In this document: positions 1 to 64,000 of the stretch, in pieces | Layout of the letters: each line of letters opens with the position of its first letter | Numbering within the stretch: the stretch's first letter is position 1 | NCBI RefSeq assembly: GCF_009712035.1 | Contig: NZ_VILB01000013.1 | Location: forward strand, 371,555 to 435,554 | Reading direction: 5' to 3' | DNA: 64,000 nt | Source of the DNA: Anabaena sp. UHCC 0187 | GTDB lineage: Bacteria; Cyanobacteriota; Cyanobacteriia; Cyanobacteriales; Nostocaceae | The notes under the pieces: generated by a model | Told to the model about the DNA's origin: nothing | Databases searched by the model: none | The model's input: the letters and a program-made list of their open reading frames with translations, nothing else | Program-made: the position numbers and the translations under genes

Positions 1-1
1 T

Positions 2-1063
2 CGTAGTGACTCAAAATTAGTAATTAAAGACTTAAAAAGTTTGGGGGTAAAAATGAAAATGCTGACTGGTGATCAAGTAGCGATCGCTAAAGAAACTTGT
101 CGCCAATTAGGATTAGGAACTAACATATTAAATGCTAAGTTATTTAGTACCAGTGATTCTCATAAAATGGGACAAATTGCTGATGCTGTCATGCAAGCTG
201 ATGGCTTTGGTCAAGTATTTCCCGAACATAAATATTATATTGTCGAAGCCCTACAAAAAGGAGGTCATATTGTTGGTATGACAGGGGATGGTGTCAACGA
301 TGCACCAGCTTTAAAAAAGGCAGATGCTGGTATTGCGGTTTCTGGTGCAACTGATGCGGCTCGTGCTGCTGCTGATATCGTTTTATTAGCTCCAGGATTA
401 ACAGTAATTGCTGATGCTGTGAGGGAAAGTCGGAAAATTTTTCAACGAATGTATAGTTATGTTTTATATAGAATTGCGGAAACAATAGACATTCTCATTT
501 TTTTAACTCTGTCAATTTTAATTTTCAATTTCTATCCCATGACAGCAATTATGATTGTGCTATTGGCTTTATTGAATGATGGAGCAATTTTAGCTATTGC
601 TTATGATAAAGCACTTCCTGATAATCAACCAGCTACTTGGGATATGTTTGTTGTTTTGGGTATGTCTACCTTAATTGGAATTGCCAGTGTATTTGGTTCT
701 TTTGGTATTTTTTATATAGGTAGAGAATTACTAGAACTTAGTCCAGAAATGCTACAAACCTTAGTATATTTAAAACTTTCTGTTGCAGGTCATTTAACAA
801 TCTTTGTGACGCGCACAAAAAAATCTTTTTGGACAGAAAAACCTGCCAATATTTTGCTATTAGCTATTTTTGGAACTCAACTTATTGCTAGTTTATTAGC
901 TATATTTGGTTTTGGACTTATCTCTTCTATCGGTTGGGGTTTAGCTGCCATAGTTTGGGGTTATTCTTTAGGCTTACTATTTATTCTTGACTGGGTAAAA
1001 TATTTAGGATATAGATTATTTCATCATCATCTAGAATTGCGTCAACGAAATTTTAATGCTTAG
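2..1063 (+). CDS. P-type cation-transporting ATPase (P3A H+-ATPase-like), 3' part
   Basis: C-terminal third of a P-type ATPase; the frame is open to the left edge, so the gene starts outside the window. The first visible codons carry the nucleotide-binding domain motif MLTGDQ. The hinge motif MTGDGVNDAP, which holds the Mg-binding aspartates, lies about 80 residues further on. About six hydrophobic segments follow, matching transmembrane helices M5-M10. The spacing and the text around TGDQ and GVNDAP resemble plasma-membrane-type proton ATPases (P3A) more than Ca or heavy-metal pumps. The phosphorylated DKTGT segment lies off the window. The product would use ATP to export cations, probably protons. 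Ion specificity is inferred from similarity only. Confidence 0.85.
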   Translation, partial: RSDSKLVIKDLKSLGVKMKMLTGDQVAIAKETCRQLGLGTNILNAKLFSTSDSHKMGQIADAVMQADGFGQVFPEHKYYIVEALQKGGHIVGMTGDGVNDAPALKKADAGIAVSGATDAARAAADIVLLAPGLTVIADAVRESRKIFQRMYSYVLYRIAETIDILIFLTLSILIFNFYPMTAIMIVLLALLNDGAILAIAYDKALPDNQPATWDMFVVLGMSTLIGIASVFGSFGIFYIGRELLELSPEMLQTLVYLKLSVAGHLTIFVTRTKKSFWTEKPANILLLAIFGTQLIASLLAIFGFGLISSIGWGLAAIVWGYSLGLLFILDWVKYLGYRLFHHHLELRQRNFNA

Positions 1064-1117
1064 AAAATTATCTCAAGCCGATTAGTTAAATTGGATAAGT
1101 TTCTGAATATATAGAAT

Positions 1118-1870
1118 TTATTTCCATCCTAGACGTTTAGAAATATCGCTAACATTAATAACAGATGCGACTAATTTGTAACAAAATGTTTCCTCACTTT
1201 TAAATGAAGGTTGAAAAGGTTCACTTAAACTAATTGTTAATCTAAATTTATCAGGTTCAAAGTTTTCCAAGTTGAGTTTTTCTATTACCTCTTCACAGGA
1301 ATATATTCCTGCTTCTAAAAAACAAAGTTTATCTATCCAAATTGGATCTGTAATGGGTAAATCGTAAAAATTACCACATAAAGAAAAAAGACATCTAAAG
1401 GTTTTTTCATTTTCAGAATTATATTTAATTTGCCATTTTAATTCTTCTGGATTAATCATAGTTAATGAAGATTTAATTGGTGATATCTCTAAATCTTCAT
1501 AACGGATACGTTTCTCAAAATTACCTAATAACTTAGGTTCAGTAGAATTTTGGTTAATTTCTGGTTTAATTAGTTTTTTTACTTCTTCTAAAGTAGCTTG
1601 TCCTAAAATCTGCCATTTATAACTATAATGAATTAGCCAATTTTCAGGTTGATGACATTTTGGTTCATACCTAATCATAGGAATTCTAATAATATCAAAT
1701 AATTGGACTTCTCTACCATCTCTCATAGTGTAATGTTCTGGATATAAAGTTCCATTTATTCTATTAGAAACTGGCCGTAACCACCCTGTACCATCAGTTT
1801 TAATACCTGCAAGACAAATTCCACCATGCTTAGTAGATTTAGCAAGACAAATAATATCAAATGTCAGCAT
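1118..1870 (-). CDS. Dual OB domain-containing protein
   Basis: A 250-residue protein beginning MLTFDIICLAKS, with TDGTGWLRPVS and a later RDGREVQLFDI segment. I recognise this as the family annotated as dual OB domain-containing protein: two beta-rich OB-like folds thought to bind nucleic acid, function unknown. It has no signal peptide or membrane segment. It lies downstream of two DUF488 genes on the same strand, 122 nt from the nearer one, so the three probably form one transcription unit. The co-occurrence suggests a shared role, perhaps nucleic-acid recognition serving the DUF488 proteins, but that is inference. Confidence 0.6.
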   Translation of the reverse strand: MLTFDIICLAKSTKHGGICLAGIKTDGTGWLRPVSNRINGTLYPEHYTMRDGREVQLFDIIRIPMIRYEPKCHQPENWLIHYSYKWQILGQATLEEVKKLIKPEINQNSTEPKLLGNFEKRIRYEDLEISPIKSSLTMINPEELKWQIKYNSENEKTFRCLFSLCGNFYDLPITDPIWIDKLCFLEAGIYSCEEVIEKLNLENFEPDKFRLTISLSEPFQPSFKSEETFCYKLVASVINVSDISKRLGWK

Positions 1871-1992
1871 TTTTTTAGTCTTATTAACACCCTAATTATC
1901 TAAGCAATAGTAAAATAAGACTACATTATTCGTGAACAGTAATATTACCGAATTCTTGAAAAAAAGTTGAGGAGATGAATCTGGGAATATAC

Positions 1993-2448
1993 TCAAAGAT
2001 GATGAATTTTGATAGTTTTTTCGAGATGAGTTTGCAAATATTCAGCCACTAACCGACGATGACAATTATGCGGTTTTAACTCACTGCATAATAAACAACT
2101 TTTATCTATGATATCTATAGATAACTTCCTTTCAATTTGTCGTTGTGTAATTAGTTGATTAAATTTTTGTTCATAGCTATCCCAAGTAATTTCTTTCTTT
2201 TTATAGGCATCTAAAATATCTTTTGTGGGAGCTAAATCAAGAATATGGATATATTCAATTCCGCCAATTTTCTGGAGAAAATATTCTAAATCTGACTTTT
2301 TCGCAAATCCCGCAAGTTGAGAAACATTATTTAAGCGAGTATCAATAACTCGCTTCACACCTGATTTTATCAAAGTCTCAAAAAACTGTTCGGCTTTTTT
2401 CTGGGTAAAGCCAATCGTAAATAAATTAACTTGTTCATTCATCATCAT
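1993..2448 (-). CDS. DUF488 family protein (short member)
   Basis: A 151-residue DUF488 protein. The family hallmarks are an N-terminal FTIGFTQK strand, a VIDTRLN motif near residue 37, GGIEYIHI, and a C-terminal cysteine/histidine signature of the form LLCSE-x4-NCHRR. Biochemical function is not established; the invariant Cys/His/Arg residues look like an active or metal site. The start codon is one of three consecutive ATGs, and the gene overlaps the upstream DUF488 gene by 14 nt, which suggests translational coupling. The two DUF488 proteins are divergent paralogues: this one has VIDTR where the other has LADVRSSP. Confidence 0.8.
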   Translation of the reverse strand: MMMNEQVNLFTIGFTQKKAEQFFETLIKSGVKRVIDTRLNNVSQLAGFAKKSDLEYFLQKIGGIEYIHILDLAPTKDILDAYKKKEITWDSYEQKFNQLITQRQIERKLSIDIIDKSCLLCSELKPHNCHRRLVAEYLQTHLEKTIKIHHL

Positions 2449-3091
2449 CTGTGGTTTCTGTATAAGCTACTTTTTCACTTTGTAATTGATAGGCTTTTTC
2501 TACTAATTCGGCACGGGAAAGAGGTTTTTCTAGAGTTTGTGTAGGTTGTAAATCAAATAGAGAAAGTTGTTTAACCGGATTTTGCAAGTCAGCCAAAACT
2601 TTATATAAATTATTTTGTTTTAATACTCTATTTTCTAAATCTTCATTTGTTTCTAAATCTCCATTTTTATGAATATGTTGAATTTCTAAACCAGCATTTT
2701 TCAAATGTGGACAAATCAAAATAGCTCGATGACAAACAATGGGATCTTGTTCTGCACACATTAAACTAATTTGATATTTTTCTGAACCTTGAATTAGACG
2801 ATTTAACCCGATTTTAAAAGCCTCTGTTGCGGCAATTAAATCATAACGAGCCATACCATCTACATAACAGTTTCTATCACGAGGACGAGCGCCCAAGTTA
2901 TCTCCCAGGGGAACATAAGCAATATTTGCGGTTTTCAGTTCTGCTTTTAATGCTGATTGGTTAAACTGAGGAAATCGGCGACTATAGGGACTAGAACGCA
3001 CGTCAGCTAAGGCTGTTACTTGATGTTGGTGTAACAGTTCGATAAATGTTTCAATTGCATGATTAGAATGACCAATAGTGAATGTTTTCAT
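2435..3091 (-). CDS. DUF488 family protein (long member)
   Basis: A 218-residue DUF488 protein: MKTFTIGHSN at the N-terminus, LADVRSSPYSRRFPQFN near residue 30, then LGARPRDR and the signature LMCAEQDPIVCHR around residue 115. The last 60 residues are an extra polar tail lacking in the short paralogue downstream. It is the first gene of the DUF488-DUF488-dual OB set and starts about 95 nt from the end of the HicB gene. Family function is unknown. The conserved CxE-x4-CHR motif suggests an enzyme or a metal-binding site. Confidence 0.82.
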   Translation of the reverse strand: MKTFTIGHSNHAIETFIELLHQHQVTALADVRSSPYSRRFPQFNQSALKAELKTANIAYVPLGDNLGARPRDRNCYVDGMARYDLIAATEAFKIGLNRLIQGSEKYQISLMCAEQDPIVCHRAILICPHLKNAGLEIQHIHKNGDLETNEDLENRVLKQNNLYKVLADLQNPVKQLSLFDLQPTQTLEKPLSRAELVEKAYQLQSEKVAYTETTDDDE

Positions 3092-3186
3092 AATTTGTTA
3101 TTATCGGGAATAACACTGAATTACAATTATTTACAGGCATTTTAACGGTTATAATGTCAAAATGCAACTATACTTTTTACACTGAA

Positions 3187-3417
3187 CTAGGCAACTTGCA
3201 ACGGTTTTGTAGGAAGCATTCGGGGTTCTGGTAATACTTGATTTTCTTGAGTAAGCATCTCAACAAAAGCCTCAATTACTTCCTGACCATTTCTAGCAGC
3301 TTCTTCGTAAGTTTTACCATGTGTATGAAACTGTTGCCAGGGAAATTCAGGTAAGTGAACTAAAAAAAGTTGATCCTCTTGAGACCATTGAATTACCATG
3401 CTGTAGTGATAAATCAT
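3187..3417 (-). CDS. hicB: HicB-type antitoxin (short form)
   Basis: A 76-residue HicB-fold protein: beta strands around WSQEDQLFLVHLPEFP, then the GKTYEEAARNGQEVIEAFVE helix typical of HicB. It ends soon after the fold, so it lacks the C-terminal ribbon-helix-helix or HTH DNA-binding domain of longer HicB antitoxins. Its ATG overlaps the TGA of hicA by 4 nt, so the toxin comes first and the antitoxin is translationally coupled. It is expected to bind and inhibit HicA. Without a DNA-binding domain, autoregulation would need another factor (inference). Confidence 0.85.
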   Translation of the reverse strand: MIYHYSMVIQWSQEDQLFLVHLPEFPWQQFHTHGKTYEEAARNGQEVIEAFVEMLTQENQVLPEPRMLPTKPLQVA

Positions 3418-3644
3418 TCTTCACCTTCCTTATTTTCTAGTTCTTCCAGCTTTTTCAGCACCCGCTGAATGTTTTTTTCTAAATATAGCGGAGCATCATC
3501 TCCATCTTTTCCCGGTATGGTTAATGGTTCTTCCGGTAATAAAGGATGTTTCCAGTAAGTATGACTTCCTTTACCTCTACCTGCTTGAAGGAGATACCCA
3601 ACTTTTGCCACTATTGCCTTTAGTTCTCTTATTTTCTTCGGCAT
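3414..3644 (-). CDS. hicA: HicA-type mRNA interferase toxin
   Basis: A 76-residue HicA toxin with a dsRNA-binding-like fold: KIRELKAIVAKVGYLL, then the catalytic-histidine segment GRGKGSHTYWKHP, then the TIPGKDGDDAP loop and a C-terminal helix. HicA toxins cleave mRNA and are neutralised by HicB, whose gene overlaps this stop codon by 4 nt. An AGGAG lies about 15 nt before the ATG. The protein looks intact: full length, with the histidine present. The gene sits upstream of the DUF488 set and downstream of the dynamin-like pair, all on the minus strand. Confidence 0.87.
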   Translation of the reverse strand: MPKKIRELKAIVAKVGYLLQAGRGKGSHTYWKHPLLPEEPLTIPGKDGDDAPLYLEKNIQRVLKKLEELENKEGEE

Positions 3645-3700
3645 TTCTCATTACCATACTCCTACTTTATATTGTATGCTATCTCTGTACAACATAATCA

Positions 3701-3744
3701 TTGTCTGAATCAGGATGTCCAGGATTTAAGGATTTACAGGATGT
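3701..3744 (-). repeat. AATCCTG-rich interspersed repeat, copy 1 (inverted)
   Basis: A 44-bp element read on the minus strand as a run of ATCCTG/ATCC units ending in a TCAGACAA-like tail. Near-identical copies occur at 7843, 8651, 8719 and 54429, with a degenerate one at 38051. This copy lies just 3' of the first dynamin-like gene and is inverted relative to the copy just upstream of the second. Confidence 0.85.
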
Positions 3745-3756
3745 ATTTCAGATTTA

Positions 3757-5487
3757 CTACTTGATTAATTGTTTAATCTCCTGCTTTATCTCCTGACGTT
3801 TATTCTCAATTTGAGTTAATATCTCATGTTTGGACTGGTCAAAACTTCTCAAATCTTTCTCTTTAGCTTCAATATCATTTAATTCCTCATCATAGAAACT
3901 TATAGCTTCTTCAATGTTTAATTCATACTCTTTTCGCATTTCTTCAGCCAGCTTTCTGAACTCTTCTTTTACATGATTTCTAGCTTCACGTAGCTGACGC
4001 TGATTTTCTTGATATTCTTGTTCTTCTTTAGCTGTCATAACTACATCCAATACTACACCACCAATAGCAAGAACAGGACCTAAACCTTTAATGAATTTAG
4101 CTCCATTTACAGCACCCCAAGGTTTAAATTTAATACCGAGAAATTTCCCTACATTATAAACTAAATCTCTGGATACTTTTGATGATAATTTTCCGAGTTC
4201 TTGTAGAATTTTACCACTTTGTTTTTCTAGTATTGACTTCCCTATCTTATCACCAATATTTGAAGCATTAACTTTCTTTCCATCTACATTTGGATCATTA
4301 ACTCTCTTTCCATCTACCGAGTTTATTTCCAACTCTTCCACTAAAGTTCCATCTAGTAAGAAGTTTCTTAATTCTTCTGGTAAAGTCTGAGCTAGTGGAG
4401 AATTTTTCAATTCATCTATTTTAGATAGTAGTCTTTGTAATTCACTTATTAAGCCAGACTGAATATTTGCAAGAGTTTTTTCTGATAAAAGAGTAATTTC
4501 TTTTGTGACTTTTTCTAGTTCTTCCTTAATTTCTTCTTCAGTATGATGTCCATCAAGTTTACTAGCTATTCTTTCACGAAGCATGATAACTTCATGTTCC
4601 AATTTAGCTAACTCAGAACAATAAGCATTTCTAGCTCTAGTTTCAGATGCTTGTACTATCAGTTTTTTACGTCGCAATATTTCTAAACTATCACGAGTTG
4701 TTTTATCACCTGTACTTAAAAAGTTTAGTGATTTGTCCAGCGTATCAACAGTACGATGTAAAGGAGTAACTAACCTTGCGGAAAGTTCATTTTTTTGAAT
4801 TAGCTTTTGTAGAGAATCAAGAAAATCATTAAAATTAGATTTAGCTTGTAAAGACTGCTGATATTTTATATATTTAGGATCTTGAGATTTAAGGTAAGAA
4901 TCAGCATCAATAAAACAGGTGTAAAAATCTTGAGAATGATATGGTTCTATAATTTGCGTAATTGTTGATAATAAATCTTCAGGACTTCCTGATTCACGAC
5001 TCATTTTATTAACTACTAACACCATTTGTCCAACTCTTTGCATTTGATTAGCTACTGTTTGAAAAAATGCTGCACCTTGGGGGTTAAATAGTTCATTGGG
5101 AACGACAAAGACCAGTAAATCACATTTAGAAATTCTTTCTAGAGTAATATCATCATGTTCTGTATTACCTGCATAAATTCCTGGTGTGTCTAGGAGTAAT
5201 ACATCTTGCCAAGCATATTCTGTAACTTTATCAGTACATATTTCTGCGCTAATTCTCACGCTTTCATCTCCAGTTAATGCTTTAATTAAAGTAGATTTAC
5301 CAGCGTTGTACTGTCCAATAAAAGCGATAGATAGTTTTTTATGTTGTTGATATTCTTGCCAGAAGTTTTGAAAATCATCAACTAATTTTTCAATCTCATT
5401 TTCTGTCCGATTTTCTAAAATATCTATTGTTTCTTGGCAAAGTTGGTTAACTTTTTGGGATTTAGCATTAAATTGAAATGATGACAT
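3757..5487 (-). CDS. Dynamin-like GTPase A (576 aa)
   Basis: A large dynamin-superfamily GTPase. The G1 P-loop GQYNAGKST is at residues 58-66, G3 DTPG at 100-103 and G4 NKMS at 160-163. A long helical and coiled-coil region follows, with a hydrophobic stretch around residues 455-480 that may act as a paddle or membrane anchor. The basic, charged C-terminus ends in a coiled coil. Bacterial dynamin-like proteins remodel or tether membranes and some protect against phage lysis; which applies here cannot be told. It starts 30 nt downstream of a second GTPase, so the two are probably co-transcribed and work as a heteromeric pair, as tandem bacterial dynamins often do. A short imperfect duplication (VDGKRVNDP/VDGKKVNAS) lies near residue 395. 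Confidence 0.8.
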   Translation of the reverse strand: MSSFQFNAKSQKVNQLCQETIDILENRTENEIEKLVDDFQNFWQEYQQHKKLSIAFIGQYNAGKSTLIKALTGDESVRISAEICTDKVTEYAWQDVLLLDTPGIYAGNTEHDDITLERISKCDLLVFVVPNELFNPQGAAFFQTVANQMQRVGQMVLVVNKMSRESGSPEDLLSTITQIIEPYHSQDFYTCFIDADSYLKSQDPKYIKYQQSLQAKSNFNDFLDSLQKLIQKNELSARLVTPLHRTVDTLDKSLNFLSTGDKTTRDSLEILRRKKLIVQASETRARNAYCSELAKLEHEVIMLRERIASKLDGHHTEEEIKEELEKVTKEITLLSEKTLANIQSGLISELQRLLSKIDELKNSPLAQTLPEELRNFLLDGTLVEELEINSVDGKRVNDPNVDGKKVNASNIGDKIGKSILEKQSGKILQELGKLSSKVSRDLVYNVGKFLGIKFKPWGAVNGAKFIKGLGPVLAIGGVVLDVVMTAKEEQEYQENQRQLREARNHVKEEFRKLAEEMRKEYELNIEEAISFYDEELNDIEAKEKDLRSFDQSKHEILTQIENKRQEIKQEIKQLIK

Positions 5488-5517
5488 TTTTAATTCTCCT
5501 TTGATTAATAATTGATT

Positions 5518-7686
5518 CTATTTTAGATTATCGAAATCTTGTTTAGCGTGTTGCTTAATTTTTAGAATTTCAATAATAGCTTTATCTAATTTAACGGTTA
5601 TGCTAAATAAATTGTCAATGTATAAACGAATGTTATCTATTATTTGATGTTGATAATTTTCCATATTTAAATTTAAACATTTTTCATAATCTTTGATAGT
5701 ATAATTTTTGAGCTTAATAACTTGTTTTCTAAGAGATTCTTTTTCCTTTTCAACATTATTTTTATAATTTTTGTCATCTTTTGCTATTTTCTGATCACCA
5801 GCAAAATTAACTCCCACATTAGCAACTGACATCAATCCTCCTGCAACAGTCCAGCCTATTGGATTCCACCAATTGGTAGCTACAACAGCAACAGCACATA
5901 AAGCACCAACAGCACCAATAACTATACCTCCTCGTTTGATCCACTTGCCTGTCTCATCTTTTTTAATATCACTAATATAAACGTTTTCTAGACTAGTTTT
6001 TATATTTTTTACATCATATTCATATTCTTGGGCAAACTCTTTTAACTTTTCATCTACGTCTTTAAATATTTCCTCCATAACATCTTTCATGGTGCTTTCA
6101 AGATTTTTTTGATTAACTATATTTTTCCATTCTTTTTTGCGTTCTTCTATGTTCATGTCTTTATATCTATCTACAAAGCTACCAATTTTCTCATCTATCT
6201 GACCAAATAATTTATCAGATTTAGATTTGATTGTTTTCTTCCCTTCAGTTTCAGTTTCTAAAAATATATTTGTCAGTTTATTTTTATTATCACTCATAGA
6301 TTCTCGTCCTTGTTCTAATTGTTGCTTTGCATAAGTCAGTTTTTGGTTAATTTCATCTAACAAGTTATCTAGGCTATCAGCAAAAGTTGATAAGCGTAAA
6401 TCTTGACCATTAGTATAAATTTGATAAGCAATTAAAGAATATAATTCTTCTATTTTACTCAACTCCCACAGTTGACTACTGTACTCTTGATATTCTGCTT
6501 GCGTACTTAAAAAACCAGATTGAGCATGAATAGGAACTATATCTACATTATCTAAATTCAAATATTCCTTAATGTGACTTTGAATATGATTTTTATGTTG
6601 TGATAACCTATCTTCATCAAATACCATTTCTGGAATATCAAGGAACATTTCTAAATCTTCTAAGTTATTAGCAATATCATGTTTAACATTGAGAATCACA
6701 GCAAAATATTTATTGATTTGTTGCAATTGCGCCATTGATTGAAATTCACCAGGTTGTACAGAATCATCACTAGTTAAAAACAAAACAAGATCAGACTGAT
6801 CAATAATATCATTAGCTTTTTTGGTGTCATCATCACCTTGATAAGCCTCAATTCCAGGTGTATCAAGTAACCGTAAACCTTGCCAAGAATATTCTGTTAC
6901 ATCTCTGGTTGTACGTTGTGAACCTTTACCAATTGTGCTACCACTACCGCGAGTTAGTGTTTCTCGTAAGGTACTTTTACCAGCTTTAGTTCTCCCAAAT
7001 AAAGCAACTGTAAAATTTTCTAGATGTTTTCTTTTCTGATTTAAAGAAATAACCAAATCTTCTAAACTATCTTCGGATAATTTTTGAATATCTAACTGTA
7101 TTTGTTCTAATTTCGTTGCAAATTGGAACTGTTCAGAACCTTTGATTTTCAAAATTTCATGGCTAATGGCTTCAATATTACTATTAAGATTTTTAATTTC
7201 TATTTCTATTTTCTTGGCATATCTAATACTAATATCATAAGCAGAGTTAGCCATTTTTGAGCATTTTTTTAATTCCTCTTCAAATTCTGCTTGAGATACT
7301 TTTATTTTAGCTCTTTTAACTTGATTATTAGATGTAGCATTTTGCCTTTTAATTTGATGTTTAGTTTGATTATCTTGGGAATAATTAGAGTTATTTTCTG
7401 AAAATAATTCATACTTATATTTATATGACCAATCTAAATCGAAACTATTAATCTGCTGTCTATGAATTTTGACAGTTTGAATAGTAGTTAATTTTAAATC
7501 ACGTAGTGATGTGATAGTGACTTGTAATAATTCGCCTCTATATGTAATTTCTGGAGTTTCTTCGGATACCAGGATTACTTTAAGACAATCATAGTTAACG
7601 GAAACTTTAGCAATAACATCTATAATACCGCTACGTTGTAAAGATTGGTTAAGGTGGTGTGCGATCGCTTCTAAATCAATATTCAT
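5518..7686 (-). CDS. Dynamin-like GTPase B with extra N-terminal domain (722 aa)
   Basis: Partner GTPase, upstream in the same operon. Residues 1-80 (starting MNIDLEAIAHHLNQSL) form a separate small alpha/beta domain that resembles an N-terminal module I associate with assorted cyanobacterial proteins (weak recognition). A polar linker and coiled coil follow, then G1 GRTKAGKST at 231-239 and G3 DTPG at 275-278. The G4 position reads NVKHD instead of the canonical NKxD. Two glycine/alanine-rich hydrophobic stretches near residues 590-630 could insert into membrane. Size and layout fit a bacterial dynamin-like protein rather than a small Era-type GTPase. The HIP1 octamer in codons 6-9 argues that the gene has long resided in a cyanobacterium. 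Confidence 0.78.
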   Translation of the reverse strand: MNIDLEAIAHHLNQSLQRSGIIDVIAKVSVNYDCLKVILVSEETPEITYRGELLQVTITSLRDLKLTTIQTVKIHRQQINSFDLDWSYKYKYELFSENNSNYSQDNQTKHQIKRQNATSNNQVKRAKIKVSQAEFEEELKKCSKMANSAYDISIRYAKKIEIEIKNLNSNIEAISHEILKIKGSEQFQFATKLEQIQLDIQKLSEDSLEDLVISLNQKRKHLENFTVALFGRTKAGKSTLRETLTRGSGSTIGKGSQRTTRDVTEYSWQGLRLLDTPGIEAYQGDDDTKKANDIIDQSDLVLFLTSDDSVQPGEFQSMAQLQQINKYFAVILNVKHDIANNLEDLEMFLDIPEMVFDEDRLSQHKNHIQSHIKEYLNLDNVDIVPIHAQSGFLSTQAEYQEYSSQLWELSKIEELYSLIAYQIYTNGQDLRLSTFADSLDNLLDEINQKLTYAKQQLEQGRESMSDNKNKLTNIFLETETEGKKTIKSKSDKLFGQIDEKIGSFVDRYKDMNIEERKKEWKNIVNQKNLESTMKDVMEEIFKDVDEKLKEFAQEYEYDVKNIKTSLENVYISDIKKDETGKWIKRGGIVIGAVGALCAVAVVATNWWNPIGWTVAGGLMSVANVGVNFAGDQKIAKDDKNYKNNVEKEKESLRKQVIKLKNYTIKDYEKCLNLNMENYQHQIIDNIRLYIDNLFSITVKLDKAIIEILKIKQHAKQDFDNLK

Positions 7687-7842
7687 AAACCAGCATCTTT
7701 TTTACACAGCATCATTATAAATCACCTGAGTAACCATTATACTAAACCTAACCCATCTAAACCAGTATTTGTTAAGTATATTTACATTAATCAGGATGAT
7801 TTTAATAACATATTTTTCATACCTACTCAAATCACAACTTTT

Positions 7843-7891
7843 CTAAATCCTGTAAATCCTTAAATCCTGGACATCCTGATTCTGACAAATT
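7843..7891 (+). repeat. AATCCTG-rich interspersed repeat, copy 2
   Basis: A plus-strand copy of the element at 3701, sharing the order AAATCCTG, TAAATCC, TTAAATCCTGG, ACATCCTGATTCTGACAAA. It lies between the divergent dynamin pair and the VapBC-type pair, so copies stand on both sides of each cassette. Confidence 0.85.
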
Positions 7892-7936
7892 GATAAAATA
7901 AATAATTAGATAAAGTGTGATCGCCTCTAGTACCCC

Positions 7937-8206
7937 ATGACTACCATTAAAGAACAACTGATTGCGTCAATTGAAAACGCACCAGAACCTATTCTGGAAC
8001 AAACCCTCGACTATCTCGAATATCTCAAAACTAAAATAAATGCTTCTGCTATTAAATCAAGCAGTATTCCTATAAAAGATGGAGAACCAATATTACGCGG
8101 ATCTAAAGCCAAAGATTTGCTACAATTTGCTGGAACTTGGCAAGGTGATGACTTTGAGAAATGTCTCCAGCTTGTTTACGATACCCGATCCGAAGCTGAA
8201 TTCTGA
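7937..8206 (+). CDS. Antitoxin of a VapBC-type pair
   Basis: An 89-residue protein. Its amphipathic N-terminal helix (EQLIASIENAPEPILEQTLDYLEYLK) is typical of small antitoxins that precede PIN toxins in cyanobacteria. The C-terminal half (LLQFAGTWQGDDFEKCLQLVYDTR) is the usual toxin-neutralising tail. It has no obvious DNA-binding fold. Its TGA overlaps the ATG of the PIN gene by one base (TGATG), so translation is coupled. The role is assigned from gene order and resemblance, so the subfamily is uncertain. Confidence 0.75.
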   Translation: MTTIKEQLIASIENAPEPILEQTLDYLEYLKTKINASAIKSSSIPIKDGEPILRGSKAKDLLQFAGTWQGDDFEKCLQLVYDTRSEAEF

Positions 8207-8649
8207 TGTATCTTTTAGACACTAATCACTGTAGTCGCATCATCTTTGGTGAAACTAATCTTATCCAACAGCTAGAAGTCCACAGCGAAGCCGGCGTTGC
8301 TACCAGCGTTGTTGTCCGTGGAGAACTACTTTACATGGCAGCTAAATCTCAACAAACAGCCGCCAATATCCAACAGGTGAAAGCTTTTTTAAACACAATT
8401 GATCTTTACCCTATTAATTTATCAATATCAGACATTTACGGCGATCTCAAAGGCAAACTTATTAATACATTTGGTCCTAAAGAAAAAGCAGAACGGCGAA
8501 AATTTAATATCCAAACTCTAGGCTTTGGAGATAACGATCTTTGGATAGCGGCTACCGCGATTCACTATAATTTAACTATAGTTTCCACAGACAATGATTT
8601 TCGACGTATTCAGCAAGTTTACCCTTTTGCATTAGAGTCTTGGGTTTAA
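8206..8649 (+). CDS. vapC: PIN-domain ribonuclease toxin (VapC-like)
   Basis: A 147-residue PIN-domain protein. The acidic residues expected to bind Mg are all present: D5 in LLDTN, E40 in VVRGEL, D111 in FGDNDLWIAATA and D129 in STDNDF. This is the usual VapC length, and VapC toxins cleave tRNA or rRNA. The antitoxin gene lies immediately upstream with a 1-nt overlap. Nothing indicates inactivation. Copies of the AATCCTG repeat flank the pair on both sides in direct orientation. Confidence 0.88.
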   Translation: MYLLDTNHCSRIIFGETNLIQQLEVHSEAGVATSVVVRGELLYMAAKSQQTAANIQQVKAFLNTIDLYPINLSISDIYGDLKGKLINTFGPKEKAERRKFNIQTLGFGDNDLWIAATAIHYNLTIVSTDNDFRRIQQVYPFALESWV

Positions 8650-8650
8650 A

Positions 8651-8795
8651 ATGTGTACTCAAATCACAAAATCCTGTACATCCTTAAATCCTGGATATCC
8701 TGATTCAGACAAATGTTTAAAATGTGTACTCAAATCCTAAATCCTGTACATCCTCAAATCCTGTAAATCCTGATATGGCTTCGCTATCAGACAAA
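8651..8795 (+). repeat. AATCCTG-rich repeat, copies 3 and 4 in tandem
   Basis: Two successive copies, each preceded by the same AAATGTGTACTCAAATC lead (8648-8665 and 8719-8735). The second ends in a variant tail TATGGCTTCGCTATCAGACAAAT that can form a small hairpin. They lie directly behind vapC, at the boundary with the core gene ycf35. Confidence 0.85.
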
Positions 8796-8802
8796 TAAAG
8801 AC

Positions 8803-8843
8803 AAAAAAAAGCGGGCTAACCGCTTATTAGAAGGTTAACCCGT
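8803..8843 (-). terminator. Rho-independent terminator of ycf35
   Basis: Read on the minus strand, GGGTTAACC and GGTTAGCCC form a stem with a short loop, directly followed by an uninterrupted T run (eight T). It lies about 30 nt past the ycf35 stop codon. Confidence 0.85.
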
Positions 8844-8872
8844 TTCACTTTGGGAACGTGCTACAGAAATTG

Positions 8873-9223
8873 TTACTGCAATACCAACTTAACATTGGCA
8901 TTTTGCAGACCGCGCTGTTTTACTTCAGCCAAAGTCTTGTTAACGGCATATTTTTGATTAATAGAGTTGATCAACTCGGTCTGGTTGTGCTTCTTAGCAA
9001 CACCCCATAAGTCAGCAATGAGGTCAAAAGAACCGTCACTGTTACGAGACCAACCTAGATCGTACTCGCCTTCCAATACAGCAACGATGTCGGAACGGAG
9101 ACGCTGACCATTATAGCCACGAACATCAGCTTCAGTCTTGACGCTGATACCTAAGTCGCGCAAAGAAGACTTGAGAATTTCGGCATCGGTGATCTTGGTA
9201 CGCAGAGTGCTAAAGTGAGACAT
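8873..9223 (-). CDS. ycf35: Ycf35 / DUF1257 family protein
   Basis: A 116-residue protein beginning MSHFSTLRTKI, with DLGISVKTEADVRGYNGQ and YDLGWSRNSDGSFDLIAD. It is the cyanobacterial and plastid Ycf35 family, function unknown. The start was placed at 9223, not at the longer upstream ATG, because GGAGG (9232-9236) stands 8 nt before it and the family begins with MSHF. It follows ycf46 on the same strand after 142 nt. A clear terminator ends the unit. Confidence 0.92.
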   Translation of the reverse strand: MSHFSTLRTKITDAEILKSSLRDLGISVKTEADVRGYNGQRLRSDIVAVLEGEYDLGWSRNSDGSFDLIADLWGVAKKHNQTELINSINQKYAVNKTLAEVKQRGLQNANVKLVLQ

Positions 9224-9365
9224 TTGGGTTTCCTCCAATAAGAAGATTGATGAGAAAAACGACAACGGTTCTTTTTCAGCGAAGCCGCATTAATTGGGAA
9301 CGGCTTTTTTCTATCTGTTAGCCTTGTGACTAACCTTTCCCCCCTGACATTTCAGAGGAAAGCTT

Positions 9366-10877
9366 TTAAAACTCCATGCGCTGATATTCAGCAACAGAGG
9401 AGGCTGCGGGTCTAGCACGCTGTCTGGCCCAGTCCCTTAAGGCTGTGACCTGTTCTTGCATCGTTCGTGACAGCGGCAAAGTAGACTTCAATGCAGCAAT
9501 AATATCTAATTGGGTGAACTCCCGATCTTGGGCGAAGGCTTCATACATAGCCGCCACTATCGCTTGTTCAATTTCTGCCCCGGAAAAGCCATCGGACATT
9601 TTTGCTAGTTGTTCTAAATCAAATCTAGCAATTTCCTCCCGGCGTTTAGTCAGGTGAATACCGAAGATATCCTGACGTTCTTCCGGTGTGGGCAGATCCA
9701 CAAAGAAAATTTCATCAAAGCGACCTTTCCTTAAAAACTCTCCAGGTAGGCGTTCCACGCGGTTAGCAGTCGCCATTACGAAAACTGGAGATTTCTTTTC
9801 CTGCATCCAGGTGAGGAAAGAGCCGAAAATTCTGTTTGATGTCCCCCCATCAGAATCGCCAGAACCACCGCTACCCGCAAAGGATTTATCCAACTCGTCG
9901 ATAAACAGAATCGTGGGGGAAATTGATTCTGCCGTTTTTAGGGCGTTCCGCAGGTTAGCTTCACTTCGACCCACCATTGAGCCGTCGTAGACCCGCCCCA
10001 TATCTAATCTCAGAATTGGTAAACCCCATAAACGGGAGGTAGTTTTAGCAATGAGCGACTTACCACAACCAGGAACACCGAGAATTAACATTCCTTTTGG
10101 TTGGGGCAACCCATACTCTCTCGCCCTTTCGGTAAAGGCGTTAGAGCGTTGGGTGAGCCAAGTTTTTAATTCTTCCAAGCCACCCACAGCATCAATGGTT
10201 TCATCCTCTTCGATGTACTCCAAGATACCGTTACGGCGGATGAGTTGTTTTTTCTCGGATAAAACAATATCAACTTCATCTTCCGTCAAGCGCCCAGTTG
10301 TTACCTGTGCTTTGCGGTAGACTTTCTCAGCTTCATCTTTAGTTAGACCTAAAGCGGCTCTGAGCAGTTTTTCTCGCGCCTCGGTTGTCAGCCGTCGTCC
10401 ACGATTTTGCTCTTGATGGGCAGTTAAAACCTTATTTAACTCGGCCATGTCAGGCAATTGAAAATCTAAAACAACAACTTCTTTTTCCAGTTCGATAGGA
10501 ACTTGTTGCACAGGGGACATCAAAATAATGTTCTTTTGCGTTCCTTTAAAACTAGCGATCGCGTCCCGGAGCGATCTGGTTGTTGCTGGCGCATCAATAA
10601 AGGGATGTAAATCTTTAAGAATAAATATACTTGGTTCTTTTTGACGAATAATCCAATCAATCGCTGCTTCGGGAGAGACAGTATTATGTTGAGTGGTATT
10701 CCGGGGTTGACCGTACTCGACGATACCGTGAGTTACTGTCCAAATATATACTCGTCTTTGGGGTTTTAAATCTTGGGAGACTTTAAAAATTGACTGCTCT
10801 GCCCGCTCTTCCTCGGAGGTCACAAGGTAGATTAAAGGGTATTGAGCTTGAATTAAAATATTGAGCTCTTCTTTCAT
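9366..10877 (-). CDS. ycf46: AAA family ATPase Ycf46
   Basis: A 503-residue AAA ATPase of the Ycf46 family. The N-terminal domain (residues 1-220; LIYLVTSEEERAE, ILKDLHPF) is followed by the AAA module with Walker A GVPGCGKS at 267-274, Walker B LFIDEL near 325, and a sensor/arginine-finger region containing FLRKGRFDEIF. Plastid and cyanobacterial homologues are linked to regulation of inorganic-carbon use; the exact activity is unclear. Full length. It lies 75 nt downstream of a small ribbon-helix-helix protein and upstream of ycf35, so the three may be one operon. Confidence 0.93.
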   Translation of the reverse strand: MKEELNILIQAQYPLIYLVTSEEERAEQSIFKVSQDLKPQRRVYIWTVTHGIVEYGQPRNTTQHNTVSPEAAIDWIIRQKEPSIFILKDLHPFIDAPATTRSLRDAIASFKGTQKNIILMSPVQQVPIELEKEVVVLDFQLPDMAELNKVLTAHQEQNRGRRLTTEAREKLLRAALGLTKDEAEKVYRKAQVTTGRLTEDEVDIVLSEKKQLIRRNGILEYIEEDETIDAVGGLEELKTWLTQRSNAFTERAREYGLPQPKGMLILGVPGCGKSLIAKTTSRLWGLPILRLDMGRVYDGSMVGRSEANLRNALKTAESISPTILFIDELDKSFAGSGGSGDSDGGTSNRIFGSFLTWMQEKKSPVFVMATANRVERLPGEFLRKGRFDEIFFVDLPTPEERQDIFGIHLTKRREEIARFDLEQLAKMSDGFSGAEIEQAIVAAMYEAFAQDREFTQLDIIAALKSTLPLSRTMQEQVTALRDWARQRARPAASSVAEYQRMEF

Positions 10878-10951
10878 ACTATCGACCTACTTGAGACCTT
10901 ATAGAGACAGTACCGAATCAAAACTATTGATTAATCATTAATAATTCCTAT

Positions 10952-11299
10952 CTAACAAGGAACTAATTCTTCCTCACCCTTGGGATGGGTTTCATCTTTT
11001 TCTCTACCATCAAGAGGTAGATGATCTTGACCGATGACTCCTGGTTGATTGCCTAAGTTCACTAGTTCACCATCACGTAATACAAGTGAAGATTCACAAG
11101 TGGGACAGGAATAAACCCGATGAGTTCGCCCATGAGCAGACGCTTCTATCTCTTCCACTAATTCTGAGTTCGTCAGGTAGAAATTGAGCGCACGTTCGGC
11201 TAGGTCTGACATCGGTTCCGAGTCAACAGCAGAACGAATTTTAAGTCTTCTGTGAAGTTCCGGTGATAAATATAACGTAACCTTTTGCTTAGTTTGCAT
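10952..11299 (-). CDS. Ribbon-helix-helix protein with Cys-pair tail
   Basis: A 115-residue protein. Residues 1-45 (KVTLYLSPELHRRLKIRSA, then SDLAERALNFYL) form a CopG/Arc-type ribbon-helix-helix. Residues 60-80 carry CPTCESSLVLRDGE, half of a zinc-ribbon-like knuckle, and the last residue is another cysteine. It is probably a small DNA-binding regulator. It is encoded just upstream of ycf46 on the same strand, so it could regulate that operon; this is inference from position. Confidence 0.65.
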   Translation of the reverse strand: MQTKQKVTLYLSPELHRRLKIRSAVDSEPMSDLAERALNFYLTNSELVEEIEASAHGRTHRVYSCPTCESSLVLRDGELVNLGNQPGVIGQDHLPLDGREKDETHPKGEEELVPC

Positions 11300-11504
11300 A
11301 CGACTTTCTAGTGGTCTTACCCGGGTATGTATACCACCTTATCGGCTCTTTTCTTAGTTGTCAAGATGGTAAAGCGTTTTAATGGTAATTTTGTTACATT
11401 TCTCAATAAAACTAGAGCTAGTACGTGAGATAATAGTGGAAATATGTAATTTATTAAACCTGGGGACTGGTTCGGAAAGGGGTTTCAATTTTGAATTGTT
11501 TAAT

Positions 11505-11996
11505 ATGGGTGCAGTACAAGTAAAAAAGGCGCTGTGCGCCATTACTTCTGGTGTGGGTATAGGGATGATTGTCTGGGGGTGTAATGCCAATAACCTCCAG
11601 GTTCAAGATCCGGCATGGAAGACATATAGAAATAATCGTTATGGTTTTGAGTTTCCTTATCCCCATACTTGGCAGCAACTAGGAAACCCAGACAACAGTG
11701 ATGGGATTGCTTTAGTTTCACCAAACAAAAAGACCGTAGAAATTCGCTCTTATGCAAGTAAGTCTTTATTAAAATCCTCAAAGGAAAATCCAAAACTAGC
11801 CCCTAACTTTCAGACTCATCAAGGGTTTTCTGGGGTACTGGCTGTAGAAGTTGCCCAAAAGGTGACTGTCATAAAATTGACCATTACCCAAGAGCAATTG
11901 GAATATCACTGGCAAGGACAAAGCGACAGTAAAGACTTTCAAAATTATTATCGGCTGTTTTACCACATTGCTAAGGAGTATAAAATTAGTCAGTAG
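11505..11996 (+). CDS. Putative lipoprotein, unknown function
   Basis: A 163-residue protein whose N-terminus (KKALCAITSGVGIGMIVWGCNANN) looks like a lipoprotein signal peptide with a lipobox cysteine about 22 residues in. The mature part contains YRNNRYGFEFPYPHTWQQLG and IALVSPNKKTVEIRSYAS, reminiscent of PsbP-like or DUF1795-type folds found in cyanobacterial lipoproteins (weak recognition). The start at 11505 is preferred because it places the signal peptide at the N-terminus; the frame is open 123 nt further upstream. Likely anchored on the periplasmic or lumenal side of a membrane. Confidence 0.6.
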   Translation: MGAVQVKKALCAITSGVGIGMIVWGCNANNLQVQDPAWKTYRNNRYGFEFPYPHTWQQLGNPDNSDGIALVSPNKKTVEIRSYASKSLLKSSKENPKLAPNFQTHQGFSGVLAVEVAQKVTVIKLTITQEQLEYHWQGQSDSKDFQNYYRLFYHIAKEYKISQ

Positions 11997-12012
11997 TTAG
12001 TGGTCAGTGGTT
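11988..12012 (+). repeat. Heptanucleotide STRR (TAGTGGTCAGTGGT type), short
   Basis: A short run of AGTGGTC-type heptamers overlapping the lipoprotein stop codon. It matches longer arrays at 21424, 29956, 55379 and 57748. Confidence 0.6.
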
Positions 12013-12134
12013 AGGTAAGTGGCAGGAGTTTTTAGAATTTTGCATTTTGCATTTTCTATTCATTTACTTTCTTAGTCAGAATTTAATGATTAAGAAGGGA
12101 CAGAAACCTGATAGATTGAGCTATCAGCGAGTAA

Positions 12135-13301
<1,167 letters not shown>

Positions 13302-13354
13302 GTGACAGTAAAGAAGGCAAGAGTCAAGAGGCAAGAGGCAAAGGTAGATTCATT

Positions 13355-13423
13355 CTCCCCTGACTTCTGACTCCTGACTCCTGACTTCTGACTTCTGACT
13401 CCTGACTCCTGACTCCTAACTCC
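13355..13423 (+). repeat. Heptanucleotide STRR (CTGACTC/TTCTGAC)n
   Basis: About nine to ten heptamers of the types TGACTCC and TGACTTC fill the sqdB-sqdX spacer and end 8 nt before the sqdX start codon. The complementary array (GGAGTCA)n lies at the other end of sqdX. Confidence 0.9.
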
Positions 13424-13431
13424 TTGTTTTT

Positions 13432-14592
<1,161 letters not shown>

Positions 14593-14689
14593 GAGTGCTG
14601 GCTTTTTCTCTAAATTTTCCCACCTCATTCAATTGCATAGAGCTATATTACTAAAATCCAAAATCTAACATCTAACATCTAAAATTCCC

Positions 14690-17236
14690 ATGACACTTCC
14701 TAATCCCGGTAGCGTCTTGGCTACATTAACCGAACTGACACAAATTAATCGGACTGATGCCTTACTAAGTCGAGTTAAAGACCTTTCTGTTAACGAATTT
14801 GTATGTTTACTTGATTTTATTACGGCTGAATTCCAGCAATTTATCAGAGCTATTGATTTAATCAATAATGAAGCTCTAGAAACTATGCTGGAAAAGGTAC
14901 TAGAAGCTATTACTTTGAAAATTGGTCAAATTCTGCAAGCAGAACACACGGCTATTTTTTTAGTTGACTACGATAAAGGTCAATTATGGTCAAAAGTTCC
15001 TCAAGATAATCATCAAAAGTTTCTGGAAATTCGGACTTCTATTAATGTTGGTATTCCTGGTCATGTTGCTGGCACAGGTAACTGTCTGAACATCTCAGAA
15101 ACTGCGAATCATCCCCTATTTAGCCCAGAGTTGGAGAAACAAATGGGCTATAAAATTCGCAATTTATTATGTATGCCAGTTCTGAGTAGTAAGAACCAAA
15201 TTGTAGCTGTAGTCCAACTGGCAAATAAAGCTGGAAATATTCCTTTTGATGCGGAAGATGAAGAACGATTTCGGGATTTTGCATCCGCTATTGGCATTAT
15301 TTTAGAAAGTTGTCAATCTTTCTATGTAGCGGCTCGTCATCAACGGGGAGCAACGGCTTTATTACGAGCTACACAAACTTTAGGGCAAAGTTTAGATTTA
15401 GAAGCCACTTTACAAATGGTGATGGAACAAGCCCGGATCTTAATGCAAGCAGATCGTAGCACCCTATTTTTATATCGCAAAGAATTAGATGAACTGTGGA
15501 CAAAGGTGGAAGATGTTAATAGCAAAAACCTGATAGAAATTCGGATTAGTGCAAATCGGGGGATTGCTGGTTATGTGGCATCAACTGGTACAGCCCTGAA
15601 TATTACAGATGCCTATACAGATTCTAGGTTTGATTCTTCTATAGATAAAAAAACTGGTTATGTAACTCGGAATATTTTATGTTTACCAGTATTTAATTCT
15701 GCTAATGAGTTGATTGGTGTTACCCAATTAATTAATAAACAACAAGGTGGTTTTACCGCTTCAGATGAAGAATTCATGCGGGCTTTTAATATCCAAGCTG
15801 GGATTGCTTTGGAAAACGCCCGCTTATTTGAAAGTGTTTTATTAGAAAAACAATATCAAAAAGATATTCTTCAAAGTTTATCTGATGCGGTAATTTCTAC
15901 AGATATGCTCGGTCAAATTGTGACTATTAATGATGCGGCATTGGAGTTATTAGGTTGTCCAGTCAGAAAGGCTAATAGTAGAAATAATAAACTCCTATGG
16001 GAACAAAATTTAATTGGTCGCCCAGTTTGGGATGTGATTCCTATTGAGAATCTGCAAATGCGGCTAGAGGATAGTTTGAAACATGGAGCTAAACATTATG
16101 TCCCTGAACAAAGTTTGATTGTAGGGTTATATGAAAAGATCAACAATGAATTAATTTTAGCTATCAGCGATCGCACTAATCCCCATATTTTTATTCCCTG
16201 GAATCAATCTCTCACTGCTCAATCTGAGTTACTGAGTGCAGATGTAGTCCAGAAGATAGAACGGAGTATTAATCTCACTGTTAATCCTTTAACGAACCCA
16301 GAAGGAGGGTCTCGTGGTGGTTTAGTGGTGCTAGAAGATATCAGTCGAGAAAAACGCATGAAAAGCACTCTATACCGCTATCTGAATCCTCATGTAGCCG
16401 AGCAGGTAATGGCTTTGGGACAAGATGCTTTAATGGTTGGTGAACGGAAGGATGTCAGTATTTTGTTTTCTGATATTCGGGGTTATACAACTTTGACAGA
16501 AAACCTAGGGGCGGCAGAAGTAGTATCACTCCTAAATCAGTATTTTGAAACAATGGTAGAGGCGGTTTTTAATTATGAAGGGACTTTAGATAAATTTATT
16601 GGTGATGCTTTAATGGCGGTATTTGGTGCGCCTCTACCACTTACAGAAAATCACGCTTGGCGAGCGATACAATCAGCGCTGGATATGCGGCAACGATTAC
16701 GGGAATTTAATCAAAAGCGGATTTTTCACTCTCAGCCACAAATTCGTATTGGGATTGGGATTAGTTCTGGGGAAGTGGTTTCTGGGAATATTGGTTCTCA
16801 CAAACGCATGGATTATACGGTAATTGGAGATGGGGTAAATTTGAGTTCTCGCCTGGAAGGAGTGACTAAAGAATATGGCTGTGATATTATTCTTAGCGAA
16901 TTTACTTATAATTTGTGCAGTGATCGACTATGGGTGCGTCAACTAGATAAAATTCGTGTGAAAGGGAAACATCAGGCTGTGAATATTTACGAGTTGATTA
17001 GCGATCGCTCTACTCCCCTAAATGCTAACACCCAAGAATTTTTGCACCATTATCATGCTGGACGCAATGCCTATATATTAAGAGATTTTACCCAAGCGCT
17101 CACCTGCTTTCAATCCGCTAAAGCTATTTTTCCCCTAGATCAAGCTGTTAATATCCACTTAGAACGTGCCTATAGATACCAGGAAACACCACCACCAAAA
17201 TCTTGGGATGGTGTGTGGACAATGATCACAAAATAA
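14690..17236 (+). CDS. cyaB1: Adenylate cyclase, GAF-GAF-PAS-cyclase-TPR-like (CyaB1/CyaB2 type)
   Basis: An 848-residue class III cyclase. GAF-A spans about residues 64-210 and GAF-B about 233-382. Both carry the NKFDE signature of cyclic-nucleotide-binding GAFs (N179-K180...F186-x3-DE; N349-K350...F355-x3-DE). A PAS-like region (390-550) follows, then the catalytic domain with metal-binding D595 in LFSDIRGYT and D639 in FIGDALMAVF. K635 and T710 sit at the substrate-specifying positions, the Lys/Thr pair described for Anabaena CyaB1. A short TPR-like C-terminus begins at 785. This matches the 859-residue Anabaena CyaB1 layout, where cAMP binding to GAF-B activates the enzyme. It should convert ATP to cAMP in the cytosol. 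CyaB1 versus CyaB2 assignment is not certain. Confidence 0.9.
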   Translation: MTLPNPGSVLATLTELTQINRTDALLSRVKDLSVNEFVCLLDFITAEFQQFIRAIDLINNEALETMLEKVLEAITLKIGQILQAEHTAIFLVDYDKGQLWSKVPQDNHQKFLEIRTSINVGIPGHVAGTGNCLNISETANHPLFSPELEKQMGYKIRNLLCMPVLSSKNQIVAVVQLANKAGNIPFDAEDEERFRDFASAIGIILESCQSFYVAARHQRGATALLRATQTLGQSLDLEATLQMVMEQARILMQADRSTLFLYRKELDELWTKVEDVNSKNLIEIRISANRGIAGYVASTGTALNITDAYTDSRFDSSIDKKTGYVTRNILCLPVFNSANELIGVTQLINKQQGGFTASDEEFMRAFNIQAGIALENARLFESVLLEKQYQKDILQSLSDAVISTDMLGQIVTINDAALELLGCPVRKANSRNNKLLWEQNLIGRPVWDVIPIENLQMRLEDSLKHGAKHYVPEQSLIVGLYEKINNELILAISDRTNPHIFIPWNQSLTAQSELLSADVVQKIERSINLTVNPLTNPEGGSRGGLVVLEDISREKRMKSTLYRYLNPHVAEQVMALGQDALMVGERKDVSILFSDIRGYTTLTENLGAAEVVSLLNQYFETMVEAVFNYEGTLDKFIGDALMAVFGAPLPLTENHAWRAIQSALDMRQRLREFNQKRIFHSQPQIRIGIGISSGEVVSGNIGSHKRMDYTVIGDGVNLSSRLEGVTKEYGCDIILSEFTYNLCSDRLWVRQLDKIRVKGKHQAVNIYELISDRSTPLNANTQEFLHHYHAGRNAYILRDFTQALTCFQSAKAIFPLDQAVNIHLERAYRYQETPPPKSWDGVWTMITK

Positions 17237-17404
17237 TCAGTTGTCGCCATCAGCAGTTGCAAATTATATTAAAGAATAAAAGAATAGGAAATAGGTTTGA
17301 AAGTCTTTTGGTTTTATATTAATTTTATGATACCAACTACTCCCGTTAAGATACAAGGTATATTAACTGCTATTTTGCAATTGCAATACCTATGATCTCC
17401 GCTA

Positions 17405-17665
17405 TCATCCATCTTCAGAACCGTTATTTTGTGAAGGTTGTTCACCAATTTTCAGTTGTTTTTTTGAGTGCTTTAACTGCTTCCAAAGAAACTTAATTTG
17501 TTCGTAAGCCTCATCTGGTGGGACTTTTCCACCTGTTTCTAAATTACAGATATAGCTAACTCTTTGGGCAAATTCCTGTAAATTTGCGTTGAATACCAAA
17601 TTTTCTGGTTTAACATGACCATAGTAGCGACCACGGGGATAGAGAAAATCTTCTTTGCTCATCAT
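17405..17665 (-). CDS. Conserved cyanobacterial small protein (DUF7219-like)
   Basis: An 86-residue soluble protein with the strongly conserved-looking stretch DFLYPRGRYYGHVKPENLVF followed by NLQEFAQRVSYICNLETGGK. I recognise it as a widespread small cyanobacterial family without known function. The start at 17665 is preferred over the ATG at 17677 because a TGGAG stands about 6 nt before it. The C-terminus is polar and low in complexity. Confidence 0.75.
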   Translation of the reverse strand: MMSKEDFLYPRGRYYGHVKPENLVFNANLQEFAQRVSYICNLETGGKVPPDEAYEQIKFLWKQLKHSKKQLKIGEQPSQNNGSEDG

Positions 17666-17677
17666 TTTTTTCTCCAT

Positions 17678-18181
17678 TTACTCAACTGCTCTATATAATT
17701 TATATGCTGATGATAGCGCAGCGTGACGGAAGCCATACACTGCTCCTTATTTCCGCTCTTGGTTATCAGAAGATAGATTGGTAATTCTGTATTAATAATT
17801 CCTCCACTTTTTCAGAACGGGAGGGATAAGATTATTATCCTGCTGATGGTGTAGCGTTGCATTAGCCTTATGCGAAGCTTCAGAGCAGTCAGTCACTTTT
17901 TATTCTTCCCTCATTTACTAACAAAAGATTGTATTAAATTCAACAAGTTATTAATATATTCCTTAAGATAGATTAGTATATTCCTTTTTGCAATACTTTG
18001 GAAAAGTTTCTTTTATAGTATACTTTGAAATCAGTATCATAAATTAAACCCAATATTTATACATAATATTTATGGAAATATTCTTGTGATGATTCAGTTC
18101 ACCAATGACTAATAACTAAAGATAAAATGGTAAAACTGACTGAATCATTACCATCCATTACCGTAAACAGTATCTACTATC
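17678..18181. other. Non-coding spacer, about 500 nt
   Basis: AT-rich spacer between the divergent small protein and purC. It contains short GCTTCG-type palindromic pieces near 17714-17745 and 17848-17885. I see no convincing ORF, RNA gene or terminator. Confidence 0.6.
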
Positions 18182-18913
18182 ATGTCTGTTAATTCTAAAC
18201 TCTACGAAGGCAAAGCGAAAATTCTCTACGCAACCGAAGATCCAGAAATTTTGTTGGCTGATTTTAAAGATGATGCTACAGCCTTTAATGCTCAAAAACG
18301 TGGCAGCATTCAGAATAAAGGGACAATTAACTGTAGTATTTCTAGCCAACTGTTTCAACAATTGGCAATACAGGGGATTCAAACTCATTTCATTGATAGT
18401 CCAGCCCCCCATCTAATGCGGGTGAAAGCGGTAAAAATCATCCCCTTAGAAGTAGTGGTGAGAAATATTGCGGCTGGTAGCCTGTGCCAGCAAACTGGGT
18501 TAACACTAGGTACTATTTTGTCACAGCCTTTAGTAGAGTTTTATTATAAAAACGATCAATTAGGTGATCCTCTACTGACACTTGATCGCTTATTGCTCCT
18601 AGAATTAGCGACAATGGAACAAGTTAAGCAAATTACCCATCTTGCATTGCAAATCAACGAATTTCTGCAAGAGTTTTGGGAAAAATGCCACATTACCCTA
18701 GTAGACTTTAAACTTGAATTTGGTGTGGACTCACAACAGCAAATACTGTTAGCAGACGAAATTAGTCCTGATACCTGTCGGTTATGGGACATAGCCGAAA
18801 CCGATCCTAACCGCAGGATTATGGATAAAGACCGTTTCCGTCGTGACTTAGGAAACGTAGAGAATGCCTACCAGGAGGTTTTACAGAGAGTATTAAAAGT
18901 AGTAGAAGACTAA
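18182..18913 (+). CDS. purC: SAICAR synthase
   Basis: A 243-residue phosphoribosylaminoimidazole-succinocarboxamide synthase, which joins aspartate to CAIR in purine synthesis. The ATP-binding start KLYEGKAKILYAT, FKDDATAFNAQK, the conserved PLEVVVRNIAAGS and LADEISPDTCRLWD are all present, and the length is that of a bacterial monofunctional PurC. In related cyanobacteria purC also precedes the omp85-lpx cluster (from memory), which fits the neighbour here. Confidence 0.97.
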   Translation: MSVNSKLYEGKAKILYATEDPEILLADFKDDATAFNAQKRGSIQNKGTINCSISSQLFQQLAIQGIQTHFIDSPAPHLMRVKAVKIIPLEVVVRNIAAGSLCQQTGLTLGTILSQPLVEFYYKNDQLGDPLLTLDRLLLLELATMEQVKQITHLALQINEFLQEFWEKCHITLVDFKLEFGVDSQQQILLADEISPDTCRLWDIAETDPNRRIMDKDRFRRDLGNVENAYQEVLQRVLKVVED

Positions 18914-18966
18914 GAAAGTTGGGTAAGTAAATTTTCCAGTGACTAACGACTAATAATTAATGGTGT

Positions 18967-21420
18967 GTGGTAGTGAAGAAAACTATGATTAAAACAAGTT
19001 TAACACCCGGATTAATGGCAATGGTAGCCATTACAGTCCCAATAGCCAGTTCTGTAAGAGTAAATGCCCAAGAAGCTGTACCTCTTGCCCCACAGATAAC
19101 AGAAGTTGTCACAACCCAGACAAACCAGGTAGAAAAACAGAGTTCTGTTAAAAGTGGCAAGATTGAAAATCAAGCATTTCATCCCCAACCGGTTGCAATA
19201 ATTCTAGAGCAAGAAGCTGACAAATTTTCTCCGCTGATTAAAGTATTAAAGAGGAAATCCGAATCCATAGATAAAACGGCGGTGGTTGTACCAGAATCTA
19301 CAGTAGTTCCCACCACAGCAGAAACTTCAGAAGCAACCCCTACCCAGCCTCCTGAGGCTGAATCCCATCAAGAAAATATCCATACCCCAACAGCAGCACT
19401 AACATCTGTAGATCCGGTGGCTGTAGTTATGCCCAAACCGAAAATATTGCCGATTACAGCACAAGTTCCCCAGACCGAGTCAAATCAACCTCCTGCGGCT
19501 GAATCTAGCCAAGAAAATATCAATACCCCAACAGCAACGCCGACACCAGTTCCCAATCCAGAAACAACGGAATCTCGTGTATTGGTGTCAGAGGTAGTTG
19601 TTAAATCAGAGACAGGACAAGTTACCCCCGAACTAGAAACCGAAGTTTATAAAGTAATTCGGACCCAAGCGGGACAGACAACAACCCGTTCCCAACTCCA
19701 AGAAGATATTAATGCGATTTTTGGGACTGGGTTTTTCTCCAACGTCCAAGCCTTTCCCGAAGATACGCCCCTGGGTGTCCGGGTGAGTTTTGTTGTTGCC
19801 CCCAACCCTATTCTGACCAAAGTAGAATTAGAAGCCAATCCGGGTACAGGTGTAGCGTCTGTACTTCCGGCTCAGACTACAAACGAAATATTTGGTAGTC
19901 AGTATGGCAAAATTCTCAACTTGCGGGAATTAAACGAGTCAATCAAGCAATTAACCAAGCGTTATCAAGACCAAGGTTATGTGCTGGCCAACCTAATTGG
20001 AGCGCCCAAAGTTGCAGAAAATGGAGTTGTCACCCTACAAGTAGCAGAAGGGGTGGTAGAAACCGTTAAAGTTAGATTCCGCGACAAAGAAGGAGAAGAG
20101 GTCAACGATAAGGGAGAACCAATTCGCGGTCGGACAAAAGATTACATCATTACTAGGGAAGTAGAGTTAAAACCTGGGCAGGTATTTAACCGGAACACTG
20201 TCCAAAAAGACTTACAAAGGGTTTTTGGACTAGGGTTATTTGAAGATGTGAATGTTTCCCTTGACCCTGGTACTGATGCTAGTAAAGTCAATGTAGTGAT
20301 GAATGTGGCGGAGCGTAGTAGCGGTTCTATTGCCGCAGGTGCGGGGATTAGTTCTGCCAGTGGTTTATTCGGAACTGTCAGCTATCAACAGCAAAACCTG
20401 GGGGGAAGAAACCAAAAATTGGGGACAGAGGTACAGCTAGGAGAACGAGAACTACTATTTGACCTCCGCTTTACTGATCCTTGGATTGCTGGTGATCCTT
20501 ACCGCACTTCATATACAGCAAATATTTTCCGTCGTCGTTCTATTTCTTTGATTTTTGAAGGTAAAGATCAAAATATTGATACCTTTGATCCTAATAATCT
20601 TACGAATACATCTGTACAGGTTAGCCCTCGGATTACCCGGTTAGGTGGTGGTGTGACATTTACCCGTCCCCTTTCCCCTAATCCCTACAAAAATTCAGAA
20701 TGGCTGGCTTCCGCTGGACTACAGTATCAACGGGTTTCTGGTCGTGATGCTGATGGCAATCTGCGAAAAGAAGGGGCAATATTTGATGACAATGGAAATA
20801 TCATCAGTGATAAGATTCCTCTAACTCTTTCGCCTTCAGGGGAAGATGATTTATTACTATTCAAGGTGGGCGCACAAAGGGATCTCCGTAATAACTCCCT
20901 GCAACCGACAAAAGGTTCTTATCTCAGCTTTGGAGTTGATCAATCTGTACCTATAGGTGAAGGTAGTATTTTTATGACTAGGTTACGGGGTAACTATAGT
21001 CACTATCTGCCTGTTAAATTCACTAGTTTTAGCAAAAAACCAGAAACTTTAGCATTTAACATCCAAGGTGGGACAATCTTTGGCGATTTACCTCCCTATG
21101 AGGCTTTTACCCTGGGTGGTAGTAACTCAGTTCGGGGTTATGACGAAGGTAGACTAGGCACTGGTAGCAGTTATGTCCAAGCTGCGGTGGAATATCGCTT
21201 CCCTGTGTTTTCTGTTGTCAGTGGCGCACTATTTTTTGATTATGGTAGTGACCTGGGAACAAGTACCCAAGCTGCACAATTGTTAAATAAAAAGGGTAAT
21301 GGCTATGGCTATGGTTTAGGTGTCCGGGTACAATCTCCCCTAGGACCAATTCGCATAGATTACGGTGTCACTGATGAAGGTGATAGTCGCATCAATTTTG
21401 GGATTGGGGAAAGATTCTAA
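18967..21420 (+). CDS. bamA: Outer-membrane assembly factor BamA/Omp85
   Basis: An 817-residue Omp85-family protein. It has a signal peptide (ends near VNAQEA, residues 1-36) and then about 165 residues of Pro/Thr/Glu-rich low-complexity linker. About three POTRA domains follow (residues about 205-450), then a 16-stranded beta-barrel whose L6 lid motif LGGSNSVRGYDEGRLG is clear. The chain ends in phenylalanine (FGIGERF), the usual outer-membrane barrel signal. It inserts outer-membrane proteins and is related to plastid Toc75. The GTG start at 18967 is possible, but ATG at 18985 (MIKTSLTPG) would give a tidier signal peptide. It heads the lipid A gene cluster. Confidence 0.93.
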   Translation: MVVKKTMIKTSLTPGLMAMVAITVPIASSVRVNAQEAVPLAPQITEVVTTQTNQVEKQSSVKSGKIENQAFHPQPVAIILEQEADKFSPLIKVLKRKSESIDKTAVVVPESTVVPTTAETSEATPTQPPEAESHQENIHTPTAALTSVDPVAVVMPKPKILPITAQVPQTESNQPPAAESSQENINTPTATPTPVPNPETTESRVLVSEVVVKSETGQVTPELETEVYKVIRTQAGQTTTRSQLQEDINAIFGTGFFSNVQAFPEDTPLGVRVSFVVAPNPILTKVELEANPGTGVASVLPAQTTNEIFGSQYGKILNLRELNESIKQLTKRYQDQGYVLANLIGAPKVAENGVVTLQVAEGVVETVKVRFRDKEGEEVNDKGEPIRGRTKDYIITREVELKPGQVFNRNTVQKDLQRVFGLGLFEDVNVSLDPGTDASKVNVVMNVAERSSGSIAAGAGISSASGLFGTVSYQQQNLGGRNQKLGTEVQLGERELLFDLRFTDPWIAGDPYRTSYTANIFRRRSISLIFEGKDQNIDTFDPNNLTNTSVQVSPRITRLGGGVTFTRPLSPNPYKNSEWLASAGLQYQRVSGRDADGNLRKEGAIFDDNGNIISDKIPLTLSPSGEDDLLLFKVGAQRDLRNNSLQPTKGSYLSFGVDQSVPIGEGSIFMTRLRGNYSHYLPVKFTSFSKKPETLAFNIQGGTIFGDLPPYEAFTLGGSNSVRGYDEGRLGTGSSYVQAAVEYRFPVFSVVSGALFFDYGSDLGTSTQAAQLLNKKGNGYGYGLGVRVQSPLGPIRIDYGVTDEGDSRINFGIGERF

Positions 21421-21423
21421 ATT

Positions 21424-21469
21424 GGTCAGTTGTCAGTGGTCAGTGGTCAGTTGTCAGTTGTCAGTGGCT
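21424..21469 (+). repeat. Heptanucleotide STRR (GTCAGTG/GTCAGTT)n
   Basis: About six heptamers alternating TCAGTGG and TCAGTTG in the bamA-lpxC spacer, starting 3 nt after the bamA stop. Confidence 0.85.
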
Positions 21470-21560
21470 AAGGACTTTAATTTCCAGACAAGATTAACCA
21501 GGGTTTCTACTTAAAACGGGATATGAGCAATACTAACCACAATATCTGGATTGTTAATCT

Positions 21561-22409
21561 ATGCAACAACATACTTTAGCTGGGGAAATTACTCAGGCTG
21601 GTGTGGGGTTGCATAGTGGTGTTAATACTCAGGTGCGAATATTACCTGCACCAGCGGGAAGTAACCGCTTTTTTGTGCGGGTAGATTTACCGAATTCACC
21701 GATTATTCCTGCTCAAGTTGCGGCTGTCAGTCAGACTATGCTTTCTACTCAATTGGGTAAGGGTGAAACCTGCGTTCGCACTGTAGAGCATTTATTGGCA
21801 GCTTTGGCGGCTATGGGGGTGGATAATGCCAGAATTGAAATTGATGGCCCGGAAGTACCGCTTTTAGATGGTTCGGCTCATATTTGGTGTGAAAGGATTG
21901 CTGAAGTCGGTTTAGTCCCCCAAATAGCTAATAATTCAACCACACCTCTAATTATTACCGAACCGATCTGGATTTATGAATGTGATGCGTTTGTTTGCGC
22001 CCTACCTGCACCGGAAACCCGATTTAGCTATGGGATAGATTTTAATTTGGCGGCCATTGGTAATCAATGGCATAGTTGGTTATTAATGACAAGTTTAGAA
22101 AACTCTTCTGCTGACTTTGCTTCAGAAATTGCCCCCGCGCGGACTTTTGGTTTACAGCATCAAATCGAACATCTGCAAAAGTCGGGATTAATTAAAGGTG
22201 GTAGTTTGGATAATGCCCTAGTTTGTGGGGTGGAAGGTTGGCTAAATCCGCCATTAAGATTTCTAAATGAGCCAGTCCGTCATAAAATCTTGGATCTAGT
22301 CGGAGATTTGAGTTTACTGGGAACTTTTCCGATAGCTCATTTTTTGGCGTACAAAGCTAGTCATAATTTACACATTCAACTAGCACGGAAAATTTTAGAA
22401 CTGCTCTAA
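21561..22409 (+). CDS. lpxC: UDP-3-O-acyl-N-acetylglucosamine deacetylase
   Basis: A 282-residue zinc deacetylase, the committed step of lipid A synthesis in the cytosol. Visible hallmarks are the start [18 protein letters not shown], the metal/catalytic motif TVEHLLAAL (E76, H77), and near the C-terminus [17 protein letters not shown], with the other zinc ligands H and D, and [10 protein letters not shown]. Full length. It follows bamA and precedes fabZ by about 50 nt. Confidence 0.96.
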
Positions 22410-22461
22410 AATTCCCAAATTTACCTATCCAGTGTTTAATCATTCAAAGAACTTACCGCTA

Positions 22462-22971
22462 ATGTCCACTATTACCGAACCTAATTCTCAGGAAGTGAAT
22501 ACATCGAGTGAAGATAATGTCAACACACAGACAATTAAAACTACCTTTAGTATTGAGGAAATTCAGGAACTCTTACCCCATCGTTATCCATTTTTACTGG
22601 TAGATCGAATTATTGACTATGTACCTGGCAAAAAAGCCGTAGGTATAAAAAATGTTACCTTTAATGAACCCCAATTTCAAGGGCATTTTCCAGGGCGATC
22701 GCTGATGCCAGGTGTGCTAATTATTGAAGCAATGGCACAGGTTGGGGGCATTGTCATGACGCAAATGCCCGACTCCCAGGGAGGACTATTTGTATTCGCT
22801 GGCATTGATAAAGTCCGTTTCCGTCGGCAAATTGTTCCCGGAGATCAACTGGTAATGACGGTGGAACTGTTGTGGGTGAAGCAGCGTCGTTTCGGGAAAA
22901 TGAAAGGACGAGCAGAAGTTGATGGACAATTAGCTGCTGAAGGAGAACTAATGTTTTCTTTGATTAGTTAA
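22462..22971 (+). CDS. fabZ: 3-hydroxyacyl-ACP dehydratase FabZ
   Basis: A 169-residue hotdog-fold dehydratase of fatty acid synthesis that also draws on the 3-hydroxyacyl-ACP pool used by LpxA. The catalytic His lies in [14 protein letters not shown] and the catalytic Glu in [16 protein letters not shown]. The first 30 or so residues are a polar extension. ATG at 22462 (MSTITEP) was chosen over the in-frame GTG at 22432. Neither has a strong Shine-Dalgarno. Confidence 0.95.
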
Positions 22972-23088
22972 AAGTTATTATACCATAACAGGATTTTAGA
23001 TTTTCGCCCTCACACATAACTGACTTTGCCCGACACGTTTCTTAATTGAATAAATTAGCAACTAGCACTTAGTTTTGGAGATTCACCT

Positions 23089-23907
23089 TTGAAAACACTT
23101 ATTCATCCAACTGCTGTCATCCATCCTAATGCGGAACTCCACTCAACAGTGCAAGTCGGCGCTTATGCTGTGATTGGAGCGAATGTTAGAGTTGGTGCAG
23201 ACACTGTAATTGGCGCTCACGTTGTCCTAGAGGGACCTTGTGACATTGGCACAGGAAATCAGATTTTCCCCGGTGCAGCTATCGGTATGCAACCCCAGGA
23301 TCTCAAGTACGTGGGAGAACCGACTTGGGTAAAAATTGGTAACAATAATTCTATCCGTGAATACGTAACGATTAACCGCGCTACTGGCAGAGGTGAAGCA
23401 ACGGTAATTGGTAATGGTAATTTATTAATGGCTTATGTTCACGTAGGTCATAACTGTGTGCTTGAAGATTCTGTTATTATTGCTAACTCTGTAGCATTGG
23501 CGGGTCATGTACATATTGAGTCACGAGCTAGACTCAGTGGCGTTTTAGGTGTACATCAATTTGTTCACATAGGAACTATGTCTATGGTGGGCGGAATGAC
23601 ACGCATTGATCGAGATGTACCCCCTTATATGTTAGTGGAAGGAAATCCTGCGAAAGTGCGATCGCTCAATTTGGTAGGATTAAAACGTTCGGAAATGGCT
23701 GCTAGTGATTTCCAATTAATTAAAAAAGCTTTCCGTCTTCTCTATCGTTCTGAATTCTTGTTCAAAGATGCTTTACAAGAGTTGGAAAATTTAGGAGATA
23801 CAGAACAATTAAAACATCTTCGCCGTTTCTTGCTACTTTCCCAAATGCCAGGAAGACGTGGTTTAATTCCCGGAAAAGGCAAACAAGCCGTCCACAATGA
23901 ATCGTAA
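23089..23907 (+). CDS. lpxA: UDP-N-acetylglucosamine O-acyltransferase
   Basis: A 272-residue left-handed beta-helix acyltransferase, first enzyme of lipid A synthesis. Hexapeptide repeats fill the first 190 residues (IHPTAVIHPNAELH, VIGANVRVGADTVIGAHV). The catalytic His is in MAYVHVGHNC, and a helical C-terminal domain follows. It starts with TTG at 23089, supported by TGGAG at 23076-23080, 8 nt upstream; the protein sequence fits the family from the first codon. Confidence 0.96.
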   Translation: MKTLIHPTAVIHPNAELHSTVQVGAYAVIGANVRVGADTVIGAHVVLEGPCDIGTGNQIFPGAAIGMQPQDLKYVGEPTWVKIGNNNSIREYVTINRATGRGEATVIGNGNLLMAYVHVGHNCVLEDSVIIANSVALAGHVHIESRARLSGVLGVHQFVHIGTMSMVGGMTRIDRDVPPYMLVEGNPAKVRSLNLVGLKRSEMAASDFQLIKKAFRLLYRSEFLFKDALQELENLGDTEQLKHLRRFLLLSQMPGRRGLIPGKGKQAVHNES

Positions 23908-23916
23908 TTTATGAAT

Positions 23917-23974
23917 AATGAATGGTGAATCGCAAATATTTGAATTCTTATTTTCAAGACATTCATCATTCATT
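23917..23974. repeat. Inverted repeat in the lpxA-lpxB spacer
   Basis: AATGAATGGTGAAT (23917-23930) is the near-perfect complement of ATTCATCATTCATT (23961-23974), with a 30-nt loop and no T run after it. It could be an mRNA-processing hairpin or a small interspersed repeat. Confidence 0.55.
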
Positions 23975-24011
23975 TGCTTTAGGGAATAGGAAAGGAACTA
24001 AAAAATTTAAA

Positions 24012-25169
24012 ATGCGAATATTTATTAGCACTGGCGAAGTTTCTGGAGATTTACAGGGTTCGCTATTAATTGCAGCACTGCAACGTCAAGCTGTCGCTGC
24101 GGGTTTGACATTAGAAATTATCGCCTTGGGTGGGGATAAAATGGCGGAAGCTGGGGCGAAAATTTTGGGAAATACCAGCGGTATTGGTTCTATGGGTTTG
24201 ATTGAATCTTTGCCCTATGTTATCCCTACTTTAAGAGTACAACGCCAAGCGATCGCCTACTTAAAGAAAAATCCCCCTGATTTAGTAGTCCTAATTGACT
24301 ATATGGGGCCAAATCTGGGAATTGGTACATTCATGAGGGAAAACTTACCTGATGTACCTGTAGCCTATTATATCGCTCCCCAAGAGTGGGTATGGTCAAT
24401 GAGTTTTCAGAATACCAACCGGATTGTTGGTTTTACAGATAAACTATTAGCAATTTTCCCCGAAGAAGCGCGATATTATCAGCAAAATGGGGCAAATGTT
24501 TGCTGGGTGGGACATCCTTTAATTGATAGAATGGCAAATGCACCAAGTCGAGAAATTGCCAGAGAGAAATTAGGAATTAAAGCCGAAGAAATAGCAATTG
24601 CGCTTTTACCAGCTTCCCGTCATCAAGAATTAAAATATCTATTACCAGTGATTTTTCAAGCTGCCCAAAATATTCAATCTAAATTACCAAATGTACATTT
24701 CTGGATTCCTCTATCTTTGGAAACATTTAGAGAACCAATTACAGCAGCAATTAAAGAATATGGTTTAAATGCCACAGTAGTATTAGGTCAACAACGAGAA
24801 ATTTTTGCTGCGGCTGATTTTGCTATTACTAAATCGGGAACTGTGAATTTAGAACTAGCATTATTAAATGTCCCCCAAGTTGTAGTTTATCGTCTTCATC
24901 CCATTACTGCTTGGATTGCGCGTCATATTCTTAAAGGTTCAATTCCCTTTGCTTCTCCAGTCAATTTAGTTGTTATGCGGGAAATTGTTCCAGAATTTTT
25001 ACAGGAACAAGCTACAGCCGAGAATATTACCCAAGCAGCAATGGAATTACTAATTAATTCTCAACATAAACAACAAACTTTAACAGATTACCAAGAAATG
25101 CGCCATTGTTTGGGAGAATCAGGAGTATGTGACCGCACTGCAAAAGAAATATTAGAGATGAAAAAGTAG
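24012..25169 (+). CDS. lpxB: Lipid-A-disaccharide synthase
   Basis: A 385-residue GT19 glycosyltransferase that joins UDP-2,3-diacylglucosamine and lipid X. Motifs are RIFISTGEVSGDLQG at the N-terminus, IDYMGPNLGIG, YYIAPQEWVWS and the donor-site AADFAITKSGTVNLELAL. The start at 24012 (MRIFIST) was chosen over an upstream open frame because the family begins exactly there and AAAGGAAC precedes it. Last gene of the bamA-lpxC-fabZ-lpxA-lpxB run. Confidence 0.96.
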   Translation: MRIFISTGEVSGDLQGSLLIAALQRQAVAAGLTLEIIALGGDKMAEAGAKILGNTSGIGSMGLIESLPYVIPTLRVQRQAIAYLKKNPPDLVVLIDYMGPNLGIGTFMRENLPDVPVAYYIAPQEWVWSMSFQNTNRIVGFTDKLLAIFPEEARYYQQNGANVCWVGHPLIDRMANAPSREIAREKLGIKAEEIAIALLPASRHQELKYLLPVIFQAAQNIQSKLPNVHFWIPLSLETFREPITAAIKEYGLNATVVLGQQREIFAAADFAITKSGTVNLELALLNVPQVVVYRLHPITAWIARHILKGSIPFASPVNLVVMREIVPEFLQEQATAENITQAAMELLINSQHKQQTLTDYQEMRHCLGESGVCDRTAKEILEMKK

Positions 25170-25181
25170 ATATTCGTAAAA

Positions 25182-26453
25182 ATGGCAAAAAAACGACCAA
25201 TTGCAGTTGATTTATTTGCAGGTGCAGGAGGAATGACTTTAGGCTTTGAACAAGCTGGTTTTGATGTCCTTGCATCTGTGGAAATAGATCCAATTCATTG
25301 TGCAATTCATAAATTTAACTTTCCCTTTTGGACGGTGTTATGTAAAAGTGTGGAAGAGACAACAGGGAAGGAAATTAGGAATAGTTCTAAAATAGCTAAT
25401 CAAGAAATTGATGTGGTTTTTGGTGGTCCACCCTGTCAAGGTTTCTCATTAATGGGAAAACGCTCTTTTGATGATCCGAGAAATTCTTTAGTTTTCCATT
25501 TTATTAGATTGGTTGTAGAATTACAACCCAAGTTTTTTGTATTAGAAAATGTCAAAGGAATGACAGTCGGGAAACACAAAGAATTTATTGCTGAAATCAT
25601 CAGTCAATTTTCCGAAAGTGGTTATCAAGTTGATGCAAATTATCAGGTTTTAAATGCAGCTAATTATGGAGTACCACAAAATCGGGAAAGGTTATTTTTA
25701 CTAGGTGCGCGGGAAAATATCGAATTACCGAAATACCCAGAAAAAATTACATTCCCTAATCAAACATCTCCCACAGTTTGGGACGCATTGCAAGATTTAC
25801 CAGAAATAGAAAACTATCCAGAATTATATCAACAAGATTGGATATTAAGCGAATTTGGTAAACCTAGTGATTATGCTAAAAAACTGCGTAATCTTGTAAC
25901 TGCAAAAAATAACTATTCCTATAAACGTCAATATGATCTGAATTTACTAACATCAAGTTTAAGAACTAAACATTCACCAGAATCTATGGATAGATTTGCA
26001 TCTACACCTCATGGTAAAATTGAATCAATTAGTCGTTTTCATAAACTTGATCCTGATGGTTTATGCAATACGTTAAGAGCCGGAACACCTAGTAATAAAG
26101 GTGCATTTACTTCTCCTCGTCCCATACATCCTTTTATCCCCAGATGTATTACTGTGAGGGAAGCTGCGCGGTTACATTCCTATCCTGATTGGTTTAGATT
26201 TCATCCGACAAAATGGCATGGTTTTCGACAAATTGGTAATTCTGTTCCTCCGCTTTTAGCGCAAGCAGTCGCAGAGGAAATTATTAAAGTTTTAGATATC
26301 AAATCTTCTGATAGTGCAAAAGTGACGAAAACCATACCTCAAGGTATTAAAGATTTAGGGGATATTAGTTTATTAACACTTGATATGTCAGCAGCAGCAA
26401 AATATTTTGGAGTGAACCCTCATGTTATAGAACCAAGAACTAGAAAAAAATAA
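25182..26453 (+). CDS. DNA (cytosine-5) methyltransferase
   Basis: A 423-residue C5 methyltransferase. Motif I is DLFAGAGGMTLGF (residues 10-22), motif IV GGPPCQGFS with catalytic C85, motif VI ENVKG (122-126), motif VIII PQNRERLFLLGAR, and motif X IGNSVPPLLAQAVAEEI near the C-terminus. A target-recognition region lies between VIII and X; the recognised site cannot be read from sequence. It begins 12 nt after lpxB, but the next gene looks like a restriction endonuclease, so it belongs to a type II restriction-modification locus inserted behind the lipid A genes. Confidence 0.93.
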   Translation: MAKKRPIAVDLFAGAGGMTLGFEQAGFDVLASVEIDPIHCAIHKFNFPFWTVLCKSVEETTGKEIRNSSKIANQEIDVVFGGPPCQGFSLMGKRSFDDPRNSLVFHFIRLVVELQPKFFVLENVKGMTVGKHKEFIAEIISQFSESGYQVDANYQVLNAANYGVPQNRERLFLLGARENIELPKYPEKITFPNQTSPTVWDALQDLPEIENYPELYQQDWILSEFGKPSDYAKKLRNLVTAKNNYSYKRQYDLNLLTSSLRTKHSPESMDRFASTPHGKIESISRFHKLDPDGLCNTLRAGTPSNKGAFTSPRPIHPFIPRCITVREAARLHSYPDWFRFHPTKWHGFRQIGNSVPPLLAQAVAEEIIKVLDIKSSDSAKVTKTIPQGIKDLGDISLLTLDMSAAAKYFGVNPHVIEPRTRKK

Positions 26454-26504
26454 ATTTTTAGTATTTAGCTAATACAGCAAATTATTTAGTAACAAGGAAT
26501 TACC

Positions 26505-27296
26505 ATGACGAAAGAAGGTTTATATAACTCTGTTATTACTGGAATTTTTCAACGCTATCACCAAACAGGATTAGAGTATTTTGAATTTAACCGTAATGAA
26601 CTTCCAGAAATTGCTAAAGAGTTGGGTATTCAATCTGCAAAAAATTTAGGAGATATTCTTTATGCTTTTAGATTTAGAAAACCACTACCTAAAGTTATTA
26701 CAGATACTGCTCCTACAGGTTTAGAGTGGATTATTGAATTAAATGGTACGGGTAATTATTGTTTTAGACTTGTGAAAATTAATCGCATTATACCTAACCT
26801 AAACTTAATACCAATTAAAATACCTGATGCTACACCTGAAATTATTAATCAATATATGTCAGGTGATGAACAAGCTCTTTTAACTAAAATCCGTTACAAT
26901 CGTCTAATAGATATATTTCTTAGTGTGACAGCATACTCCTTACAAAATCACCTGAGAACTAATGTTAAGGGTATTGGACAAATAGAAATAGATGAAGTTT
27001 ATGTAAGTGTTAATAGTAATGGTATGCAATTTATAGTACCTGTTCAAGCGAAAGCAGGTAATGATCAAATTTCTATAGTACAAACAAAACAAGATATTAG
27101 TTACTGTTTTGAAAAATTTCCCAATTTAATTTGTCGTTCTATATCAGCACAGTTCATGAAAAATGCTCTCATTGCTATGTTTGAATTGACAATATATGAA
27201 GGTGAGGTAAGAATTGTACAGGAAAAACATTACAAGTTTGTTCCAGCAGATCAAATTTCTGAAACTGATTTACAAAATTATAGGAATTATACATGA
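26505..27296 (+). CDS. Probable type II restriction endonuclease
   Basis: A 263-residue protein with an N-terminal helical, DNA-binding-like region (RNELPEIAKELGIQSAKNLGDILYAFRFRKPLP). Residues 158-183 look like a PD-(D/E)XK nuclease core: IEIDEVYV (D163, E164), then FIVPVQAKAGND with Q181-x-K183. It immediately follows the C5 methyltransferase on the same strand, the usual order of a type II restriction-modification pair. Assignment rests on this context plus the motif. The target sequence is unknown. Confidence 0.65.
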   Translation: MTKEGLYNSVITGIFQRYHQTGLEYFEFNRNELPEIAKELGIQSAKNLGDILYAFRFRKPLPKVITDTAPTGLEWIIELNGTGNYCFRLVKINRIIPNLNLIPIKIPDATPEIINQYMSGDEQALLTKIRYNRLIDIFLSVTAYSLQNHLRTNVKGIGQIEIDEVYVSVNSNGMQFIVPVQAKAGNDQISIVQTKQDISYCFEKFPNLICRSISAQFMKNALIAMFELTIYEGEVRIVQEKHYKFVPADQISETDLQNYRNYT

Positions 27297-27399
27297 TCAA
27301 GATTTATATTCAATATTAAATTTGTTGAATTTCATAATCAAAAGAATGGATAATAAATATTTCCTGGACATATCCTTATCCTCTGAGTAGCAATTAACT

Positions 27400-28155
27400 A
27401 TGACATTTATATTGCATAAAGTTGAAAAGTCTCCTCTCATTTTATCTGCTGAAATTCCTGATTCTTTACGTTTAGTCATAGAGAGAATTCAGGGATATTC
27501 TTATGCAGAATTATATGAAGAAAAAGACATTCAGGGAATAGGTTTAGAAGATTCTTTAATTACAGTATTTGATGCAATAGAAAAAGAAAAAAATAGTTTA
27601 GATATAAGTTATTGCTATTTTTTTATGGCTATAGTTATGGGAATTGCTGTGCAACCAACGATTAAAACTTATTTACCTCGTGAGACAATAACTGGTAATA
27701 TACTTCAGTATCTTTTTCAGAATTTGATATATTCTCAAGATAATTATCAGCCAAATTTTAACATTTCATTTCAAGATTATCAGAAGAAGTTGGGACAATA
27801 TCAGGCTTTGGATGAAGCTGTTGATGTTTTTGAGAATATGCTGCAAGTGCTAGAATCTGTGAAAACTAGAGAAGCCATATTAAATATTTTAGATGATTGC
27901 TTCCAGGGTTATGCTATTTTTCCAGGATCACAAGGTAGACGGGAACTTTTTGATTGGTGGTTATTAGATGTTGTTCCATCTGTTTTTTGTGGACGTTTAC
28001 CTAAAAATATTCATACTTTAAAAGGAATTGATAAAATGACTCAACATATTAAGAAAATACGGAATTGTTTTTGGAACGTAATTGGAAATAATCAGTCTCA
28101 AAGAAATACAGATTTGGAAAAACAAAATTTGTTGTTGAGATTTTTGGCTCAATAG
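27400..28155 (+). CDS. Uncharacterised protein after the restriction-modification genes
   Basis: A 251-residue, mostly helical soluble protein that I do not recognise. It contains a hydrophobic stretch around residues 68-82 (CYFFMAIVMGIAVQP) and a conserved-looking FPGSQGRRELFDWWLLDVVPSVFCG near residue 170. No catalytic motif or Cys cluster is visible. It lies 103 nt behind the endonuclease on the same strand and has similar AT-rich codon use, so it may be a third component or a passenger of the restriction locus. Confidence 0.5.
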   Translation: MTFILHKVEKSPLILSAEIPDSLRLVIERIQGYSYAELYEEKDIQGIGLEDSLITVFDAIEKEKNSLDISYCYFFMAIVMGIAVQPTIKTYLPRETITGNILQYLFQNLIYSQDNYQPNFNISFQDYQKKLGQYQALDEAVDVFENMLQVLESVKTREAILNILDDCFQGYAIFPGSQGRRELFDWWLLDVVPSVFCGRLPKNIHTLKGIDKMTQHIKKIRNCFWNVIGNNQSQRNTDLEKQNLLLRFLAQ

Positions 28156-28189
28156 TTTCTGATAAATAGTAGTATTATAATACTAATAT

Positions 28190-28768
28190 TTATCCCCAAA
28201 CAATTTCCATATTTAAAATAAATCCTGGTAAAATATCTTCCCCTGATAATTCTTGAGGAAATTCTAATATTTCTACTGGTTTACCAAGACGATAAATTTC
28301 CACTTGACGCATTTTCCGATTAATTAACCAACCTAATTTAACTTCATTATTGATATACTCCTGCATTTTTGCTCGTGTTTCCTGCAAACTATCACTGGGT
28401 GACATTAATTCTAAAACAAAATCTGGGGCAATTGGTGAAAACTTTTCTTGTTCTGCTGGTGTAAGTTTATCCCATCTCTCCTTTTTTATCCAAGCAACAT
28501 CAGGAGAACGATTTGCACCATTGGGAAGTTTAAAACAGGTAGAAGAATCGAAACAAGCTCCTAATTTAGTTTGACGATTCCAAATAGCAAAATCCGTTGC
28601 AATTTCAGCGTTTTTATTTCCTGTTATTCCTCCTGTAGGTGATATTATCAATAATTTTCCGTCTGCATTGCGTTCAAATTTGACTTCAGGATTTTCTCGA
28701 CAGAGTTGATAAAATTGGTTATCAGTAAGTTGGATAATGGGGTTTAAATTGACGGTGATAGCTGTCAT
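28190..28768 (-). CDS. Uma2-family (DUF820) putative endonuclease
   Basis: A 192-residue Uma2 protein: NADGKLLIISPTGGITG, the PD-(D/E)XK-like core SPDVAWIKKERWD and APDFVLELMSPSDSL, then KMQEYINNEVKLGWLI. This family is greatly expanded in cyanobacteria, with restriction-endonuclease-like folds but unproven activity. Start at 28768 because AGGAG stands 8 nt upstream; the longer frame begins 27 nt earlier. It is unrelated in strand to the methyltransferase locus. Confidence 0.85.
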   Translation of the reverse strand: MTAITVNLNPIIQLTDNQFYQLCRENPEVKFERNADGKLLIISPTGGITGNKNAEIATDFAIWNRQTKLGACFDSSTCFKLPNGANRSPDVAWIKKERWDKLTPAEQEKFSPIAPDFVLELMSPSDSLQETRAKMQEYINNEVKLGWLINRKMRQVEIYRLGKPVEILEFPQELSGEDILPGFILNMEIVWG

Positions 28769-28821
28769 GATGAATCTCCTTGAGGATGATATCAACTTTA
28801 ACTACAATTATAGAAGAAATT

Positions 28822-29868
28822 TCATTTTAACGCTTCCTTTAACAAATCCCGATGTAAAAAAGCCTCATTGACTAAAGATTGAATTTTATTAGGTGACAAA
28901 GATTCACCATGATCATAATAATCAATCCAAGTTTTACTAATTAAATCTACATCATCTGGTAAATCTTTTAAATCCCAACCAGGTATTTCTAAATCTTCCA
29001 TTAATCGGTTGACCTTTGGATCATAACTCAATGCAAAACAACGAGAACCTTCACTTGCTGCCATAATTAAACTATGTAAGCGCATTCCTATGGACATTTC
29101 CACACCACGAAACACACCTTTTAAAACTTGTGGATCTTCGGAACAAATAACTCTACTCACATCTTTTAATTGAGTATGAATTTTTTCCGCAATTCCTATA
29201 TCTTCACTTTTTTGAAATGGCAATAATAAAATAAAAGCTTGGGTTTCCTTCTGCAAATTAACTAAAGCCTGAGTTAAAATTTCTAACCGCTTTTCTGTTA
29301 ATTGAGGATGATTTCTTAAAGTCACCGCAATTCTGGGTTTTGGTAAATCTACTAATTCCGGGACTGGTTTCGATTCTAACGCCCAAACTGGGTCAGGGGC
29401 AAGGATATGCGGTATACTCCAATCTGATAATAACCGAGAACTAGAGCGATCGCGCACACTCACTTGAGTACAACCTGCAAAATTCCCCTTTGCTAAAAAC
29501 CGAGTTGGGGAATGCAGCAAAGGACCGATACCCTGTCCCCAAGCCACAGTTTTCAAACCCATAACTTGAGCTAAAGCCATTAATCCGCCATAATAAAAAG
29601 GGCTAATCAGACTGGTAGCATCTTGAATTAAACTACCACCACCCCAAACAAAAGCATCACAAGAACGCAAAGCCTTGATAACCTGTAAAAACGCCATCCG
29701 GTTGTAACATTCCACACCATAATGGCGATGAGTTTCTTCAGGATTTCCAGAAAGCACCACAGGAGTAACATCAAGTGGTAACATTTGCAGAAGTGTGGCT
29801 AACAAAGCTTCATCACCACCATTACCTTTACCGTAATACCCAGACAATAAAACCCGCATTTTCCCCAT
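28822..29868 (-). CDS. csaB: Polysaccharide pyruvyl transferase CsaB
   Basis: A 348-residue CsaB-type pyruvyl transferase. The N-terminus MRVLLSGYYGKGNGGDEAL, CDAFVWGGGSLIQDATS and GQGIGPLL are characteristic; GMRLHSLIMAASEG holds the conserved histidine. It adds pyruvate ketals to cell-envelope polysaccharide in bacteria that use it for S-layer anchoring; its substrate in cyanobacteria is not settled. The start may be at 29868 (MGKM) or 29859 (MRVLL); GGGG lies close before the latter. Confidence 0.88.
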   Translation of the reverse strand: MGKMRVLLSGYYGKGNGGDEALLATLLQMLPLDVTPVVLSGNPEETHRHYGVECYNRMAFLQVIKALRSCDAFVWGGGSLIQDATSLISPFYYGGLMALAQVMGLKTVAWGQGIGPLLHSPTRFLAKGNFAGCTQVSVRDRSSSRLLSDWSIPHILAPDPVWALESKPVPELVDLPKPRIAVTLRNHPQLTEKRLEILTQALVNLQKETQAFILLLPFQKSEDIGIAEKIHTQLKDVSRVICSEDPQVLKGVFRGVEMSIGMRLHSLIMAASEGSRCFALSYDPKVNRLMEDLEIPGWDLKDLPDDVDLISKTWIDYYDHGESLSPNKIQSLVNEAFLHRDLLKEALK

Positions 29869-29955
29869 TTTGAATTTTAGATTTTAGATTTTAGACTTCG
29901 GCTTCGCTCAGTCGAACGATTTTGGATTACCAAGTTTTTTTAAACTAGTTATCTA

Positions 29956-29984
29956 CCACTGACAACTGACAACTGACAACTGAC
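29956..29984 (+). repeat. Heptanucleotide STRR (CACTGACAACTGACAACTGAC)
   Basis: Four heptamers ACTGACA between csaB and the DUF2499 gene, ending 9 nt before the latter's start codon. Confidence 0.85.
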
Positions 29985-29992
29985 TATTAATT

Positions 29993-30328
29993 ATGCACGC
30001 CCTTTCAATTCCCACCTGGATAATTCATATTTCTAGCGTCATTGAGTGGATAGCCGCGATTTGGCTAATTTGGATATACGGTGAACTTACAGAAAATCGG
30101 AGTTGGTGGGGATTATCCTTTGCTATGCTACCAGCTTTAATCAGTGCAATGTGTGCTTGCACTTGGCATTATTTCGACAATTCTGAATCATTAGAATGGT
30201 TAGTCACCTTGCAAGCTACCATGACATTAGTTGGTAACTTTACCCTTTGGGCAGCAGCTTATGTAATTTGGCGTTCTACCAAGTCTGCAAGCACCATTGA
30301 AGCACAATCCATCAAATCAGAACAATGA
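29993..30328 (+). CDS. DUF2499 integral membrane protein
   Basis: A 111-residue protein with three hydrophobic segments: IHISSVIEWIAAIWLIWIYG, FAMLPALISAMCACTWHYFD and TMTLVGNFTLWAAAYVIW. I recognise it as DUF2499, found in cyanobacteria and plastid-bearing eukaryotes and nearly always paired with DUF3593. Function unknown; probably a thylakoid or plasma-membrane complex. Its TGA overlaps the next ATG by 4 nt. Confidence 0.85.
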   Translation: MHALSIPTWIIHISSVIEWIAAIWLIWIYGELTENRSWWGLSFAMLPALISAMCACTWHYFDNSESLEWLVTLQATMTLVGNFTLWAAAYVIWRSTKSASTIEAQSIKSEQ

Positions 30329-30618
30329 TATCAAAAGAAACCCTCTTTGCCCTTTCTCTGTTTCCCTACTTGGGTTTCTTGTGGTTTATTAGCCGCAGTC
30401 CACAAATGCCACGTTTAGCCCTATATGGATTTTACGGTACATTGGTATTTGTCGCCATCACCATTCCCGCCGCCATTTACGCCAAAATGCAGTACGGAGA
30501 ACAACTAGCCAATGTAGACTGGTTACATGGCAGCGCAGAAGTCTTTTTAACCCTTGCCAACATCTTACTAGTCCTAGGTTTTCGCCAAGCAGTACAAGAA
30601 TTAAAAAGCAAAAATTAA
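30325..30618 (+). CDS. DUF3593 integral membrane protein
   Basis: A 97-residue membrane protein: TLFALSLFPYLGFLWFISRSP, LYGFYGTLVFVAITIPAAIYA and a C-terminal helix with HGSAEVFLTLANILLVLGF. This is DUF3593, translationally coupled to DUF2499 (ATGA overlap). The pairing in cyanobacteria and chloroplast lineages suggests a shared photosynthetic-membrane role; this is inference. Confidence 0.85.
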   Translation: MISKETLFALSLFPYLGFLWFISRSPQMPRLALYGFYGTLVFVAITIPAAIYAKMQYGEQLANVDWLHGSAEVFLTLANILLVLGFRQAVQELKSKN

Positions 30619-30691
30619 ACTCCGTCCTTCTCCTCTGTGCCTCTGCGCCTCCGCGTGAGAAAAAAAATTATTGTTTATCAGGAAAAAATAA

Positions 30692-31465
30692 ATGGAAGTA
30701 ATACCCGCAATTGATTTACTAGAAGGTCGCTGCGTGCGACTATACAAAGGAGATTACGCACAATCCCAAGTATTCAGCGAGAACCCCCTGGAAGTTGCGA
30801 AAATGTGGGCAGACCAAGGCGCAACAAGACTACATTTAGTTGATTTAGACGGTGCGAAAGCTGGTAAAATAGTTAATTTAGCAGCAATTGAAGCCATTAG
30901 AAATAATCTTGATATACCCATTGAAGTTGGCGGAGGATTACGCGATCGCTCAAGTGTGCAACAATTATTTAACCTAGGTGTAGATTGGGCAATTCTTGGA
31001 ACTGTTGCCGTCGAACAACCCCAACTAGTCCAAGAACTTTGTCAAGAATTTCCCGCAAAGATTATTATTGGTATAGATGCCCGCAACGGCTTAGTTGCAA
31101 CTCGTGGTTGGTTAGAAACATCAACAGTATTAGCCACCCAACTAGCGACACAAATGCAAGAATTAGGTGCAGCAGCCATCATTTACACTGATATCAACCG
31201 TGACGGGACGTTAGAAGGACCCAATTTAGACGCATTACGAGAACTTGCTGCGGCAATTTCCATACCCGTAATTGCTTCCGGTGGTGTAAGTTCTGTCACC
31301 GACTTATTAAGTTTATTAGCCTTAGAACCCCAAGGTGTAACAGGTGTGATAGTTGGTAAAGCCTTGTATACCGGTGATATTATCCTCAAAGAAGGATTAC
31401 AAGCCATTGGACCAGGAAGACTACAAGATATTCCTCCCAATTTAGACTTTTCTAGCTTTGCTTAA
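30692..31465 (+). CDS. hisA: HisA, ProFAR isomerase
   Basis: A 257-residue TIM barrel catalysing the isomerisation of ProFAR to PRFAR in histidine synthesis. The two catalytic aspartates are D8 in IPAIDLLEG and D129 in GIDARNG. The phosphate sites EVGGGLRDR and ASGGVSS are present. Length is typical. The spacer before it contains a CTCTGTGCCTCTGCGCCTCCGCG repeat common in cyanobacterial spacers. Confidence 0.97.
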
Positions 31466-31539
31466 AATCAATTTAACCTAAATTTTGGTGGGTATAGCTG
31501 CAATAAAACGACAGCGAAACCCGTCATTATTCTCTGGTA

Positions 31540-31968
31540 TTAACTTTTGTTTCTTCCGTCTAAACCTTTCTGAACCCAATTTAAACATTCATAAGGTGAT
31601 GAAAATAATTTGGGGGCAGCAATATTAGTTAATGATTCTGGTGCATAATGGTCGTAATAACATCTAGCATTTTTTTGATAAACAATAATCAGATTATGAC
31701 GGTAAATATAGCGTGATTTAAAAAAATCACCTTGACTCACAAAGTCTATATTTACATCAATATGTTCTTTAGCAATATCAAGAATACTGATAATACTATT
31801 ATCATACATTGTTGCTGGATTTTCTGAAGCGTGAAAACGGCTTTTATGTCCAACTTCCGCTAATAACTTATATGAATAAATTTCATAATCATCAACTTTA
31901 CCAAAAACAAAAGGAATAATTAGATATCCTTTATATGAGACAGAACTTTCATAAAGAAGACGATTCAT
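31540..31968 (-). CDS. Hypothetical protein, cyanobacterial
   Basis: A 142-residue soluble protein beginning MNRLLYESSVSYKGYLIIPFVFG, with EVGHKSRFHASENPA and a C-terminal LFSSPYECLNWVQKGLDG. I do not recognise a named family. The KLFSSPYECLNWVQK ending recurs in small cyanobacterial proteins (weak memory). No membrane segment, signal peptide or catalytic motif is visible. Convergent with hisA. Confidence 0.6.
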   Translation of the reverse strand: MNRLLYESSVSYKGYLIIPFVFGKVDDYEIYSYKLLAEVGHKSRFHASENPATMYDNSIISILDIAKEHIDVNIDFVSQGDFFKSRYIYRHNLIIVYQKNARCYYDHYAPESLTNIAAPKLFSSPYECLNWVQKGLDGRNKS

Positions 31969-32181
31969 GTAAATTTCCTGGGAAATTAATTATTGTCAAT
32001 AAATCATCTTACTCTATTCCCAGGAAGAGATGGAAATACTACGTCACTGCACACCCGATATAAAAGTTTACAAAATAAATCGCTTCAATATGTTCTATTC
32101 AATTGTATAAGCTGGTAAAAAAAGATTGATTCTTGCTAGGATGGTATCAGGATTATACTTACTCAATAAATTAGTGATTTT

Positions 32182-32604
32182 ATGCCAAGAAAAGACCAGG
32201 GTTGGGTGACGTTTCAAACATCTGAAGAAGAACGCAAGATTTTAGAGGAGTTTTGTCAAAACTCCCAACGGACTAAAACCGAGATTCTGCGGGAATTAGT
32301 CCGGGGACTTAATAAATATTCATCATTGTCAACTCCACAGGAACAAGCCGAAACTAAGAAACCTGAATTTGAAATTGTTAGTCCGAAAAAAGCATTAAAA
32401 GTAAGTTCGCGTAATGTTCTCAAAGGAATTGTGAAACGAGTAACGACAGGAAGTGTGAATACCGAAGTAACTCTAGAAATTGTTCACAAAGTTGAGTTAA
32501 CTTCCATGATTACTAGAGTTTCCGCTGAAGAGTTAGAATTGTTTGAAGGAACAGAAGCTTATGCTGTGATTAAATCTAATGATATTGTCATTGCTAAAGA
32601 TTAG
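32182..32604 (+). CDS. Ribbon-helix-helix protein fused to a Mop/TOBE-like domain
   Basis: A 140-residue two-domain protein. Residues 1-48 (GWVTFQTSEEERKILEEFCQNS, then TKTEILRELVRGLNKY) resemble a ribbon-helix-helix DNA-binding domain. Residues 74-140 (SSRNVLKGIVKRVTTGSVNTEV, SMITRVSAEELELFEGTEAYAVIKSNDIVIAKD) match a molybdate-binding Mop/TOBE fold such as molbindin. A small DNA-binding protein with a built-in molybdate sensor is the simplest reading, but metal binding and target are inferred. No molybdate transport or cofactor gene is adjacent. A clear terminator follows. Confidence 0.75.
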   Translation: MPRKDQGWVTFQTSEEERKILEEFCQNSQRTKTEILRELVRGLNKYSSLSTPQEQAETKKPEFEIVSPKKALKVSSRNVLKGIVKRVTTGSVNTEVTLEIVHKVELTSMITRVSAEELELFEGTEAYAVIKSNDIVIAKD

Positions 32605-32625
32605 AAAGACTATTTTTGGAACTTA

Positions 32626-32661
32626 GATTCCCGAATTCTTTAATAATTCGGGAATCTTTTT
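32626..32661 (+). terminator. Rho-independent terminator
   Basis: A perfect 12-bp stem GATTCCCGAATT/AATTCGGGAATC with a 7-nt loop, followed by TTTTT, 22 nt after the Mop-protein stop codon. Confidence 0.9.
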
Positions 32662-32666
32662 GTTCA

Positions 32667-32948
32667 CTAAGCTTCGACTTTTACGCCTTTCCAGAAAGCA
32701 ACATAACCTTCTATATTTTTGGCTTTTTCCTTAGTGCTAGGATAGTACCAAGCTGCATCTTTATTAACTTGTCCATTAACTTCAACACTGTAGTAACTAG
32801 CAACTCCTTTCCAGGGACAAGTGCTGTGAGTGCTGCTGTCTGTAAAGTATTGCTTGTTAATAGCGTCAGCGGGGAAATAATGATTTCCTTCGACAACTAC
32901 GGTATTATCGCTTTCGGCTAAAACTGTACCGTTCCAAATTGCTTTCAT
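32667..32948 (-). CDS. DUF427 family protein
   Basis: A 93-residue DUF427 protein: MKAIWNGTVLAESDNTVVVEGNHYFP, STCPWKGVASYYSVEV and AAWYYPSTKEKAKNIEGYVAFW are the family signature. Small beta-rich soluble protein widespread in bacteria; no established activity. Convergent with the Mop-domain gene, whose terminator lies just past this stop codon. Confidence 0.9.
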   Translation of the reverse strand: MKAIWNGTVLAESDNTVVVEGNHYFPADAINKQYFTDSSTHSTCPWKGVASYYSVEVNGQVNKDAAWYYPSTKEKAKNIEGYVAFWKGVKVEA

Positions 32949-33099
32949 GCTGTGAGTTTCAAAAAAGTTAACAATTTATATTGTGACATTTAAGATGACT
33001 ATTTATTTACGTGATATACTGAAATCTAGTAAACTTTTTGCAAACCAGCAATCACAAGTATCGAAATAAATTTTAGTCCAACTTATTTATAGTAAATTT

Positions 33100-34605
33100 A
33101 TGCAACCGGGAGATTTTGCCACAACCGCGATTGATAACTGGGATTTCTTCTTACCCAAAAATCATAAAAATCAACCTATAGAAACTCAACAATACCGCAT
33201 TTTTGAACCCCAATGGAAACAAACAATATTGTCGTGGTTTGGCCGCGAGAATGTACCCAAAGAGGAAAAAGAGGCATTTATTCAAGCTCTGGTTAATTTT
33301 GAAGATGGTTGTGTACAATATGAAGGTAAAGGTTTTTATGGCTATCGATCCTATTTTTTAGCCGCTGCGGCAATTACTAAATTTAAAGACTGTGAAAAAG
33401 CTGATAAAATAGTCCAACAACTTGTTAATTGGAAATTAGATTATTATCGTTTTAACAGTATTGAAGAACAAGTCACGATAGCATTGCAAGAAACAGAACG
33501 CACAAAAGCTATGGATGCTTTAGTGCAACTAATAAATACATTACAACAGAATTTTACCCTTTTCATTGCAATTACAAGCTTAGAGAAAATAGGCGCTGGT
33601 AATGAAACCGCTATTTCTGCTTTAATACAACTTTTAGATACATCGGATGACAAAGACATCCGTAGACGAGTGGTGAAAAGCCTAGGAAAATTAGGGTCTG
33701 GCGATGAAAAAGCCATATCTGCTTTAGTGAACATTATTAACACATCGGAGCATGATGATATCCGTAAGCAAGCGATCGCTAGTTTAGGAGAAATAGGCTC
33801 TGGAAATGAACAGGCTATTTCCGCATTAGTCCAACTATTGAATACATCAGAAAATGAATCAATTTGTTGGCAAGTGGCTGAAAGCCTTGGAAAAATAGGT
33901 ATTGACAATGAAACAGCTATAGATGCTTTAGTAGAATTACTAGATACATCAAGAAATAAATATACTCGTTTGCTGGCAGGTTACAGATTGGGAAAAGTAG
34001 ATAATGAGCATGAAAAAGCGATTATTTTACGAGCAACTAAGAAACCAGAAAAAATAGAAACTGACAACGAAAAAGCGATATCTGATTTAATCCAACTTTT
34101 AGCGACATCAGAAGACGAAGACACTCTTAGTCAAGCAGTTTATAGATTAGGAGAAATAGGTACAGGGGATGAAAAAGCCATCGCTGCTTTATTGCAACTC
34201 CTAAATACATCCGAAAATGAATCTATGCGTATACAAGTAGCTGAAAGCTTAGGTAATATAGATACTGGTAATGAAAAAGCCATTTCTGCCTTATTACAAC
34301 TCATAGATACATCAGAAAATGATGAAATTATTGTCTACGCGATAGAAAGCTTAGGAAACATAGGTATGAATAATGAAAAAGCCATTTCTGCTTTAGTGCA
34401 ACTTCTGGATAAATCACAGAATGAGTACACTCATAAACTAGCCGCTAAAAGCTTAGGAAAGATAGTCACTAGCAATAAAGATATATCTTTGGTGGTGCAA
34501 GCCTTACGTCGCTATAAATTAGATAGTGAAGACTATGATTTGATTTGGAATTGCGCCCAAAATATGCCCTATCCAGAATTTTATCAAGCTTGGCATCATT
34601 CTTGA
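33100..34605 (+). CDS. HEAT-repeat protein
   Basis: A 501-residue protein. Its N-terminal 135 residues are unique (GWxxYR-like, FYGYRSYFLAAAAITKFKDC). About nine HEAT-like repeats of 34-38 residues follow, each of the form EKAISALVQLLNTSENE then QVAESLGKIGTGN (residues about 135-470). Such solenoids bind proteins; this class is common in cyanobacteria, where related PBS-lyase-type HEAT proteins include bilin lyases, but none of the lyase features is evident here. The high DNA similarity among repeat units suggests recent internal duplication. Confidence 0.8.
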   Translation: MQPGDFATTAIDNWDFFLPKNHKNQPIETQQYRIFEPQWKQTILSWFGRENVPKEEKEAFIQALVNFEDGCVQYEGKGFYGYRSYFLAAAAITKFKDCEKADKIVQQLVNWKLDYYRFNSIEEQVTIALQETERTKAMDALVQLINTLQQNFTLFIAITSLEKIGAGNETAISALIQLLDTSDDKDIRRRVVKSLGKLGSGDEKAISALVNIINTSEHDDIRKQAIASLGEIGSGNEQAISALVQLLNTSENESICWQVAESLGKIGIDNETAIDALVELLDTSRNKYTRLLAGYRLGKVDNEHEKAIILRATKKPEKIETDNEKAISDLIQLLATSEDEDTLSQAVYRLGEIGTGDEKAIAALLQLLNTSENESMRIQVAESLGNIDTGNEKAISALLQLIDTSENDEIIVYAIESLGNIGMNNEKAISALVQLLDKSQNEYTHKLAAKSLGKIVTSNKDISLVVQALRRYKLDSEDYDLIWNCAQNMPYPEFYQAWHHS

Positions 34606-34612
34606 TTTCTTA

Positions 34613-34737
34613 AGGGACTTCCAAGAAATAAATTATCCCGATTAACGAACCGCAGAGACGCAGAGGACACAGAGGAATAAGAGTTTGAGAGATTTTTGCG
34701 TTAGGTGGTTGAGTATTTTTTTTATTTGGAAGTCTCT
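34613..34737. repeat. MITE-like element, 125 bp
   Basis: AGGGACTTCCAAGAAATAAA at the left and TTTATTTGGAAGTCTCT at the right form imperfect terminal inverted repeats. The inside holds CCGCAGAGACGCAGAGGACACAG, a motif scattered in cyanobacterial spacers. No ORF. It lies between the convergent HEAT and HNH genes. Confidence 0.6.
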
Positions 34738-34768
34738 AAAAACATTTTCCACTTTTCTGTTTGCTGGT

Positions 34769-35395
34769 TTATATTCTCACGCCCATAATTTTTGCTATCT
34801 TATCCACATCTACTAACCCTTGACGTTCTAATTCATAAGCAATAAAGGGATATCTTCTTTTTAAATAGTCGAAGGGATACACTTGGTTACAATAGTCTAT
34901 TAGCTTATCTGAACGCCCCAATTTCCACGTTTCTTCATTAAGTTTTAGTTCTTTAATTGTATAAACTACTCTTTCTTTTAGTGGTTCTAAAAGATTAGAA
35001 TTAGGTTTAATAAGCATAGAAGGAAAATCAAGAATAAAACTATCAGTCGGTAAGAAAAAAGGATCTATAATCTCTTTTTTTATTCCTTTATTAGTGTTAA
35101 TTTTTGAGCAAATAAGGCGGAAATTATCCCATTCATAGGCTAGTTCAGGTTTAACCGTTTTAGGAATAAAATGATCAACTGCTGGGCTACCTGTGTCATA
35201 AGGAATCCATTGTGCTGAATATGCACAAATATGATTACAAGCATCATATAAATCACGCAATGATCTCCGCCAATAATCACGGTTTTTCCAATCTTTTGTT
35301 TTAGGATTAGGAACTTTACTTAAAAAATCTTTACCTTCTTTTCTAACTTTTTTATCAAAATCATCAGGTTCAGGTTGGGGTTTAATAGGAATCAC
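34769..35395 (-). CDS. HNH endonuclease, Septu PtuB-like
   Basis: A 208-residue HNH-type nuclease. The core reads ICAYSAQWIPYDTGSPAVDHFIPKT, then YEWDNFRLICSKINTNKG, with DH and N residues at the expected HNH positions. The GTG start at 35395 is chosen because GTGA overlaps the stop codon of the upstream ATPase by 4 nt and GGAG lies 8 nt before it; the frame is open 45 nt further, inside the ATPase gene. Together with that ATPase it resembles the two-gene Septu phage-defence system (PtuA ATPase, PtuB HNH). Confidence 0.75.
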   Translation of the reverse strand: MIPIKPQPEPDDFDKKVRKEGKDFLSKVPNPKTKDWKNRDYWRRSLRDLYDACNHICAYSAQWIPYDTGSPAVDHFIPKTVKPELAYEWDNFRLICSKINTNKGIKKEIIDPFFLPTDSFILDFPSMLIKPNSNLLEPLKERVVYTIKELKLNEETWKLGRSDKLIDYCNQVYPFDYLKRRYPFIAYELERQGLVDVDKIAKIMGVRI

Positions 35396-37320
35396 AAATG
35401 TACTCCATGCTGTTCTGCAAAATAAACCCACCTTGGCCAAAATCTATCATCTTCTGATAAATACCTTGCCAAATCATTTGATACTCTTGCCACATCTTCT
35501 GAATTTGGATTATCTGATAATTGTAAAACTTTCGCTGCTTCTATAGCCTTTTCTGCTTCCAAAGAACGCGCATGACGCAATTTAAAAACATCAGACATTA
35601 ACCAAGAATCTACCACACCTTGACGAATAAAAGGAAGTTCTTCAATTTGGACTTCATTCCCTAATAAATCGCTTTTCACCAGTTCTAGACTAAATAGCTT
35701 ATCAACTCTTTGATCAAATCTAGGTTCTACAGATGCCATAACTAAAGGAGAATGAGTAGCAACCATAATTTGCACTTGTAAATCAGATGCTAAATCATCT
35801 CTCACATCTAACAAAGCAGGTAAAATAGCCCTTTGCCATTGGGGGTGAAGATGTGCTTCTAATTCATCTACTAAAATAACCATTCTCTTCTGTGGTTCTA
35901 TGCGGATAAGTTTTGATTGTATTTTATGTTCTTCATACGCCCAAACTATCAAATAAGCCATTGTAATTATCCTCTGTACCCCTGCGGAAGCATGAATAAT
36001 GGGAACAGTTCCATAAGGATGTTCTATAGTGGGAATTTCTCTAGCATCATAAGGAAGTCTGACAGGTTCTCCCGGTTTCAAAATTCCTAAATCTCCTTCT
36101 TCGGGAGGTGATAAACGTTCTAATACTTTTTCTAAAGTGTCAAATGGATATTTATCTGGTCTACTTTGCCATTGAATCCAATCTTGTAATAATCCATTAA
36201 TAAAAGTATTGCCATTTTCATCTTTTTGACCATTCCATAACTCATCTTTTGTAAACACAAAAGGAAGTGGTTTTTTCTCAATATTTCTAATACGAGATGA
36301 AGATGATAAATATTGTTTTGCTGTGTCCCATACGGCAAAAGAACCATCTACTCTGGCATAAATTAAAAGACCTGGAATAGTTGAGCGATTTTTAATTTCA
36401 TTCCATCTTTGAAGCTGCCAATCATAGGAAATACTCTCTGTATCAGATTCAGAATCTCCAGAAATTTCAAATGTAATTACAGGTTCATCTTCACTTGCAG
36501 TTTGCGTTGGATATGCTGGTAAATTTGCCCATTGTCCAGTTAAAGCCCACCAAGCACATTCTAGTAAAAAAGTTTTACCAAATCCATTATCACCTGTGAT
36601 TAAACTCAGTCGTTCTGCTGGTTCAAAACAAAGTTTTTTTGCAGATCCTACACCTTGTATTTCTAAATAAGTTAAAGCCCCTTCTTCAGGTAAAATATCT
36701 GGAGGTTTACCAATAACAGTTTTTAATTCTTCCCAAGACACTACTTGATCTTGAAAAATCTGGTTGATATTGATATTTTCTGGGATGGAAATATCAAATA
36801 ATTGATTAATTTCTTCCTCATTTAACAAAAAATCATTTTTGAAATGTTCAATAATATCTTCTGATGTTGTTTCAGATGACCATTCTTTTTCACGATATAT
36901 CCAGACGGCTAAATGGAAAATAGGAATTACTTGATTATGATTATTACATAAACAAGATTTCAAAATTTCAATGTAGTTATCTTTCCAACCCCAGCTATCT
37001 TCATCTATTTTTTGAATTAATGCTTCTATAAATAGATTTTTACTAAAATCTTCAATAATAAACTTTACATATTTATTAAGTTTCATCCATCTTCTTTGTC
37101 TTCTCAACACATGAGAACATCTATAATAAAATTCTGATTCCTTACAGGGTTTATAGTAACTTTCTAAAAAATCTTTAATTTCTAAATGTAGAGAGATTTC
37201 GATAGTATTACCTACTGGTAATTGTAATTGCTTAAATTTCAAAAAAATAATTCCCCAAAGAGAATTTACATTGTTCAAATATTTAAGAGACTCTCTAATT
37301 TGGTCAATACTAATAAACAT
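35392..37320 (-). CDS. AAA/ABC-type ATPase, Septu PtuA-like
   Basis: A 642-residue ATPase of the OLD/RecF/SMC-like class. Residues 1-210 form a helical N-terminal region I do not recognise. The ATPase core follows: Walker A GDNGFGKT (243-250), an ABC-signature-like SAGVQR (445-450), Walker B VILVDELEAHLHP (481-493) and a switch histidine in VATHSPLVMA. No TOPRIM follows, so it is not a canonical OLD nuclease. The nuclease is supplied by the coupled HNH gene, the layout of Septu-type defence. The long N-terminal extension is not typical of PtuA as I know it. Confidence 0.78.
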   Translation of the reverse strand: MFISIDQIRESLKYLNNVNSLWGIIFLKFKQLQLPVGNTIEISLHLEIKDFLESYYKPCKESEFYYRCSHVLRRQRRWMKLNKYVKFIIEDFSKNLFIEALIQKIDEDSWGWKDNYIEILKSCLCNNHNQVIPIFHLAVWIYREKEWSSETTSEDIIEHFKNDFLLNEEEINQLFDISIPENININQIFQDQVVSWEELKTVIGKPPDILPEEGALTYLEIQGVGSAKKLCFEPAERLSLITGDNGFGKTFLLECAWWALTGQWANLPAYPTQTASEDEPVITFEISGDSESDTESISYDWQLQRWNEIKNRSTIPGLLIYARVDGSFAVWDTAKQYLSSSSRIRNIEKKPLPFVFTKDELWNGQKDENGNTFINGLLQDWIQWQSRPDKYPFDTLEKVLERLSPPEEGDLGILKPGEPVRLPYDAREIPTIEHPYGTVPIIHASAGVQRIITMAYLIVWAYEEHKIQSKLIRIEPQKRMVILVDELEAHLHPQWQRAILPALLDVRDDLASDLQVQIMVATHSPLVMASVEPRFDQRVDKLFSLELVKSDLLGNEVQIEELPFIRQGVVDSWLMSDVFKLRHARSLEAEKAIEAAKVLQLSDNPNSEDVARVSNDLARYLSEDDRFWPRWVYFAEQHGVHL

Positions 37321-37497
37321 GAGTTTATCCTGTTCACTTTTTTAAGTTAATCTGAATACATTACAGGTTAAATTCTTTCACTAAATAGCAAAATACAAAA
37401 CCCTTAATTTTTAATTAGTCCACCTTCGCGGACTTTGTTTGTGTAGTAGCGACTTCTAGTCGCCGAAAACTTTTCAAACAACTTAGTTTTACCAAAA

Positions 37498-38007
37498 TTA
37501 CTCAAACCAATCTTCACCTCCCGGTAATTGTGATAAATAATTATCAATCATCTTTGCTAACTCTTTAGGTTGATATTCATAAGTTAACAACAAAAGATTT
37601 TGAGCAAAATCAATTAATTCTTTTTCTTGTAATCTTTGAGAAACTTGACTTGGTTTTAACGTTCCGCCAAAAATCTCCGCACTAGCGGGACGAATTGCCA
37701 TTTCTACTGCTTCTGCTAAATATTCACCCCATTCATCAGATTTAATATAATAGGATTTTTGATTATCTTTAATATTCAATTTCGCAATTTGAATCACAGA
37801 ATCAGAAATTGAAGCAATCCAAGAATTAGTTAAACGCTGTTCAATTTGATTTTTAATCAGATGAATAACCAACCTAACTAAAAAAGCTTCTATTTTTCGC
37901 AAAGTTCCCTGTTTACTTATATCCTCCAAATCATCAACAATTGCCAAAGCATCATCATAACGCCCTTCTAATATAGTTTGTCTTAACTCCATTAATTCTT
38001 GCGTCAT
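37498..38007 (-). CDS. DUF29 family protein
   Basis: A 169-residue DUF29 protein: LRQTILEGRYDDALAIVDDLEDIS and LRKIEAFLVRLVIHLIKNQIEQR are typical. DUF29 is a large cyanobacterial family of helical proteins with no firm function, often found near toxin-antitoxin and defence genes. Separated by 177 nt from the ATPase gene on the same strand. Confidence 0.82.
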   Translation of the reverse strand: MTQELMELRQTILEGRYDDALAIVDDLEDISKQGTLRKIEAFLVRLVIHLIKNQIEQRLTNSWIASISDSVIQIAKLNIKDNQKSYYIKSDEWGEYLAEAVEMAIRPASAEIFGGTLKPSQVSQRLQEKELIDFAQNLLLLTYEYQPKELAKMIDNYLSQLPGGEDWFE

Positions 38008-38050
38008 AGTTATTTCCTATAATTAGTAATTGGTGATAAAACTCTTATCC

Positions 38051-38110
38051 TCATTCTGTTCATCCTCAAATCCTGATATGACTATACCACGCTACCCTCT
38101 CAGACAATTT
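38051..38110 (+). repeat. AATCCTG-rich interspersed repeat, degenerate copy
   Basis: TCATCCTCAAATCCTGATATGAC and the tail CTCAGACAATTT correspond to the ends of the element at 8719, with a diverged middle. Lies between the DUF29 gene and recQ. Confidence 0.6.
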
Positions 38111-38220
38111 CCCTCCATCTTGTGTCTATAATTATAACTACTATCCCTCTACCAATTCCCCAACGTGCGTTAAAATTCTAATATCTTCATCACAACTCAG
38201 ACACGCAGCAGCCATCTACC

Positions 38221-40410
38221 ATGCTTCAGTACCCCCACCTAGAAAAAGCCTTAAAACATCATTTTGGTTATGATCAATTTCGCCCTGGACAAAGGCAAAT
38301 TATCGAAGATGCGTTAGCAAATCGTGATTTAATGGTAATCATGCCCACAGGTGGGGGTAAATCTCTGTGCTTTCAATTACCGGCACTTTTGAAACCAGGT
38401 TTAACAGTGGTAGTATCACCGTTGATAGCCTTAATGCAAGATCAAGTAGAAGCACTACGAACTAATAATATTTCTGCCACATTTCTTAATAGTAGCCTCA
38501 ACGCCTATAAAGTTCGCTCCCGTGAAGAAGCGATCATGAATGGTAAAATAAAATTACTTTATGTCGCTCCAGAACGTCTCGTGAGTGACCGATTTCTTCC
38601 CCTTTTAGACGTAGTTAAAGAAAAAGTCGGAATTTCTACCTTTGCCATAGATGAAGCCCATTGTGTCTCAGAATGGGGGCATGATTTTCGCCCAGAATAT
38701 CGGCAATTAAGATTACTGCGAAAACGTTATCCTGATGTGCCTACAGTTGCGCTGACTGCTACCGCCACAGATAGAGTCAGGGCTGATATTATTGAACAAT
38801 TAGGATTAAAACAACCCAGCATTCATATTGCTAGCTTTAACCGCCAAAATCTTCATTATGAAGTCCGGGCTAAAAGTAACCGCGCTTACGCCGAATTATT
38901 AGAAATCGTTAGAGAAAATGAAGGTTCAGGAATTATCTATTGTTTAACCCGCAAAAAAGTTGATGAAATAACTTTAAAATTACAAAATGATAAGGTTTCC
39001 GTTTTACCATATCATGCTGGTTTAAGTGATGAAGAAAGATCAAAAAATCAAACTCGCTTTATTCGGGATGATGTGCGGGTAATGGTAGCCACAGTTGCCT
39101 TTGGTATGGGCATTAATAAACCTGATGTCCGGTTTGTGGTGCATTCTGATTTACCGCGAAATTTAGAAAGTTATTATCAAGAATCAGGACGAGCCGGCAG
39201 AGATGATGAACCTTCCAAATGTACACTTTTTTTCAATTATGGTGATATTAAAACCATTGAATGGAGTATTAATCAAAAAACAGATCCCCAAGAACAATTA
39301 ATAGCTAAACAGCAACTAAGACAGGTAATTGATTATGCAGAAGGAACAGATTGTAGACGCACAATTCAATTAAGTTATTTTGGGGAAAGATTTCCCGGAA
39401 ATTGTGGAAATTGTGATAATTGTCTTTATCCTAAACCTGTCCAAGATTGGACAATTGAAGCCATGAAGTTTTTATCTTGTGTGGCCAGGTGTAAAGAAAG
39501 ATATGGAATGTTACATATTATTGATATATTAAGAGGGGCAAAAAATCAGAAAATTGTTGTTAATAAACATGATCAACTTTCTACCTATGGAATTGGCAAA
39601 GATAAAACAGTAGATGAATGGCGAATGTTAGGAAGATCGCTTTTACATCAAGGGTTAATAGAACAAACCGCAGACGGTTATTCAATTTTAAAACTTAATG
39701 CTTTGAGTTGGGAAGTAATGCGAAAACAACGCCCAGTTTCCATTGCTGTTCCCATAGCCAAAAAAATTACTTGGGAAGAGGGAAATGTCAAAGCCGCAGA
39801 TGTAGAAGTGCTAATGCAAAAATTGCGATCGCTTCGGAAAGAACTCGCAGACGAACAAGCAGTACCACCCTACGTCATCTTCCATGATTCTACCCTCAAA
39901 TTAATGGCACAAAGCCAACCAAAAACCTTAGATGAATTTGGTAATCTTTCCGGAGTTGGTAGTCATAAATTATCCCAATATGGCGAAAGATTTTTAGCAG
40001 AAATTCAAAAATACCGCCAAGAACAAGGTTTACAAGAAAAGACGATTCATCGAATTAATTCATCACCTCATTCTCACTCACCTTCTGATACAGAATTAAC
40101 AACATTAGAGTTATATAACCAGGGTTTGAGTATTGAAAACATCGCTAAACAACGCAACGTTAAAACTGCCACAATTATCAGTCATCTCTCAAATTTAATT
40201 GAGAAAAAACAATCTTTAGACTTAAGTAAATTAGTCCCCTTAGAACGCCAAAAAAAAATCTGGAACGTCTTAGAAATTGTTGGTGATATTTCCCTAACAC
40301 CCATTCGGGAAAATTTAGGTGAAAGCTACAGTTTCGACGAAATTCGTTTAGTTAGGGCAAAATGGCGCAGAGAAAAACAAAAAACCATTAAAGATGATAT
40401 TGACTTTTAG
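38221..40410 (+). CDS. recQ: ATP-dependent DNA helicase RecQ
   Basis: A 729-residue RecQ helicase. Walker A PTGGGKS (42-48) and the DEAH motif AIDEAHCVSEWGHDFRP are present, as are helicase motifs V/VI near GRAGRDDEPS. The zinc-binding RQC region has CGNCDNC, the HRDC domain lies around LRKELADEQAVPPYVIFHD, and a C-terminal HTH segment sits near NQGLSIENIAKQRNVKTATI. This last region is the extension seen in many bacterial RecQ proteins. Acts in recombination repair and fork restart. Its stop codon overlaps the end of the convergent small peptide gene. Confidence 0.96.
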   Translation: MLQYPHLEKALKHHFGYDQFRPGQRQIIEDALANRDLMVIMPTGGGKSLCFQLPALLKPGLTVVVSPLIALMQDQVEALRTNNISATFLNSSLNAYKVRSREEAIMNGKIKLLYVAPERLVSDRFLPLLDVVKEKVGISTFAIDEAHCVSEWGHDFRPEYRQLRLLRKRYPDVPTVALTATATDRVRADIIEQLGLKQPSIHIASFNRQNLHYEVRAKSNRAYAELLEIVRENEGSGIIYCLTRKKVDEITLKLQNDKVSVLPYHAGLSDEERSKNQTRFIRDDVRVMVATVAFGMGINKPDVRFVVHSDLPRNLESYYQESGRAGRDDEPSKCTLFFNYGDIKTIEWSINQKTDPQEQLIAKQQLRQVIDYAEGTDCRRTIQLSYFGERFPGNCGNCDNCLYPKPVQDWTIEAMKFLSCVARCKERYGMLHIIDILRGAKNQKIVVNKHDQLSTYGIGKDKTVDEWRMLGRSLLHQGLIEQTADGYSILKLNALSWEVMRKQRPVSIAVPIAKKITWEEGNVKAADVEVLMQKLRSLRKELADEQAVPPYVIFHDSTLKLMAQSQPKTLDEFGNLSGVGSHKLSQYGERFLAEIQKYRQEQGLQEKTIHRINSSPHSHSPSDTELTTLELYNQGLSIENIAKQRNVKTATIISHLSNLIEKKQSLDLSKLVPLERQKKIWNVLEIVGDISLTPIRENLGESYSFDEIRLVRAKWRREKQKTIKDDIDF

Positions 40411-40505
40411 TTTTTTGCTGATAAAGCCAGAGATAGCAGCTTTGGTAAAACTAAACATACAGCCGCATTCAATATTGTTAAGAATAGACCATCAATTAAA
40501 GTCAT
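40407..40505 (-). CDS. Small membrane peptide (32 aa)
   Basis: A 32-codon ORF (M-TLIDGLFLTILNAAVCLVLPKLLSL) preceded by GGAG 6 nt before the ATG. It is almost wholly hydrophobic, one predicted transmembrane helix. The stretch LLTxxNAxxCLxLPKLxS is shared with the N-terminus of the larger small protein at 40775, so the two are paralogues. Its last codons and stop overlap the end of recQ. No known family; could be a small membrane-complex subunit. Confidence 0.55.
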   Translation of the reverse strand: MTLIDGLFLTILNAAVCLVLPKLLSLALSAKN

Positions 40506-40659
40506 AAATAACTCCTTTTTGTAACTATTGATGATAACTACATCTTTATTTTGCACTATAAACACTATGTTTGATTAACTGGGAATTTTTGAATATCTTT
40601 GATATTACATAAGTAAATTAAATACTTTTAATTTCAACTTTTCTATTCCTGACTATAAA

Positions 40660-40755
40660 TAGCAATCCTGTCTAATTTGTGAAAATTGATATTTTTACCT
40701 ATAATCATGAAGGGCGCAGAGAAAAAAGATATTCACAAACAATTGAGGATTGCTA
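40660..40755. repeat. MITE-like element, 96 bp
   Basis: Imperfect terminal inverted repeats TAGCAATCCT...TTTGTGAA at 40660-40683 and 40732-40755, no ORF inside, and a GGGCGCAGAG core. Sits between the two paralogous peptide genes. Confidence 0.6.
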
Positions 40756-40774
40756 TCACTCGCTAATATTCTAT

Positions 40775-41011
40775 TTAGTTAGGAGAACATTGATCACAAA
40801 AACGCGGACTAAATTTACAAGATTGAGTACCAGTTAATGCGTAAGCTGTACAATAGGGAAAACTGGTCATTTCCATTTTGGCGGATTTGCAACTAGGAGT
40901 AAGGGCAAATGGTTGGGATTGTTGAGGTTTACGAACCACAACCATAGATATTAGCTTGGGCAAAGCTAAACAAGCCCCAGCATTGATGACGGTGAGCAAT
41001 AATACATCCAT
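40775..41011 (-). CDS. Small membrane protein with Cys-rich tail (78 aa)
   Basis: N-terminal hydrophobic helix MDVLLLTVINAGACLALPKLISMVV, homologous to the 32-residue peptide at 40407. A polar region and a tail with five cysteines follow (C at CKSAK, FPYC, QSCK, FCDQC), which suggests metal binding or disulfides. ATG at 41011 was chosen over TTG at 41014. Unknown family. The two genes are separated by a MITE-like element. Confidence 0.55.
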   Translation of the reverse strand: MDVLLLTVINAGACLALPKLISMVVVRKPQQSQPFALTPSCKSAKMEMTSFPYCTAYALTGTQSCKFSPRFCDQCSPN

Positions 41012-41236
41012 CAAATCTATAGGGAATCACCCCCAAATGAAATTACATGAAAACAGTTTGGTTAACACTTAAATATATGGTAATGCACGAAGGCTTAACC
41101 ATAGTATTTAGTTTATATAAAATCAGTTTAGCATAGATTTTTGTAGATGGAACAAGGATAATTCGGTAATTGTTATCAATTAATATGTAATCTAAATATT
41201 AGATAGGGTTAGTAATTTACTTTTAAAGTAGTATTT

Positions 41237-43201
41237 ATGACAAGCAACCAAACCGCAACTTCATTCTTGGCTAACATTTCTGAGCGAGAACGCCTAGCAT
41301 TAGAGAGTTTAGTAGATTACAAAAATGTCGAGTCACTACCAGAAATTTGGCCTTTGGCTGCCAGACAATTTGGGAATACGGTTGCCCTGCATAACCCCCA
41401 TTCCAAGCCAGAGGTAAAAATTACCTATAGTCAGCTTGCAGGACAAATTCAACGATTTGCGGCCGGTTTACAGACTTTAGGCATCAATATGAACAATAGC
41501 GAAACTCTTCCCTATGGGGAACGGGTTTCCCTCATTGCTGATAACAGTCCTCGCTGGTTCATTGCTGATCAAGGTATCATGAGTGCTGGAGCGGTAAATG
41601 CAGTCCGTAGCGCCCAAGCAGAACGAGAAGAATTACTTTATATTATTTCCCATAGTGGAAGTACGGCATTAGTAGTTGAGGATATCAAAACTCTGAATAA
41701 ACTAGGAGAAAGCCTCAATGAATTACCGATTAAGCTTGTAGTTTTACTTTCAGATGAAACACCACCCACAGAACTTAAATTTCAAGTGGTGAACTTTTCC
41801 CAATTACTAGAAATTGGTAGCAATAACACCTTAGTAGCGATCAAAAACAGTGGTGAAACATTAGCAACGCTAATTTATACCTCTGGGACTACGGGAAAAC
41901 CCAAGGGTGTGATGCTGTCCCACAAAAATTTACTCCACCAAGTTAAAAACTTGGGAACAGTCGTCCAACCGGAGAAAGGAGATATTGCCCTCAGTATTTT
42001 ACCCACATGGCATAGTTATGAACGCAGTGGCGAATATTTCTTACTTTCTCAAGGCTGTACCCAAATTTACACTAACTTGCGTTCTGTTAAAGGTGATTTA
42101 AAGAAATTTAAACCCAATTACATGATTGCTGTCCCTAGACTCTGGGAATCAATCTATGAGGGCGTGCAAAAGCAATTCCGCGAACAACCAGCCAAAAAAC
42201 AAAGCTTGGTGAATTTTCTATTGGAAATGAGCCAGAAATATATTGAAGCGCGGCGCATTTCTCAGGGATTGAGTTTAGATCACATTCATGCCTCAGTTAT
42301 TGAACGTTCCCAAGCCAAAATAGTAGAATTAGGTTTGTTATCGTTTCATGCACTCGGTGAAAAATTAGTTTATGCCAAAGTGCGAGAAGCCACCGGCGGC
42401 AAAATCAAGCACATAATTAGCGGTGGTGGGGCGCTTCCCAAACACATAGATAACTTTTTTGAAATTGTTGGCGTTGAGATTTTACAAGGTTATGGTTTAA
42501 CAGAAACCTCACCGGTAACTAATGCCCGTCGTCCTTGGCGAAATTTACGGGGTTCTTCAGGGCAACCAATTCCGGGTACAGAAGTTAAAATTGTTAATCC
42601 GGAAACTCGTCAACCCCTACCAGTGGGAGAACGGGGTTTAGTTCTGCTCAAAGGGCCACAAATTATGCAGGGCTATTATCAAAATCCCGAAGCCACAACC
42701 AAAGCCATAGACGCAGAAGGTTGGTTTGATAGCGGTGATTTAGGTTGGGTAACTCCTGAAAATGACCTAGTATTAACAGGTAGAGCAAAAGACACGATTG
42801 TTTTAACCAACGGCGAAAACATTGAACCCCAGCCCATAGAAGATGCTTGTTTGCGATCGCCCTATATTGACCAAATCATGTTAGTAGGACAAGATCAACG
42901 TAGCATTGGCGCTTTAATTGTTCCTAACCTAGAAGCCTTAGCAAAATGGTTAGAAAATCAAAATAATAGTGAAAAAATTGACTTAGAGAGTAAAATAGTC
43001 CAGGATTTATTTCGTCAAGAGTTAAATCGGGAAGTTCAAAACCGTCCCAGCTATCGAGCCGATGATCGTATTGGACCATTTAAACTCATTGAGGAACAGT
43101 TCTCAATTGAAAATGGCATGATGACACAAACGCTCAAAATCCGTCGTCACATTGTCATGGAACGGTATTGCGATATTATTAACGCAATGTTTGCCAAATA
43201 A
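41237..43201 (+). CDS. aas: Long-chain acyl-ACP synthetase / acyl-CoA ligase
   Basis: A 654-residue ANL-family adenylating enzyme. The AMP-binding P-loop LIYTSGTTGKPKGVM is clear, followed by GYGLTETSPV (A5) and GWFDSGDLGWV with LTGRAKDTIVLTNGENIEP (A8 hinge). In cyanobacteria this single enzyme is acyl-ACP synthetase, which recycles free fatty acids released from membrane lipids. Length and the extended N-terminus match that group. The 19-bp repeat array follows the stop. Confidence 0.9.
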   Translation: MTSNQTATSFLANISERERLALESLVDYKNVESLPEIWPLAARQFGNTVALHNPHSKPEVKITYSQLAGQIQRFAAGLQTLGINMNNSETLPYGERVSLIADNSPRWFIADQGIMSAGAVNAVRSAQAEREELLYIISHSGSTALVVEDIKTLNKLGESLNELPIKLVVLLSDETPPTELKFQVVNFSQLLEIGSNNTLVAIKNSGETLATLIYTSGTTGKPKGVMLSHKNLLHQVKNLGTVVQPEKGDIALSILPTWHSYERSGEYFLLSQGCTQIYTNLRSVKGDLKKFKPNYMIAVPRLWESIYEGVQKQFREQPAKKQSLVNFLLEMSQKYIEARRISQGLSLDHIHASVIERSQAKIVELGLLSFHALGEKLVYAKVREATGGKIKHIISGGGALPKHIDNFFEIVGVEILQGYGLTETSPVTNARRPWRNLRGSSGQPIPGTEVKIVNPETRQPLPVGERGLVLLKGPQIMQGYYQNPEATTKAIDAEGWFDSGDLGWVTPENDLVLTGRAKDTIVLTNGENIEPQPIEDACLRSPYIDQIMLVGQDQRSIGALIVPNLEALAKWLENQNNSEKIDLESKIVQDLFRQELNREVQNRPSYRADDRIGPFKLIEEQFSIENGMMTQTLKIRRHIVMERYCDIINAMFAK

Positions 43202-43221
43202 TTTCCTAATTTCCCCCTAAA

Positions 43222-43346
43222 TCTTGGGCGGGGAAACCCCGATTGGACGGGGAAACCCCGATTGGGCGGGGAAACCCCGATTGGGCGGGGAAACCCCGAT
43301 TGGGCGGGGAAACCCCGATTGGGCGGGGAAACCCCGATTGGGCCCC
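43222..43346 (+). repeat. 19-bp tandem repeat array (GATTGGGCGGGGAAACCCC)n
   Basis: Six full 19-bp units at 43222-43335 plus a partial seventh. Each unit contains GGGGAAACCCC, a tight hairpin with a 3-nt loop; unit 1 begins TCTTGGGC and unit 2 has GGAC for GGGC, the rest are identical. No spacers, so not a CRISPR. It lies 20 nt past the acyl-ACP synthetase stop and 54 nt before the ylqD start. Confidence 0.97.
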
Positions 43347-43399
43347 CTACTGACTCCTCTCCACATTACAAACTATTTAAGAGTGAACGGACAATTTTT

Positions 43400-43849
43400 A
43401 TGGATGTCTCCAACCCTCAATTGCTTCTAAAACGCCCGATTAATGTCAAAGCCATAGTTACTAGTCTCTGGAAAGAGGAAGTACAACAGCAATTACAAGC
43501 TCAGATTAATCAAATTGACCAACAACTGCAACAACTAGACGTTGAAGGGCAAAGAGCGATTAGTGCCATTCAAAAGCAGAGTGTACAACCACCAGGACCC
43601 CAAACACTCCAACAAATTGACAATATTCAACTCCAAGTTAATCAAAAGAAAAGTGAACTTCTAGAGCAGAAAAATCAAATGCTGCAAAACCTTCAACAAG
43701 TACAATTGTTGGAATTAGATCAAGAAGTTAACCAATTTCAAATGGAAAGCTTTTTCCGCATTGAACCAGGTGATAACTTGATTAGTAAAATGCAGGTAGA
43801 AGTTGTTCTGCGTGATGGTATTGTCGAAGAAATTCGCGGAGATATCTAA
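43400..43849 (+). CDS. ylqD: YlqD family protein
   Basis: A 149-residue coiled-coil protein of the YlqD family: LKRPINVKAIVTSLWKEEV at the N-terminus, long Gln-rich coiled coil (residues 28-105), then FFRIEPGDNLISKMQVEVVLRDGIVEEIRG, the conserved end. Function unknown. The start at 43400 (MDVSNPQ) follows the 19-bp array; the upstream in-frame ATG lies inside the repeat and is not credible. A hairpin follows the stop. Confidence 0.85.
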   Translation: MDVSNPQLLLKRPINVKAIVTSLWKEEVQQQLQAQINQIDQQLQQLDVEGQRAISAIQKQSVQPPGPQTLQQIDNIQLQVNQKKSELLEQKNQMLQNLQQVQLLELDQEVNQFQMESFFRIEPGDNLISKMQVEVVLRDGIVEEIRGDI

Positions 43850-43861
43850 CATTAGCACTCT

Positions 43862-43894
43862 GTAGAGGTAAGGTACAATGCGCTTTACCTCTAC
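43862..43894 (+). other. Perfect stem-loop after ylqD
   Basis: GTAGAGGTAA and TTACCTCTAC form a perfect 10-bp stem with a 13-nt loop. No T run follows, so it is not a classical terminator; it may be an mRNA 3' end or a repeat. Confidence 0.6.
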
Positions 43895-43928
43895 CCTGAG
43901 TAGGGGGGGGAAATTAATAATTGGGGGC

Positions 43929-43957
43929 TTGACAAATAATTTTAGATTTGTTATCAT
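43929..43957 (+). promoter_or_regulatory. Candidate sigma-70 promoter
   Basis: TTGACA (43929-43934), a 17-nt spacer, then TATCAT (43952-43957): near-consensus boxes at ideal spacing. It lies 210 nt before pdhC, so it would give a long 5' leader; no other gene starts in between. Confidence 0.5.
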
Positions 43958-44166
43958 AAATTTGATAAGGAAGAACTATCTTACAACTAAATCATATTTA
44001 ATTCTCTAAAACCGCTTATATGACGTAGGTGGCTCTATTGTTTTGCAAAAAACCGATTGTTCTCAACACTACTCCCATTTTTCTAAAAAATCACCCACTT
44101 GATCACAAAACTGTTAAAATTCGTAGATTGAAGTCCATATATAATTGATTCTGAAACCACCATATC

Positions 44167-45474
44167 ATGAGCATTAACGAAGTATTTATGCCGGCGCTGA
44201 GTTCCACCATGACCGAAGGCAAAATTGTCTCCTGGGTCAAGTCGCCTGGAGATAAAGTGGAGAAGGGCGAAACGGTGGTGGTTGTCGAATCAGATAAGGC
44301 AGATATGGACGTGGAAACCTTCTATGAAGGATATCTTGCCTATATCATTGTTCCCGCTGGTGAAACCGCCCCAGTTGGCGCTGCAATCGCTTATATTGCC
44401 GAAACAGAAGCAGAAATAGCCACAGCCCAGTCCAAAGCCTTCGCAGATGGTGCTGCTGCTATCCCCACACCTGCCCCCATACCTGTCGCTGCTGCCGCCG
44501 TTGCTACCCCTGTCACCGCATCTCAAAATGGTTCAAACCATCAACCCGGCAGAGTCGTAGTTTCACCCCGCGCCCGTAAACTAGCCAAAGAACTCAAAGT
44601 AGATTTAAATACCCTCACAGGTAGTGGTCCCTACGGTCGCATTGTCGCTGAAGATGTAGAAGTTGCAGTCGGCAAAGTTCAGCCCGTTACTACCCCCGTT
44701 GTCACTCCCGCACCTGTAGCAACACCTGTAGCAACACCTGTAGCAACACCTGTAGCAACACCTGTAGCAGCAACTGTACCAGCAGTTAGTAGTGCTGTTC
44801 CTGGTCAAGTAGTACCATTCACTACCTTACAAAATGCCGTAGTTCGGGGCATGGTAGCTAGTCTATCAGTACCTGTATTCCGTGTCAGTTACACAATTAG
44901 CACCGATGGACTCGATAAACTTTACAAACAAATTAAGTCCAAAGGTGTGACAATGACCGCGCTATTAGCCAAAGCTGTAGCCATAACATTGCAAAAACAC
45001 CGTATTCTTAATGCCAGCTACTCAGACCAGGGAATTGTTCATCACCCTGACATTAACGTTTCTGTCGCAGTGGCAATGGATGATGGTGGTTTAATTACAC
45101 CAGTATTACAGAATGCAGATGCAATTGATATCTACTCTTTGTCTCGCAATTGGAAATCCTTAGTAGAACGCGCTAGAGCGAAACAGCTACAACCAGTAGA
45201 ATATAATAGCGGTACTTTCACCCTTTCCAACTTAGGAATGTTTGGTGTAGATACCTTTGATGCAATTTTACCACCTGGACAAGGTTCTATATTAGCCATT
45301 GGTGCATCTCGTCCCCAAGTAGTTGCCACACCCGACGGATTATTTGGTGTACGTCAACAAATGCAAGTGACAATCACCTGTGATCATCGCATCATTTACG
45401 GTGCTGATGCCGCAGGATTCTTGCAAGACTTAGCGAAGTTGATTGAAACCAATCCCCAATCTTTGACAATGTAA
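44167..45474 (+). CDS. pdhC: Pyruvate dehydrogenase E2 (dihydrolipoamide acetyltransferase)
   Basis: A 435-residue E2 subunit. The lipoyl domain (1-80) has K44 in VESDKADMDVE as the lipoylation site. An Ala/Pro/Thr/Val linker follows, then a peripheral-subunit-binding domain around residues 130-165 (SPRARKLAKELKVDL, SGPYGRI) and the catalytic domain ending in TCDHRIIYGADAAGFL with the active-site His. A 12-bp GTAGCAACACCT tandem repeat makes part of the second linker. Transfers acetyl groups to CoA. E1 and E3 genes are not nearby. Confidence 0.93.
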   Translation: MSINEVFMPALSSTMTEGKIVSWVKSPGDKVEKGETVVVVESDKADMDVETFYEGYLAYIIVPAGETAPVGAAIAYIAETEAEIATAQSKAFADGAAAIPTPAPIPVAAAAVATPVTASQNGSNHQPGRVVVSPRARKLAKELKVDLNTLTGSGPYGRIVAEDVEVAVGKVQPVTTPVVTPAPVATPVATPVATPVATPVAATVPAVSSAVPGQVVPFTTLQNAVVRGMVASLSVPVFRVSYTISTDGLDKLYKQIKSKGVTMTALLAKAVAITLQKHRILNASYSDQGIVHHPDINVSVAVAMDDGGLITPVLQNADAIDIYSLSRNWKSLVERARAKQLQPVEYNSGTFTLSNLGMFGVDTFDAILPPGQGSILAIGASRPQVVATPDGLFGVRQQMQVTITCDHRIIYGADAAGFLQDLAKLIETNPQSLTM

Positions 45475-45490
45475 GAGATAGGTGGCAATT

Positions 45491-45525
45491 TATGCTGTAG
45501 CTGCTTACAAATAAGCTACAGCATA
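45491..45525. terminator. Probable bidirectional transcription terminator
   Basis: A 12-bp perfect stem TATGCTGTAGCT/AGCTACAGCATA with an 11-nt loop between the convergent pdhC and hydroxylase remnant. No long T run; the plus side continues TTATTAATTTT. Confidence 0.55.
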
Positions 45526-45986
45526 TTATTAATTTTATCTTTCTCGACACTACTAAACAACTTCATAATTTGAGACTCAATAAAACTTATAGGAAACATA
45601 ATTCCCTGTTTCTTAGTAAGAGGATTTAGTGTATTAAATATTCTATCCCAAAAACCATGAATACCATAATTTCCCGTAAAACCAGTGTGATGAAGATCAT
45701 GAAAATCTGAGGGAATAAAAAATATTGATAAAGAACTATGTCCTTCTAAATTATAAATATTACCTATAAAACTCCATGCACAAAGTTGAGTGATATCATA
45801 TCCAAATATAAAGATTGGTAAAACGTCTGTGATAGTAACAATAATATATTCCATAAGACTTTTACGTCCAGCGACAAAACTTGATGTATCTTGAAATTCA
45901 TGATGTTTAAGATGAATTTGGGAAGCATCCGCAAAACAAAATTTAACTAATTGCCTAATTTGCCCGAATTTGTTTAAGATGAGGAT
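45516..45986 (-). pseudogene. Fatty acid hydroxylase (sterol desaturase family) remnant
   Basis: The frame encodes HLKHHEFQDTSSFVAGRKS and later SDFHDLHHTGFTGNYGIHGFWDRIF, the histidine-box pattern of di-iron fatty acid hydroxylases. The intact-looking part is about 155 residues, with no start codon before the first His box and a stop just ahead. A second frame reading LANFYLLNPHLKQIRAN runs into this point, which suggests a frameshift. The usual N-terminal membrane half is missing; the 5' end abuts the MscS gene. A short 112-residue product from the internal ATG would lack the first His box, so the gene is most likely dead. Confidence 0.7.
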
Positions 45987-46009
45987 TTAATAGATAAAAG
46001 TTTGCCAAA

Positions 46010-47593
46010 TTAATCTTCCTTACTTTCATGACCAGCAGGAATTAGAATACCTTCCATCAATAAAGCATCCATAAACATCTTCCGTAAAACACGCTGGATC
46101 TGAATATGCTTTCCTGGTTTTACCTTTGTCAAGGTTCGCAATAACAAGTGAGATTCACCCAGACTTTCTACACCATCTACCAGAGTGGATTCGATCACAT
46201 CTATATTATTTGCCTTTAACTGCTGTCCTACCTCTTCAATCACTTGATAGATATGAGCTAAGTTAGAATTATAGGGTACATCAACTTCCACTACTGCAAA
46301 TATATACTGTTTAGAATAATTGGTAATTGAGCCAATATCTCCATTACGAATAATATATAATTGACCATTAGGATGTCTGATGCGGGTAGTTCTCAGTTCT
46401 ATCGCTTCAACAGTACCTTCTACTGTTTTCTCTTCAGCTTTTCCAGCCTCAATATAGTCACCTACCAAATAATAGTTTTCAAATAGAATAAAAAAGCCAC
46501 AAACTATATCATTAATTAGTGTTTGTGCGCCTAATCCCACAGCGATACCAACAATTCCCGCACCAGCTAAAATAGGAGTAGGATTAATATCGAGAATATA
46601 GAGAATAGAAACTGCAACGCTGAAGTAAACTAAATATTGTAATAAACTACGAAACAAAGGAATCATAGTTAAGCGTCTACTTCTTTGGGTATCAGTCAAA
46701 TCCTGGTCTTTGAACAGCACCTCTTCTAGTAGTAAGTAAATCACCTCAAACATCACACGACTAATGAAAATAATAGTGATGATTTTGATAATTTTTAAAC
46801 CAAAAGTGGCCAACTTGGCTATTAACTGCACCTGCTGAATTACCAATGTTACAGTGCAGACGTAAATTACAAATTCCAAACACCGCTTTAAAAAAGGAAT
46901 CAGGTGTTGGAGACGATTATAAAATCTCAATAGGTTATCAGGACTGGAGTATCTGACGCTGAGAACATCTAGAGTATCAACAATTGCCGCAACTGCTTTG
47001 AGAATGAGTAATCCCACACCAATGATCAAATAAATCCGCAATGCGATATATAGATATTCGGAAGCTACTGCGGGTAATTTGAGAAATTGGGTACAAGCAA
47101 TCAGAACCCATAACCAAATTCCACCTCTGATTCTTTGATTGAGTGCAGTAAAAAAAGCGTCAATACTTTCATCATCGGCGGTGTTTTGATCTAAGTTTTT
47201 GGCGCGATTACTAGCTATCTTTAACCAATATTTAATAAACTTTAGAGTTATGATCGCTGCAATTACAACACCAATACTTTGAGAAAGACCAATTCCTAAT
47301 GCCATCCAAAATCCTGATGGAATCTTGCGAATCAGAGCTATTGTATATTGTTGGATGTCTTCACCCCGATAGATCAGATAACCATTAGTACCGACAATCA
47401 AAATACACAATACTATGCAAATAAGCAACAATAAACCAGTAATATTGCGGCGCAGAATTTTGATTTTTAAATCGTCACCCTTCAATATTGATAATCTAAC
47501 CAACAGCTTGAATAGCTTACCTAGAAGCCATCTTAATAAGAGAAAAACAATTATTAAAATGCCGACTTCAGCCAAAATAATTAATATGTTCAT
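46010..47593 (-). CDS. Mechanosensitive ion channel, MscS family (large)
   Basis: A 527-residue MscS-type channel. There are six or more hydrophobic helices in the first 330 residues. The pore-like helix and beta domain follow around residues 350-400 (ILAGAGIVGIAVGLGAQTLINDIVCGFFILFE), with YLVGDYIEAG and the cytoplasmic domain RTTRIRHPNGQLYIIRNGDIGSITNYS. Start at 47593 (MNILIILAEVG) rather than the longer frame. It releases solutes on hypo-osmotic shock. It follows a second MscS gene by 80 nt, so they may be co-expressed. Confidence 0.88.
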   Translation of the reverse strand: MNILIILAEVGILIIVFLLLRWLLGKLFKLLVRLSILKGDDLKIKILRRNITGLLLLICIVLCILIVGTNGYLIYRGEDIQQYTIALIRKIPSGFWMALGIGLSQSIGVVIAAIITLKFIKYWLKIASNRAKNLDQNTADDESIDAFFTALNQRIRGGIWLWVLIACTQFLKLPAVASEYLYIALRIYLIIGVGLLILKAVAAIVDTLDVLSVRYSSPDNLLRFYNRLQHLIPFLKRCLEFVIYVCTVTLVIQQVQLIAKLATFGLKIIKIITIIFISRVMFEVIYLLLEEVLFKDQDLTDTQRSRRLTMIPLFRSLLQYLVYFSVAVSILYILDINPTPILAGAGIVGIAVGLGAQTLINDIVCGFFILFENYYLVGDYIEAGKAEEKTVEGTVEAIELRTTRIRHPNGQLYIIRNGDIGSITNYSKQYIFAVVEVDVPYNSNLAHIYQVIEEVGQQLKANNIDVIESTLVDGVESLGESHLLLRTLTKVKPGKHIQIQRVLRKMFMDALLMEGILIPAGHESKED

Positions 47594-47673
47594 AGTGAGG
47601 TAATTTTCGCATTTTATTGATACCCAAATACCCAAATCCTCAAAGAATTCGGGTATATCTATTCTGAACTTTC

Positions 47674-48789
47674 TTAATTGTTGCTGTTTTGCATCGGTTT
47701 ATATTTTTCTGGTTCTGTTCTCAACTCTACATACAGAGAATCAATACCCTCTTGTTCTAAAAGTTCCAAGATGGCTAGATTTAAGTTTTTCTCAGCATCA
47801 AAGTAGAGATTATCATCATTAACAAATGCCATAAGTTCAATAACTCTGGCATTCTTTTCAATATTTTTGAAACGTACTGTACACTTAGGAGAAAAGCCAG
47901 GAATAGATGTTGGTATTTGTTGAATAGCATCACAAATTCTCGCAGTTTGTTTTGCAGAAATACCATCAATTTTGAGAATTAAATTAAGTCCCCACTTTAA
48001 TTCTTCCCCTGGATTTTGTGACCAATTTTCTACAATTCCAGAAATCATGCGAGAATTGGGCATTTTGACGATTGAACCCCACTTAGCTAGATGCAGTGTT
48101 GTGGTTCTAAAGCCAATATTGAGGATCTGCACAAAACCATCTATTCCTGATATTCCCACCCAATCACCTTCTCGATACAGATTATCAGAGTAGATAATAA
48201 TTGTACAAAACCAATCATAAACAATGTCTTTGAAGAGTAACCCTAACGTGATACCAGCACCACCAAGTAAACCCACAAGTGCTGCTGCTGATTGTCCTAA
48301 AAATATTTCACTGATTTTAATTGTTAATACAATAATTGCTATTGATTGAAAAATTTTCGGCATCAAAGGTCTGAGCAATTCATCAAGCTCAGTTTCTGTT
48401 TGCAGGACAACGTTAGCAATTAGTTGACCTAAGATTGAAGAACTGCGATAAACAACATAGGCAACTATAAAGAGAACTATTAAGTTTAAAAATCTACTAA
48501 TTGTCTCGCTTAATTGAGAGCCTAAGTTATCGGCAATAATTTCCTTACTCAGCCAAAATCCACCAATGAGAATGAGCCAATTTATGGCAGGTTTGATAAT
48601 AGCAATTAATTCATCATCAAGGGTAGTCTCTGTTTTCTTAGTGAAGCTTTCAATGGTTTTAATTATAACTGCGAGAAAAAATCTTCGTAATGTCTGTGTC
48701 AACGTTAGAATGATGAGAACAGCAGCAATTTTAGCAATGGGAATATTGGAATAATTGATATTTTTGAGAGCGTTCCAGATAGCTTCCAT
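47674..48789 (-). CDS. Mechanosensitive ion channel, MscS family (small)
   Basis: A 371-residue MscS homologue: about four transmembrane helices, the pore helix GLLGGAGITLGLLFKDIVYDWFCTIIIYSDNLYREGDW and the domain VQILNIGFRTTTLHLAKWGSIVKMPNSRMISGIVENWS. The pore-line pattern is MscS-like, but the first box (AALVGLLGGAGI) is shortened. It lies upstream of the larger MscS gene on the same strand. Confidence 0.85.
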   Translation of the reverse strand: MEAIWNALKNINYSNIPIAKIAAVLIILTLTQTLRRFFLAVIIKTIESFTKKTETTLDDELIAIIKPAINWLILIGGFWLSKEIIADNLGSQLSETISRFLNLIVLFIVAYVVYRSSSILGQLIANVVLQTETELDELLRPLMPKIFQSIAIIVLTIKISEIFLGQSAAALVGLLGGAGITLGLLFKDIVYDWFCTIIIYSDNLYREGDWVGISGIDGFVQILNIGFRTTTLHLAKWGSIVKMPNSRMISGIVENWSQNPGEELKWGLNLILKIDGISAKQTARICDAIQQIPTSIPGFSPKCTVRFKNIEKNARVIELMAFVNDDNLYFDAEKNLNLAILELLEQEGIDSLYVELRTEPEKYKPMQNSNN

Positions 48790-48900
48790 ATTTACCCTGA
48801 TAGATATTTGAGTTTGTTGATTTTATAACATGAGAAAATTATCAGCATTCAGAAATTTACAAATATTTTTAATTGTGGTTTCTGAATACTGACACAAAAC

Positions 48901-49878
48901 TCATTTAAGTTGACAAAGAATCAATCCAAACCACCCTTTTTCATCTGTCCAAGTTTTCACAGTTTTTAATCCTTTACTTTGCAATTCTTTTTCCATCGTT
49001 GCTAAATCAAATTTTCGGGAAATTTCTGTGAGAATACTTTCTCCCTCTTCAAAGGAAACCTTTAAATCTAATGCTTCTAAAGATACCAAATGGCTTTTTT
49101 GACAATGTAAATACATTTCAATTTGATTATCAACCTGATTATAAATCGCTTGATGTCTAAATAAGTTGATGTCAAAATTACCTTGGAAACGCCAATTTAA
49201 ATGAGAAAGCATATTCAAATTAAAAGCAGCAGTCACACCTTGACTATCATTATAAGCTGGTTCTAAAATCTCTTTGGGCTTTTGTAAATCAATACCCAGT
49301 AAAAAGAAATCTCCAGGTTGTAAAGTCCGAGAAACTTGGTTTAAGAAACTATCACATTCTTCTGGGTTAAAATTCCCTAGAGAACTTCCCAAGAAAAACA
49401 ACATTCTTGATTGTAAATAATTAGATTCCAGATGCACTAACGCTTGTTCATAAGTTCCTAATAAACCATGAATCGCAATATCAGGATATTTTTCTTGTAA
49501 CTGTAAAACACTAGTTTTGAGAATACCTCCACTCACATCAATAGGCAGATATCTACAGGAATCAGCAATTTTTTGATAAGCATCTAATAAAGCTTGAGTT
49601 TTGGTAGAACTACCACTACCTAACTCTATTAACTCACAACAATTGGTAATTACAGCAATTTCATCAGCATATTGATTTAAAATCCATGCTTCTGTACGAG
49701 TCGGATAATATTCTGGTAACTCACAAATCTTTTCAAATAATAGAGAACCAGGATCATCATAAAAATATTTTGGTGATAAAGTCTTGGGATTTTTATTTAA
49801 CCCATTAATTACATCTTTTCCATCATCAATTAAATCTTGATAATGATGATCTAAAACTGTTAAAGGTTGAGTAATCAT
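48901..49878 (-). CDS. egtD: L-histidine N-alpha-methyltransferase EgtD-like
   Basis: A 325-residue SAM-dependent methyltransferase. It has KYFYDDPGSLLFEKICELPEYYPTRTE and the glycine motif LIELGSGSSTKTQALLD of the EgtD family, then FFLGSSLGNF and FLLGIDLQKP. It trimethylates histidine to hercynine, the first ergothioneine step. AGAGGA lies 8 nt before the start. It follows the sulfoxide synthase gene by 44 nt on the same strand. Confidence 0.9.
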   Translation of the reverse strand: MITQPLTVLDHHYQDLIDDGKDVINGLNKNPKTLSPKYFYDDPGSLLFEKICELPEYYPTRTEAWILNQYADEIAVITNCCELIELGSGSSTKTQALLDAYQKIADSCRYLPIDVSGGILKTSVLQLQEKYPDIAIHGLLGTYEQALVHLESNYLQSRMLFFLGSSLGNFNPEECDSFLNQVSRTLQPGDFFLLGIDLQKPKEILEPAYNDSQGVTAAFNLNMLSHLNWRFQGNFDINLFRHQAIYNQVDNQIEMYLHCQKSHLVSLEALDLKVSFEEGESILTEISRKFDLATMEKELQSKGLKTVKTWTDEKGWFGLILCQLK

Positions 49879-49922
49879 TTTTTAATCCTCTCTGTTGACT
49901 CTGGGTGATAAAAAGTATTTAA

Positions 49923-51272
49923 TTAATCCAAACTTTCAGCAATTCTAAAACCAACGTGCTGATAGAAATAGGGACGAAACCAATTACGATAACAGGATAA
50001 AGCCATTGTACCATTTGTTGCCCAAGAACCCCCAAGCATCATCTGATGGTTATTATCAAAAAAAGGTGCAGATTGATCTTCATAAAGATGATGAGTTTTA
50101 AACCCTGGTAAGGGATAAAATGTATCTCTTAACCATTCCCAAACATTACCCCGTAAGTCGGAAATACCAGATTTATTATCTGCAAACATCCCTACAGGAG
50201 AAGGAGAAATAAATTGTATATTGAGATTGTAGTTATTTGATAAACTAGAATCTTCTGATGTTTTTAAAGCTTGATTCCATTCTGCTTCTGTCATTAACCG
50301 AATTCCTTTACCTTTCCAGCAACAATAAGCCATTGCTTCATAATAATTGACTTCCACAGGCCAATCTAAAGGTAAATCTATCTCGTCAAATGTCGCTCGA
50401 TAGCGGTATTTACTATTATTTTCTGGTATCCAAAATTTCGGATGTTGAACATTATACAATTGTTTCCATTGCCAAGATTCAACGTTCCAATATTCTACAT
50501 TTTCATAACCACCAGCCTTAACAAATTCTAAAAATTCGCCATTAGTGATTAAATTCTCACTTGCTAAAAATGGTTTAACTTCAACTTCTAAACTACCATA
50601 TTCGCTATCCCAACCGAAAGTAAAATCATGTTCTTTTTTGCCTATTTTCACCACACCACCGGGAATTACCCGCATTTGATTATCAGGAGGTTTCCCATTT
50701 GTCGGTGCATAATTCCAATTTTCAGGACGTTGTAATTTATGAACAGGTAATTGACGCAGCAACATAGAAGAAGTTTCAAAATGTATGCGACTGTGTTCAA
50801 TTCCCATCAATAAAGCCCAGAGGGGATGTTGGGGACGAATAGGCAGATTTAAAGGTGTATTTTCGATAACCTTGGTAATTGCTGATTTGGCTTTTTCTCG
50901 ATATTGCCAAACTTGAGAAACAGCAGGCCAGACGATATCTTTTGTTGCGGCTTCTAATTCGGCTGGTGTTTCTGGATCAACACCAAGTTCAAACAGAATT
51001 TCATATTGGGGATTAATGCGATTTTCTAATAAACCAACGCTAATTAATTTGTTGATGTAAAAAACTGCGGAATGTCCAAGATAGAAAATTAATTTATTTC
51101 TTAAAGAGTCAGGATTGAGGTAAAAAGTATCTTCACTGATTAAACTTTTAAAAAGGGTTTCTTCTAAGTTCCAGGAATTTTCAAAATAATTGAGTATAGT
51201 TTGGGAACTACAATGATCAAGTTTGGGAATATCAGAAGATGCAATTTGAGGATGTTTGGGAATTGTTAGCAT
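49923..51272 (-). CDS. Sulfoxide synthase of thiol-histidine synthesis (OvoA-N/EgtB-like)
   Basis: A 449-residue non-heme iron enzyme with an N-terminal DinB-like domain and a C-terminal formylglycine-generating-type domain. The N-terminal motifs ILNYFENSWNLEETLF, FYLGHSAVFYINKL and INPQYEILFELGVD match OvoA (5-histidylcysteine sulfoxide synthase) better than mycobacterial EgtB. Iron ligands are visible in GHSAVF and IEHSRIHFE (HxxxHxE). It is encoded with EgtD and lacks the OvoA C-terminal methyltransferase, so it may act as EgtB in ergothioneine synthesis, as published for some cyanobacterial OvoA-like enzymes (recalled, not checked). Confidence 0.82.
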   Translation of the reverse strand: MLTIPKHPQIASSDIPKLDHCSSQTILNYFENSWNLEETLFKSLISEDTFYLNPDSLRNKLIFYLGHSAVFYINKLISVGLLENRINPQYEILFELGVDPETPAELEAATKDIVWPAVSQVWQYREKAKSAITKVIENTPLNLPIRPQHPLWALLMGIEHSRIHFETSSMLLRQLPVHKLQRPENWNYAPTNGKPPDNQMRVIPGGVVKIGKKEHDFTFGWDSEYGSLEVEVKPFLASENLITNGEFLEFVKAGGYENVEYWNVESWQWKQLYNVQHPKFWIPENNSKYRYRATFDEIDLPLDWPVEVNYYEAMAYCCWKGKGIRLMTEAEWNQALKTSEDSSLSNNYNLNIQFISPSPVGMFADNKSGISDLRGNVWEWLRDTFYPLPGFKTHHLYEDQSAPFFDNNHQMMLGGSWATNGTMALSCYRNWFRPYFYQHVGFRIAESLD

Positions 51273-51709
51273 GGAATTATATAAGATTCTAGCAAAAAGC
51301 GAGAGATCAACTTTTCTATATTTCTTAATACCCTAAATTGGGACTGATTTTTCATTTTTAACTAAAATTTAACTATTTTGACATTTTTACCCAAAAAAGT
51401 TAATATATACTTCTTTATTTAATAAGTACCTTGATTTTTTCTGCTGATATATAATTATCTGCGCTGATTTTTTAATTTATATATATTCATGAATTTTTGT
51501 AAAAAATAAGTAAAAACTATTGATGTGTTTCCGAGTTTATGCTATTGTCACCCCTAGTGTATTATATGTATTCGTATTATCAGGTACACTAGGAAGAATA
51601 GAAGAAAAGAAAGTTAATATACTTATTTTTCCGAAAAAAATATAAAAATATATAAATTCCAGATTCTAAGAACTAACATTAAAACAAACAAGTAATTAAA
51701 ATGTGTATT
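51273..51709. other. Non-coding spacer with inverted repeat, upstream of thioredoxin
   Basis: 437 nt of AT-rich sequence. It holds a perfect 9-bp inverted repeat CCTAGTGTA (51553-51561) and TACACTAGG (51585-51593) with a 23-nt spacer. No ORF. This could be an operator or a stem-loop in the thioredoxin leader. Confidence 0.6.
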
Positions 51710-52027
51710 ATGGCAACTAAAAAACAATTCAACAGCTTTGAAGAAATGCTTTCTGGCTCAGATGTCCCCGTTTTAGTAGACTTTTATGCTGACTGGTGTG
51801 GGCCTTGTCAAATGATGGTACCCATTTTAGAAAAAGTCAACCTCGAACTGAAAGATAGATTACGGATTGTTAAGATTGACACAGAAAAGTATAAAGAATT
51901 AGCCAGTCAGTATGGCATTGAGGCTTTACCAACCTTGGTACTATTTAAACAAGGAAAGCCCGTAGATAAAATTGAAGGTGTTATGCAAGCCGCACAGTTA
52001 GTACAACATCTACAACCACAACTTTAA
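51710..52027 (+). CDS. trx: Thioredoxin
   Basis: A 105-residue thioredoxin with the active site FYADWCGPCQMM and the cis-proline segment ALPTLVLF. Cytosolic disulfide reductase. ATG at 51710 gives the tidy start MATKKQFNSF; an in-frame ATG lies 9 nt upstream. No strong Shine-Dalgarno. Subtype (m-like or other) not decided. Confidence 0.92.
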   Translation: MATKKQFNSFEEMLSGSDVPVLVDFYADWCGPCQMMVPILEKVNLELKDRLRIVKIDTEKYKELASQYGIEALPTLVLFKQGKPVDKIEGVMQAAQLVQHLQPQL

Positions 52028-52041
52028 ATAGGGTTTTAAAA

Positions 52042-52067
52042 TAGAGATGCGAAATTCCGCGTCTCTA
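52042..52067 (+). repeat. Palindromic hairpin TAGAGATGCG/CGCGTCTCTA
   Basis: A 10-bp stem with one G-T pair and a 6-nt loop, 14 nt after the thioredoxin stop. A GCGTCTCTA-type palindrome seen widely in cyanobacterial spacers; no T run follows. Confidence 0.6.
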
Positions 52068-52204
52068 TGACAGCAACTTTCAGTGTATTTCTTCCTTTGC
52101 GCCTTTGCTCCTACTCTTCGAGATCACGAAGCGTGATTGTGCCTCTGCGCGAAACAAAATTCGCGCTATCTTGAATAAAGAAGATCCAAGGAGTGCATCT
52201 TTTT

Positions 52205-52900
52205 ATGAAAGGCAAACAAGTTTTACTTACAGGTGGCACAGGGGGACTAGGTTTGGGTGTAACACCCGCAGTTATAGCCCAAGGTGCAGATGTAACTATT
52301 CCTTATCGTAGTCCTAGAGATATAGAACGTCTCAAGGGAATTATTTCCCCGGCGGATTTTGCCAGAATTCATTTTATTCCTGCTAATTTAGAAGATGAAG
52401 CATCAGTAGAAAAACTTGTCAGTCGGATGACAAAAGTGGATGTATTAATTCATTTAGTCGGTGGTTTTTCTATGGGAAAAACTCACGAATACAGCTTTCA
52501 TGATTGGAAACAGCAAATAGATTTAAACTTAAACACAACTTTTTTGACTTGCAAATATAGCCTCAAAAGTATGTTAGAAAACGGCTATGGGCGGATTGTT
52601 ACCGTCAGTTCTCGCGCTGGTGCTGAACCTGCGGGAAATTTAGCGGCTTATTCTGCGGCAAAAGCTGGGGTGATAGCCTTAACAAAAGCGATCGCAGATG
52701 AAACCAAAAATACTAACATTACAGCTAATACCATCCTCCCCAGTGTCATTGATACCCCCACAAACAGAGCCGCTATGGGTGTAGAAAACGCTGATAAATG
52801 GGTAAAACCCGAATCTATCGCCCAAGTTATCTGCTTTTTAGCCTCAGAAGCAGCTAAAGATGTCCGTGGTGCAGCCATTCCTGTTTATGGTAGTTTGTGA
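52205..52900 (+). CDS. Short-chain dehydrogenase/reductase
   Basis: A 231-residue SDR: the nucleotide-binding loop TGGTGGLG, LIHLVGGFS, the catalytic serine in IVTVSSRAGAEP, and Y/K in AAYSAAKAGVIALTKA. The start is set at 52205 because AAGGAG (52188-52193) stands 11 nt upstream; the in-frame GTG is part of that site. Substrate unknown. Similar to FabG-type reductases, but the NTI..PSVIDTPTN end is less specific. Confidence 0.9.
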   Translation: MKGKQVLLTGGTGGLGLGVTPAVIAQGADVTIPYRSPRDIERLKGIISPADFARIHFIPANLEDEASVEKLVSRMTKVDVLIHLVGGFSMGKTHEYSFHDWKQQIDLNLNTTFLTCKYSLKSMLENGYGRIVTVSSRAGAEPAGNLAAYSAAKAGVIALTKAIADETKNTNITANTILPSVIDTPTNRAAMGVENADKWVKPESIAQVICFLASEAAKDVRGAAIPVYGSL

Positions 52901-53113
52901 AATACACCACCACTGAGAAAGAGAACGGTTATGAGAGTGGTATCTGTTTTTTACTCAGCAGGTATCACCTATAATTATTAGTCAAGGCGATCGCAATTGA
53001 ATGTTTCCGAGAATCTGCGGTAATCTTTCATTAAGACTGAGACTGTGCAAGTTCAGTTGAATAATTTAAATTTTCAAAGCTAAAATACAGGTATTACTTA
53101 ACTACAACTGAGT

Positions 53114-53311
53114 ATGAAATTCAATGTCACGATTGATCGAGACGAAGATGGTGTCTGGATTATTGAATGTCCTAGTATTCCTGGTTGCATTAGTCAGGGA
53201 GCAACAAAAGAAGAGGCTTTAGATAATATTCAAGATGCAATTTCTGCTTGCTTACAAGTGAGGGCAGAAATGGGGTTGCCATTGACTATTGAAACTCAAC
53301 AAGTAGTTTAA
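53114..53311 (+). CDS. HicB-like protein, no HicA partner seen
   Basis: A 65-residue HicB-fold protein: KFNVTIDRDEDGVWIIECPSIPGCISQG and ATKEEALDNIQDAISACLQVRAEMG are classic. No hicA-like ORF precedes or follows: the 210 nt upstream and 100 nt downstream hold none. It may be a solitary antitoxin or a HicB-like regulator. Such orphans are frequent in cyanobacteria. Confidence 0.8.
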   Translation: MKFNVTIDRDEDGVWIIECPSIPGCISQGATKEEALDNIQDAISACLQVRAEMGLPLTIETQQVV

Positions 53312-53413
53312 ATATATTGTATAGATTTTTGGTAGTAATAGCGATCGCTATGCTGACATTTGGAACGTCCACAGCAAACTTTAGACAAGAGAGGAATGAG
53401 GCTATCTCAATGA

Positions 53414-54349
53414 TCACCAATCTTTGAAATAAAAAATAAAAGGATTATCTACACTAAAACAAGTAGAACTATCTCCCTCTAATACTAAATGAGCTTCAAG
53501 TACCATGTGTTGATACCACTTAGATGACATAATTTTTTGATCTTCATAGCATGAATATTCTTCCTCTTGCTTTTTATATATTTCAGAGAGCTTTTCATCA
53601 TATATTTCATCAATTATTTCATGCTGTTTCTGCAATTCTTCCATATCATCTGGATCAAAACAGCTATAGCAATCATTATAACATTCATCTACTGCTATAT
53701 GATGATTATCAGCTTCTTCTTTTAAAGAATTTTCTTCTATTTCATAGCATTGGCGTATCCAATAATACTCTAAATTAAGATTGTCTATAGTTTCTTTTAA
53801 AAATTCTTCTTCTTCTTCTTGATCAATACGATCATGAGCATCTCCAACATTTCTCATTGTCTTTCCTAAAACAATAACTTTAATTTCCTTTGCTCCTGCT
53901 TCAAGTAATAGTTTTTTACAAGCTTGAATCGAATTTCCTGTGGTTAATACATCATCAATTAATATCACTTTTTTATTTTTTATCACTGATGAATTAGCTA
54001 TTTTAATAGTTTTTAAATGATTTTCCATAGTTCGATCACCATTTGAATCTTTAAACCGTTCAAGACAAAAAACAGCATCAGTAAATTTAGAGTATGACTT
54101 GACCAATTGTTTAGCTAAATCACGAATGCCTGAAGATTGATTAGTTGATTTACCAGGTGGAACAGTAGCAATGGAAATATCTTCATCACTCAAAAAATTT
54201 CTAATTTCTTTAAGAAAAAAATTAATTGAATCCTCTTTTTTATTTTTCAATTCCAAGATAGTATTACTATATTTATTAAAATAATCACTACTTTGAGGAC
54301 AATAGAAACCTAAATAAAATAAATTCGGTAAATTATCAAAAAGTTTCAT
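53414..54349 (-). CDS. Phosphoribosyltransferase-like protein with acidic extension
   Basis: A 311-residue protein. The N-terminal part contains the PRPP-binding motif KKVILIDDVLTTGNSI near residue 130 of a ComF/PRT-type domain. From residue 185 to the end it carries an acidic, Cys-containing extension (QEEEEEFLKE, ECYNDCYSCFDPDDMEELQ) unlike the short ComF family. The catalytic partner substrates cannot be guessed. ComF-like proteins act in DNA uptake or in nucleotide salvage. Ends next to an AATCCTG repeat upstream of the M28 gene. Confidence 0.65.
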   Translation of the reverse strand: MKLFDNLPNLFYLGFYCPQSSDYFNKYSNTILELKNKKEDSINFFLKEIRNFLSDEDISIATVPPGKSTNQSSGIRDLAKQLVKSYSKFTDAVFCLERFKDSNGDRTMENHLKTIKIANSSVIKNKKVILIDDVLTTGNSIQACKKLLLEAGAKEIKVIVLGKTMRNVGDAHDRIDQEEEEEFLKETIDNLNLEYYWIRQCYEIEENSLKEEADNHHIAVDECYNDCYSCFDPDDMEELQKQHEIIDEIYDEKLSEIYKKQEEEYSCYEDQKIMSSKWYQHMVLEAHLVLEGDSSTCFSVDNPFIFYFKDW

Positions 54350-54428
54350 ATCCGATTGTAATCACGCTGATTAATCAATAATAACTTATTAACCCATTCT
54401 ATCGGCTAATTGCCGAACGAAGTTTTCA

Positions 54429-54473
54429 TCCTGTTAATCCTTAAATCCTGGATATCCTGATTCAGACAAATTA
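54429..54473 (+). repeat. AATCCTG-rich interspersed repeat, copy 6
   Basis: Nearly the same as copy 3 (8671-8714): TCCTGTTAATCCTTAAATCCTGGATATCCTGATTCAGACAAA. Lies between the phosphoribosyltransferase gene and the M28 peptidase gene. Confidence 0.85.
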
Positions 54474-54474
54474 G

Positions 54475-55395
54475 TTAAAACCCCCTAATTCCTATTTCCA
54501 AACCCTCACATACACCCGTAAGAAAATCTAAATCCAAAGTGGCAATAGTATCACTTGGCTTGTGATAATGGGGATTTCGCATAAACGCCGTATCCGTCAC
54601 CATGATTGCCGGATAACCCTGATCCCAAAAAGGTGCATGATCACTTAAGCGAGTTTGGGGAACTAACAAACCCCGATTTGGTGCTGGTAGCCATTGACTA
54701 TTTATACTGGATTGCCTGATACTACGACTTAAACTAATTAAATCACCCAAAGTCCGCAAATTGCCAATTAAAGCAATAAAATCACCGCGATTTGGGTAAA
54801 AAAATTGTAGAGGAAAAGGGTATTTTTGAGAACCAGGAGTAGAATCTCGATATCCCAACATTTCCAAAGATATCATCAAGCGAAGAGGTTGCTTTTGTTC
54901 GCGCAACAAAGCTGCATAATCAGCACTACCCAACAACCCATATTCTTCCATATCAAAAGCCACCAACCGCAAAGGATATCTAGCGGGTTTTTCGGCGAAA
55001 ATTCTGGCAAATTCTAATAAAACCGCCACACCCGTTGCATTATCATCAGCCGCAACAGTTCCCAACACACCATCATAGTGAGCGCCAATTAAAATAGGTG
55101 GTAAATCTGCCTTTTGTTTTGTGGTTGCAGCGGGTAAATTTAAAATCAAGTTTTTACAGCTTTTACCTCTGACTTCAAAGGTGTGGATTTCCACACTTCC
55201 CCATTGTCCCAATTGCTGGCGAATGTATTCTTGAACAAAGAAATGCGCCGCACTTTCCATATAAGGATTACGTTCTCTCGCTACTTCCTGAAGATGGGTT
55301 TCTAACCGCTGTTTTAAATTCAAAGTGGATAAAAATAATATGTAATGGGCAAGAGTAAAGATAAATATTTCCTTTTCCAACTGACCACTGACCAC
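54475..55395 (-). CDS. M28 family zinc aminopeptidase
   Basis: A 306-residue M28 peptidase. The zinc ligands are visible in LIGAHYDGV (H), VAADDNATGVAVLLE (bridging D) and VAFDMEEYGLLGSADYA (E, E), with a late DHAPF histidine. The bounded fold suggests an aminopeptidase. The start codon is unclear: the frame opens with GTG inside a heptanucleotide repeat, and no other start precedes the family-type sequence LKQRLETHLQEVARERNPY except a TTG about 75 nt downstream. Confidence 0.85.
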   Translation of the reverse strand: MVSGQLEKEIFIFTLAHYILFLSTLNLKQRLETHLQEVARERNPYMESAAHFFVQEYIRQQLGQWGSVEIHTFEVRGKSCKNLILNLPAATTKQKADLPPILIGAHYDGVLGTVAADDNATGVAVLLEFARIFAEKPARYPLRLVAFDMEEYGLLGSADYAALLREQKQPLRLMISLEMLGYRDSTPGSQKYPFPLQFFYPNRGDFIALIGNLRTLGDLISLSRSIRQSSINSQWLPAPNRGLLVPQTRLSDHAPFWDQGYPAIMVTDTAFMRNPHYHKPSDTIATLDLDFLTGVCEGLEIGIRGF

Positions 55396-55421
55396 TGACC
55401 ACTGACCACTGACAATTGACT
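55379..55421 (+). repeat. Heptanucleotide STRR (CTGACCA)n
   Basis: Six heptamers ACTGACC/ACTGACA ahead of the dnaK3 leader, overlapping the 5' end of the minus-strand M28 frame. Confidence 0.85.
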
Positions 55422-55596
55422 GAAAATGCTATCCTAGTTTAGCAAGTAGCAGTGCTGTTGCTAAAATGCCTCTAATTCCTGATTTAATGATGACTATTAT
55501 ATTATTGGATTGTTGACCTGATTTAGCACCAAGCTAAAAGCAGTATTATTATATCATTATAAATTTACAAAACACGCAACAGGAGACGAGTAACGC

Positions 55597-57654
55597 ATGG
55601 GCAAGGTAGTTGGCATCGACTTGGGTACAACCAACTCAGTAGTCGCCGTCATGGAGGGTGGCAAGCCGGTGGTGATTGCCAATGCAGAAGGAATGCGAAC
55701 AACCCCCTCCGTCGTTGGCTTTAGTAAAGAAGGTGAAAGGGTTGTGGGGCAAATGGCCAGACGGCAAACCGTCCTTAATCCCCAAAATACCTTTTTTGCG
55801 GTGAAACGCTTCATTGGGCGCAAGTATGGCGAATTAAACCCAGATTCTAAGCGTGTTCCTTACACTATTCGCAAAGATGAAATTGGCAATATTAAAGTTG
55901 CCTGTCCCCGGCTGAATAAGGAATTTTCCCCAGAAGAAATTTCGGCCATGGTGCTGAAAAAATTAGCTGATGATGCTAGTCGTTATTTAGGTGAACCTGT
56001 TACCGGGGCTGTAATTACTGTTCCGGCTTATTTTAATGATTCCCAACGCCAAGCTACCCGTGACGCGGGCAGAATTGCCGGTTTAGATGTTTTACGGATT
56101 CTCAACGAACCCACAGCGGCATCTTTGGCTTACGGATTAGATCGAGGTTATACAGAAACTATTCTCGTGTTTGATTTGGGTGGGGGAACTTTTGATGTTT
56201 CCCTGCTAGATGTGGGTGACGGCGTATTTGAGGTTAAATCTACCAGTGGAGATACTCAACTTGGTGGTAATGATTTTGACCGAAAAGTAGTTGATTGGTT
56301 GGCGGAACAGTTTTTAGAAGCAGAAGGTGTAGATTTAAGACGCGATCGCCAAGCTTTGCAACGGTTAATGGAAGCCGCAGAAAAGGCTAAAATTGAGCTT
56401 TCTGCCGTCAGTGTCACCGATATTAATTTACCCTTCATTACCGCCACAGAGGACGGGCCAAAACACCTAGAAACTCGCCTGACGCGATCGCAATTTGAAG
56501 GTTTATGTATAGACTTACTCAGCAGATTAAGAACACCTGTCAAACGGGCATTAAAAGATGCCGGACTTTCTCCTGTAGATATTGAAGAAGTCGTATTAGT
56601 TGGTGGTTCTACGAGAATGCCCATGGTGAAACAGCTAGTTCAAGACTTAATTGGCATTGAACCCAACGAAAACGTCAATCCTGATGAAGTCGTCGCTATT
56701 GGTGCAGCGATTCAGGGCAGCATTCTCGCTGGGGAACTTAAAGATATTCTCCTCTTAGATGTCACACCCCTATCTATGGGCTTAGAAACTATCGGTGGTG
56801 TGATGAAAAAACTCATCCCCCGGAATACAACTATCCCCGTGCGTCGTTCTGACATTTTTTCTACTTCGGAAAATAACCAAAATAGCGTAGAAATCAATGT
56901 GGTTCAGGGTGAAAGGGACATGGCCACAGATAACAAATCCTTGGGACGGTTTAAACTCTATGGCATTCCTCCCGCACCCAGGGGCATTCCCCAAGTGCAA
57001 GTATCTTTTGATATTGATGCTAATGGGATTTTACAGGTAACAGCCCTAGATCGGACTACTGGCAGAGAACAAAGCATTACTATTCAAGGCGCTTCTACTT
57101 TAAGTGAGTCAGAAGTTAACCGCATGATTCAGGATGCCGAAAAATACGCCGATGTTGATAGAGAAAGGAAGGAACGAGTTGAAAAACGTACCCGCGCCGA
57201 AGCGTTAATACTACAAGCAGAACGACAACTGCGAGAAGTAGCTTTGGAAATGGGAATGCAATTTGCCCGTAACCGTCGTCAACGCATTGATAATATTTGC
57301 CGGAATTTACGAGAAAGTTTACAAGCTGACGAAGATCGGGGGATTGATCAGGCTTATGCTGATTTACAAGATGCTCTGTATGAACTGAATAGAGAAGTCC
57401 GTCAGTATTATGCTGAGGATGAAGATGAAGATTTATTTGGTGCTATCCGTGACATCTTTGTGGGTGAAAAAGAAAAAGAACCGGAACGGGATGTTTACAG
57501 AGATAACTATCGGCAACGAGACTCTTCTAACCGAGGTGTTAACAGGGATTATGGTAGGGAAAATCAAAATCGTTCTCCCAATTATGAACGTCCCACTCGT
57601 AGCAAACGCCCCAGCTATCAGGATAACTGGGATGATGACGATGATTGGTTATAA
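55597..57654 (+). CDS. dnaK3: Chaperone DnaK3
   Basis: A 685-residue Hsp70. The nucleotide-binding domain starts [18 protein letters not shown] and has [17 protein letters not shown] and the phosphate loop [12 protein letters not shown]. The substrate-binding domain is typical to residue about 610. The C-terminus is a long charged tail ending in DDDDDWL instead of EEVD, the feature of cyanobacterial DnaK3, which associates with thylakoids. It is paired with a DnaJ gene. Likely folds or protects thylakoid proteins; this is inferred from the DnaK3 group. Confidence 0.9.
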
Positions 57655-57747
57655 TTCGATTTTAGATTTTAGATTAACTATATTTGATCTACATTCAAAA
57701 ATCTTTCCCAATATTTGATTTGCAGGGTCAGTCATAAGTAGAAGCGC

Positions 57748-57780
57748 AACTGACAACTGACCACTGACCACTGACAACTA
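57748..57780 (+). repeat. Heptanucleotide STRR (AACTGACA/CCACTGA)n
   Basis: Four to five heptamers in the dnaK3-dnaJ spacer, ending 15 nt before the dnaJ start. Confidence 0.85.
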
Positions 57781-57794
57781 ACATTTAACAGATT

Positions 57795-58790
57795 ATGCAA
57801 AATTTGCAGAACTTTCGGGATTATTACGAGATTTTAGGGGTTTCTAAAGATGCCACCAGTGAAGAAATCAAGAAGGTTTATCGGCGTTTAGCTAGGCAAT
57901 ATCACCCTGATCTTAATCCTGGAAATAAGGAAGCTGAGGAGAAATTTAAAACCATTGGTGAGGCTTACGAAATCCTTTCCGATTCTAGCAGGCGATCGCA
58001 ATATGACCAATTTAGCCGCTATTGGCAACAAAACGGCTTTGCTGGCAACAAACAAACTCCCAAGCCTAAAGGTTGGGATAACCGCGCTAACGCTCGTTCT
58101 AGTCAAGAAGTAGACCCCAGCCAATTCAACGATTTTGAAAGTTTTGTTAATCAAGTAATTGGTGTCAGCAACCGCAAAGATCCCAAAAGTAGTCCGGGAA
58201 GTACCAGCACTAGCGACCCCTTTCGCAGTCCCAGAACCAAAGTTGCCTATACAGTCAATACCCCACCCCGTGCCACCCGTCGGGATATAGAAGCTAGATT
58301 AACCTTACCTTTAGAAAAAGCTTATCAAGGTGGTAATGAGAGAATTCGCTTAGAAGATGGACGTTCTCTCGAAGTGACTATGCCCCCAGCTATGGTAACA
58401 GGTCAAACTATCCGCTTGCGAAATCAAGGAATTAGTGGTGGTGATTTATACTTAAAAATTACCGTTGATCCTCATCCTTTGTTTAAACTAGAAGGTACTA
58501 ATATCTTCTGTCAAGTTCCTGTAACTCCCAGTGAAGCAACTTTAGGCGGACAAGTCGAAGCACCTACCCTTGATGGACCAGTAAAAATGACCATTCCTGC
58601 TGGTGTTAGGTCTGGACAAAGATTCCGTCTTGGTAATAAAGGCTACCCCGGCGAAACCGGTCAACGTGGTGATCAATTAGTGGAAATTCAGATAGTAACT
58701 CCCAAAAATATTACAGCCCAAGAACGGGAACTTTATGAAAAATTGCGGGAAATAGAAACTTTTAAACCTCGCGCTGATTTGTTAGGTTAA
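57795..58790 (+). CDS. dnaJ: DnaJ-type co-chaperone (no zinc finger)
   Basis: A 331-residue type II J-protein: J-domain (residues 8-73) with the HPD motif in RQYHPDLNPG, then a flexible Ser/Thr/Asn-rich linker and the C-terminal substrate-binding domain (ARLTLPLEKAYQGG, GLEGTNIFCQVPV-like and GPVKMTIPAGVRSGQRFRL). It lacks the zinc-finger CxxCxGxG repeats. Follows dnaK3, as in other cyanobacteria. Confidence 0.93.
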   Translation: MQNLQNFRDYYEILGVSKDATSEEIKKVYRRLARQYHPDLNPGNKEAEEKFKTIGEAYEILSDSSRRSQYDQFSRYWQQNGFAGNKQTPKPKGWDNRANARSSQEVDPSQFNDFESFVNQVIGVSNRKDPKSSPGSTSTSDPFRSPRTKVAYTVNTPPRATRRDIEARLTLPLEKAYQGGNERIRLEDGRSLEVTMPPAMVTGQTIRLRNQGISGGDLYLKITVDPHPLFKLEGTNIFCQVPVTPSEATLGGQVEAPTLDGPVKMTIPAGVRSGQRFRLGNKGYPGETGQRGDQLVEIQIVTPKNITAQERELYEKLREIETFKPRADLLG

Positions 58791-59026
58791 CAATCAAATA
58801 ACACTCCCCGGTGTGAAAAATCCTGTGAAAATTCAGGATCTTTCCCCCTTATGAACTTGCAAAAACTATATATAAACTGATTGTCTCTACTCTCCAGCAA
58901 AAAGTCACCACAGGTGGTAGTGTAATCCGAATCATAATGAAGAGGTATTCCTGACCCCAAAAGAGATAAAATCACCGAGAATTGATTTTCAGAATATATA
59001 TCTGCAAGTAAAACCGACGGATAACT

Positions 59027-60994
59027 ATGTTAGAACAAGGCAATATCAGTATTCATACCGATAATATTTTCCCGATTATCAAGAAGTCTCTTTACTCAGA
59101 TCATCAAATCTTCTTGCGGGAACTGGTATCCAACGGGGTAGACGCTATCCAAAAGTTAAACATGGTATCCCGCGCTGGGGAATACAATGGCGAAATTGGC
59201 GAACCCGAAATTACAATTACCATTGATAAGGATAATAAAACCCTCTCCATTAGTGATAATGGGATTGGAATGACAGCAGAGGAAGTAAAAAAATATATTA
59301 ACCAAGTTGCTTTCTCCAGTGCTGAAGAATTTATTACAAAGTATGAAGGTAAGGCAGACCAACCAATTATCGGTCATTTCGGTTTAGGTTTCTACTCCTC
59401 CTTCATGGTGGCAAAACAAGTAGAAATTGATACTCTATCTTACCAAGAAGGCGCACAAGCTGTGCGTTGGAGTTGTGATGGTTCACCTAAATTTGTTTTA
59501 AATGAATCTTCTCGGACCACTCGCGGAACTACTATTATCCTCACCTTAGAAGGGGAAGAAGAGGAATTTTTAGAACCAGCACGGATTCAGAATCTTGTCA
59601 AGACTTATTGCGATTTCATGTCAGTTCCCATTAAAATGGATGGGGAAGTTTTAAATAAACAAAAAGCTGCATGGCGTGAATCTCCCAATAATCTCAAAGA
59701 AGAAGATTATTTAGAGTTTTACCGCTATTTGTATCCTTTCCAAGAAGAACCCCTGCTATGGGTGCATTTGAATACAGATTATCCTTTTGTCATTAACGGG
59801 ATTTTGTATTTCCCCAAAATGCGTCCTGATGTAGATGTTACCAAAGGACAAATTAAGTTATTCTGCAATCAAGTGTTTGTGAGTGATAACTGTGAGGAAA
59901 TTATTCCCCAGTTTTTAATGCCTATGCGGGGGGTAATTGATAGCACTGATATTCCTTTGAATGTATCACGGAGTGCATTACAAGGCGATCGCACTATTAA
60001 GAGAATAGGAGATTATATAGCCAAGAAAGTTGGCGATAGACTCAAAGAATTATACCGTGATAACCGCGAACAATACGTAACAGCTTGGAAAGATTTGGGA
60101 ACATTCGTTAAATTTGGCGTTCTCAACGATGATAAATTCAAAAAACAAGTTGAAGATATTATCATCTTCCGCAGCACAGCCAAATTAGAAGCACCAGTAG
60201 CTGAAACCGCAGCCGTTGAAGTCCAATCTTCAGAAGATGATGCGTGGCAAGATGTCACCCCCACAAACACCACCAGCATCCCCTACAGCACCCTGAAAGA
60301 ATACCTCGAACGCAACAAAGAACGTCACGAAAATAAGGTATTTTATAGCACCGATGGAGCTAGTCAATCCACTTATATTGAACTCCACAAAAATCAAGGC
60401 TTAGAAGTCCTATATATGGACTCCTTCATTGATACCCACTTCATTAACTTCCTAGAACAAGAATATCGGGATGTTAAATTTACACGGGTAGACTCTGACC
60501 TAGATAATACTCTCCTAGAGGATAAAACCGGCGAAATTGTTGACCCCACCACCAACAAAACCAAAGGAGAAGTCGTTAAAGAAATATTTGAGAAAGCCCT
60601 CAACAAGCCAAAACTCAACATTCGTACCGAGTCCCTGAAATCAGACGACCCTCAAGGAACACCACCAGCAATGGTACTCTTACCAGAAATGCTACGTCGT
60701 CTGCGAGAAATGAGCGCAATGATGCAGCAACAAAACGCTGAATTTCCTGAAGAACATATTTTACTAATCAATACTGCTCACCCGTTAATTCAAAACCTGG
60801 TTAATCTCAGCCAAGGTACTATTATTCAAGGTGATGGTGAATCCACATCCAGCCAATTGGTAAACATGATGTGTCAGCACGTTTATGATTTGGCGCTGAT
60901 ATCTCAAAAAGGCTTTGATGCAGACGGGATGAAATCCTTTGTAGAACGTTCTAATGACGTACTTACCAAGCTAACAGAACAAGCCGGCAAATAA
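59027..60994 (+). CDS. htpG: Chaperone HtpG (Hsp90)
   Basis: A 655-residue Hsp90. The N-terminal ATPase site reads LRELVSNGVDAIQKL, ISDNGIGMTAEEV and HFGLGFYSSFMVA. The middle domain holds NVSRSALQGDRTIKRI, and the C-terminal dimer domain is complete. In Anabaena-type cyanobacteria HtpG helps with phycobiliprotein and heat-stress protection. Preceded by a 236-nt spacer without a clear CIRCE element. A stem-loop shared with brnA follows. Confidence 0.95.
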   Translation: MLEQGNISIHTDNIFPIIKKSLYSDHQIFLRELVSNGVDAIQKLNMVSRAGEYNGEIGEPEITITIDKDNKTLSISDNGIGMTAEEVKKYINQVAFSSAEEFITKYEGKADQPIIGHFGLGFYSSFMVAKQVEIDTLSYQEGAQAVRWSCDGSPKFVLNESSRTTRGTTIILTLEGEEEEFLEPARIQNLVKTYCDFMSVPIKMDGEVLNKQKAAWRESPNNLKEEDYLEFYRYLYPFQEEPLLWVHLNTDYPFVINGILYFPKMRPDVDVTKGQIKLFCNQVFVSDNCEEIIPQFLMPMRGVIDSTDIPLNVSRSALQGDRTIKRIGDYIAKKVGDRLKELYRDNREQYVTAWKDLGTFVKFGVLNDDKFKKQVEDIIIFRSTAKLEAPVAETAAVEVQSSEDDAWQDVTPTNTTSIPYSTLKEYLERNKERHENKVFYSTDGASQSTYIELHKNQGLEVLYMDSFIDTHFINFLEQEYRDVKFTRVDSDLDNTLLEDKTGEIVDPTTNKTKGEVVKEIFEKALNKPKLNIRTESLKSDDPQGTPPAMVLLPEMLRRLREMSAMMQQQNAEFPEEHILLINTAHPLIQNLVNLSQGTIIQGDGESTSSQLVNMMCQHVYDLALISQKGFDADGMKSFVERSNDVLTKLTEQAGK

Positions 60995-61005
60995 ACGGCT
61001 AGATG

Positions 61006-61048
61006 ACCGACTTCTCGCAGAAGTCGGTTATAACACTTGATTTTTTTT
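61006..61048. terminator. Shared stem-loop terminator of htpG and brnA
   Basis: A perfect 10-bp stem ACCGACTTCT/AGAAGTCGGT with a CGC loop and a run of eight T about 12 nt further on the plus strand. It lies between the convergent htpG and brnA. Confidence 0.65.
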
Positions 61049-61298
61049 AGAGGTTTTCTTGATGGTTAATATAAGAACGAAGCACAGTATTAATCATTGA
61101 TTGATAGCCTTTTCCCTGGTGTTTAAACCATTCTAAAACGTCACTATCTAAGCGAATGGAAATAGCTTTTTTAGTGATAGGTTTCACCATTTTAGCTGTT
61201 TTCCAAAAGTTATCGTCTAATTCGGGAATATCGGCGGTATCAATGGCAGAATCTGGGATATTTTGGATTTCTTCAAGACGTTTCGGCGAGATATTCAT
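61047..61298 (-). CDS. brnA: BrnA-type antitoxin
   Basis: An 83-residue protein with a BrnA C-terminal ribbon-helix-helix domain: KKAISIRLDSDVLEWFKHQGKGYQ then SMINTVLRSYI. The N-terminal half (residues 1-45) is the toxin-binding part. AGGAG lies 8 nt before the ATG, and the gene begins 26 nt before the end of brnT, so translation is coupled to the toxin's second exon. BrnA binds BrnT and represses the operon. Confidence 0.9.
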   Translation of the reverse strand: MNISPKRLEEIQNIPDSAIDTADIPELDDNFWKTAKMVKPITKKAISIRLDSDVLEWFKHQGKGYQSMINTVLRSYINHQENL

Positions 61299-61537
61299 AG
61301 TATTGTCTCCTTTCTTTAGGGGTGGCTTTTCGGGCTGAAATCAGACGAATTTTGCCGTTTCTTTCGGTATGGGCTACAGTGACAACAATAATTCCTTGTA
61401 TTGCACCAATAGTAATTTCTCTAATTTCTTCATCATAGTCAAATCGTTCATCAATTGACGTAAAAACGATTCCCTGAAAAATTTCTTGTGCTTCCTCAAA
61501 GCTAAGTCCATGTTTTTTCTGATTTTGTTGATTTTTA
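61273..61537 (-). CDS. brnT: BrnT toxin, exon 2 (interrupted by group II intron)
   Basis: The 3' 265 nt of the BrnT ribonuclease gene. Read with exon 1 it gives the family pattern KNQQNQKKHGLSFEEAQEIF, then IGAIQGIIVVTVAHTERNGK and IRLISARKATPKERRQYYE, ending at TGA 61273-61275. Frame and text show no damage. Exon 1 lies 2.2 kb away at 63750-63772. If spliced exactly, the product is about 95 residues, a normal BrnT length. Without splicing, this exon has no start codon at its head. The intron boundary is known only to within a base (exon 2 begins at 61537 or 61538). Confidence 0.85.
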
Positions 61538-61580
61538 GGTAGAGTCGAGGGGGAATATTATTTCCCGCCCCTCTCTGTTA

Positions 61581-61613
61581 AATCTGGGCGTGCGACTTTC
61601 ACCGCACCCAGCT
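61581..61613 (-). ncRNA. Group II intron domain V
   Basis: Read on the minus strand, AGCTGGGTGCGGTGAAAGTC then GCACGCCCAGATT: the catalytic hairpin with GAAA-type loop and AGC start, a close match to domain V. Domain VI follows in the next 35 nt. Confidence 0.9.
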
Positions 61614-61623
61614 TCCGATGTTC

Positions 61624-63201
61624 TTAGCTTTCGCTTTTGCTCATGTGTATATAATCGTGGCAGCTTTTATGAATTGCTAGAAGGTTTTTTGGTTTCCAAT
61701 TGTTATGATTGGCATCAACATGATGAAGATGTACCTTCTCGTCACTGAGCATTTTTAGTCCACAATGACCACATTTATGGTTTTGCCGTTTGAGGGCTTT
61801 AGAGGTGTCGTTGTTATAGAGCTTGCTGTTACGCTCGCTCCAATAACTCAAATCTCCGTCGTAGGGCGATTTTTCACCTTTAACATTGATGTGTTTGTTT
61901 TCGGAGTGAGGAACTGCCGGGAACGCTTTGTCCAGTGAATGCTTACTGGAGTAGCGATTCTGCTTGGTTTCCCTGTTGAATACCCTGAATGCCCTGTATT
62001 GGACGTGGTATAGCGAGTTGCGCGACCCATCCATCTTGCAGTAGCGGTGGTAGTTCCTCCAACCTCTAACTACCGGGGCTAATTTCTTAGCCTTTGTGGC
62101 AGCACCATAATTCGAGTTGTTGACGATGAATTTTACTTTCTTGCGAAAAGCTTTGTAGTTGTCCGCTGAGGGAATACATCTAAACTTTCCGTTTTTCTGG
62201 ACTTTGAAGTGCCAGCCGAGGAAATCAAATCCATCCGTCGTATCGGTTAGCTTTGTCTTTTTCTCGCTGACTTTCATTCCCCGCTCTGCTAGAAACTGAC
62301 TGATTTTGCCAAGTATTTCTGTAGCATCGTCTTGTGGTCTGAGTATTATTACCATGTCGTCGGCATAGCGGATTGTTGGCTCGATAATATCTTTCCTTGG
62401 GGTTTTGTCGGTGATTCTGTAGCTAGATTTCGCATGATATCTATGAATACTTTCAATCCCATTTAAGGCGATGTTGGCTAATAATGGACTTACCACACCA
62501 CCTTGAGGTGTTCCTTGTTCGGGAAACTCTGGGTTAACTCCAGCTTTGAGACATCGGAATATTCCTTGTCTTATACTATACGGAGCAATGAGTCTGTCCA
62601 TGATGGCGGAATGGTTTATCCTGTCAAAGCATTTTTCGATATCGAGTTCTATGACTCTTTTATCTATTCCATTGCAGGATGAGCGTAGATTGTTAAACAG
62701 GATTTTCTGGGCATCATGCGCCGAGCGTCCTGTTCTAAACCCGTAGCTGTATGCGTGGAAGGTTGCTTCGTGGGCTGGTTCTAATGCGTACTTGACAAGA
62801 CATTGATAAGCCCTGTCCGCAATAGTGGGGATTTTGAGAATTCGGGTTTTGCCGTCCTTTTTTTTTGGGATAGGTATTTCACGCAGACCCTGGTGTTTCC
62901 AGTCGTTGCATTCGGTTCTGAGCTTTTCATTCAGTTGAAACCTTTGCTCAAATGAGAGCGCGGTTTTCCCGTCTATTCCCGCTGTCTTTTTTCCAGTATT
63001 TAGCTGTGTTACTTGACGGATAGCCAGTAATCTTGCTGCGGTTGATTTCAGAATCAGTTTTTGTAGGGACTTGGCTTTGCGCTCGTCTCCAACTTGAACC
63101 GCTTTGTACACGCGTTTTTGTAGGCGGAATAAGTTACGGCGGAATTTCTTCCAAGGTAACGTCTTCCAGGATTCACTAGAGTTGTCTCTGTGTCTAATCA
63201 T
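61624..63201 (-). CDS. ltrA: Group II intron-encoded reverse transcriptase/maturase with HNH
   Basis: A 525-residue intron-encoded protein. RT motifs are NTGKKTAGIDGKT (about 68-80), IELDIEKCFDRINH, TPQGGVVSPLLANI (231-244) and the catalytic YADD (279-282), with FDFLGWHF (325-332) in the RT/thumb region. Domain X (maturase) spans about 340-450. A C-terminal HNH endonuclease carries CxxC (HKCGHCGLKML) and HHVDANHNNWKPKN. All parts look intact. It splices and retrohomes the intron, and the En domain cuts the target's bottom strand. Confidence 0.95.
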   Translation of the reverse strand: MIRHRDNSSESWKTLPWKKFRRNLFRLQKRVYKAVQVGDERKAKSLQKLILKSTAARLLAIRQVTQLNTGKKTAGIDGKTALSFEQRFQLNEKLRTECNDWKHQGLREIPIPKKKDGKTRILKIPTIADRAYQCLVKYALEPAHEATFHAYSYGFRTGRSAHDAQKILFNNLRSSCNGIDKRVIELDIEKCFDRINHSAIMDRLIAPYSIRQGIFRCLKAGVNPEFPEQGTPQGGVVSPLLANIALNGIESIHRYHAKSSYRITDKTPRKDIIEPTIRYADDMVIILRPQDDATEILGKISQFLAERGMKVSEKKTKLTDTTDGFDFLGWHFKVQKNGKFRCIPSADNYKAFRKKVKFIVNNSNYGAATKAKKLAPVVRGWRNYHRYCKMDGSRNSLYHVQYRAFRVFNRETKQNRYSSKHSLDKAFPAVPHSENKHINVKGEKSPYDGDLSYWSERNSKLYNNDTSKALKRQNHKCGHCGLKMLSDEKVHLHHVDANHNNWKPKNLLAIHKSCHDYIHMSKSES

Positions 63202-63749
63202 GCTCTGCGACCAATTTGTGTATTCTGAACACCTCAGACCAATTACGGTCTGTCCTACCCGAATTGAAGGGGATTCCGCTGCTCGTCCAGCCTACTTAGG
63301 GTTCGACCGCCCTTAGACCCTCAATCCGTTTTTATTCGTTCCCTCGGTTGATTGTTAGTTCCGTTAGGTGTAGCCATTTCGACCACTGGATTCCCTGGAC
63401 TCTTGCCGCTATCCGAACAAAATGCGGCGGGGATTAACTCCAGTAGAGTCAGATTTTTAGTGTTGTGTCCTGCTCCTGGATGAGTCGCTTTTTGAGGCTC
63501 TGTTTCACCGTGGGAACTCCCCGTTAGCGTCAGTGTCATCTCACAACAGATGTCTGATTACGCCTTCCAGCTTTGACCTCCCGAAACCGAGTCGGGTCAT
63601 CATGGGCAGGTAGGGAGTCATACCTGAGTCTGGTAGATGGGGCTTGCACCCATATCAGACCGAGAGTTCAACCTTTTTCTATTGCTAGATTGGGTTGGTT
63701 AGCTTATGTACGGACTGATTACCGTGATTCAGCTAACAACGAATCGCAC

Positions 63750-63772
63750 TGTTCGTCCCATTCAAATTCCAT
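63750..63772 (-). CDS. brnT: BrnT toxin, exon 1
   Basis: The 5' 23 nt of brnT, encoding MEFEWDE plus two bases of the next codon, directly followed by the intron start GTGCG. FEWD is the hallmark start of BrnT proteins. AGG lies about 6 nt before the ATG. Joined to exon 2, the eighth codon becomes CAT (His) or, if the junction shifts by one base, CCT (Pro); both keep the frame and fit BrnT. Confidence 0.85.
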
Positions 63773-63916
63773 TAGACCTGTAGATACATTTTGTATATAC
63801 ACTATGGTAACGTTAGTGATAAATGGTAAAGATTAAGATTTTCTAAAAGGTTTGATAATACTTGCCATAATTCCCTAGATACTAGATAATTATTCTTTTT
63901 CCCGAACTTGTTGGGA

Positions 63917-63922
63917 TATAAT
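63917..63922 (+). promoter_or_regulatory. Candidate -10 element of rpmB
   Basis: A perfect TATAAT (63917-63922) 43 nt before the rpmB start codon; the -35 region (ATTCTTTTT around 63892-63900) is weak. The 190-nt spacer is shared with the divergent brnT. Confidence 0.45.
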
Positions 63923-63964
63923 GGAAAGGTTGTCTTTAAATAACACTCTAGGAGATACTTATTA

Positions 63965-64000
63965 TGTCCCGTCGTTGTCAACTAACTGGTAAAAAAGCCA
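63965..64000 (+). CDS. rpmB: Ribosomal protein bL28, first 12 codons
   Basis: ATG at 63965 begins MSRRCQLTGKKA, the invariant start of cyanobacterial bL28, and runs off the right edge. AGGAG lies about 11 nt upstream. A perfect TATAAT precedes. A core gene next to the accessory brnTA locus marks the end of the accessory block. Confidence 0.9.

What the first reader, a model, noticed from the sequence alone, without database searches (positions are those of the whole stretch)
61273..63772. BrnT toxin gene split by an intact group II intron, with its reading frame preserved
On the minus strand, exon 1 (63750-63772) encodes MEFEWDE and is directly followed by GTGCG, the group II intron 5' end. 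Exon 2 (61537 down to 61273) resumes with KNQQNQKKHGLSF and ends as normal BrnT, overlapping brnA. Exact joining gives one open frame of about 95 codons, and both exons look undecayed. Toxin production would then depend on intron splicing, while the antitoxin gene has its own Shine-Dalgarno. Group II introns usually sit outside genes or inside other mobile elements; one inside a toxin of a TA pair, with frame retained, is unusual. Possible benefit: splicing tunes or gates toxin dose, or the TA locus is a safe insertion site.
Basis: partly seen in the sequence, partly recalled or inferred. Interest (0 to 1): 0.85.

Follow-up and report, generated by a model that had tools for sequence, protein, structure and literature searches.

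The report
Self-splicing intron inside bacterial toxin gene
A mobile self-splicing RNA element has inserted cleanly into the toxin half of a toxin-antitoxin pair in a cyanobacterium; its sequence suggests that it can still cut itself out with the toxin frame kept, and its relatives often sit inside genes too, so the case is real but not exceptional.

Summary
A 2,212-nt group IIB-type intron (window 61538-63749, minus strand) with an intact reverse transcriptase/maturase splits brnT after 23 nt. Three same-genus genomes carry the uninterrupted gene at the same place with the flanks abutting exactly. The copy has what splicing needs: domain V, a domain VI-like stem with an unpaired A, EBS1-IBS1 6/6, EBS2-IBS2 4/5, EBS3-IBS3 matched. 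The three contacts were recovered by a covariation scan over 43 distinct insertion sites.

Toxin synthesis probably depends on splicing, since unspliced RNA gives a 17-residue brnT stub while brnA keeps its own start. But this intron family often sits in genes: by a permissive test 23 of 43 sites lie in a phase-compatible sense frame against 5 antisense, including conserved ssb- and cobO-like genes uninterrupted in 15 of 15 other genomes searched. The brnT insertion was seen in one genome only, so a toxin-gating role rests on anatomy alone. Best reading: a retrohoming insertion tolerated because it splices. Splicing in vivo was not testable here.

The parts
63792..63801 (-). TGTATATACA palindrome upstream of brnT, candidate BrnA operator or promoter element
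   Evidence: position; the 13-nt block TGTATATACAAAA is identical in the 7 loci that I chose to align, three of them more distant; operator role inferred
63750..63772 (-). brnT exon 1 (ATG plus 20 nt; 7 codons and 2 nt)
   Evidence: the 23 nt are identical in L014 and L016 and differ by one base in L015
61538..63749 (-). group IIB-type intron, 2,212 nt, 5' GTGCG, 3' CTACC
   Evidence: empty sites; four further copies in the genome
63476..63480 (-). EBS2 (intron 270-274), pairs 4 of 5 (one of them G-U) with exon -8 to -12
   Evidence: covariation over 43 sites; letters checked
63414..63419 (-). EBS1 (intron 331-336), pairs 6 of 6 Watson-Crick with exon -1 to -6
   Evidence: 0 of 42 other sites of the family would pair 6 of 6 with it
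63377..63377 (-). EBS3 (intron 373, A), pairs with first base of exon 2 (T)
   Evidence: covariation; letter checked
61624..63201 (-). intron-encoded reverse transcriptase/maturase, 525 aa, YADD
   Evidence: Pfam RVT_1, RVT_N, GIIM; NCBIfam TIGR04416 289.1 bits, cut-off 300; dN/dS 0.09-0.15 against nine other copies
61539..61616 (-). domains V and VI
   Evidence: Rfam RF00029, 53.9 bits, gathering 40; fold z -3.29 for 61538-61625
61273..61537 (-). brnT exon 2 (1 nt, 87 codons, stop)
   Evidence: Pfam BrnT_toxin 79.2 bits
61047..61298 (-). brnA antitoxin, overlaps the end of brnT
   Evidence: Pfam BrnA_antitoxin 65.7 bits

Best explanation
A mobile, maturase-encoding group IIB-type intron inserted by retrohoming into brnT of a brnTA module, at a site matched by its EBS1, EBS2 and EBS3. 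The pre-mRNA starts upstream of exon 1 and runs through the intron into exon 2 and brnA. Unspliced RNA can give the maturase and BrnA but only a 17-residue brnT stub. After maturase-assisted splicing the exons are joined in frame and BrnT is made as well. The insertion persists because it is close to neutral, not because it was recruited as a toxin switch. Shown: boundaries, frame phase, EBS/IBS matches, open maturase frame, empty sites. Inferred: splicing in vivo, transcription path, retrohoming as the route, neutrality.
For: Exact empty sites. EBS1-IBS1 6/6 here and 0 of 42 other sites fit it; in the family 24 of 31 distinct loops pair 6/6 with their own site (best register, G-U allowed) against 4.7% of 930 swapped pairs. 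EBS1, EBS2 and EBS3 recovered by covariation. Maturase dN/dS 0.09-0.15 in 9 of 9 comparisons made. Family habit: 23 sense against 5 antisense in-gene sites of 43; phase agreement in 15 of 16 sense sites with at least 50 open codons on both sides. ssb-like and cobO-like host genes have zero gap in 15 of 15 other genomes searched.
Against: No RNA data. The intron ends in ACC rather than the usual AY (usual form recalled). EBS2 has one mismatch and one G-U. The threshold also passes 14 and 5 sense sites (6 and 3 antisense) when the phases are deliberately mismatched, so part of the 23 is chance. Of the copies in sense frames some sit in dispensable mobile genes. Two of the five close same-genus brnT relatives are damaged, so brnT may not need to be expressed at all.
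Confidence: 0.8

Rival explanations
1. The intron is a recruited regulator: splicing efficiency sets BrnT dose while BrnA is made from all transcripts, giving an antitoxin excess unless splicing is efficient.
For: Anatomy: toxin needs splicing, antitoxin does not. Ll.LtrB, EcI5 and BhI1 introns lower host mRNA (PMC6003770, abstract and passages).
Against: Found at brnT in one genome only; the five close same-genus relatives lack it there. The same family sits in many unrelated genes. mRNA targeting would hit toxin and antitoxin alike, since both lie on the spliced message (inference).
Confidence: 0.07
2. The insertion has simply silenced brnT; splicing is too weak in vivo to matter and exon 2 will decay.
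For: brnT is damaged in two of the five close same-genus relatives, one by a premature stop and one by an insertion of about 100 bp. A review says that most bacterial intron copies are truncated or inactivated (PMC4424553, passages).
Against: Exon 2 has no stop or frameshift, EBS1 is perfect and the maturase shows purifying selection.
Confidence: 0.11
3. Assembly artefact or chance resemblance.
For: Repeated elements can cause misassembly (general knowledge).
Against: This copy is only 87-88% identical to its genome mates, lies well inside a 780,777-base contig, and its EBS1 fits this exon 6 of 6 but none of the 42 other sites.
Confidence: 0.02

Closest known systems
Thermosynechococcus elongatus CL/IIB1 introns (PMC2882425, abstract part and passages)
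   Same: group IIB introns that split into families with diverged EBS sequences and retrohome to different sites; the closest solved maturase is PDB 6me0 (239.9 bits), which I recall as a T. elongatus one
   Different: the paper says only a small number of those introns lie within genes; here 23 of 43 sites pass a permissive sense in-gene test and 15 of 16 a stricter phase test
Trichodesmium group II twintron in Tery_4732 (PMC4649490, abstract and passages)
   Same: cyanobacterial protein gene interrupted by group II introns; in vivo splicing to a putatively functional mRNA was shown there
   Different: twintron, different host gene; splicing not shown here
Ll.LtrB in the ltrB relaxase gene (PMC6003770, abstract and passages)
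   Same: intron inside a gene of a mobile module, host expression depends on splicing
   Different: IIA intron on a conjugative plasmid; host is not a toxin
Group IIB introns in integron arrays with TA operons (PMC7923331, abstract and passages)
   Same: group IIB introns inserted in cassettes with TA operons; BrnT/A systems in the same array
   Different: the two H. halochloris introns in TA cassettes are described as truncated; no in-frame interruption of a toxin gene in the passages seen

Membership tests
Group IIB (CL-type) intron | domain V catalytic hairpin | tested here: met
   RF00029 53.9 bits, gathering 40
Group IIB (CL-type) intron | 5' end GTGYG (consensus recalled) | tested here: met
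   GTGCG here and in 47 of 47 full-length copies
Group IIB (CL-type) intron | 3' end AY (consensus recalled) | tested here: not met
   ends ACC; 43 of 47 copies end ACC, 3 AAC, and 1 (L047) has an unreliable boundary. I recall AY as a consensus, not an absolute criterion, so I still file it here
Group IIB (CL-type) intron | EBS1/IBS1, EBS2/IBS2 and EBS3/IBS3 (as described for IIB in PMC2882425) | tested here: met
   covariation over 43 sites
Group IIB (CL-type) intron | domain VI with bulged branch-point A | tested here: inconclusive
   fold shows an unpaired GA with the A 8 nt from the 3' end; lariat not testable
Group IIB (CL-type) intron | maturase with RT and X domains | tested here: met
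   RVT_N, RVT_1, GIIM; best PDB match 6me0. TIGR04416 is 11 bits under its cut-off
Group IIB (CL-type) intron | C-terminal HNH endonuclease domain | tested here: inconclusive
   no Pfam hit; a Cys/His pattern is visible by eye, but the simple pattern missed it
Group IIB (CL-type) intron | maturase belongs to the CL class by phylogeny | not tested
   class name rests on the 6me0 match and recall
Group IIB (CL-type) intron | splicing activity | not testable with these tools
   needs RNA
BrnTA toxin-antitoxin module | BrnT domain | tested here: met
   exon 2 alone, profile positions 5-77 of 77
BrnTA toxin-antitoxin module | BrnA gene overlapping downstream | tested here: met
   61047-61298, overlaps exon 2 end
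BrnTA toxin-antitoxin module | toxin activity and autoregulation | not testable with these tools
   palindrome at 63792-63801 is suggestive only

The most novel reading that the evidence does not exclude
The excised intron, paired to the spliced junction through EBS1-3, keeps attacking brnT mRNA, so splicing and re-opening together set how much toxin message exists while unspliced RNA supplies antitoxin: a ribozyme-gated toxin-antitoxin module that biases the pair towards antitoxin.
Probability: 0.06. Interest if true: 0.75.

Novelty: new member of a known kind. Interest (0 to 1): 0.42.

Why it matters
It is a clean natural case in which only the toxin of a TA pair depends on RNA splicing, with exact empty sites in relatives. 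More widely, the same intron family in this genus gives 43 distinct sites with matched EBS1-3, many in coding frames, including two genes present in all 16 genomes searched. That is a ready data set for asking how bacterial group II introns colonise genes and what they cost the host.

Tried and rejected
Rfam's 3' end (61539) was considered and rejected: it is one base short of the boundary shown by empty sites and by EBS3 covariation. Translation of BrnT without splicing was considered: by eye, reading upstream of exon 2 in its frame meets a stop in domain VI with no ATG, GTG or TTG between, so I think it unlikely. A substitution test on exon 2 was too weak to use. An argument from ssb being essential was dropped because a second, uninterrupted SSB gene exists. 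Three other BrnT genes in the genome are uninterrupted matches. Phage records gave no match to the intron.

Literature: searches (open-access library only) showed me no report of a group II intron inside brnT or of one in Dolichospermum. Of the 4 papers holding both 'group II intron' and 'brnT' I saw passages of all 4, and of the single paper with 'Dolichospermum' passages; none describes such a case. The other listed papers were seen as listings, except passages of PMC4853749, PMC12702839 and PMC4874684, where the word intron does not occur, and the papers cited in the report.

Rows dropped or doubtful: of 48 rows, L099 (same copy as L059) was left out, giving 47; four repeats of sites already counted (L073, L080, L081, L085) were left out, giving 43. 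L047 has an unreliable 3' boundary but was kept in all counts, including the 5 antisense. L066 and L100 (one broken copy) and the ten loci that marks partial were not counted, and further partial matches (many at contig ends of G002) were not fetched. One search found matches in 13 of 16 genomes; the 47 full-length copies come from six of them.

Full report
What is there. On the minus strand, brnT is split after 23 nt by 2,212 nt running from GTGCG at 63749 to CTACC at 61538; exon 2 follows at 61537 and overlaps brnA. Exon 2 alone matches BrnT at 79.2 bits and the next gene matches BrnA at 65.7 bits. Inside the insert lies a 525-residue reverse transcriptase/maturase (RVT_N, RVT_1, GIIM; 289.1 bits to the group II maturase model, cut-off 300; best PDB relative 6me0, which I recall as a T. 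elongatus maturase) and a group II domain V/VI (53.9 bits; fold z -3.29).

Boundaries. Rfam ends the intron at 61539, which would put exon 2 out of frame. The question was settled with natural sequences. Of 100 genomes searched with exon 2 (own included), 83 have a match. Of the 15 other same-genus genomes, 5 have a close relative and 10 only weak matches or none. The three closest (G014, G009, G008) share 251 nt of upstream flank plus exon 1 (95.6, 90.8 and 85.7% identity) and exon 2 (98.1-98.5%), and the two pieces abut exactly with no duplication or loss. The intron therefore ends at 61538, and the frame phases fit: 2 nt left from exon 1 and 1 nt before the open run in exon 2.

Splicing competence by sequence. 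In 47 full-length copies from the genus, the loop at intron 328-338 pairs 6 of 6 (best register, G-U allowed) with the last six exon bases in 38 copies and at least 5 of 6 in 45. Among 31 distinct loops 24 pair 6 of 6; their own-site mean is 5.68 against 4.02 for 930 swapped pairs (4.7% at 6 of 6), and 0 of 10,000 permutations reach the own mean. The brnT copy pairs 6 of 6 with its own site and 6 of 6 with 0 of the 42 other sites. A scan of the variable intron columns against exon positions -16 to +5 over 43 distinct sites returned three contacts: exon -12 to -8 with intron 274-270, exon -6 to -1 with 336-331, and exon +1 with 373. These are EBS2, EBS1 and EBS3. The brnT copy pairs 4 of 5 (one G-U), 6 of 6 and 1 of 1. 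The maturase evolves under purifying selection (dN/dS 0.09-0.15 against nine other copies).

Is the location special? Mostly not. The genome has five copies of this intron. The genus search found matches in 13 of 16 genomes. At 43 distinct sites, 23 have a sense open frame that continues across the intron in the right phase (at least 20 codons on each side and 100 in total) against 5 antisense. The same threshold with phases deliberately shifted passes 14 and 5 sense sites and 6 and 3 antisense, so it is permissive and the antisense count is no better than chance. A stricter test, at least 50 open codons on both sides, gives phase agreement in 15 of 16 sense sites and 4 of 4 antisense sites; at 40 codons 17 of 20 and 4 of 6. 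brnT itself is not in this stricter set because exon 1 is too short. Ten separate pieces from eight hosts were scanned with Pfam: seven hosts gave a hit (an SSB gene, a CobO-type adenosyltransferase, NAD kinase, a nitroreductase, an N6 methylase, a TnpB-type protein and an RRXRR protein) and one, L005, none. The ssb-like and cobO-like genes were found in 16 of 16 genomes; in 15 of 15 others the flanks abut with zero gap, unaligned end bases extrapolated. A second uninterrupted SSB exists, so I do not claim essentiality.

How it most likely works. The candidate operator (a 13-nt block identical in the seven loci aligned) lies upstream of exon 1. Unspliced RNA lets a ribosome read 17 codons before a stop inside the intron; the maturase frame and the brnA start with its AAAGGAG remain available. 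Spliced RNA would give both BrnT and BrnA. Toxin thus depends on splicing and antitoxin does not. This is anatomy; no RNA was examined. Three studied introns lower host mRNA, in one case shown to act by pairing with the spliced message again (PMC6003770, abstract and passages); here that would hit toxin and antitoxin together.

Was it recruited? There is no sign of it. The intron is at brnT in one genome; the five close same-genus relatives lack it there. Two of these five carry damaged brnT genes, one with a premature stop (G008) and one with an insertion of about 100 bp flanked by a 5-bp repeat (G005), so the toxin is dispensable in this genus. Retrohoming with diverged EBS sequences, as described for T. 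elongatus (PMC2882425, passages), explains the site. [quoted passage not shown]

Organism. The genus is probably Dolichospermum in the GTDB sense (inferred). G009's contig has the length and coordinates of a Dolichospermum sp. LEGE 00240 contig; G005's second contig those of an Anabaena sp. WA102 plasmid and G012's those of a Dolichospermum sp. DET69 plasmid. Related introns occur on 18 plasmid records, all with cyanobacterial names (near mode), and on no phage record (distant mode).

Verdict. The functional speculation is possible but unsupported. The finding is a well-formed new instance of intragenic cyanobacterial group II introns with an unusual host gene; I saw no earlier report of one in brnT in the searches listed under Tried and rejected.

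Noticed in passing
L057, L077, L079, L083 and L087, L094, L097, L098: Several family copies sit in sense orientation in or near the start of genes for TnpB-like and RRXRR (IscB/IsrB-like, name recalled) proteins (by eye; only L079 and L087 checked by Pfam): a repeated association of this intron with RNA-guided nuclease genes of IS elements.
   Followed up: partly
L017 (G005), 1398-1510: A roughly 100-bp insertion with a 5-bp flanking repeat (CTTAG) interrupts brnT of a relative, looking like a miniature transposable element.
   Followed up: partly
L016 (G008): The brnT relative has a premature stop in its last quarter.
   Followed up: no
L045 (G002): An NAD kinase gene is split in a compatible phase by the same intron family; both pieces match NAD kinase models.
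   Followed up: no
L006 (G000:C26:1189-1265): A domain V match at 60 bits, not among the five places found with this intron's DNA, suggests a second group II intron family in the genome.
   Followed up: no
window 55597-61047: brnTA lies end-to-end with an htpG-like gene (stop to stop, 52 bp apart) beside dnaK- and dnaJ-like genes (gene names by eye).
   Followed up: no
L086 and L095 (G012:C1:4326655-4331189): Two copies of the intron lie about 110 bp apart in tandem in what is apparently Dolichospermum sp. DET69.
   Followed up: no
L044, L065, L095: In these full-length copies the longest maturase frame is cut to 325, 315 and 243 residues, so not every copy in the family is autonomous.
   Followed up: no
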